Source of the DNA: Chloroflexota bacterium
GTDB lineage: Bacteria; Chloroflexota; Anaerolineae; J036; Brachytrichaceae
Assembly (NCBI GenBank): GCA_018969115.1
Contig: JAGWYZ010000009.1
Location: 1 to 36,388 of the forward strand
Reading direction: 5' to 3'
DNA length: 36,388 nucleotides
Below, piece by piece: positions 1 to 36,388 of this stretch. Made by a program: the position numbers and the translations under genes. Below the pieces are notes generated by a model. The model ran no database searches. It was not told the origin of the DNA and saw nothing but the letters and a program-made list of their open reading frames with translations. Numbering within the stretch: position 1 is the first letter of the stretch; every line of letters starts with the position of its first letter.

Positions 1-605
1 CAGGCTAACAATGCCTCAACTGCCGCCACGACAGGAGCAGTGTCGGTGAAATGCACCCCATGTAGCCCTGCCGCCTGCGCCCCGGCAATATTTTCAGTTA
101 AATCATCAACAAACACCGCCTCTTTCGCCGTTACGTCTAACCCCTCGATCGCCATTTCATAAATGCGGGCATGAGGTTTGCGTACGCCCACCTCTGCCGA
201 GATCACAATATGATCAAAATCATCGACAATATGCAAACGGTGCTGTAACGTCATGCGCAAACTGGGCGGGGCATTGCTAATAATGCCAATTTTAAAACCA
301 GCTTTGCGCCATTGGCGAATTTGGGTCAGCAATTCAAGATTGAGGGTATCGCCAGCATAAAAATCTTCACGAAATTGTGTTACTTGGTCGGCTGGCACAC
401 CCAAGCGCTTCCCCACTTCTTGCCAAAATGCCTCAAATGCCAGCTCACCACGTTCAAATTGGGTGTTCAAGGTCGTGCCATGCACCAAGGCTTCGAGGCT
501 ATTGTGTGGTAAATTGAGCTTGCGCTCCCATTCATAGCGCTTGCTCCAATCGAGTGTGCGCAACAGCACCCCGCCGATATCAAAAATAATGGCTTTAATT
601 GTCAT
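1..605 (-). CDS. HAD-superfamily hydrolase (partial, C-terminus outside window)
   Basis: Reverse-strand reading from ATG at 605: MTIKAIIFDIGGVLLRTLDWS..., the HAD motif I DxGGVL; runs off the window start, so it is absent from the ORF track. Confidence 0.85.
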   Translation of the reverse strand, partial: MTIKAIIFDIGGVLLRTLDWSKRYEWERKLNLPHNSLEALVHGTTLNTQFERGELAFEAFWQEVGKRLGVPADQVTQFREDFYAGDTLNLELLTQIRQWRKAGFKIGIISNAPPSLRMTLQHRLHIVDDFDHIVISAEVGVRKPHARIYEMAIEGLDVTAKEAVFVDDLTENIAGAQAAGLHGVHFTDTAPVVAAVEALLA

Positions 606-762
606 AATCTAGGGTACTATACCGCGTGTTAAAAAAGTGCAAAACAACTGGTTACGCGTTCTTTATCTTGGTAAAATCGATAGCCGGCAATAGTAGGGGC
701 ACGGCAGTCCGCGCCCATACCGCCAAAATGGGTGAGTAGCAACTTTATTTTAATTTTTAATA

Positions 763-2193
763 ATGAATCTACCTGTAATTATTCAAGGCGGCATGGGTGT
801 CGCAATTTCTGATTGGAAATTGGCAAAAGCAGTTTCGCTGGCCAGTTTTTTGGGGGTTGTATCAGGAACTGGTATTAGCCGTGTATTGGCAAGCCGTTTA
901 CGTGATGGCGACTTAGATGGACATGTGCGTCGCGCAATGGCAAATTTTCCACAAACCGAGCCAGTGCAAGACATCCTCAGCCGTCATTATGTTGAAGGCG
1001 GCAAAACACCTGACATGCCCTACAAGACCCCCGCAGCCTATAGTATTAAACCCCCGCGTTTTCTCGACCAAATTACGGCGATGGCTAATTTTGTGGAAGT
1101 GTGGCTAGCCAAAGAAGGTCATGACGGCGTAGTCGGGGTCAATTTGCTCGAAAAAGTGCAAATGCCGAATTTAGCCTCGTTATATGGGGCCATGTTGGCT
1201 GGGGTCGATGTCGTCATCATGGGCGCGGGCATTCCGACTCAAATAGCGGGCATTTTAGATAAACTTGCCAATCATCAACCCGTTTCATATCGTTTAGACG
1301 TATTGGGGGCCAAACCCGACGATGACATCCGTATTCATTTTGACCCCAACCAAGTTTTTCCGTGCATCGCCGAATTGGTGGGGCCGCTTAAGCGCCCCCA
1401 ATTTTTGCCCATTATTTCATCGGTTATTTTGGCCCAAGCCTTGCTAAAACGCAGCGAAGGCGCGATCAATGGTTTTGTGATCGAAGGCCCGACCGCCGGT
1501 GGGCACAATGCACCCCCACGTGGACCAGTGCGTTTGAATGAGAAAGGCGAACCCATTTACAGCGAAAAGGACGTGGTGGATTTGGAGAAAATGAAACAAT
1601 TTGGCTTGCCGTTTTGGTTAGCTGGTGGCTATGGTCACCCCGGCCAACTCAAAGCCGCCTTGGCAGCCGGGGCGGCAGGCATTCAAGTCGGTTCAGCCTT
1701 TGCTTTGTGCGATGAATCGGGTATGGAAACCAAACTAAAAGCCAAGATTTTGCGCAAAGTGTTAGACGAAGAAGCCGAAGTATTCACCAGCCCGCTGACC
1801 TCGCCCACCGGTTTTCCATTTAAAGTGGCGCTGATGGAAGGCACGATGTCTGACCCAGCCGCCTACGCCGAACGTCCGCGCATCTGCGATCTCGGCTTTT
1901 TGCGCAGTGTTTATAAAAAAGATGGGGATTCAGTTGGCTACCGTTGCGCCGCTGAGCCAGTTGACGATTATGTCAAGAAAGGCGGCAAAATTGAAGACAC
2001 GGTCGGGCGCTCGTGCTTATGCAATAACTTGCTGGCTACCGCTGGCTTTCCGCAATTGCGCAAAAGTGGCTATCTCGAGCAGCCCATTATCACGGCTGGC
2101 GACGACTTGGTGACAGTCGGGCAATTTGTGCGGGCGGGCAAAACCAGCTATTCGGCCCAAGATGTGCTTAATTTTTTGCTTGAGCGCAATTAG
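763..2193 (+). CDS. Nitronate monooxygenase / 2-nitropropane dioxygenase-like flavoprotein
   Basis: 476 aa; IIQGGMGVAIS N-terminus, GGHNAPPRGP, LAGGYGHPGQLKAALAAGAAGIQVGSAFAL (FMN-binding TIM barrel motifs). Confidence 0.85.
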   Translation: MNLPVIIQGGMGVAISDWKLAKAVSLASFLGVVSGTGISRVLASRLRDGDLDGHVRRAMANFPQTEPVQDILSRHYVEGGKTPDMPYKTPAAYSIKPPRFLDQITAMANFVEVWLAKEGHDGVVGVNLLEKVQMPNLASLYGAMLAGVDVVIMGAGIPTQIAGILDKLANHQPVSYRLDVLGAKPDDDIRIHFDPNQVFPCIAELVGPLKRPQFLPIISSVILAQALLKRSEGAINGFVIEGPTAGGHNAPPRGPVRLNEKGEPIYSEKDVVDLEKMKQFGLPFWLAGGYGHPGQLKAALAAGAAGIQVGSAFALCDESGMETKLKAKILRKVLDEEAEVFTSPLTSPTGFPFKVALMEGTMSDPAAYAERPRICDLGFLRSVYKKDGDSVGYRCAAEPVDDYVKKGGKIEDTVGRSCLCNNLLATAGFPQLRKSGYLEQPIITAGDDLVTVGQFVRAGKTSYSAQDVLNFLLERN

Positions 2194-2194
2194 T

Positions 2195-2266
2195 AGATTG
2201 GTTGATTGGTTGATTGGTTCACTTACAAGTTATGAATCACCTATTCAACCAATCAAGCAATCAACT
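2195..2266. repeat. Palindromic microrepeat array H1 (GATTGGTT unit)
   Basis: Left arm AGATTGGTTGATTGGTTGATTGGTT (2195-2219), right arm CAACCAATCAAGCAATCAACT (2246-2266); loop contains ACTTACAAGT. Confidence 0.85.
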
Positions 2267-2677
2267 GCTACACAGCTGGTTATAAGTGTCATACAGCACA
2301 ATATCATCCATCGGATAGTGTTTACGATTCCCCGTCCAAAGTGGGCAGCGATAATGTTTTGCTGTTGCTGCTATCAAATAATCCTCAAGCGAAATACCTT
2401 GAAACGCTTTGCAAAATTGATTGGCATATTGACCCGCCAATCGAGCGATATCCACATCCAAACTTAATGGTGTGCACAAATTCAAAAACATTTCAATCTG
2501 CGCATATTCGCGGCGTAGTGCTCCAGCATAGATTTCGGCAACCACGACGGGTGATAACAAAAAAATGACTTCTTGCGCCCTCAAATCAAGAAATTGTGTC
2601 ACCATCTTGCTGTTTTTGTGCAACAAATGAATAACGATATCGGTATCTAAGAGAGTGTTTCTTAAATCAAATTTCAC
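2261..2677 (-). CDS. PIN-domain protein, VapC-family type II toxin
   Basis: 138 aa; LLDTDIVIHLLH, VVAEIYAGA, LEDYLIAATAKHYRCPLWTGNRKHY: acidic PIN motifs. No VapB-like ORF adjacent. Confidence 0.8.
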   Translation of the reverse strand: MKFDLRNTLLDTDIVIHLLHKNSKMVTQFLDLRAQEVIFLLSPVVVAEIYAGALRREYAQIEMFLNLCTPLSLDVDIARLAGQYANQFCKAFQGISLEDYLIAATAKHYRCPLWTGNRKHYPMDDIVLYDTYNQLCSS

Positions 2678-2740
2678 TTTGTTGTCAGCTGAAATTACGT
2701 GGTTTTATCAAATCAGAGAGCATATTTAGACAAAACGAAT

Positions 2741-2815
2741 GCCGAAATCACTATCTCAGCGTTGTTATGGGGCGGCTTTGCCGCCCCATAACAACGCTGA
2801 GATAGTGATTTCGGC
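2741..2815 (+). repeat. Long hairpin element A (36-bp perfect stem, TTT loop)
   Basis: GCCGAAATCACTATCTCAGCGTTGTTATGGGGCGGC-TTT-GCCGCCCCATAACAACGCTGAGATAGTGATTTCGGC; arms are exact reverse complements. Confidence 0.95.
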
Positions 2816-2905
2816 GAAAAATTGTTTTAAGAAACACTGTCTAAAAGCTTACGGCTCAAAAGCTTACGACTCATAAAATTCACCGCTATATAATCCCTAC
2901 TCGTT

Positions 2906-4120
2906 ATGAGCAGTTTCATGAATAGCAACCAGCTTTTCTTCACCTCAGAATCGGTGACAGAAGGGCATCCCGACAAGATGTGCGACCAAATCTCTGATGC
3001 AGTATTGGACGCATGTTTAGAACAAGACCCAATGAGCCGTGTGGCCTGCGAAACCGCCACTAAAACCGGCTTTGTGATGTGTTTTGGTGAAATTACAACG
3101 AAAGCATTTGTCAATTTCGAGGTTCTCGTCCGCCAAGTTGTGAATGATATTGGCTTTGACCATTCTGATAAAGGCTTCGATGGGCATACCTGTGGTGTTA
3201 TTGTTGCCTTAGCCAGCCAATCACCCGATATTGCAATGGGTGTCGATGCCGCCGCCGAAGTGCGTGGTGATAGTAAGGTTGATGAAGAAGCCCAGATTGC
3301 AAAAGTGGGCGCTGGTGACCAAGGCATGATGTTTGGGTTTGCCTGTAATGAAACCCCGGAAATGATGCCAATGCCGATAGCCTTGGCACATCGTTTGGCC
3401 CGCCGTCTGAGCGAAGTGCGCAAAAATGGCATGTTGCCTTGGCTACGCCCCGATGGCAAAACCCAAGTGACTGTTGAATATTCAAAGGGCAAGCCAGTGC
3501 GTATTGATACCGTTTTGATTTCGACCCAACATGCCCCAGAAGTCAGCCAAGAAGAGATCAACGAAGCGTTGACTGATGTGGTCATTTTGCCAACTTTGCC
3601 CAAAGAATTTGTTGATAATCAAATCAAGATCTATACCAACCCAACCGGACGCTTCGTCGTCGGTGGCCCAATGGGTGATGCGGGTTTGACTGGCCGCAAG
3701 ATCATTGTCGACACTTATGGCGGTATGGGGCGTCATGGTGGTGGCGCATTTAGCGGCAAAGATCCCACAAAGGTTGACCGTTCAGCTGCCTATGCTTGCC
3801 GCTGGGTCGCCAAAAACGTGGTTGCCGCTGGCTTGGCTGATCGCTGCGAAGTACAGGTATCTTATGCTATCGGCATGGCGCAACCGCTCTCAGTTAACGT
3901 CGAAACCTTCGAGACCGGCAAAATCAGCGATGAGAAAATCAATAAGGCCATCCGCGAGGTATTCGACCTGCGCCCGGGTGCCATTATTCGTGATCTTAAG
4001 CTGCGCCGCCCAATCTATCGCAAGACAGCCGCTTACGGGCACTTTGGCCGCAATGATATCGAAGCGCCGTGGGAGAGCACTGACCGTGCCGAGGCTTTGA
4101 AGAAAGCTGCGCTTAGTTAA
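2906..4120 (+). CDS. metK: S-adenosylmethionine synthetase
   Basis: 404 aa; [55 protein letters not shown] signatures. Confidence 0.97.
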
Positions 4121-4126
4121 TGGCAT

Positions 4127-4157
4127 AAAAACGCCGATCATTTGATCGGCGTTTTTT
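4127..4157. terminator. Rho-independent (potentially bidirectional) terminator between convergent metK and lon
   Basis: AAAAACGCCGATCATTTGATCGGCGTTTTTT: GC stem flanked by A-tract and T-tract. Confidence 0.85.
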
Positions 4158-4190
4158 ATTTAACTGAAATAAATTTTTGCCGAATCGGCA

Positions 4191-7010
4191 TTACTTCTTT
4201 ACTTTTACCCCTTTTTTAATTGGTTTTTCAGCTATCGGTTCGGCAGGCTTGGCATTGGGTGCGGCGGGGGTTAGTGCTGCTTCCCACACTTGCTCAACTC
4301 GTTCAACCAGCACAAATTTGAGCGATTCGCGCACTTCTTGCGGCAATTCGTCTAAATCGACTTCATTGCGTTTTGACATTACGATAATTTTCATGCCAGC
4401 GCGATGTGCCGCTAACACTTTTTCTTTGATGCCGCCGACGGGCAATACCATCCCGCGCAGGGTGATTTCGCCAGTCATTGCCACATCGGGCCGCACCTTG
4501 CGCCCTGTCAGCAATGACACCAAGGCTGTGCTCATGGTAATGCCCGCCGATGGCCCATCTTTGGGCTGCCCACCTGCTGGCACGTGCATGTGAATGTCGC
4601 TCGTCTCGAAGAATTTTTCATCGATGCCCAATTCTGCCGAGTGGCTGCGCACAAATGAGAGCGCGGCTTGAGCGCTCTCTTTCATCACATCGCCCAATTG
4701 GCCGGTTAGGGTAAAGCCTTTGCCACCGCGCATTTGGGTGGCTTCTATATAAATAATATCGCCGCCGACTGGTGTCCACGTTAAGCCAATCGCCACACCG
4801 GTTTGGCGAGTGCGCTCGACTGCCTCTGAGTAAAACTTGGGTTTGCCCAACATTTCGCCAACTTGGGCTGGCCCGACCGTAGCTGGCAGGGTAATTTTGC
4901 CTTCAGCTACACGTGTCACCAATTTGCGGCAAATGCTGCCAATTTCGCGCTCTAAGTTGCGCACTCCCGATTCGCGGGTGTAATCGCGCATCAATTTTAA
5001 GATGGCGGCTTCGCTAAAGGTCACTTCGCCCGCCCGTAATCCATTTTCTTTTAGCTGACGCGGGGTGAGGTAGCCTTGGGCAATGCTCAATTTTTCGCGC
5101 TCGGTATAGCCGCTCAACGACAAAATTTCCATGCGGTCGCGCAGCGGCCCGGGCACGGTTTCGAGCGTGTTAGCGGTGCAAATGAAAATGGCTTGTGACA
5201 AATCAAATGGCACATCTAAATAATGATCACGAAACTCGCGGTTTTGTTCTGGGTCTAATACCTCAAGCAAGGCCGAGGCCGGATCGCCGCGAAAATCGCG
5301 CCCCAATTTATCGACTTCGTCGAGCATAAAAATCGGGTTGCGGCTTTCGACCCGGCGCAGGCTTTGAATGATGCGCCCGGGCATGGAACCGATATAAGTG
5401 CGGCGGAAGCCACGTATTTCAGATTCTTCGTGCACGCCGCCCATCGAGGCGCGAATAAATTTGCGGCCCATTGCGCGGGCAATGCTTGCCCCGAGCGACG
5501 TTTTACCAACACCCGGTGGGCCAACAAAACATAGAATAACCCCTTCGCGTTCGGGGCGAATGAGATTTACAACGGGTGCAGATTGTGCGGCATCGGCTGA
5601 TGTCGTTACGGCTTCTGAACTTTCGTCGATCGAGGCTGAGGCGTCAACGACTTTTTCTTCGTTTTTGGAACTAAACGTCATACTCTCAGCCTTTAAATCT
5701 GCCTTGCGTTTGCGCACTGCTAAAAATTCAAGAATACGGTCTTTGAGGTCATTTAAACCATAATGATCTTCATCTAGCACCACACGGGCATGAGGAATAT
5801 CTAAATTATCGATTGTGCTCTTTTGCCAAGGCAACGACACCATCCAATCTAAATAAGTGCGAATGACGCCATATTCGGCGGCTTGGGTGGGCAGTTTTGC
5901 CAGTCGATTAAGCTCGCGCTCGGCTTCTTTGCGTGATTCTTCGTTCATTTCGCTGGTGGCAATTTTTTCGCGCAACTCAGCAATTTCGGCTTGTTCGTCG
6001 GCCTCGCCCAATTCTTTTTGAATGGCTTTAATTTGTTCGCGCAGAAAATATTCTTTCTGTACTTTTTCCATTTCGCCGCTGGCTTGCGATTGAAATTTGC
6101 GGCCTAGCTCTAATACGCGCAACTCTTTGTTGAGCAACTCGAGCAGCAAGATCATTTTCTCGTGCAAATCATCAATGCTGAGCAAGCGTTGCGCTTCAAG
6201 CATTTCGAGCGGCATATAAGTCGCTACGGCATAAGTGAGTTGGCGCGGGTCTTCAATAGCTTGTACCATACCGGCCAATTCTTCAGGCATGCCTGGGCGC
6301 AATTCAGCTACTTTGCCAAAGGTTTGGGCCACATTACGCCGCAGCGCCTCAATTTCTAGCGCATTTTCGGGATCAGGCTCGGGCGAAATTTCGACTTTTG
6401 CGACCAAATAAGGCTCAGTGCTGACAAATTCGACAATGCGAAATCGCTCATTGCCCTGCACAATCATGTTAACGGTGCCATCATTGCCCTTAAATTGACG
6501 TACGATGGTTGCTACCGTGCCCAAATGATAGACATCATCGGGGCTGGGGTCTTCTTTGTCGGTGGTTTTCATGGCCACTACCCCAATATTCGATTTGTTT
6601 AATGTTGCGTCATCGATCAGCCTTGAAATACGCACTTGTTGCGAACGCAGCGGAATGGCAGACATTGGATACACCAACATCCCCCGTAATGGCATGATAG
6701 GTAAGATAAGATATTTTGGGTTGCCCACTTCATCTAAATCATTGCCAGATGAAGCGTGTGGCGATAAGTCTTCATTAAATTGCTCACTGTCGTCGTTGAT
6801 GTGGTTTAAGCTACGCATCGAGCCTTTATCTGGGCCTGTTTGATCGGTAATATCGGGCGGTGAGGCAAGTTCGCCTTCGGCGAGGGCTTGCGCCTGTGCC
6901 ATGTGTTCTGCCAATAAGTTCGCCACGCGGGCGGCTTCTTCGTTGGCTTGATTCACTATTTCGGCAGCTTCGAGTAAGCTGAGGATGCGTTGATGTTCCT
7001 GTTCTGACAT
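4191..7010 (-). CDS. lon: ATP-dependent Lon protease (endopeptidase La)
   Basis: 939 aa; [51 protein letters not shown], catalytic [21 protein letters not shown]. Confidence 0.97.
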
Positions 7011-7170
7011 GGGTTTGCGTAATGGATCGCTAGACGTAGCCGATCACGTTAATTGATTGCGATACTAATGATACGTTATTAGAGTAACGTTTGATTTGAT
7101 CCTTTTCCGACGTTCATCTGAAATATAGCAAAGGGTAAAAGTTAACAGAATGCCAATTTTATCTTTTAGG

Positions 7171-8664
7171 TTAGCTGGTTGCGTGTTTGGCTTCGCGCCA
7201 TAATGCGTCTATTTGCTCACTTTTCATTTTCTTCATATCGAGTTGGCGGGTGATGACGTTCTGCTCTAACACACGATAACGTCGCTCAAATTTAAGGCAA
7301 GCTTCACGCAAGGCACTTTCGGCATCGACCCCATAGCCATCAACCAGCACACATGTCGCAAAAATTAAATCACCCAATTCTTCAGCCCGATGTGTCTCGT
7401 TTTCAGCGCTCAAGACCTCATCCAATTCTTCGCGCACTTTGGCGGCGCGTTGGGCTACGCCAACGCTGTCGCTATCCCAATCAAAACCCTGTTTCACCAC
7501 CCGATGCACCATTTTTTGCGCCCGCGCCAAAGCTGGCAGGTCGCGCACAATGCCATCGAGGGTCGATTTACGTTTGTCTTTGGCTTTGGCGGCATTTTCT
7601 TGTTGCTTAATTTTTTCCCAATTCACGCTCACTTCGCCCGCGGTATTGGCTTGCACATCGCCAAACACATGCGGGTGGCGGCGCTTGAGCTTGGCATCGA
7701 TGCTGGCGATCATATCGCTGCTGCGAAAATAATCTTCTTCGGTGGCGATTTGGGCTTGTAAAATCACATTCAGCAACAAATCGCCCAACTCTTCTTTCAA
7801 GTCATCCATGTCATCGCGGTCAATCGCATCCAATACTTCATAGGCTTCTTCACGCAAGGTGGTGCGCAGGCTTTGATGGGTTTGTTCGCGGTCCCACGGG
7901 CAACCTTCGGGCGCACGCAAATGGGCGATGGTTTCTTGCAGCGCCTCAAAACTGCCGATGTGCGGCAACGCCATCACATATAGCGAGGTAAGATGATCAA
8001 AATAATCGCCATGATCCAGCGCATACAAATTCACCCGCCGCGCTGTTTTATCGCCCACAATTACCAATTCATGTTCGGGTGGGTATTGATTCATTAATGT
8101 CAATTTCACATCCGAGGCGACAGCGCGTGAGTAAATTTGGGCGATCAAGGCCGGGCGGTCGGGGTTAATGGGCGGGTGATGTTTCGCCGCCAGCTCAAGC
8201 GCATCGCACAATTGCAGCCCGTTGATGGGGTCGAGCGCCAACAATTGCTGGCTGCTGGTTGAGGCCGCTAGCGCAATGGATTCGAGTGATGGCTCGATAA
8301 AGCTCAGGCCGCTGACAATGCGCACTGCGATGCCAAGCTGTTGGGCTTGCGCCAAAATGGCTGGTGCGGTCGATTCGCCCACCAATGGGTGACCCGGCAC
8401 AGCATAAATGACATCGCCCTGTTGGGCCTTGGTCACAATTGTTGCGGTGATGTGGGCGTAGACCGCTGTAAAATTGTCGGCGCTGTCATAAAGTGCGTCA
8501 AAGTCATGCAACATTAAATTGGGTGGCAAGTCTTGCACAGTTGGGTGTTTGCGTGTGCGCAAATATACCGCTTGTTGTGTTTGTTGCGCTGTGGTCAATA
8601 CATCCCACGCCTCACGCGTGAGCAGGTTGGCATTGCTGGGGCCGAGGCCGAGAAGGGTTAACAT
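7171..8664 (-). CDS. Tetrapyrrole methylase-domain / MazG nucleotide pyrophosphohydrolase fusion (YabN-like)
   Basis: 497 aa; N-term LTLLGLGPSNANLLTREA, AVPGHPLVGEST (SAM methylase-like); C-term PEGCPWDREQTHQSLRTTLREEAYEVLDAID, EELGDLLLNV (MazG). Confidence 0.9.
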   Translation of the reverse strand: MLTLLGLGPSNANLLTREAWDVLTTAQQTQQAVYLRTRKHPTVQDLPPNLMLHDFDALYDSADNFTAVYAHITATIVTKAQQGDVIYAVPGHPLVGESTAPAILAQAQQLGIAVRIVSGLSFIEPSLESIALAASTSSQQLLALDPINGLQLCDALELAAKHHPPINPDRPALIAQIYSRAVASDVKLTLMNQYPPEHELVIVGDKTARRVNLYALDHGDYFDHLTSLYVMALPHIGSFEALQETIAHLRAPEGCPWDREQTHQSLRTTLREEAYEVLDAIDRDDMDDLKEELGDLLLNVILQAQIATEEDYFRSSDMIASIDAKLKRRHPHVFGDVQANTAGEVSVNWEKIKQQENAAKAKDKRKSTLDGIVRDLPALARAQKMVHRVVKQGFDWDSDSVGVAQRAAKVREELDEVLSAENETHRAEELGDLIFATCVLVDGYGVDAESALREACLKFERRYRVLEQNVITRQLDMKKMKSEQIDALWREAKHATS

Positions 8665-8670
8665 AACAGT

Positions 8671-8788
8671 TGAGGGTTAAGAGTTAGGAGTTAAGAGTTG
8701 ATAGCGGATAGCGGATAGTTAAAGCATCACACTATACACAACTTAGCACTTAGCACTTTCCACTTTTTACTTTCTACTTTCCACTTTC
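8671..8788. repeat. Palindromic microrepeat array H4 (GAGTTAA/GATAGCG and ACTTAGC/ACTTTCC units)
   Basis: GAGTTAGGAGTTAAGAGTTGATAGCGGATAGCGGATAG ... ACTTAGCACTTAGCACTTTCCACTTTTTACTTTCTACTTTCCACTTTC, heptad period. Confidence 0.75.
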
Positions 8789-10650
8789 ACCGTGCCAATT
8801 TGCACGGCGTTGTTTGCGGCGGGCTGACCATTGAGCATGGCTGACAGCCGCGTATTTTGGGTGGCGGGGTCATAAACGCCCAACACGACGCGATACTCAC
8901 CGGCGGGTAAATCGGCAGGCACGACGACGGCGTATGGGTCTCGTAACGGCTGATCCGTGGGCCAAGCCGACATTGGCATCAGTTCGCTGAGCGTGAGTTT
9001 ATCGCGCTGAAAAACCAATTTGCCAGTGGCATCGATGACATGAATGAATACTTTGTAATTGGCGATGGGGCGAAGTGGCTGCCAACGCAACACCACATAA
9101 AACCAATCGCCAGCGATAGCCGAAGGGCGTAACCAAACCCCATTCAACGCCAGCGCCTCGCCAAATTGGGCGGTGATGGGGCTGAAAGTGATTGGGCGCA
9201 GCGGCGATTGCACCTGAAAGAGCGGTAGCCGAATTTGACGATAGTTTAATTCGCCAATTTGAAAGCCATTGGCCCATAATGTGCTTTCGAGCAAGCGTTG
9301 CGGGTCAACGACATCATCTTGCCACAGCATTAGCCGCACCCGTTTGGCAGTTTGGGTATTAATTTCATTCACAATTTGGGTTTCGTTTGTCAGGGTGCCG
9401 TGTAAGCCTTTGGGGGCAGCCAAAATTTTAGCGCCTTTTAACCCATAATAATGAGCAGCAAAATTGTCGCGTTGCATTACAACGACATCATCCGGCGTCA
9501 ATGCCTCAGTGATGTGTTGCACCGCTGCACGGGTGTCATCACGGGCGATGTTTGGGTCGGTGTAATTGGCGATGACATTGGGTAGCCACATTGCCAGCAA
9601 GGCGAATGGGGCCAATAAGCTGAGGCGTGGTCGCACCGCCGCGAACAATAGACATAAGGCGGGCGCAGCATAAATAAGATAGCGTGCATGAAAAACCGAT
9701 TTGTATGGATAAACCACTCGGACTGCAATCGTGGCCGATAGTAGCGGCAGTATCGCAATTGCCAGCACAAACATCAAGGCCCGCCAACGCCGCAGCCATG
9801 CCAAAGCCAATATTTGTAATGCCAATGCCAATCCTAATAATAATTGCCATTGCGCCACTGATGGGGCATTAAACCCACCGCTGATAAACGCTCGTGCCCA
9901 TTCCATCAACCGCCCATCGATGGTGTTGAGCGGAAAAACGAAACCATCGCTATAAGCAAACCCACGCGCCGCATAGATCAACCAAGGGATGACGGTTGCC
10001 ATGATGCCAACTACCGCAAGTGTATAGGGCAGCACATAACGTTTTATTTGGTGGGTAGATACCGCCCAGCCCAACACGATGCACCCATGCGCGGGCAACA
10101 GAAAAATAGCGTAATAGTGGCTGTGAATGGCGGCGGCTAAACATAAGGCTGATGCAATCAACCAAGGCGTGCGAGTGGGCCGGGATGGCTCGACCCAGCG
10201 CCATAAGGCGTATGACGAGGTCATACAAAATGTGCCAACGAGCGCATACATGCGGGTTTCTTGGGCAAACCAAATCGCCATTGGGCTAACAGCCCACAAT
10301 AACGCCGGTATGCTATATGCCCATCTCGGCCCCAATTTGCCACGCATGAGGCCGCGCCCAAATGCCAACAATAGTGCCACTGTGGCCACATCGGCGAATA
10401 CCGACAAATACCGCATGGCAAGTTCAGATTGTCCTACTAAACCAATCCAGACATGCAATAACCCATAATAAAGCACTGGGCTGCGATCTCCAGCAGTCAC
10501 CTCAATCATTTCGGCCAGTGGCATCATGGCTAAATGCCACGACCAGCCTTCATCAAACCATAAACTTTGGCTGCCAAGCCGAAACACACGCAAAATAAAA
10601 GCTAATAGAATTAAAAATTTAGAATTAAAAATTAAGAATTGATCCTCCAT
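8767..10650 (-). CDS. Integral membrane glycosyltransferase-like protein (GT39/ArnT/PMT-like)
   Basis: Multi-TM; FRLGSQSLWFDEGWSWHLA near the N-terminus. The ORF-track start at 10779 overlaps radC by ~98 bp; a more plausible start is ATG at 10650 (MEDQFLIFNSKFLILLAFILRVFRL). Confidence 0.75.
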   Translation of the reverse strand: MEDQFLIFNSKFLILLAFILRVFRLGSQSLWFDEGWSWHLAMMPLAEMIEVTAGDRSPVLYYGLLHVWIGLVGQSELAMRYLSVFADVATVALLLAFGRGLMRGKLGPRWAYSIPALLWAVSPMAIWFAQETRMYALVGTFCMTSSYALWRWVEPSRPTRTPWLIASALCLAAAIHSHYYAIFLLPAHGCIVLGWAVSTHQIKRYVLPYTLAVVGIMATVIPWLIYAARGFAYSDGFVFPLNTIDGRLMEWARAFISGGFNAPSVAQWQLLLGLALALQILALAWLRRWRALMFVLAIAILPLLSATIAVRVVYPYKSVFHARYLIYAAPALCLLFAAVRPRLSLLAPFALLAMWLPNVIANYTDPNIARDDTRAAVQHITEALTPDDVVVMQRDNFAAHYYGLKGAKILAAPKGLHGTLTNETQIVNEINTQTAKRVRLMLWQDDVVDPQRLLESTLWANGFQIGELNYRQIRLPLFQVQSPLRPITFSPITAQFGEALALNGVWLRPSAIAGDWFYVVLRWQPLRPIANYKVFIHVIDATGKLVFQRDKLTLSELMPMSAWPTDQPLRDPYAVVVPADLPAGEYRVVLGVYDPATQNTRLSAMLNGQPAANNAVQIGTVKVESRK

Positions 10651-10680
10651 TTTTAAATTTTCATTTTTAAAATTCCATTT
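10604..10680. repeat. AT-rich palindromic microrepeat array H5
   Basis: AATAGAATTAAAAATTTAGAATTAAAAATTAAGAATT ... TTTTTAAATTTTCATTTTTAAAATTCC. Confidence 0.65.
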
Positions 10681-10681
10681 T

Positions 10682-11407
10682 TTAGTCAAAGGCCACCCCA
10701 CGTTCTTTAAGGCTAACATAACGATTATGCGCAATGATAATGTGGTCGAGCACTTCGATTTCGAGCAATTTGCCGGCATCGACGAGCAAACGGGTCACTT
10801 TAATGTCTTCGGCGCTGGGGGTGGGGTCGCCCGATGGGTGATTGTGGGCAAAAACAATCGTAGCCGCATTAGAGCGAATGGCCTCTTTAAAGACCTCGCC
10901 AGTGCGAATGCTCGCGCTATTTAAGCTGCCGCGATAGATCATGGGGACGCCAATAACGCCATTGCGGGTATCGAGTAACATGGTGCGTACTTCTTCTTGC
11001 TCAAGCATACTCATTTCCAACATCAACATTTGGGCGGCATCGCTTGGGGTTTTAATGACATTACGCTCGTTGCGGGTGCTCATGGCCAATCGTTTGCCCA
11101 ATTCAAGTGCGGTTTTAATTTCAATCGCTTTTACCGGCCCAATGCCATGCACCCGTTGTAAATCGCGCAAATCTGCGCGTGCTAAGCCAGCCAATCCCCC
11201 AAATTCTCTGAGTACAGCATCGGCTAAAGGCAACACGCCTAACCCAGTAGGGCCAGTGCGTAAAATAATCGCCAGCAATTCGCGTTGCGACATGCCTGAT
11301 GCGCCAATCTCCATAAATCGCTCACGAGGGCGTTCACCCTCCGGTATATCACTGATCAATAAACGATACTCTGTACGCCTGATCATATTCTCATTGTCTT
11401 CACCCAT
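10682..11407 (-). CDS. radC: DNA repair protein RadC (JAB/MPN family)
   Basis: 241 aa; GIGPVKAIEIKTALELGKR (HhH), VFAHNHPSGDPTPSAEDIKVTRLL (JAMM motif). Confidence 0.95.
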   Translation of the reverse strand: MGEDNENMIRRTEYRLLISDIPEGERPRERFMEIGASGMSQRELLAIILRTGPTGLGVLPLADAVLREFGGLAGLARADLRDLQRVHGIGPVKAIEIKTALELGKRLAMSTRNERNVIKTPSDAAQMLMLEMSMLEQEEVRTMLLDTRNGVIGVPMIYRGSLNSASIRTGEVFKEAIRSNAATIVFAHNHPSGDPTPSAEDIKVTRLLVDAGKLLEIEVLDHIIIAHNRYVSLKERGVAFD

Positions 11408-11424
11408 TCACACAGTATAATCAT

Positions 11425-11528
11425 AAGATAGGCTTTTTGAGAAACGATCGAAGCGAAGATTTCTTCGTTCAAGTTGTTTAAGGTCAAACACCTTAATTTT
11501 TGACCTTTCTGTTGGTTAAGCCTATTTT
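11425..11528 (+). ncRNA. Putative structured leader (three-way-junction candidate) upstream of zinc-ribbon gene
   Basis: P1 ATAGGCTT (11428-11435)/AAGCCTAT (11518-11525); P2 CGAAG (11454-11458)/CTTCG (11463-11467); P3 AAGGTCAAA (11480-11488)/TTTGACCTT (11499-11507); T-tract follows P1. Confidence 0.4.
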
Positions 11529-11540
11529 TTTCATTCTCAA

Positions 11541-12218
11541 ATGCTCGAAAATATTAGTAACGTGATCATCATTGCCACCTCAGTGATTGGGGCAATCACT
11601 GCGGCATTGGTTGCGGGGCTGGCAATTTGGACGTTCCGTGACATTCGCGCCCGCTCACGCGACATTTTGGTGCAAATTTTAGCGACCGTGTTGGTTGCTG
11701 TTATCCCCTTGGTGGGTATTCTGATTTATTTATTGTTGCGCCCACGTGAGACATTAAACGAAGCGTATGTGCGCGCCCTTGAAGAAGAAGCGCTATTGTC
11801 TTCGATCGAAGATCAAGAATTTTGCCCTAGTTGTGGCCGTCGGGTGGGCGAAGATATGATTTTTTGCCCGGCGTGTCATACCAAATTGCGTAATACCTGT
11901 GGCACTTGCCGCCATACTGTGCATTTGTCGTGGGATTTGTGCCCCTATTGTGGGGTGGAATTGCAACCCGAAATGCCACAAGTACGCAAACCCAATTCTC
12001 GTCAAGTGGGGCCAGCCGCAACCCAACCTTCGCGCCAAGTATCGGAAAAACGTGCTCCAGCTTTGTCACAACCGGTTGAAGCTGAGGTCGATCAAACTGC
12101 TACAAACGGGGCAACACAACCTGCTGGCATTGGTTCATTGCTTGATCGGATTGGTGGCGCTGTCGAGGGGGCGTTAAATCGCCAAAATAGCGCATCGGGT
12201 TCAAATAAACTGAACTAG
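11541..12218 (+). CDS. Membrane protein with double zinc-ribbon domain
   Basis: N-terminal TM helices, then CPSCGRRV..FCPACHTKL..TCGTCRHTV..LCPYCGVEL. Confidence 0.8.
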   Translation: MLENISNVIIIATSVIGAITAALVAGLAIWTFRDIRARSRDILVQILATVLVAVIPLVGILIYLLLRPRETLNEAYVRALEEEALLSSIEDQEFCPSCGRRVGEDMIFCPACHTKLRNTCGTCRHTVHLSWDLCPYCGVELQPEMPQVRKPNSRQVGPAATQPSRQVSEKRAPALSQPVEAEVDQTATNGATQPAGIGSLLDRIGGAVEGALNRQNSASGSNKLN

Positions 12219-12252
12219 CACTAAAAATTTGTGATATAGTTGACACTCGTAA

Positions 12253-12334
12253 GCCGACGTGGCGGAACTGGCAGACGCGCACGACTCAAAATCGTGTTCC
12301 CTCGGGAATGTGGGTTCGATTCCCACCATCGGCA
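12253..12334 (+). tRNA. tRNA-Leu (anticodon CAA)
   Basis: GCCGACGTGGCGGAACTGGCAGACGCGCACGACTCAAAATCGTGTTCCCTCGGGAATGTGGGTTCGATTCCCACCATCGGCA; long variable arm, GGTTCGATTCC T-loop; CCA not encoded. Confidence 0.93.
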
Positions 12335-12346
12335 CTTAACAAAATA

Positions 12347-12382
12347 GGGCGCAACTAAATTTTAGTTGCGCCCTTTTTGTTT
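12347..12382 (+). terminator. Rho-independent terminator after tRNA-Leu
   Basis: GGGCGCAACTAAATTTTAGTTGCGCCCTTTTTG. Confidence 0.88.
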
Positions 12383-12490
12383 TTCATTTTTATACCTAGA
12401 AAGGTATTTTCTCAATAAAATGGGGCGAATAAAACAAATTTGCGTCGAATTACTGAGAAGTTACCTAGAAAGAGTAAAAGGCGGGAATAT

Positions 12491-12541
12491 CGATTTCACT
12501 ATACCCTGCCACACTATGCTTGGCAAGGCATAGTGAAATCG
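12491..12541 (+). repeat. Long hairpin element B (shorter, 21-nt arms with 2 mismatches)
   Basis: CGATTTCACTATACCCTGCCA - CACTATGCT - TGGCAAGGCATAGTGAAATCG, followed by GCGAAA like other copies. Confidence 0.85.
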
Positions 12542-12575
12542 GCGAAACCTTTTTTATCACTTATAAAAAAACGCT

Positions 12576-14453
12576 ATGACGGAACAACCGACAGTCTTTC
12601 ATTGGCAAGACCTGCGCCAACGCGCTGAGGTATTGCGCAGCCAAAACGCCGCCAGTTATCGCGATTGTCTTGCACTTGACCGCCAAATCAGCAAATGGCG
12701 CAAACGAGCCACAGGCCAAAACTTAAAACTGGTCTTGAGCAAGCGAAGGGTAGCTAAAATTGCCATGGTTGGCAGCAGCACACTCGATTTTTTTACGCCA
12801 GCGGTGCGGGTGATGGCTTGTGCAGCCAATATTGAGGCGACTATTTGGACGGGTGGCTATGGCCAATTTCGCCAAGACTTGCTGCAACCAAACCCAGCTT
12901 TGGATGAATTTAAGCCAAATGTGATTATCATTGCCAGCGAGTGGCGGGCGCTTCATTTGCCCGATGAGACAAGCAATTACTCAGAAGTTGTGCAGCGGGT
13001 TCTGGATGAATATCGCGCTTTGTGGCAGGCGGCGCGCCAACGCTGGGGGGCGTTTGTCATTCAACACAATTTTGAGCAACCTTTATATGAGCCATATGGC
13101 TATTTGAGTGTAGCGCGGCCCAATGGGCGGGCAAATCTCATTCAGCAAATCAACCTCGCATTGTGGCAAGCCGCCCAAGTAGAGGCGGGGGTGGCGATTT
13201 TGGATATGAACCAAATTGCGGCTGAGTATGGCAAAGCCAAATGGCATGACTCGGTGTTATGGCATAACGCCAAACAAACCCCCATTCATGATGCATTGCC
13301 CCTGTTGGCAAAGCACCAAATAAGTTTGGTAAGCGCGGCGTTGGGGTTGACACGCAAATGTTTGGTGCTTGACCTCGACGACACCTTATGGGGCGGGGTG
13401 ATTGGCGAAGATGGGCTAGGCGGCATTAAATTGGGTGGCGATGCGGCAGGTGAGGCGTTTGTGGCGTTTCAACATTATGTAAAGTCGTTTAAACAGCGCG
13501 GCATTATTTTGGCGGTGTGTTCAAAAAATAATGAGGCTGATGCTAAATTGCCATTTTTGCAGCACCGCGAGATGGTGTTGAAGTTGGATGACATTGCTAT
13601 ATTTGTGGCAAATTGGCAGCCCAAAGATGAAAACGTGCGGCACATAGCGGCTACGCTTAATATTGGCCTCGATAGCCTTGTTTTTGTCGACAATAACCCA
13701 GTCGAGCGCAATTGGGTGCGCCAACAATTGCCCGAAGTGGCGGTTCCAGAATTGCCAGATGACCCGGCAGGTTATATAATGGCTTTACATAATGGATTAT
13801 ATTTTGAGGCGTTGACGCTGACGAATGAAGATCGTTTGCGGGCTGATGCATACCGTGACAATGCGCGGCGGAGCGCCTCGTTGGCAAATGCTGGCGATCT
13901 TGAGGCTTATTTGGCTAGCCTTGAGATGCAAGCCGAATTGCGCAATGTGGATGCGCTTGATTTGGCGCGGGTGACGCAGTTGATCAACAAGACCAATCAA
14001 TTTAATCTGACCACGCGCCGCGCCACCGAGGCCCAAGTGCAGGCATGGATGCACGATCCCGATGTTTATAGCCAAACCATTCGTCTGCGCGACAAGTTTG
14101 GTGATAATGGCCTGATTAGTGTGATTGTGGCGATGCAAGCTGTTGGGCAAATGCGTATAGACACATGGCTGATGAGTTGCCGTGTGTTGGGGCGGCGGGT
14201 CGAAGAGACTGCCATTGCCGTATTGCAACGTCATGCGCTTGACCGCGCTTGTCATGTCGTCATTGGCGAATATATTCCGACGGCTAAAAATGGGATGGTG
14301 GCGGATGTGTATGAGCGCATGGGGTTTACATTAACTGAAACTCGCGCTGATGGCTCGAAGCTTTACATGCTCGATACGTTGCCTTTGCGGGCGTTGCCGA
14401 CTGGGTTGGAGATCATCGATCACAGTGGCACAGGGTTGCCGAGGGTGATGTGA
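12576..14453 (+). CDS. HAD-IIIC family phosphatase / FkbH-like protein
   Basis: 625 aa; CLVLDLDDTLWGGVIGEDG, AVCSKNNEADA, FVDNNPVERNWVRQQLPEVAVPELP, GRRVEETAI C-terminal GNAT-like part. Confidence 0.9.
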   Translation: MTEQPTVFHWQDLRQRAEVLRSQNAASYRDCLALDRQISKWRKRATGQNLKLVLSKRRVAKIAMVGSSTLDFFTPAVRVMACAANIEATIWTGGYGQFRQDLLQPNPALDEFKPNVIIIASEWRALHLPDETSNYSEVVQRVLDEYRALWQAARQRWGAFVIQHNFEQPLYEPYGYLSVARPNGRANLIQQINLALWQAAQVEAGVAILDMNQIAAEYGKAKWHDSVLWHNAKQTPIHDALPLLAKHQISLVSAALGLTRKCLVLDLDDTLWGGVIGEDGLGGIKLGGDAAGEAFVAFQHYVKSFKQRGIILAVCSKNNEADAKLPFLQHREMVLKLDDIAIFVANWQPKDENVRHIAATLNIGLDSLVFVDNNPVERNWVRQQLPEVAVPELPDDPAGYIMALHNGLYFEALTLTNEDRLRADAYRDNARRSASLANAGDLEAYLASLEMQAELRNVDALDLARVTQLINKTNQFNLTTRRATEAQVQAWMHDPDVYSQTIRLRDKFGDNGLISVIVAMQAVGQMRIDTWLMSCRVLGRRVEETAIAVLQRHALDRACHVVIGEYIPTAKNGMVADVYERMGFTLTETRADGSKLYMLDTLPLRALPTGLEIIDHSGTGLPRVM

Positions 14454-14483
14454 TTTGTTGCTTCGCTATAATCTTTAAAATTC

Positions 14484-15620
14484 ATGCCAAACCTGCCTAT
14501 TTTTACCCCTTTCGAACTTGAATATTATCAATCACAATTTGAGCATAAGGTCGAATATAACCTTGCTGACAGCAGTGTGAAATGCGTGAGCACCCGCGAA
14601 TGGTTGAGTGAAGACGAAATCGAGGCATTGCTTGACACTGGCTTGTTTTACCCCGAAGTGAATGGTACGCGCCAATTGCGCGAGCGGATTGCGGTTCTTT
14701 ACCCAAATGCGAACCCCGATCAAGTATTGGTGACGGTGGGGGCATCACAAGCCAATAGCTTGGTGTGCAGCACCTTGCTAGCGGCTGGTGATGAGGTGAT
14801 TGTGATGACACCGGGGTATCGCCAAGTGTGGGGTTTAGCCCACAATGCGGGCTGTGTGGTCAAAGAGTTGCCCCTGCGCCAAGATCGCGGCTGGCGGGTT
14901 GACCTTGAGGCACTCGATGTGCTTATCAACCGCCAGACCAAATTGGTGGCGATTGTTAACCCTAATAACCCGACTGGCAGTGTATTGACTGAAGAAGAGA
15001 TGGGGCGTATTGTGGCGGCCTGCGCCAAAGTGGGGTCATGGTTGCATGTCGATGAGGTTTATAACGGCACAGAACGCTCTGAGCGGGCCGAAACGCCGAC
15101 ATTTTGGGGGCGCTATGACAAAGTTATTGTCACCAATAGTGTATCAAAGGCTTATGGCCTGAGCGGTTTGCGAATTGGGTGGGCGATTTCGAGTGAGGTC
15201 ATGATTGATGCGATGTGGCGGCGACATGAATATGGGGTTATCGCCGCCGCCGCGCCCAGCATGACGTTGGCCGCCATCGCTTTGCAGCCCGAAAAGCGCC
15301 GCTGCTTGCTCGCACGCCAAAAACACATTTCCTTCACAGGCCGCCAAGTATTTGAAAAATGGTTGACCGAGCAAAATGGCATTTTTGAAGTGCAACCTTC
15401 CGAGGCCACTTGTATCGCTTTTGTGCGTTATCATTTGCCGATTCGCTCGTTTGATTTTGCCGAGCGTATTCGCAAAGAGGCTTCGGTTTTGGTGGCGCCG
15501 GGCAGTGCATTGGGGGCCGAATATCATTTGCGCATTACGTTGGGTTATGAGCCAGAAAAGATTCGAGCCTCGCTTGATCGAATTGGGGCTGTGGCGGCGA
15601 AGATTGTGCTTAACTACTAA
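14484..15620 (+). CDS. PLP-dependent class I/II aminotransferase
   Basis: 378 aa; NPNNPTGSVLTEEEM, HVDEVYNG, VTNSVSKAYGLSGLRIGW (Schiff-base Lys). Confidence 0.9.
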   Translation: MPNLPIFTPFELEYYQSQFEHKVEYNLADSSVKCVSTREWLSEDEIEALLDTGLFYPEVNGTRQLRERIAVLYPNANPDQVLVTVGASQANSLVCSTLLAAGDEVIVMTPGYRQVWGLAHNAGCVVKELPLRQDRGWRVDLEALDVLINRQTKLVAIVNPNNPTGSVLTEEEMGRIVAACAKVGSWLHVDEVYNGTERSERAETPTFWGRYDKVIVTNSVSKAYGLSGLRIGWAISSEVMIDAMWRRHEYGVIAAAAPSMTLAAIALQPEKRRCLLARQKHISFTGRQVFEKWLTEQNGIFEVQPSEATCIAFVRYHLPIRSFDFAERIRKEASVLVAPGSALGAEYHLRITLGYEPEKIRASLDRIGAVAAKIVLNY

Positions 15621-15669
15621 ATGGGAATCTGCTCTAAATAACATCATAGGACTTAGGTAGAGTTTGATT

Positions 15670-15760
15670 TTCACCACAAAGCGCAAAAAGAACGCAAAGA
15701 TTTGCATCGGTAAAATCTTTCTTTTCTTTGTGTGCTTTGTGTTCTTTGTTGTGAAATGTT
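15670..15760. repeat. Palindromic microrepeat array H9
   Basis: CACAAAGCGCAAAAAGAACGCAAAGATTTGCATCGGTAAAATCTTTCTTTTCTTTGTGTGCTTTGTGTTCTTTGTTGTG: complementary imperfect tandem arms. Confidence 0.65.
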
Positions 15761-15827
15761 TTTAATGCGCGTAAGTTCTAACCAATTGCCTGTAATATGT
15801 GCAATTGCACGTATACTTTGTGGAGTC

Positions 15828-16553
15828 ATGAGCAAACCTGCCGCCGAAATTAGCCAAGAAGAAATTATTGCTGCCGAAAATAAAAAGTCGGTTTTTGAAC
15901 GTCGCTGGGAATGGAATCGTGAACATAAATTGAGGCCATTGCTGCGTAAATTATTGACCCCGCCCTTGCGTGGATTGGTCAAAATTAATATTACCGGACT
16001 TGAGCTTGTGCCGCCCACTGGCCCATTGTTGGTGATGATTAACCATATTCACGCTTTCGATCCTGCTTTGCCGATGTGCATGATTGATCGTGATATAACG
16101 CCGCTGCCCAAAGTTGAGCTATTTGAAAGCCTGTGGACGCGCTGGTTGAGCGTGGGATATGGTGCGATTCCGGTACATCGTGGGGCGGTTGACAAACAAG
16201 CCATTCGTTCATCATGCGAAGTGTTGGAGGGCGGCGGGGCGATTATAATTTCGCCCGAAGGTACACGTAGCCCGACAGGGGCCCTGATACGTGCTCATAA
16301 TGGCATGGCCTTTATTGTGGCGCGCGCCAAAGTGCCTGTGACGATTTTGCCGGTGGCTTTGCTTGATAGCGACAAATTAGACTTTTCACAATGGCTGCGT
16401 TTGCGTCGCCCCAAAGTGAATATTCGAATTGGCGAGCCATTTAAGTTGGATTTCGGCCCCGGCCCTCGCCCGGATTTGGATCGTGCAACTAAAGATGCGA
16501 TGTATCGACTTGCCGCGTTATTGCCGGTTGAAATGCGCGGGGCGTATGTGTAA
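15828..16553 (+). CDS. 1-acyl-sn-glycerol-3-phosphate acyltransferase-like (PlsC family)
   Basis: MINHIHAFDPALP (HX4D variant region), ISPEGTRSPTGAL; likely ATG at 15828 preceded by TGGAGT, because the ORF-track start at 15732 lies in array H9. Confidence 0.85.
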   Translation: MSKPAAEISQEEIIAAENKKSVFERRWEWNREHKLRPLLRKLLTPPLRGLVKINITGLELVPPTGPLLVMINHIHAFDPALPMCMIDRDITPLPKVELFESLWTRWLSVGYGAIPVHRGAVDKQAIRSSCEVLEGGGAIIISPEGTRSPTGALIRAHNGMAFIVARAKVPVTILPVALLDSDKLDFSQWLRLRRPKVNIRIGEPFKLDFGPGPRPDLDRATKDAMYRLAALLPVEMRGAYV

Positions 16554-16568
16554 GTAGAGATGTAAAAA

Positions 16569-16655
16569 CCAAGACCCAAGACCCAAGACCCAAAATCTTG
16601 GCTCTTGGGTCTTGATTCTTGATTCTTGATTCTTGATTCTTTGTTCTTTGTTCTT
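16569..16655. repeat. Palindromic heptad array H3 (AAGACCC / GATTCTT / TTGTTCT units)
   Basis: AAGACCCAAGACCCAAGACCCAAAATCTTGGCTCTTGGGTCTTGATTCTTGATTCTTGATTCTTGATTCTTTGTTCTTTGTTCTT. Confidence 0.85.
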
Positions 16656-18128
16656 ATGAAAGGTCTGATTAAATCTATCGAACCCGCTAGCGCCGCAGAA
16701 AAAGCCGGTTTGTTACCCTTGGATGCCGTCACTGCGATTAATGGGCGGGGGCTGCGCGATGTTATCGACGCTCAGTTTTATAGCGCCGAAACTGATTTGA
16801 CGTTTGCGATAGAGCGGGCTGGTCAATCGATGGCGTTGCATACGCGGCGCGAATTTGGACAAGCACTGGGGATCGAATTTGAACATCCGACCTTTGATAT
16901 TGACATTCGGCGCTGCAATAATCTGTGCCCCTTTTGTTTTGTACTACAAAATGCGCCCAAAATGCGGCGCACGCTGTATATCAAAGACGACGATTATCGA
17001 TATTCATTTTTGTTTGGGCATTATGTGACCCTAACAAACTTGAACGAAGAAGATTGGGTGCGGCTGGCCGAGCAGCGCCTCAGCCCGTTGTATGTGTCGG
17101 TGCATTGCACCGATGTTGAAGTACGGCGCAAATGTTTGCGGAATGCTAATGCCCCCGATGTATTGCAGCAATTGCGCTGGTTGGCCGATCATGGGATTGA
17201 AACTCATACCCAATTGGTGATTACGCCGGGGTTGAATGATGGTGCGTGGGTTGAACGCAGTGTGCGTGAATTGGCAGCTTTGCACCCATATGTGCTCACG
17301 GCGACAGTCGTGCCGGTGGGTTTGTCGAAACATCATAAATATGGCCATCGCCCTCATAATGCAGCCGAATGTGCCGCCATGCTTGACCAAGTGCAAAATT
17401 GGCAGGCTGAATTTCAGCGCACATTGGGCACACGCTTTGTATGGGCCACGGATGAATGGTATTTGGTTGGTAAGCGCCCATTACCCAACAAAAGCCATTA
17501 TGAAAAACACAAGCTGTTTGAAAATGGGTTGGGCATGGTACGGGCGTTTTTAGATGAATGGCGCAAGGTCAAAAATTTAGAATTGAAAATGAAAAATGAA
17601 GAATTGGGATTAGGTCATTCTCACTTTTTAGCAAAAAATGTACAATTTCAAGCCGCCACACTGATTACTGCGCCATTATTTGCACCGGTCTTGCAAAAAA
17701 CAGCCAAAGAATTTAGCAAATTAACAGGTATTCCATTGCGCGTAATCACTGTCATCAACCAACGTCTTGGTGAAAGCATGACAGTTTCGGGTTTGATGAT
17801 GGGGCAAGATGTGATTGATCAATGGAAAAGCGAAGATGAAAAACTAAAACTGGAAAACCCAGAACAGTTTTTAATATTTAATTCGTCGTCTTCTATTGTT
17901 GTCATGCCGCGCATTATGTTTGATCATCCAGATGGTATCGCCCTTGATGATATTACGCCGATGCAGGTGGCCCAAGCCTTGGGGCAGCCAGTGGCGTTGG
18001 CCGATTGGATGGGCGATGTGGTGGATGCTTTATGCGGAAGGAATAAGCTTACATTTAACCCAACCGCCCCAGACCTAAGTGTGCCAGTGGTTCGTGAGGG
18101 TGGCTGGGCGGTGGAAAAATATTTGTAG
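16656..18128 (+). CDS. DUF512 domain protein with N-terminal PDZ-like domain (radical SAM/FeS oxidoreductase-like)
   Basis: ATG at 16656 (MKGLIKSIEPASAAEKAGLLPLDAVTAING...); CNNLCPFCFVLQNAPKMRRTLYIKDDDYRYSFLFGHYVTLTNL, VVPVGLSKHH. ORF-track start 16626 is inside array H3. Confidence 0.88.
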   Translation: MKGLIKSIEPASAAEKAGLLPLDAVTAINGRGLRDVIDAQFYSAETDLTFAIERAGQSMALHTRREFGQALGIEFEHPTFDIDIRRCNNLCPFCFVLQNAPKMRRTLYIKDDDYRYSFLFGHYVTLTNLNEEDWVRLAEQRLSPLYVSVHCTDVEVRRKCLRNANAPDVLQQLRWLADHGIETHTQLVITPGLNDGAWVERSVRELAALHPYVLTATVVPVGLSKHHKYGHRPHNAAECAAMLDQVQNWQAEFQRTLGTRFVWATDEWYLVGKRPLPNKSHYEKHKLFENGLGMVRAFLDEWRKVKNLELKMKNEELGLGHSHFLAKNVQFQAATLITAPLFAPVLQKTAKEFSKLTGIPLRVITVINQRLGESMTVSGLMMGQDVIDQWKSEDEKLKLENPEQFLIFNSSSSIVVMPRIMFDHPDGIALDDITPMQVAQALGQPVALADWMGDVVDALCGRNKLTFNPTAPDLSVPVVREGGWAVEKYL

Positions 18129-18336
18129 CAATTTCTACGCAATTTCCCTAAGCAATCTGCGTCGATCTGTGCATTGCTTTCATCCCTCTATCTTCTTTTG
18201 TCTGCAAAATAGGGCTTTAGTCGTAGATATTTCGACGACTGATGAAAAGACAGTCGCAACATAACACTTACATTTCACTCATCATCGTCATCATAACATT
18301 TCTCTCAAAAAATGTGGTGTCTGCAATATTTCAAAG

Positions 18337-19530
18337 ATGACCAGATATAAATACTTAATTTGCATCACCGCTTCATTATTGCCACTCTGTGCTTGTGCTA
18401 TTACGCCGCCCCTGTTAGAAAACCCTAATGCTAAGTTGTCTACGCCTGTTTTGGTGCAAATAGACACACCACAGGCCACGCGGTTTGTTACCTCCACACC
18501 GGTTATGCTGGGAATGGTAAATGTGCCAGCATCAGCCCAACCGGCTGTAACTGTTGCGAGCACGCTTAATACTACGCAGTCGTCGCCTAAATCATCTGAG
18601 TTGCAGGCCCCAGCCCGCACCGCAACGATGACTAAAGCCGAAGCAACCCGAACCTCTCAAGCCCCGCTGCGGGTGACGCCAACATTGCGCCCAACAGCTA
18701 CCAAAACGCCCAGCCCACTTCCATCTACACAGCCGAACAATCAGGCCAATCTGACCGAATTTGCCGCGTTTGAACGCCGCATGTTGGAATTGGTGAACAA
18801 TGATCGGCAGAATGCCGGGTTGCAGCCGGTGCAATGGGATGATTTTGCGGCAAATGTCGCACGATCGCATGCCCAAGAGATGGCGAATTTGGGTTATTTT
18901 AGCCATTGGGATGTAAATGGCTTTGGCCCTGATACGCGATACGGATTGGCTGGCGGCAATGATGCCTCAATGGAAAACATTTATATGTTTTGGTGGCGCT
19001 TTAGCGATGGTCGCCCCGCCTTTATTACTGATTGGGATAAAGTGATTTTGGATGCCCAAAAAGCATTAATGGAGAGTGCTGGGCATCGGGCCAATATTCT
19101 GATGCCCGAACATACCCATGTGGGCATTGGGGTGGTTTATAACGCGAATACTGGTGATGTGCGAATCGACCAAGTGTTTACCAATCGTTATATCCAGCTT
19201 AGCGCGTTGCCGCGTGTGGTGCCGGTGGGGCAAGAGCTTGATATCGCTGGTTTTCTGATCAATGGTGCGAGCAGCCCGCTCATTAATGTGGCTTGGGAGC
19301 CATTCCCAGCGCCATTGACGGTGGCGCAACTTGCAAGTAAAGCCCACCCATTTTCGCCCACCAATATTGTTAGCCAAGCGATTGCACCCAAAGTAAATGG
19401 CAGCCAATTTACTGGCAAAGTGAACCTTGATAGCGCTGGGCGGGCCGGTATCTATCACATTCGCATTTTTATCACAGTTGGGGGGCGGCAAGTGTTAGCT
19501 GCCGACGCAGTTGTGCAAGGGCAAAACTGA
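18337..19530 (+). CDS. CAP/SCP-domain extracellular lipoprotein
   Basis: Lipobox-like LLPLCAC; Thr/Pro linker; RMLELVNNDRQNAGLQPVQWDDFAANVARSHAQEM, SAGHRANILMPEHTHVGIGVV. Confidence 0.88.
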   Translation: MTRYKYLICITASLLPLCACAITPPLLENPNAKLSTPVLVQIDTPQATRFVTSTPVMLGMVNVPASAQPAVTVASTLNTTQSSPKSSELQAPARTATMTKAEATRTSQAPLRVTPTLRPTATKTPSPLPSTQPNNQANLTEFAAFERRMLELVNNDRQNAGLQPVQWDDFAANVARSHAQEMANLGYFSHWDVNGFGPDTRYGLAGGNDASMENIYMFWWRFSDGRPAFITDWDKVILDAQKALMESAGHRANILMPEHTHVGIGVVYNANTGDVRIDQVFTNRYIQLSALPRVVPVGQELDIAGFLINGASSPLINVAWEPFPAPLTVAQLASKAHPFSPTNIVSQAIAPKVNGSQFTGKVNLDSAGRAGIYHIRIFITVGGRQVLAADAVVQGQN

Positions 19531-19531
19531 G

Positions 19532-19593
19532 AAATCTAAAATTTAGAATTGAAAATTTAAAATTGGATTGGACTTCTCAATTTTAAATTTTCA
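19532..19593. repeat. AT-rich palindromic microrepeat array H6
   Basis: AAATCTAAAATTTAGAATTGAAAATTTAAAATTGG ... CTCAATTTTAAATTTTCAC between convergent genes. Confidence 0.7.
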
Positions 19594-20245
19594 CTTCGTC
19601 GCTGCGTTTGTGATATTTGGCGGTAGGGGGCGCGGCATAGACACCACTGGCTTCGGTGTTTTTGCTAATCCAAGCTTGTGCGCCAATTACACATTCGTCA
19701 GCAATGACAATGCCATCACGTACGGTGGCGTTCATGCCAAAAAAGCAACGCTGCCCTACTTTGGCGTTGCCGCCAATTACGACGTGTGATGAAATGAAGC
19801 AGTGGTCGCCAATGTTTACATCATGTCCAATCAAATTGCCACTCCACACCCATACATTGTTGCCTAAACAGGCGTGGGCTTGCAAAACGCTCATTTCACC
19901 CACAAAGCTATTTTCACCGATGGTGCTGCCCGGAAAAACCGAGGCACGCGAGCAGATATAACTGACCAAGGTATAACCCTTGGCTTTGGCGGCCTCATAT
20001 TTGGCTTGGCGGGTGCGGCAAATATTTTGGTAGCCCAACGCCACAAACAATCCAACCTCACTTGGCGCAAAATGTTGCTCGATCTCTTCAAAGGCAATGA
20101 CAGGTAGCCCACGCATCATTGGCTCTTTAATGTAAGCGCGGTCAACCGTAAATGCCATCACCTCGTAATCTGAATCGTGAGTGAAATAGGTGCAGGCGGC
20201 GCGAGCAATTTCGCTGCCACCAAAGATGATAATAGGCTTTTTCAT
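19583..20245 (-). CDS. NeuD-like sugar O-acyltransferase (left-handed beta-helix)
   Basis: 220 aa; PIIIFGGSEIARAACTYF, hexapeptide repeats IGENSFVGEMSVLQAHACLGNNVWVWSGNLIGHDVNIGDHCFISSHVVIGG. Confidence 0.85.
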   Translation of the reverse strand: MKKPIIIFGGSEIARAACTYFTHDSDYEVMAFTVDRAYIKEPMMRGLPVIAFEEIEQHFAPSEVGLFVALGYQNICRTRQAKYEAAKAKGYTLVSYICSRASVFPGSTIGENSFVGEMSVLQAHACLGNNVWVWSGNLIGHDVNIGDHCFISSHVVIGGNAKVGQRCFFGMNATVRDGIVIADECVIGAQAWISKNTEASGVYAAPPTAKYHKRSDEVKI

Positions 20246-20254
20246 AGGCGTAAA

Positions 20255-20605
20255 TTACCCTAATCCTTTAGGTTTCAGGCTGGGGTTGGCGTTATAGTCT
20301 GAACGTAAGATGATGGGGATGATGGTGTAACGTCCATCAAATCTGTCCCAGTCTAATGTAACATCGGCATCGATGTGGCAACTCCATGCCGAATGGCTGA
20401 TGAGGCAACCAACTAAACACGGATACCAAGATACAGGTTGGGATTGTGTGAATTCGCACAAAAATTGGCAAAAAGCCAAAATTTTGTCTTTTGAGTAATA
20501 TTGTTTGACGACATACAAATCAAATACATCGATTGAGCGCATAAACGCATCGGTTTGCGTCATTGCCATTTCAAGAAATGCATCGCGGCCAAGGGTGTGA
20601 ATCAT
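20255..20605 (-). CDS. Hypothetical protein (116 aa) between NeuD-like and WbqC genes
   Basis: ORF nested in a co-directional three-gene run with short gaps; no family recognised. Confidence 0.6.
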   Translation of the reverse strand: MIHTLGRDAFLEMAMTQTDAFMRSIDVFDLYVVKQYYSKDKILAFCQFLCEFTQSQPVSWYPCLVGCLISHSAWSCHIDADVTLDWDRFDGRYTIIPIILRSDYNANPSLKPKGLG

Positions 20606-20623
20606 GATAGCTCTAATATTTTG

Positions 20624-21337
20624 TTAATTTACAAATTGAACCCTACTGACGTTGGTTAAAAGATAGTTTACAGCATGTGGCCCTTCATTTAACAATAAAT
20701 CTAACACAGTTACAAAATGATCAAATGGCGGGTGTAATTGGCGGTATTCGGCGTAACCGTCGTATTGAGCAAATTTAACTTCGATACCAGCCTGCTGCCA
20801 AACGGATAGATCCATATAATCGCGGGCGGCGGGGCCAGATAAATAAACATTCGCTCCCGCTTGCTGGCACAAACTAATGAGGCGCTCGTTTTTGCCTTCG
20901 ACAATGGTGTAATCGCTTGACCAACGAATTTGAGTGTGAATGTTTAATTGTTCGCAAATGGCGCAAATAAAACGATGATTGATATGGCTGAGCGAATGGG
21001 TTGCGCAGCCCCCGTAGAGCACTTCGAGCCATGTTTTGTAATGGGCAAAGTAGGGTGCGCGGGCGTAATTATGGCGAATGGCTTCTAAATGGCTGCGTTT
21101 CCAATCTAAGTCGCTTACGACGGTTTCATTAATTTTTTGCGAATATTTGCCTTTGACTTCGACTGGAATGGTGAGCCATTGCACCCCTTGGGCTGTTTTA
21201 ATTTTGTTGCGGTTGCGCCAATCGCGTCGCGTATATTGCACATCGTCAAACAAAATAAACTCATCGACGGCATTGATGAGGTCAAAATAACCTTTCCAAG
21301 GGATGTAGTTGGATTGCACAATGGCGACTCTTTTCAT
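20624..21337 (-). CDS. WbqC family protein
   Basis: 237 aa; VAIVQSNYIPWKGYFDLINAVDEFILFDDVQYTRRDWRNRNKIKT is the WbqC signature. Confidence 0.92.
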   Translation of the reverse strand: MKRVAIVQSNYIPWKGYFDLINAVDEFILFDDVQYTRRDWRNRNKIKTAQGVQWLTIPVEVKGKYSQKINETVVSDLDWKRSHLEAIRHNYARAPYFAHYKTWLEVLYGGCATHSLSHINHRFICAICEQLNIHTQIRWSSDYTIVEGKNERLISLCQQAGANVYLSGPAARDYMDLSVWQQAGIEVKFAQYDGYAEYRQLHPPFDHFVTVLDLLLNEGPHAVNYLLTNVSRVQFVN

Positions 21338-21348
21338 GATGTCATTTA

Positions 21349-22884
21349 TTATTGCAACGGTGGTACTCGTTGATATAACATGAAATACCCTTTGCGCCCG
21401 ACTAACTTCCAGCCACGGGTTTCGGGATTTGGCTCAATCCAAATTGTTGACCAATCACAATACCAATTGATTTTTTCGGCATCTAAATAGGCCCAAATGC
21501 GCCCACGATAATTGAGTGCTTCTTGGTTTACTTTGCCGTCTAAATTTAAAACATGATCGCGAAAATAGCCCAGTGTGCCCGACTGCCCAGCGCTCACCAT
21601 TTGGTCGGGTGGCACATTGGCTTGAATAAGCGCATATTGATCGGTGTAGTTTTTATTGCTCGATTCGCCCAATTGGGTGCAGTAGCGATATACACTGAGC
21701 ATGGCAATGAGTGCCAGCGCGGCATAAATTGGCAATAGCAATAAGGTTATGCGTGGCAGGCTTGCCAAGGTGATGCCGGTGATGACTACTGCAATCAGCA
21801 TAAATGGCGACAAATAGCGCATGTAGAAATAATAGGCAAACGAAGTCGCCACATAATAGGCCGCTAATGTCACCATAAATAGCAACATCACAATGGCAAT
21901 ATGGTTATTATTGTCATGTATGGCGATGTTTATGGGGCGGTAAGTTTTTATAAATAAAGCAATAATGATGAGCACGATCACTGTTTGTAAAACAGTCTTG
22001 GGTGTGCCATCAATACCGCTCCAATGTACATAAGGCACGGCATTTTGCAATAATGCCTCAAACATGGGTTTGAGGCGGTCGGGTGAGAATGGCTGGCTTT
22101 GGGCACTGCCGCTGGTGGGCATGAGCGAGCCAAACCCAATTACATTAAATAACCACCAAGGCGATGACACCACCCCTGCAATGACCGAAAATCGGGTGGC
22201 ACGGCTAAGGCGTTGGCGCAATGCTTCATCGTTGCGCAATAATTCAAACCCAGCCAATAGCACCACCAAAAACACAGCGTCGATGCGTGCCAGCACCATT
22301 AACCCCAACGCTATGCCCAACAGGTTTAACCGCCAACCATCACGCCAATTGCGTTGATATAAATACCATACCAAGGCCTCAAAAAACATCACCAGCCCAG
22401 TTTCGAGGGCGTTATAACTATTGATGATAACGTGGCGGCTGGCAAGCCATAACAAGGTCACGCTGCCAAATGCCATTTGCTGGGTAATAGGTTTTTCGTG
22501 GCGTAAATAGGCGCTGGCAATACGTCCTAGCAATAAGGCTGTGCCAATGTGTGACAACCAATGCATAAACAACACACCGCGTAAACTGGTATAGCGGTCT
22601 TCATTTGCCAGCCAGTAAATAGGAACCATGATGGCGGCAAATAGCGGCTGAAAACCATTTGTAAGATGTTGCCCGTCGATGGTGATGCCTTGCCCTAAGG
22701 CAACATAACGCGAAACTGCCAACATGTAAAAACCATCTTCGCTTAAAGGCGTTTCAAATATGATGGATAACGGGCGAAAAACCAAGGCAAGCAAAGCCGC
22801 AGCAACAAGAATAGATAACCCAACAAGGATTTTTACGATATTGCTAGAAAAAGACGGGCGAATTGCAGACATAAAACGGCGCAA
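21349..22884 (-). CDS. Multi-spanning membrane protein, glycosyltransferase-like
   Basis: 511 aa, many TM helices, early acidic residue in a 'PLSEDGFYMLAVSRYVALGQG' loop resembling GT-C proteins. Confidence 0.7.
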   Translation of the reverse strand: MRRFMSAIRPSFSSNIVKILVGLSILVAAALLALVFRPLSIIFETPLSEDGFYMLAVSRYVALGQGITIDGQHLTNGFQPLFAAIMVPIYWLANEDRYTSLRGVLFMHWLSHIGTALLLGRIASAYLRHEKPITQQMAFGSVTLLWLASRHVIINSYNALETGLVMFFEALVWYLYQRNWRDGWRLNLLGIALGLMVLARIDAVFLVVLLAGFELLRNDEALRQRLSRATRFSVIAGVVSSPWWLFNVIGFGSLMPTSGSAQSQPFSPDRLKPMFEALLQNAVPYVHWSGIDGTPKTVLQTVIVLIIIALFIKTYRPINIAIHDNNNHIAIVMLLFMVTLAAYYVATSFAYYFYMRYLSPFMLIAVVITGITLASLPRITLLLLPIYAALALIAMLSVYRYCTQLGESSNKNYTDQYALIQANVPPDQMVSAGQSGTLGYFRDHVLNLDGKVNQEALNYRGRIWAYLDAEKINWYCDWSTIWIEPNPETRGWKLVGRKGYFMLYQRVPPLQ

Positions 22885-22902
22885 GTATACTCGGCGAGAT
22901 GG

Positions 22903-23011
22903 AATAATTACGAATTACGCATGACAAATTACGCATGATCAATTTTTAATAGCTGTGCAAACACAAATTAGCGAAGGTAATTCTGAATTCGAAATTTGTC
23001 ATTCGTAATTG
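22903..23011. repeat. Palindromic heptad array H7 (GAATTAC/GCATGAC units)
   Basis: AATTACGAATTACGCATGACAAATTACGCATGATC ... GAATTCGAAATTTGTCATTCGTAATT; arms complementary. Confidence 0.75.
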
Positions 23012-23042
23012 AAAAGCAGTGTTGCGGGGGTAAAATCTCTAT

Positions 23043-24194
23043 ATGCCAGCGCCTATTGAATTATACGAATGCACTTCGTCAGCCGACCGAAAACAATTTA
23101 TTCATTTAGCGTGGGAGATCTACAAAGATGATCCCTACTGGGTTCCACCGCTCATTAGCGAGCGAGTAGCGTTTTATGACAAGAAGAAAAACCCGTTTTT
23201 TGAACATTCAGATGCTGCCATGTTTCTGGCTAAACGCGATAACAAAGTGGTAGGTACGATTGTTGCGATTTGGAACAATCGGCATAATGAATTTCATCAA
23301 GAAAAGATTGGTTTTTTTGGTGGCTTTGAATGTATTAACGATCAAGCTGTGGCTAATGCGTTATTTGATCGCGCACGCGATTGGGTTAAAGCACGTGGCG
23401 CCACCGCCTTGCGCGGGCCAACCACATTGAGTTTTAATGACGAAGTTGGCTTGCTGGTCGATGGTTTCGATGGAATTCCGCAGGTGTTGATGACATATAA
23501 CCCGCGTTATTACATCGAGCTATATGAGCGCTACGGGTTGCAAAAGGCGATGGATTTGTGGGCGTGGTGGAACCCAATTACCCAAGAAGAATATAAAGTT
23601 AGCAATAAGCTAGATCGGGTGGTCGAAATCGCCAAAAAACGTGGCAAATTTACCATTCGCACTGCTGATTTTAAACAACTTGACCGTGAGATTGGCATAT
23701 TAAAACATATTTATGGCAGCGATTCGGGCGCATGGAAGGATAACTGGGGTCATGTGCCTTTGACAGAACATGAAATTGATCATATTGTGCGTGGTTTGAA
23801 GCAATTTGCCGACCCTGAGCTTATTTTGGTGGCTGAAATTAATGGCGAACCGGTGGGGATTGCGGTTACACTGCCGAATGTTAACCGCCCATTACACGCG
23901 GCTTACCCCAACCCCAAAACGCCTGAGCTATGGACTTTGCTCAAATTTTTGTGGCATCGTCGAAAAATGGTGAACTCGGTGCGTTTTGTGCTGTTGGGTG
24001 TGTTGCCAGAGCATCGGATGTCGGGTATTGATGCTGCATTAATATGGGAGACATTGCAGACGGCGATGCGCAAAGGCTATATTGGCGGTGAATTAAGTTG
24101 GGTGTTAGAGACGAATGAGGCGATGAACCGCATCGGTAAGATTGGTGGTGGGCATGTTTATCGTACTTATCGTGTGTATGAGCGTGCGACTTGA
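23043..24194 (+). CDS. GNAT-like N-acetyltransferase family protein
   Basis: 383 aa; FLAKRDNKVVGTIVAIWNNRHNEF, FGGFECINDQAVANALFDRARDWVKARGATALRGP, LLGVLPEHRMSGIDAAL. Confidence 0.7.
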   Translation: MPAPIELYECTSSADRKQFIHLAWEIYKDDPYWVPPLISERVAFYDKKKNPFFEHSDAAMFLAKRDNKVVGTIVAIWNNRHNEFHQEKIGFFGGFECINDQAVANALFDRARDWVKARGATALRGPTTLSFNDEVGLLVDGFDGIPQVLMTYNPRYYIELYERYGLQKAMDLWAWWNPITQEEYKVSNKLDRVVEIAKKRGKFTIRTADFKQLDREIGILKHIYGSDSGAWKDNWGHVPLTEHEIDHIVRGLKQFADPELILVAEINGEPVGIAVTLPNVNRPLHAAYPNPKTPELWTLLKFLWHRRKMVNSVRFVLLGVLPEHRMSGIDAALIWETLQTAMRKGYIGGELSWVLETNEAMNRIGKIGGGHVYRTYRVYERAT

Positions 24195-24238
24195 CCCTTA
24201 TTGCTACAATTTGACAAATCGGTATACAATCGCTAAAC

Positions 24239-25771
24239 GTGACCCAAACGGATTTAGGAAAAGTTGCCACAACACGAGCGGGGACTTCCAACGATATGAC
24301 TATTGCTCCTAACATTGCTCCTCACAAGACGGGTAGTGAGCATGTCGTTTTACCTCATCGCCCCCCTTCTATTCGCAAATTACTTTTGGTATTGGCAGAT
24401 ATTGCCTTACTCAATATTAGCTTTGTGATTGGTTATCTCATGCGATATCAGTTTCAATGGTTTCGTGAGGTAGGCTATGATGCAAAGTTTATTGATTATT
24501 TGCCCATCCAAATCATGTTTACGTTGGCGTTTATTAGCATGTTAATGTTGGATGGCGCTTATTCAAGTCGACGTTTTGCATCTTGGTTAGATCAGGCCGT
24601 GCCTATTCTTAACGCTTCGGCCAAGGCGATGATCATTATTTTGGCTGTTGTGTTCGTTTATCGCCCGCTCACTTATTCGCGCTTGATGATGATGGAAGCA
24701 GGCGTGGTTGGCATGATCTTCATCTTGACCTTGCGAATATTGACCACTGCAATTGTAAATATACGTCGTCGCCAAGGCTTAAGCACGCGCAAGGTGTTAT
24801 TGGTAGGGGCAGGCGAGGCGGCCCGCGCTGCAATGCGGGTGTTGGTAGCGCGACCCGAACTGGGGCGACGATGCATTGGGTTTGTGGATGATGACCCGAC
24901 CCGTGGGAATACAAATATTGGGCGCTTTCAGGCTTTGGGGGCACTCGATTGTTTGCCGCAAATTTTACAAGAGGGGCGGGTTGACGAGTTGGTCATTACT
25001 TTGCCATGGAGCGAGCAAGAAAAAATCGTCGAATTGATCAATTTGTGCCGCGAAAATAGGGTGCAACCACGTATTGCCCCGAATATGCTGCAACTTAACT
25101 TGGGGCGGGTTGATGTTGATGATTTTGGTGGGATACCGATGTTGAGTACGCGCCAAGAAGAAATAAACCCAGCCGATAAAGCCGTAAAACGGGTGATGGA
25201 TGTTGTCTTTGGTGTTTTAGCGTTGATCTTGGCTTCGCCCATTATCTTGGTGTGTTGTTTGCTGATTAGCCTCGAATCGCCTGGTACGCCCATTTTCTCG
25301 CAATATCGCATTGGTAAAAATGGCAAACCATTTATTATGTATAAATTGCGTTCAATGCGCAAAGGTGCAGATTCTGAAAAAGCAGCGTTGATGAAGCAAA
25401 ACGAGGCTGATGGGCCATTGTTTAAAATGCGTAACGACCCGCGTATTACTCGCATCGGTAAATTTATCCGCCGCACTAGCATTGATGAATTGTTGCAATT
25501 TTGGAATGTGCTTAAAGGCGAGATGAGTATCGTTGGGCCACGACCTCATTTGCCACAAGAAGTAGCCGAATATTTAGAATGGCATCATACCCGCCTGAGT
25601 GTGCGCCCGGGCGTGACCGGGTTATCACAAATTAGTGGGCGTAGCGAACTAACATTTGATGAAACCGTATTGCTTGATATTTATTACATTGAAAATTGGT
25701 CACCAGCGATGGATATAAAAATTATGTTGCGCACCTTGCCTTATTTGCTTTCAGCCAAAGGTGCCTACTAA
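24239..25771 (+). CDS. Polyprenyl glycosylphosphotransferase (bacterial sugar transferase)
   Basis: 510 aa; N-terminal TM helices, KRVMDVVFGVLALILASPIILVCCLLISLESPGTPIFSQYRIGKNGKPFIMYKLRSMRKGADSEK...IGKFIRRTSIDELLQFWNVLKGEMSIVGPRPHLP. GTG start in the track; ATG at ~24297 is an alternative. Confidence 0.93.
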   Translation: MTQTDLGKVATTRAGTSNDMTIAPNIAPHKTGSEHVVLPHRPPSIRKLLLVLADIALLNISFVIGYLMRYQFQWFREVGYDAKFIDYLPIQIMFTLAFISMLMLDGAYSSRRFASWLDQAVPILNASAKAMIIILAVVFVYRPLTYSRLMMMEAGVVGMIFILTLRILTTAIVNIRRRQGLSTRKVLLVGAGEAARAAMRVLVARPELGRRCIGFVDDDPTRGNTNIGRFQALGALDCLPQILQEGRVDELVITLPWSEQEKIVELINLCRENRVQPRIAPNMLQLNLGRVDVDDFGGIPMLSTRQEEINPADKAVKRVMDVVFGVLALILASPIILVCCLLISLESPGTPIFSQYRIGKNGKPFIMYKLRSMRKGADSEKAALMKQNEADGPLFKMRNDPRITRIGKFIRRTSIDELLQFWNVLKGEMSIVGPRPHLPQEVAEYLEWHHTRLSVRPGVTGLSQISGRSELTFDETVLLDIYYIENWSPAMDIKIMLRTLPYLLSAKGAY

Positions 25772-25772
25772 A

Positions 25773-25835
25773 ATAATTATGAATTATCAATTGGAAGCTG
25801 TTGCCTTCAATTCGTAATTCGTAATTCGTAATTCA
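25773..25835. repeat. Palindromic heptad array H8 (AATTCGT unit)
   Basis: ATAATTATGAATTATCAATTGGAAGC ... GCCTTCAATTCGTAATTCGTAATTCGTAATTC. Confidence 0.75.
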
Positions 25836-25838
25836 AAA

Positions 25839-26333
25839 ATGCCACGTTCTTTAGCGATTGATGTCGGTAACCGGCGAATTGGGGTGGCGGTTAGCGACGA
25901 AGGTAAGTTGATTGCCCGACCTCTTGAAGTCATTGACCGAAAAACGCAGAACCCAATTAAACATATTACCGCCCATATTGCGAATCTTAAGCCCGATGAG
26001 CTTATTGTAGGGTATCCGTATCAAAAAGATGGCAATATTAGCGAGCAGGCGGCCCTAGTAGAAGCGTTTGTTGCGCTTTTGCGTCCGCATATCAGCATCC
26101 CTCTGGTTTATCAAGATGAGCGATTTAGCACAGGCGAGGCGCAAACTGTGATTAAATTAAACACACGCAAAAGTAAAACCTTGGCACAGCGTGCAAAGCC
26201 AGCCGCGCCTGATGATGCGGTTGCGGCAGCCGTTATTTTGCAGCGTTATTTAGATAGCATACAATTTAAACAAACACAAGAAAACGAATCTGACTTTGAA
26301 GATTTTTTCTCGGAGGGTTTTAAAAATGAATGA
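25839..26333 (+). CDS. ruvX: Holliday junction resolvase RuvX/YqgF
   Basis: 164 aa; LAIDVGNRRIGVAVSDE, VYQDERFSTGEAQ, PDDAVAAAVILQRYLD. Confidence 0.93.
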   Translation: MPRSLAIDVGNRRIGVAVSDEGKLIARPLEVIDRKTQNPIKHITAHIANLKPDELIVGYPYQKDGNISEQAALVEAFVALLRPHISIPLVYQDERFSTGEAQTVIKLNTRKSKTLAQRAKPAAPDDAVAAAVILQRYLDSIQFKQTQENESDFEDFFSEGFKNE

Positions 26334-27099
26334 AACACTATCAACCATGCTAAAGTCTGCCGTGTTGATTGGCACAGGCCTCATGCTATATGCAAAAATT
26401 AGCGCTGGCACGCTGACCTATTATATTAACCCACGCTTTGTGTGGTTGCCCTATGTGGCTTTGCTCATCGTCATTTCGTTGGCTTTGGCGATGGTCTACC
26501 AATTCATTAATCGACCAAAACTGGCACTGGCAAAGGTACGTGATCATATACATGACCATGATCACGGTCATGATCACACCCACAATACCAGCTGGCTGAC
26601 CATTGCTGTGTTGATGATACCGGTGTTGTTTGGGTTATTGGCCCCCACCAAGCCGCTTGGCTCAGGCGCATTGGGGTCACGCGGTTTGGGGCAATCGGCC
26701 CCCGCCCGCGAAGCCGCATCAAATTTCCGCTTGGCGGCCCCAGCTAAAGGTGAAAAGAATATCATGGATTGGTTGCGCGAATTTTCGCGCAGCTCTAATT
26801 TAAACAGTTTTGTTGGGCAACCTGTCGATGTGATTGGGTTTGTATATAAAGACCCTAAGGCTGGAGCCGGACGTTTTTGGGTGGCCCGTTTTACCGTAAG
26901 CTGTTGTGTGGCCGATGCCAGCGCCATTGGCATGTTGGTGTTATCTGACAATACCGTCAAAGACTTGCAAAATGATCAATGGGTGCGGGTAACAGGCAAA
27001 ATAACGGTGGGTGATTTTGATGGTGAGCAAGTGCCCGTCATCGCGGCCAACAAAATCGAACTAACCGTTACCCCAGATAATCCCTATTTGCAACCCTAA
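26326..27099 (+). CDS. TIGR03943/DUF1980 (YcgQ-like) membrane protein with His/Asp-rich segment
   Basis: ATG at 26326 preceded by CGGAGG; TM segments, HIHDHDHGHDHTHNT, VDVIGFVYKDPKAGAGRFWVARFTVSCCVADASAIGMLV, QWVRVTGKI. Confidence 0.8.
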   Translation: MNETLSTMLKSAVLIGTGLMLYAKISAGTLTYYINPRFVWLPYVALLIVISLALAMVYQFINRPKLALAKVRDHIHDHDHGHDHTHNTSWLTIAVLMIPVLFGLLAPTKPLGSGALGSRGLGQSAPAREAASNFRLAAPAKGEKNIMDWLREFSRSSNLNSFVGQPVDVIGFVYKDPKAGAGRFWVARFTVSCCVADASAIGMLVLSDNTVKDLQNDQWVRVTGKITVGDFDGEQVPVIAANKIELTVTPDNPYLQP

Positions 27100-27176
27100 A
27101 TGCATACAAATTGCCTTGAATCTTAGGATGCCAAACACTAGGCGAAGCTGCAATTTGGGCTACACTTGCTTACAAC

Positions 27177-27815
27177 ATGCTTAAACGTGATTCGGTGCAA
27201 TTATTCCTTAGTGTCGTCAGCGCAGCCATTGTCATTTTGGTGATGGCGCTTTTAGCTGCCTACGCGCCATTATGGATTGAACAATATCTTAATCCTCCTA
27301 CTGGCCCGACGGGGTTTGCCACCAAGCCACCCAAGGCGATGGGCGATTTTACGTTAACAGACCAAAATGGCAAGCCGATGAATTTTAGTGATTTGCGCGG
27401 TAGCCCTGTGTTGATGTTTTTTGGCTACACCTACTGTCCCGATGTCTGCCCCCTCACCATGTCTGACTATCGCCGTGTAAAAACAGCATTGGGTGACAAA
27501 GCCGCCAATGTCAAATTTATGATGGTTAGCTTCGACGGCAATCGTGACTCACCCGAAGTGATGAAGCGTTATGTCGAGGCTTTTGACTCGACTTTTATTG
27601 GTCTAACTGGCAAACCCGAGTTGGTTGCCAAAATTTCTGCCGATTATGGCGCTTTTGCCGACATTAGACGAGTGGAAGGCACCCAAGCCGAATATCAAGT
27701 TGGTCATAGCGCCTTTAGTTATCTGATCGATCAAAAAGGCAATTGGCTCATGACCTACCCCGTTGGCACGCCGCCTGAAAACATCACCAAAGATATTGCG
27801 CGGCTGCTGCAATAA
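27177..27815 (+). CDS. SCO1/SenC/PrrC family copper-binding thioredoxin-fold protein
   Basis: 212 aa; GSPVLMFFGYTYCPDVCPLTMSDY (CxxxC), SFDGNRDSPEVMKRY, GHSAFSYLIDQKGNW (conserved His). Confidence 0.93.
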   Translation: MLKRDSVQLFLSVVSAAIVILVMALLAAYAPLWIEQYLNPPTGPTGFATKPPKAMGDFTLTDQNGKPMNFSDLRGSPVLMFFGYTYCPDVCPLTMSDYRRVKTALGDKAANVKFMMVSFDGNRDSPEVMKRYVEAFDSTFIGLTGKPELVAKISADYGAFADIRRVEGTQAEYQVGHSAFSYLIDQKGNWLMTYPVGTPPENITKDIARLLQ

Positions 27816-27853
27816 ATGGTTTAAAAAAATCGGGGGAAATAAAACTATTTTTT

Positions 27854-27926
27854 GCCAAACGCACCATATGAACATTGAAGTTAGGGGCAAAGCTCCTAAC
27901 TTCAATGTTTATATGGTGCGTTTGGC
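27854..27926 (-). repeat. Long hairpin element C (35-bp stem, one or two G-T wobbles, AAA loop; inverted orientation)
   Basis: GCCAAACGCACCATATGAACATTGAAGTTAGGGGC-AAA-GCTCCTAACTTCAATGTTTATATGGTGCGTTTGGC. Confidence 0.93.
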
Positions 27927-28092
27927 ATTACATCTTTGGGTTCTACCCCGAACTCTTGAGATGATACGTGTGGTCTTTCAAAATTGCAACTGTGATTTTG
28001 AGAATGCCCTAAAATATCGCTCTGTTTTATCACAATCTATACGTGAATTACGCAATACTAGAAACATCAAATCATCATTTTGCGTAACACCT

Positions 28093-28120
28093 GTCATTTC
28101 GAAGCGAAGCGAGAAATAAC
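28093..28120. repeat. Short palindromic repeat (GTCATTTCGAAGCGAAGCGAGAAATAAC)
   Basis: Imperfect inverted repeat resembling the widespread bacterial 'GTCATT..GAGCGAAGCGA..AAT' dispersed palindrome type. Confidence 0.4.
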
Positions 28121-28254
28121 GGTTTTACTATTATTTTGACACCTACATAAATTGCGCATTTTTTGAAAAATGAGCGGGCAAAGAAGGTCGTCATCTTTGT
28201 GGTATATAAAAAACTTAGCAGGGAAAAGGTGGTTTTGCCGCCATAAAATAGAAA

Positions 28255-30036
28255 TTGAACAGAAATAACCATAAAAATTTACAACGCTGGCTCATTGGCT
28301 TTATGTTTTGGGGGTTGCTGTTGCAACCATTTGCGCCCAGCCAAGCCGATAAAGATGATGATTGGCAAACATCGATTTACTTGCCAGCTGTTTTAAATAT
28401 GGCGCAAAACGGGCTGCCAGCTGGCCCTGCGCCAAGTTGCCCTACGACATCTTCCAACATATTTAATGCTGTGCCTGTCGATAGCGCTCCCTACAAGAAT
28501 AATCGCATCACCGATGAAAATGCCGATTTTCGCTTGTCGGTGTTAGGAATATCGAGTATTGAGGCATATTTAAACCTTGTCGATTATGGCGGGTTTGGCG
28601 ATGCCAATGCGCCACGTTTTCAGCATATGTTTTCACCCAGCCGAACCCCTTATTTTTATGGCGCTTATAAACGCCATGATTGGAACTGGGACGAAAATGG
28701 CGGTCCTCCGTATGGCAGCCGAGGCGGGGTCAATAATGATTGGCTGGTTTCGGCCCTCGATATTGCCACTGTGCCCGGCGAGGAGTTATCAATCCCGTAT
28801 CGACCAGTCATCATCGGCAACGGTGGGCACATTGCCTTGGTGTTATATGCCAGTGAACGCGAATTGACCTTTACTTATAGCCGTAGCGACCATGTTGGCA
28901 ATGGTTGGGTGATGCACATGTTGGGTTTGTGTGTTGATCCGGCGCTGGTTTCGGCGTATCGCGCCCAAATTAACAATGGGCGACGCGCCACTGGGCAATT
29001 GCCCGGCATTAAGCCCAATCAAATCGTCGGCACGGCGTTGGATGACCATATGACGATTGCAATCCGGGATCGTGGAGCATTTTTAGACCCGCGCTCGCGC
29101 AAAGATTGGTGGCAAGGTGCACCTGCCATGACAATGCCGCCAACCGCTACTTCGGCCCCAACGGCAACGCCGTTACCGATACCGCCCACCGAAACACCTG
29201 TGCCAGGTACGCCAACGCCGATTATTCCAACTGAAACGCCGACACCCATTCCACCTACAAACACGCCAACGCCCGTGCCGCCTACATTTACGCCCACCCC
29301 TGTGCCACCAACGCCGACCCCAATCCCCCCGACCCCCACCCCAACGCCGATTTCCTATTGCCCAAATTCAAACCAGTTTTACCCAGCCATTCCCAAAGAC
29401 AGCGGTCATTACAAAAACAACTCAATAACAGATGCTAACCCCGATTTTCGATTGTCGATTTTGGGTTATTCACCCACCAGTGCGGCGCTGCAAATGGTGG
29501 GCTATAACGGCGACACCGACCCGAATGCCCCACGTTTTCACGGCTTATTCGAGCCAAACCGTGTGTCAACTTTTCGCGCGGCATATAAACGCCACGATTG
29601 GAACTGGAATGGCGGCCCGCCACCTTATGGCAGCCGAGGCGGTGTTAATAATGATTGGCCGGTAACGGTGCTTGACCTCGCTACTGGTCAAGGTGAATCG
29701 ATTTATATCCCTGAGCGCAATGTGGCAATTTGGGCTGACAATTTGGTAGCGATGGTGTTATTTGCCGATGTCAAAGAATTGACCATCGCCTATAGCCGTA
29801 GCGACAGCGTTACCAATGGCTATGTCGTTCACATTACCAATATTTGCGTTGAGCCAAATTTGTTGGCAACTTACCGCGCCCAATTAACCCCAGATGGCTA
29901 TCGTGCCACCAATTTGCTGCCAGCCTTGCGTAATAATCAACGCATTGGCACCGCCAATGGTGACAAAATTACCATTGCTGTCACCGATGGTGGGGCGTAT
30001 CTTGACCCGCGTTCACAAAAAGATTGGTGGCGATGA
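28255..30036 (+). CDS. Secreted protein with two copies of an unnamed ~200-aa domain separated by a Thr/Pro linker
   Basis: TTG start; signal-like [19 protein letters not shown]; both halves contain [22 protein letters not shown], YSRSDxVxNGxVxH, CVxPxLxxxYRAQ, DxGAxLDPRSxKDWW. Confidence 0.85.
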
Positions 30037-30037
30037 T

Positions 30038-30114
30038 GGTTAGTTGATTGGTTGATTCATGACTTACAAGTCACAAGTCAACCAATCAACCAATCAACCA
30101 ATCAACCAACTAAC
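30038..30114. repeat. Palindromic microrepeat array H2 (AACCAATC unit), sister of H1
   Basis: GGTTAGTTGATTGGTTGATT ... CAACCAATCAACCAATCAACCAATCAACCAACTAACC; loop contains ACTTACAAGT as in H1. Confidence 0.85.
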
Positions 30115-30148
30115 CGTAATTCCCTACGTAAGTATTTACAATTGGTTT

Positions 30149-32743
30149 ATGCAAAAACCTATTCACCTGACCTGCGAACATTTGAGCAACCCACTTGGTC
30201 TCGATGAGATTCAACCGCGTCTTAGTTGGCAATTTGCCGCCAATGCTGGCCTTAAAAAACAAACGGCCTATCAAATTATCGCTGCCAATAGTTTGGCGGC
30301 GTTACAGGCTGGGGTGGGTGATGTGTGGGACAGCGGGCGCGTTTGTAGCGACCAATCGCATTTAGTAGCCTATGACGGCCCGGCGCTTGCATCGCGGCAG
30401 CGGGTGTATTGGAAGGTGCGGGCGTGGAATGAGGCTGGCGAAGGCAGCGATTGGAGCGATGTGGCGTATTGGGAAATGGCGCTATTACACCCCCAAGACT
30501 GGCAAGCCGCATGGATCGAAGCCCCTTGGTCGGGTGGCCCACGCACCACTAGCCCGTCGCCTTACATGCGCCGCGTTTTTAGCTTGCCTGCACCCCCCAT
30601 TCGCGCCCGCCTTTATGTGTCAGCCCTGGGTGTTTTTAGGGCTTCGCTGAATGGAACCCGCGTTGGCAATGACGATTTTGCTCCCGGCTGGACCAATTAT
30701 CACAAACGGGTGAATTATTGCACTTATGACGTGACCGATTTGCTGCAAGTTGGCGACAACGCATTGGGTGCTATTCTCGGCGATGGCTGGTATTGTGGGC
30801 ACACCTCGTGGTATCACCGTCAAATGTATGGCGAGCGCCCGCGATTTTTGGCCCAACTCGAAGTCGAGCTGGCAAATGGGGAACGGGTTTGCCTTAACAC
30901 CGACGCAACATGGCAGGTTAGCACTGGCCCCATTCTCGAAAGTGATATGTTGATGGGCGAAAGTGTGGATGCACGACGTGAAATGCCGGGTTGGGACACC
31001 CCCAATTTTGACGACAGCCGTTGGCAAGGTGTGGCGCTATTCACTGACCCGGGCCTAACACGCAGCGCTTTTGTGGGTGAGCCGGTGCGCCCCATCTGCG
31101 AGCTACCCCCGATTGCGCCGCCGCAGCGCCGCAAAAACCACGTTTGGAATATTCACACCTTTGATCTTGGGCAAAATTTTTCGGGGCGAATTCGGCTAAA
31201 AGTGAGTGGCAAACGGGGGGATACCCTAACTTTGCGTTATGCCGAAGCCCTCAACCCCGATGGCAGTGTTTATACCGCCAATTTGCGCTCGGCCCGCGTC
31301 ACCGATCATTACACGCTCAAGGGCGATGGGGTTGAGGTTTACGAATCGTTTTTCACCTTTCATGGTTTTCGTTATGTCGAAATTAAGGGTTTGGCCGATG
31401 ATGTGCCAGTCGACACCGTAACGGGTATCGTTTTACATAACGACATGCGCCAAACCGGCAGTTTTAGTTGTAGTAATACGCTGCTTAATCAACTTCAACA
31501 TAATATCGAATGGGGGCAACGTGGCAATTATTTAGATGTGCCCACCGATTGCCCACAGCGTGATGAACGCATGGGCTGGACAGGCGATGCCCAAATGTTT
31601 ATTCGCACAGCTGCCTTTAATTTTAATGTTGCGCCTTTTTTTAGCCGTTGGCAGCGGGTGATGGACGACGAACAAGGTGAGAATGGCGCAATTCCGGCGG
31701 TCATCCCCAACACCGATCCAACTTTTGTGCCCGATGGCGGCCCAGCTTGGTCAGATGCCGCCATTATTTGCCCATGGACGGTGTATCGTTGCTATAACGA
31801 CACCGGTATTTTGCGCCAGCATTACGCCACCATGCAGCGATTTATGGCTTATTTGGCGGCAACTGTGCAAAACGACATTCGCACATACCCCGATTATGCG
31901 GGTTGGCATGGCTTCGGCGATTGGCTGAGCATCAATTCTGAGACGCCCAAAGACTTGATCGGCACTGCTTTTTATGCCCATGATGCCGAATTGATGGCGC
32001 AAATAGCGACTGTATTGGGCAAGCCTGACGATGCGGCGCATTACGCGGCTTTGTTCGAGCGCGTGAAAACGGCGTTTAACCGTCGTTTTGTCACTGCCGA
32101 GGGTTGGGTTGGCACTGGTTCACAAACTTGTTTTGTGTTGGCGTTGCATTTTAATTTGCTGCCAGCGCCATTGCGCCCGCTGGCAACCGAGGCCTTGGTG
32201 CGCGACATTCAACGTCGCAACACCCATCTCAGCACTGGCTTTGTCGGCACGCCCTATTTAACCCACGTCTTAGCCAATCATGGGCGGCTTGATGTGGCGT
32301 ATGCCTTGCTTGAGCAAACGACTTGCCCGTCGTGGTTATACCCCGTTACCCAAGGGGCCACGACCATTTGGGAGCGTTGGGATAGTTTTCATCATGAGCG
32401 CGGGTTTGGTGATGTTGGCATGAACTCATTTAACCATTATGCGTATGGGGCCATCGGCGAATGGCTGTATCAGGTGGCGGCGGGGATTGAGCTTGACGAC
32501 AAGTGTGCGGGCTATCAACATTTTGTGTTGCGCCCGCGCCCGGGCGGCACGCTGACCCATGCCAGCGCCCAATATCAGTCACCCTATGGCGAAATAATGA
32601 GTGATTGGGCGATTAAGAATGGTCAGTTTGAATGGTATGTGCGTGTGCCGCCCAACAGCACTGCACTGGCGGTTCTGCCATTTACCAATGCTGCCCACGA
32701 ATTGTGGGCGGGTGATTATCATTTTGTTGCAACCATCCCGTAG
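30149..32743 (+). CDS. Alpha-L-rhamnosidase (GH78 family)
   Basis: CEHLSNPLGLDEIQPRLSWQF, YLDVPTDCPQRDERMGWTGDAQMF, TIWERWDSFHHERGFGDVGMNSFNHYAYGAIGEWLY. ATG at 30149 (MQKPIHL) preferred, since the upstream start lies in array H2. Confidence 0.93.
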   Translation: MQKPIHLTCEHLSNPLGLDEIQPRLSWQFAANAGLKKQTAYQIIAANSLAALQAGVGDVWDSGRVCSDQSHLVAYDGPALASRQRVYWKVRAWNEAGEGSDWSDVAYWEMALLHPQDWQAAWIEAPWSGGPRTTSPSPYMRRVFSLPAPPIRARLYVSALGVFRASLNGTRVGNDDFAPGWTNYHKRVNYCTYDVTDLLQVGDNALGAILGDGWYCGHTSWYHRQMYGERPRFLAQLEVELANGERVCLNTDATWQVSTGPILESDMLMGESVDARREMPGWDTPNFDDSRWQGVALFTDPGLTRSAFVGEPVRPICELPPIAPPQRRKNHVWNIHTFDLGQNFSGRIRLKVSGKRGDTLTLRYAEALNPDGSVYTANLRSARVTDHYTLKGDGVEVYESFFTFHGFRYVEIKGLADDVPVDTVTGIVLHNDMRQTGSFSCSNTLLNQLQHNIEWGQRGNYLDVPTDCPQRDERMGWTGDAQMFIRTAAFNFNVAPFFSRWQRVMDDEQGENGAIPAVIPNTDPTFVPDGGPAWSDAAIICPWTVYRCYNDTGILRQHYATMQRFMAYLAATVQNDIRTYPDYAGWHGFGDWLSINSETPKDLIGTAFYAHDAELMAQIATVLGKPDDAAHYAALFERVKTAFNRRFVTAEGWVGTGSQTCFVLALHFNLLPAPLRPLATEALVRDIQRRNTHLSTGFVGTPYLTHVLANHGRLDVAYALLEQTTCPSWLYPVTQGATTIWERWDSFHHERGFGDVGMNSFNHYAYGAIGEWLYQVAAGIELDDKCAGYQHFVLRPRPGGTLTHASAQYQSPYGEIMSDWAIKNGQFEWYVRVPPNSTALAVLPFTNAAHELWAGDYHFVATIP

Positions 32744-32796
32744 TATAGTTACTAAGTGAAGTTTTTCTAGATTTTAAGACCGTACTTGGTATATAT

Positions 32797-33849
32797 ATGA
32801 TTCAAGGTTTACACCACATCACCCTTGTTACAGCCAATGCCCAGCGCAATGTAGATTTTTACACACGCGTTTTAGGGTTACGCTTGGTCAAAAAAACAGT
32901 CAATTTTGATGACCCCAGCGCCTATCATTTGTATTATGGCGATCATGTTGGCAGCCCGGGTTCAGCGGTTACTTTTTTTGAATGGAAACATGCACGCAAA
33001 GGCAAACCCGGTATCGGTGGCACGCACCATTTGGCTTTGGCCGTGGCCGATTTAAATGGCCTGCTGAAATGGAAACGCCGCTTAATCGATCTTGGTTTGC
33101 GAGTGTCGGGGCCATATGACCGGCATTATTTCACCTCAATTTATTTTAATGACCCAGACGGCACCATTTTAGAAATAGCCACGCTTGGGCCGGGCTGGGC
33201 ACGTGACGAAGCCGCCGATGCAATTGGCACAAGCTATCGTGCCCCGCCCGCCGAGATGGTGGTGCGCAATCGTGATGAAGCCCGGATTGGGGCTGAAATG
33301 TGGCCTGAGCCTGTTTCAAATATCACACCAGAGATGGCGCTATCACATGGTATGCATCATATTACAGCAATTGGTCAAAATATTCAACGTACCCATGCAT
33401 TTTTTGGCGATTTGCTGGGGATGCGCTTGGTTAAACGCACCTCAAACTTTGATGACCCCAACAGCGCCCATTGGTATTGGGGCGTTGGCGAAGGCAAACC
33501 CGGCAGTATCATCACCTATTTTGAGCGCAACCCACGCACCGAGCCACCCGTGCAAATGGGCGCAGGCCAAACCCATCATTTTGCCTTGGCGGTAGCCGAC
33601 GATGCTACCCAACTCGCCTACCGCGAAAAACTCATTCGGGCGGGGTATCGGGTGTCGCCGGTGATGGATCGTATTTATTTTAAGAGCATTTACACCAATG
33701 ACCCCGACGGGCATATTGTTGAAATTGCCACGGCTGGGCCGGGGTTTGCGGTTGATGAAGATGTTGCGCAACTGGGGAAAGTGCTCAAATTGCCACCTTG
33801 GCTCGAACAACACCGAACCGTGATTGAAAATAACTTGCAACCTTTGTGA
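32797..33849 (+). CDS. Two-domain VOC-family ring-cleaving dioxygenase / glyoxalase-like
   Basis: 350 aa; IQGLHHITLVTANAQRNVDFYTRVLGLRLVKKTVNFDDP and internal repeat MHHITAIGQNIQRTHAFFGDLLGMRLVKRTSNFDDP; NDPDGxIxEIAT twice. Confidence 0.92.
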   Translation: MIQGLHHITLVTANAQRNVDFYTRVLGLRLVKKTVNFDDPSAYHLYYGDHVGSPGSAVTFFEWKHARKGKPGIGGTHHLALAVADLNGLLKWKRRLIDLGLRVSGPYDRHYFTSIYFNDPDGTILEIATLGPGWARDEAADAIGTSYRAPPAEMVVRNRDEARIGAEMWPEPVSNITPEMALSHGMHHITAIGQNIQRTHAFFGDLLGMRLVKRTSNFDDPNSAHWYWGVGEGKPGSIITYFERNPRTEPPVQMGAGQTHHFALAVADDATQLAYREKLIRAGYRVSPVMDRIYFKSIYTNDPDGHIVEIATAGPGFAVDEDVAQLGKVLKLPPWLEQHRTVIENNLQPL

Positions 33850-33920
33850 GTTATGAACAATTGTATTTTTTGTTGATCGTATCACCTCAATAATTTGAGG
33901 TAAATCCCAAAAGTGCAATG

Positions 33921-33989
33921 CGAACTCACAGTATGACCATTGAAGGCATGGGCAAAACCCATGCCTTCAATGGTCATACTGTGAGTTCG
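33921..33989 (+). repeat. Long hairpin element D (32-bp perfect stem, CAAAA loop)
   Basis: CGAACTCACAGTATGACCATTGAAGGCATGGG-CAAAA-CCCATGCCTTCAATGGTCATACTGTGAGTTCG, followed by GCGAAAA. Confidence 0.95.
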
Positions 33990-34027
33990 GCGAAAATCTC
34001 TGAAAAAGACTTTTCCGGGCAGCGATA

Positions 34028-34370
34028 TTACTTTGCTCGGGTGCGTTGCCATTCGTCCCAACTTACAATGCCACCATCTGGGTTGGGCGAATCGGGCAAC
34101 ATGGCAATAAACTCGAGTGAGTGTTGATCTGGATCTTCAAAATAAATGGCAACGACCGGCATCTATGCAAACTGCATCGGCTGATCAGTTCCACCATCAA
34201 AAAAGTTACGGGCCGGTAAATGACGGCTGTGCAAATAATATTGTGAATGGTGACGAATCCAATCAATACTCGAGCGGAATACAAAATGTTGGCACAAAAT
34301 CTTGGCCTCAGGCCGTTCCCATAAGCCTAACATTGCTTCGCTATATGGCCGAGGCTAAAATCGCCACCTT
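34028..34370 (-). pseudogene. Decayed VOC-family (glyoxalase/bleomycin-resistance-like) gene, 5'-truncated with in-frame TAG
   Basis: Reverse frame ending TAA at 34028: ...EAMLGLWERPEAKILCQHFVFRSSIDWIRHHSQYYLHSRHLPARNFFDGGTDQPMQFA*MPVVAIYFEDPDQHSLEFIAMLPDSPNPDGGIVSWDEWQRTRAK*; TAG at 34165-34163 where family members usually have Trp. Confidence 0.75.
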
Positions 34371-34403
34371 TTATACCAAGGAAGGTAAAAATTGAGGAAA
34401 TGC

Positions 34404-34458
34404 CGATTTTACTATCTCTTCTCTGCAAGCTTATGTTTGCAGAGAGATAGTGAAATCG
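34404..34458 (+). repeat. Long hairpin element E (imperfect, 3-nt bulge)
   Basis: CGATTTTACTATCTCTTCTCTGCAAGC-TTAT-GTTTGCAGAGAGATAGTGAAATCG; flanks AAATGC and ACGAAAA match other copies. Confidence 0.87.
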
Positions 34459-34475
34459 ACGAAAATCGCATTTTT

Positions 34476-35900
34476 ATGCCAACCTTAGCATATGAACAGG
34501 TAGAATTGTTAACTGTGATTGCCTCCAAAAATATCCCGCTTGTGGGATTGCCATTGCCCCCCAAACCCACTGGGTTGCCCTTTTTACGTTCGTCGCTGCA
34601 ATTTGCACGTGGCCCTATCGATTTTTTTGTTAGCATGTATCAAACCTATGGCCCAGCATTTAGCCTGCAAGCCTTCGATTTCAACTTAACTGTTATGTTA
34701 GGGGCCAAAGCTAACCGCGCTATCTTGATCGAACATGCCGACAAGCTTTCGGCGCGTGAAGGCTATTCATTGTTGCTGGGGCTGATGGATGATGCGCTAC
34801 TGGTGTCAGATGGTGCACATCATGCCCGCCAGCGTCGCCTCATTCAACCCGCTTTTCACAGCCGCCGCATCGAAAGCTATTTTGAGATTATGCGCGAAGT
34901 GACTTTGCGTCAAATAGCGACATGGCGTGATGGTGATGTGATCGATATTTATGCTGAGGCGCGTCGCATGACGCTTGAAATTGTGGTGCGGGCCTTGTTA
35001 GGTGTTGATATCCGCGATCAACTCGATACGATGGCAGATATCATTACGCATACTTTCGATTATGTGACCCAGCCAGCTTCGCGCAAGCTTTTTAAAATTG
35101 ATTCGCCATTTCATCCCTATGGGCGTAGCTTGCGAGCACGGCGGCAGCTAGATGAAATGCTGTATGGCCTCATTCGTGACAAACGCCAACAACTTAGCCA
35201 GCAAAATATAGCCAGTGATGATGTGCTGAGTTGGCTAATCGAGGCTACCGATGATGATGACGAAGCCGGTGATGGCACACGCCTTAGTGATAGCTCGATC
35301 CGCGATCAAGTGTTATTGCTTATTTATGCCGGTCACGACACTTCTACCTGTTCAATTGCGTGGGCGCTTCAATTGCTGGCCCAGCACCCTGATGTGGCGG
35401 CGCGGCTGTATGCAGAACAAACACAAGTGTTGAACGGGCGTGCGTTGCTGATGTCCGATCTCAAGGCCATGCTTTATTTAGATAGCGTCGTCGATGAGGT
35501 GTTGCGCTTGTATCCGGCGGTATGGATTGGGATGCGCGGCGTGACTCAAGACTTTGAGTTTGATGGTAAACGGATTCCGGCTGGTTCCAAGGTCATGTAT
35601 TCACCGGGTGCTAGCCATCGTTTGCCTGAAGTGTTTAAAAATCCGGCCGATTTTGACCCAGAGCGATTTTCGGCAGCCAATAAGCTCAAGATTCCCCCTT
35701 TTGCTTATGTGCCATTTGGGGGCGGGGCACGCACCTGCATTGGGATGACTTTTGCCCAGGTTGAGCTGCGGGTGATGTTGACCGAATTGATGGCACATTT
35801 TAATTTTGAGCTGGTTAGTAACCGGCGTGTGCCAATGCATTACAACCCTACGTTGGCTCCAGCGCATGGCGCGATTAAGCTGCGGGTGCGCAAGCGATAA
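34476..35900 (+). CDS. Cytochrome P450
   Basis: LLLIYAGHDTSTCSIAWAL (I-helix), EVLRLYPA (ExxR), FVPFGGGARTCIGMTFAQVE-type heme motif (YVPFGGGARTCIGMTFA). ATG 34476 (MPTLAYEQ) preferred, as the track start is inside hairpin E. Confidence 0.95.
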   Translation: MPTLAYEQVELLTVIASKNIPLVGLPLPPKPTGLPFLRSSLQFARGPIDFFVSMYQTYGPAFSLQAFDFNLTVMLGAKANRAILIEHADKLSAREGYSLLLGLMDDALLVSDGAHHARQRRLIQPAFHSRRIESYFEIMREVTLRQIATWRDGDVIDIYAEARRMTLEIVVRALLGVDIRDQLDTMADIITHTFDYVTQPASRKLFKIDSPFHPYGRSLRARRQLDEMLYGLIRDKRQQLSQQNIASDDVLSWLIEATDDDDEAGDGTRLSDSSIRDQVLLLIYAGHDTSTCSIAWALQLLAQHPDVAARLYAEQTQVLNGRALLMSDLKAMLYLDSVVDEVLRLYPAVWIGMRGVTQDFEFDGKRIPAGSKVMYSPGASHRLPEVFKNPADFDPERFSAANKLKIPPFAYVPFGGGARTCIGMTFAQVELRVMLTELMAHFNFELVSNRRVPMHYNPTLAPAHGAIKLRVRKR

Positions 35901-35974
35901 AAATCTACCCAAGTGACGCTTGCATAATCTCATTTAAATCGCTACAATAAATACAATAAAGTGGAGGGAGGAAT

Positions 35975-36334
35975 ATGAGTCAGGTAATTATCCGAGTCCG
36001 ATCCGAGGTAGCGATGATATTACGTTCAGCCCTGAAACCAAGCTATAAATACATTCCATCTATAGGCAATGCCAAGGCCAAGCAGGCCAAATATGAGGCC
36101 AACGAAATTATTCGAATTGTACGTGATGCTGATGCCAATATACAGCCCGTTCATGATGTCATCTATAGTGGCACCGCCAGCAACGAATGTAACGCTGATT
36201 TTGCTTTGTTCGTATCAGATGCCAATGCGAAAGATATGATTCAACAATTGCAACGCCTGCAAAGTGTAGAAGCCTGTTATCTAAAAGCTGCTGCGACTGT
36301 TCCTGTTATTCCAGAATTATTTATATCTCCTTAA
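35975..36334 (+). CDS. Hypothetical protein (119 aa)
   Basis: ORF preceded by GGAGGGAGGA Shine-Dalgarno; no family recognised. Confidence 0.7.
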   Translation: MSQVIIRVRSEVAMILRSALKPSYKYIPSIGNAKAKQAKYEANEIIRIVRDADANIQPVHDVIYSGTASNECNADFALFVSDANAKDMIQQLQRLQSVEACYLKAAATVPVIPELFISP

Positions 36335-36350
36335 TTTAAAAATATGTATT

Positions 36351-36388
36351 GCCGAACTCACGATCATTTAGTGTTTGCAGCGGGCTTT
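36351..36388 (+). repeat. Long hairpin element F, left arm only (truncated by window end)
   Basis: ATT|GCCGAACTCACGATCATTTAGTGTTTGCAGCGGGC-TTT: same left end as A/D and same GGC-TTT apex as A. Confidence 0.7.

Follow-up and report, generated by a model that had tools for sequence, protein, structure and literature searches.

The gene of a radical SAM and DUF512 protein in this Anaerolineae genome raises the question of whether repeat DNA has been taken into a conserved protein. The sequence-only reading had described two in-frame palindromic-repeat insertions in it and had drawn a parallel with Rickettsia palindromic elements (RPEs). The window, meaning the whole stretch of 36,388 nucleotides that was analysed, belongs to genome G000; G001 is its nearest relative, and G000, G001, G002 and G003 form one genus. 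Named relatives in the host family (Anaerolineae, Chloroflexota) include Candidatus Roseilinea and Thermoflexales bins. The sequences quoted for the two insertions were found at the correct coordinates, and the reading frame of the ORF is kept across them. The features of the gene are as follows.

16656..18128, plus strand: gene of the radical SAM and DUF512 protein (Pfam/NCBIfam).
17569..17611, plus strand: segment 1, degenerate heptamer array and left arm of an insert (lag-7 statistic; family D1 with arrays H5 and H6; homologue alignment).
17613..17652, plus strand: possible right arm of the segment 1 insert, in decayed form (alignment with loci L003 and L018, the right arms of which are intact arrays).
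17824..17885, plus strand: segment 2, loop/helix extension, KLKLENPEQFLIFNS (homologue alignment, fold, lag-7, peptide search, structure model).

The 490-residue product displays a PDZ-like N-terminus, PF19238 and PF04459 in Pfam/NCBIfam, and is TIGR03279-like with a score under the TIGR03279 cut-off. The CxxxCxxC region and the DUF512 domain expected of DUF512 radical SAM proteins are both present, residues C87, C91 and C94 being invariant, and the nearest solved structures are the DUF512 proteins 9cg1 and 9cg2. Divergence from the nearest homologue, in G001, amounts to 0.175, 0.096 and 0.48 at codon positions 1, 2 and 3, respectively, which indicates that the gene is under purifying selection.

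Segment 1 consists of the units AATTTAG, AATTGAA, AATGAAA, AATGAAG and AATTGGG and covers about residues 305–319. Its similarity to two other arrays of the window, as claimed in the sequence-only reading, was confirmed by a 33-base family (D1) with 82–85% DNA match, located at 10609-10641 (in H5), 17574-17606 (82%, in segment 1) and 19533-19565 (85%, in H6). The two arrays are:

10597..10683, minus strand: array H5, dyad heptamer array (D1 family; G003 orthologue).
19533..19600, no strand assigned: array H6, heptamers in dyad arrangement, in the spacer of a convergent gene pair (D1, I10; DNA fold).

The lag-7 match fraction of segment 1 is 0.67, a value attained in 0.05% of equal-length coding windows of G000, and its AT content is attained in 0.08% of them. 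Segment 1 falls outside the strict array criterion (18/21). It is nonetheless a genuine though degenerate period-7 array. An ordinary ancestral AT-rich Lys/Glu helix with its linker, array-like by composition alone, would be a competing explanation, and could account for the fact that 2.5% of AT-matched coding windows (n=79) equal the lag-7 value and that the fold of segment 1 shows no excess stability over shuffled sequences (z +0.35). It would also fit KNLELK, with which segment 1 begins; these residues are common to G001 before that sequence diverges and align with the ancestral K-[RN]-x-E-[LIV] motif of the family. Since K-[RN]-x-E-L is ancestral, the insert proper begins inside segment 1 and part of the peptide does not belong to it. 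The D1 match to two arrays of the same window speaks against this explanation, as do the homologous linkers described below, and we consider it improbable.

According to the homologue alignment, segment 1 lies at the end of a helix and in the linker that follows. This linker is variable between lineages. It counts 38 residues here and 26–32 in most array-free homologues, many of which are shorter by 9–12 residues, a difference that the ancestral explanation leaves unaccounted for. The linker tail was modelled with poor confidence (pLDDT 62–67), in line with the surface loop that had been anticipated. A search with the peptide of segment 1 returned its own locus as the sole significant match; matches at E >= 0.1 included in-frame ORFs in G000 and G001. 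The peptide of the stretch 17613..17652, LGHSHFLAKNVQF, has its counterpart in HSQFSILNSQF of G020. Judged by the alignment to G020 and G023, this stretch would represent the decayed right arm of the segment 1 insert; its folding is non-significant. For segment 1 the initial reading was right in essence.

Unmistakable arrays were observed in the same linker of G015, G010, G020 and G023, which again argues against a purely compositional resemblance. The units are not the same in every lineage: G020 has (TCTCAAT)n and G023 has (TCTCAAA)n. The linkers of G015 and G010 contain (CAGAGCA)n, (ACTACGC)n and (ATCCAAA)n; with up to 60 extra residues, they extend to 87 (G015) and 66 (G010) residues. A period-7 run of at least 11/14 was detected in 12 of the 87 homologues with a parsable linker, against 0–3 for the other lags between 4 and 12, so that the enrichment concerns period 7 and not other periods. 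With the linker left out of the tree, the trait requires 9 changes, at least 7 of them forced by well-supported branches; the number of independent events could be lower if the array was ancestral and its units turned over rapidly. Linkers of genus g6 comprise clean arrays (G020, G023) and the decayed forms LSILNSQF, LPIFNSQF and LPTFDSPF; the direction would be from the clean array to the decayed version. In two Nitrospirota homologues this linker is occupied by other, unrelated dispersed repeats, which have 35 and 28 matches in the respective genomes:

L123, 921-1043: Nitrospirota linker repeat, peptide GSFGFAQDDR.
L133, 3883-4050: Nitrospirota linker repeat, peptide LHPPLKIRGGQGG.

On these sequence comparisons, the DUF512 linker is a recurrent landing site for repeats that was hit in different lineages, so that repeats look like a recurring source of protein linkers. 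The array in it may have arisen by insertion or by in-place expansion, both of which fit the genomes compared.

Segment 2 fared differently. It had been taken for a second lineage-specific array insertion, and this did not hold: the G001 homologue (81% identical) has a counterpart of equal length, NAALQANDPAQFAVF, without an array, and the segment was modelled confidently as helices (pLDDT about 96). The equal length in an array-free homologue favours the ancestral explanation for this segment, and it realises in part, for segment 2, what the initial reading had named as its own refutation. Since G001 shares this length, the extension predates the split between G000 and G001. The palindromic character attributed to both coding segments proved weak as well, segment 2 reaching z −1.2 against shuffled sequences, which is not significant. 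The peptide similarity with H5 was retained in part: QFLIFNS is identical in segment 2 and in H5, while a search of G000 with the H5 peptide ranked segment 2 fourth, with an E value of only 0.09. The N-terminus (MEDQFLIFNSKFLILLAF) of a glycosyltransferase-like ORF is encoded by the right arm of H5, an arrangement that recurs in the orthologue of this ORF in G003. Segment 2 is thus best described, from its alignment, as an older extension of uncertain origin, and a recent insertion is ruled against; it may be an old decayed array.

Further arrays of the window are located between genes:

about 16563..16656, no strand assigned: dyad heptamer array (AAGACCC)n / (TCTTGAT)n in the spacer between an acyltransferase-like gene and the DUF512 gene (repeat listing, fold).
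25806..25840, no strand assigned: heptamer array (AATTCGT)n between two genes.
8664..8789, no strand assigned: heptamer arrays at a gene junction.

Two intergenic arrays fold strongly as DNA (z −4.5 for H6 and −4.6 for the array at about 16563..16656), and the G001 spacer matching the latter likewise has an array, made of different units. Three near-perfect palindromes (2741-2815, 27853-27927 and 33921-33989; arms of 32–36 nt, loops of 3–5 nt) are not heptamer arrays and resemble a hairpin or MITE-like family of their own; related half-sites occur at 12491-12547 and 34416-34465. Arrays of 8-nt units at 2190-2265 and 30040-30115 (TTGGTTGA / TCAACCAA) are mutually inverted, period 8 being the second commonest short period in the genus of G000.

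Among tandem periods, 7 alone is strongly enriched in G000, at a density of about 150 arrays per Mb. Strict period-7 arrays number 40 in 234 kb of this genome, compared to 0–5 for each other non-multiple period from 3 to 13. G000 was scanned as sampled stretches, so per-genome totals are extrapolated; some of the sampled G000 and G001 contigs were picked by pattern matches, and an unbiased subset of G000 (C100–C170 and the window) agrees, with 15 arrays in 95.8 kb. The density is 120 per Mb in G003, 65 per Mb in G021 (even grid), 15 per Mb in G002 and 0 in G005. Within the genus, G002 thus differs about tenfold from G000, G001 and G003, and has a GC content of 0.56 versus 0.49–0.52. The units vary (AATTGAA, TCTTGGT, ATCCAAA, AGTGGCA, CAGAGCA), and the total size of an array ranges between about 4 units and about 100 nt. 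TTAANNN arrays form a repeat class of their own in this DNA, which made the reversed pattern useless as a control for AATTNNNAATTNNNAATT. An expansion caused by the loss of SbcCD or MutS was discarded: array-rich genomes have both SbcD and MutS (SbcD of G001 being divided between two contigs), and their presence does not separate array-rich from array-poor genomes.

Inverted repeats of at least 12 were detected in 78/122 intergenic or edge arrays and in 13/40 in-gene arrays, compared to 15/669 random windows. About a quarter of the arrays (40/162) lie inside ORFs of at least 100 aa. As ORFs make up about 88% of the DNA, genes are strongly avoided by the arrays but not closed to them. A sense-strand stop occurs in the unit of 6/40 in-gene arrays, against 54% of strands elsewhere (p 2e-6), a figure that is partly ascertainment since in-gene arrays were defined via open ORFs. 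Most non-internal arrays can form hairpins, and 108 of these 122 are within 20 nt of an ORF end. This would suit arrays that are kept for a function in DNA or RNA, as a terminator, an mRNA-stabilising hairpin or a DNA-binding site, those inside genes being tolerated spill-over. Nearness to ORF ends is, however, expected from the shortness of intergenic spaces, the arrays occupy junctions of every orientation (convergent, divergent and co-directional), and G002 of the same genus is nearly array-free. Such a function, which would be compatible with the explanation preferred below, is judged rather unlikely.

In-frame arrays were also identified in other proteins, namely TopA (two), Mfd (two), an FAD-oxidase/CCG protein (two), a CNNM/CBS protein (CNNM) and a GT4 glycosyltransferase. 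Relatives poor in arrays are without such in-gene copies. Those of TopA are confined to G000 and G001; other homologues are mostly without them, G015 and G010 having similar AT-rich linkers. Nearly all matches of relatives to Mfd break at the array (residues about 400–441). Two G001 contigs, C180 and C9, end within the Mfd array, and heptamer arrays therefore probably fragment such MAGs. The GT4 linkers of G000 and G001 differ by exactly 7 aa (21 nt), and this difference lies inside the array. The mismatch-repair protein MutS contains two in-frame arrays in G000, G001 and G003 (L322, L323, L324), which are absent from G002 and G005, and MutS of G021 has a different in-frame array. A dyad array was also seen in L327, a G000 ORF region with a MutS2-like match.

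STRR repeats of cyanobacteria are dispersed heptamer tandem arrays. Of the properties of this heptanucleotide class, the dominant 7-nt tandem period is evident from the lag spectrum and from the lag-7 value of segment 1. Complementary hairpin runs are present in the 78 intergenic or edge arrays mentioned above, segments 1 and 2 being themselves non-significant. As to copy-number change by slippage between strains, the observation is one 21-nt difference in GT4, between G000 and G001. The closest known DNA is that of the degenerate heptanucleotide repeats of cyanobacteria: in the P6b stem of the Nostoc tRNA-Leu(UAA) intron, such repeats are described as forming a hairpin and as differing in copy number between genotypes (PMC3488679, citing Costa et al. 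2002). The present arrays share with them the degenerate 7-nt units and the complementary hairpin runs. In contrast to the Nostoc repeats, which are non-coding and belong to one intron, they are dispersed, number in the hundreds and are in many cases translated. The TAACTGA repeats of Beggiatoaceae, to which the resemblance is less close, are dispersed heptamer tandems as well, mostly intergenic with some overlapping ORFs. They have one fixed unit and are nearly all direct (a single indirect repeat), and most copies in ORFs belong to hypothetical proteins or to the ends of proteins (PMC4679880). Here, on the contrary, many unit families form dyads internal to conserved housekeeping proteins and recur in one linker. 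The same paper refers to an earlier survey in which heptamers were the commonest long simple repeats, and for which polymerase slippage was proposed (PMC4679880). For Chloroflexota, our literature search found nothing specific on heptamer arrays.

The proposed parallel with RPEs stands as far as the in-frame location inside unrelated conserved protein genes is concerned. RPEs are elements of about 150 bp in ten defined families, inserted in frame in such genes and tolerated in the protein (PMC10969869). A mobile palindromic element of RPE or MITE type, transposing in frame into genes, would explain why the present arrays are dispersed, have dyad symmetry and lie in frame in unrelated genes. 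Neither their sequence, length nor ends are fixed, though, and the units differ: the copies share the 7-bp period alone and not a consensus of about 100–150 bp, and no common ends are visible among the arrays listed. A strong inverted repeat is present in 13 of the 40 in-gene arrays. A mobile element of this type is regarded as very improbable, and membership in the RPEs was rejected as the defining consensus element is absent. Inverted repeats inside protein-coding genes are also found in nematomorph mitochondria, with both arms translated (PMC6649704). Those are perfect and long, and the abstract of that study describes no heptamer periodicity. In summary, the kind of DNA is known (heptanucleotide repeats) and its effect on proteins is RPE-like, but the arrays are not RPEs. 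What sets them apart is that dyad heptamers of many unit families lie inside conserved housekeeping proteins, and repeatedly in one linker.

Segment 1 is thus probably a member of a family-wide set of degenerate heptanucleotide dyad arrays, carried in frame in tolerant linkers, with an origin in slippage or template switching and near-neutral. The 7-nt period and the dyad symmetry, with no common sequence or ends, favour slippage or template switching over transposition. In such an array a short run of a 7-base unit is followed by a run of the complementary unit. In the proposed mechanism, the arrays would most likely arise and turn over, free of transposase, by replication slippage or template switching on the hairpin-forming repeats. 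They are situated mainly at gene junctions, and inside genes they would be kept if the sense strand is stop-free and the net length adds up to a multiple of three, three units (21 nt) adding seven amino acids with the frame intact. Tolerant linkers and loops would gain new arrays or longer ones, and those that break the protein would be purged by purifying selection. The DUF512 array would then represent a near-neutral lengthening of the helix and linker that follow the catalytic core.

A broader reading, held tentatively and somewhat short of probable, is that new protein sequence is generated throughout the genome by heptad dyad arrays in this Chloroflexota family. They would repeatedly provide linkers and loops for TopA, Mfd, MutS and the DUF512 protein, with array peptides decaying to ordinary sequence, and the DUF512 linker would be a cross-phylum repeat sink in which fresh to decayed stages are seen. 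For annotation, peptides such as QFSIFNSQF, KNQEPRTKNQES and IQNPKSKIQNPKS should be taken as read-outs of arrays and not as signs of homology. Repeat DNA here gives amino acid sequence to essential bacterial proteins beyond Rickettsia; by extrapolation from the samples, each genome would have roughly a hundred arrays or more. The unit is unusual, as its length of 7 is not a multiple of three and the arrays are still carried in frame. With one linker struck repeatedly in different lineages and both fresh and decayed cases at hand, the origin of new protein linkers becomes directly testable.
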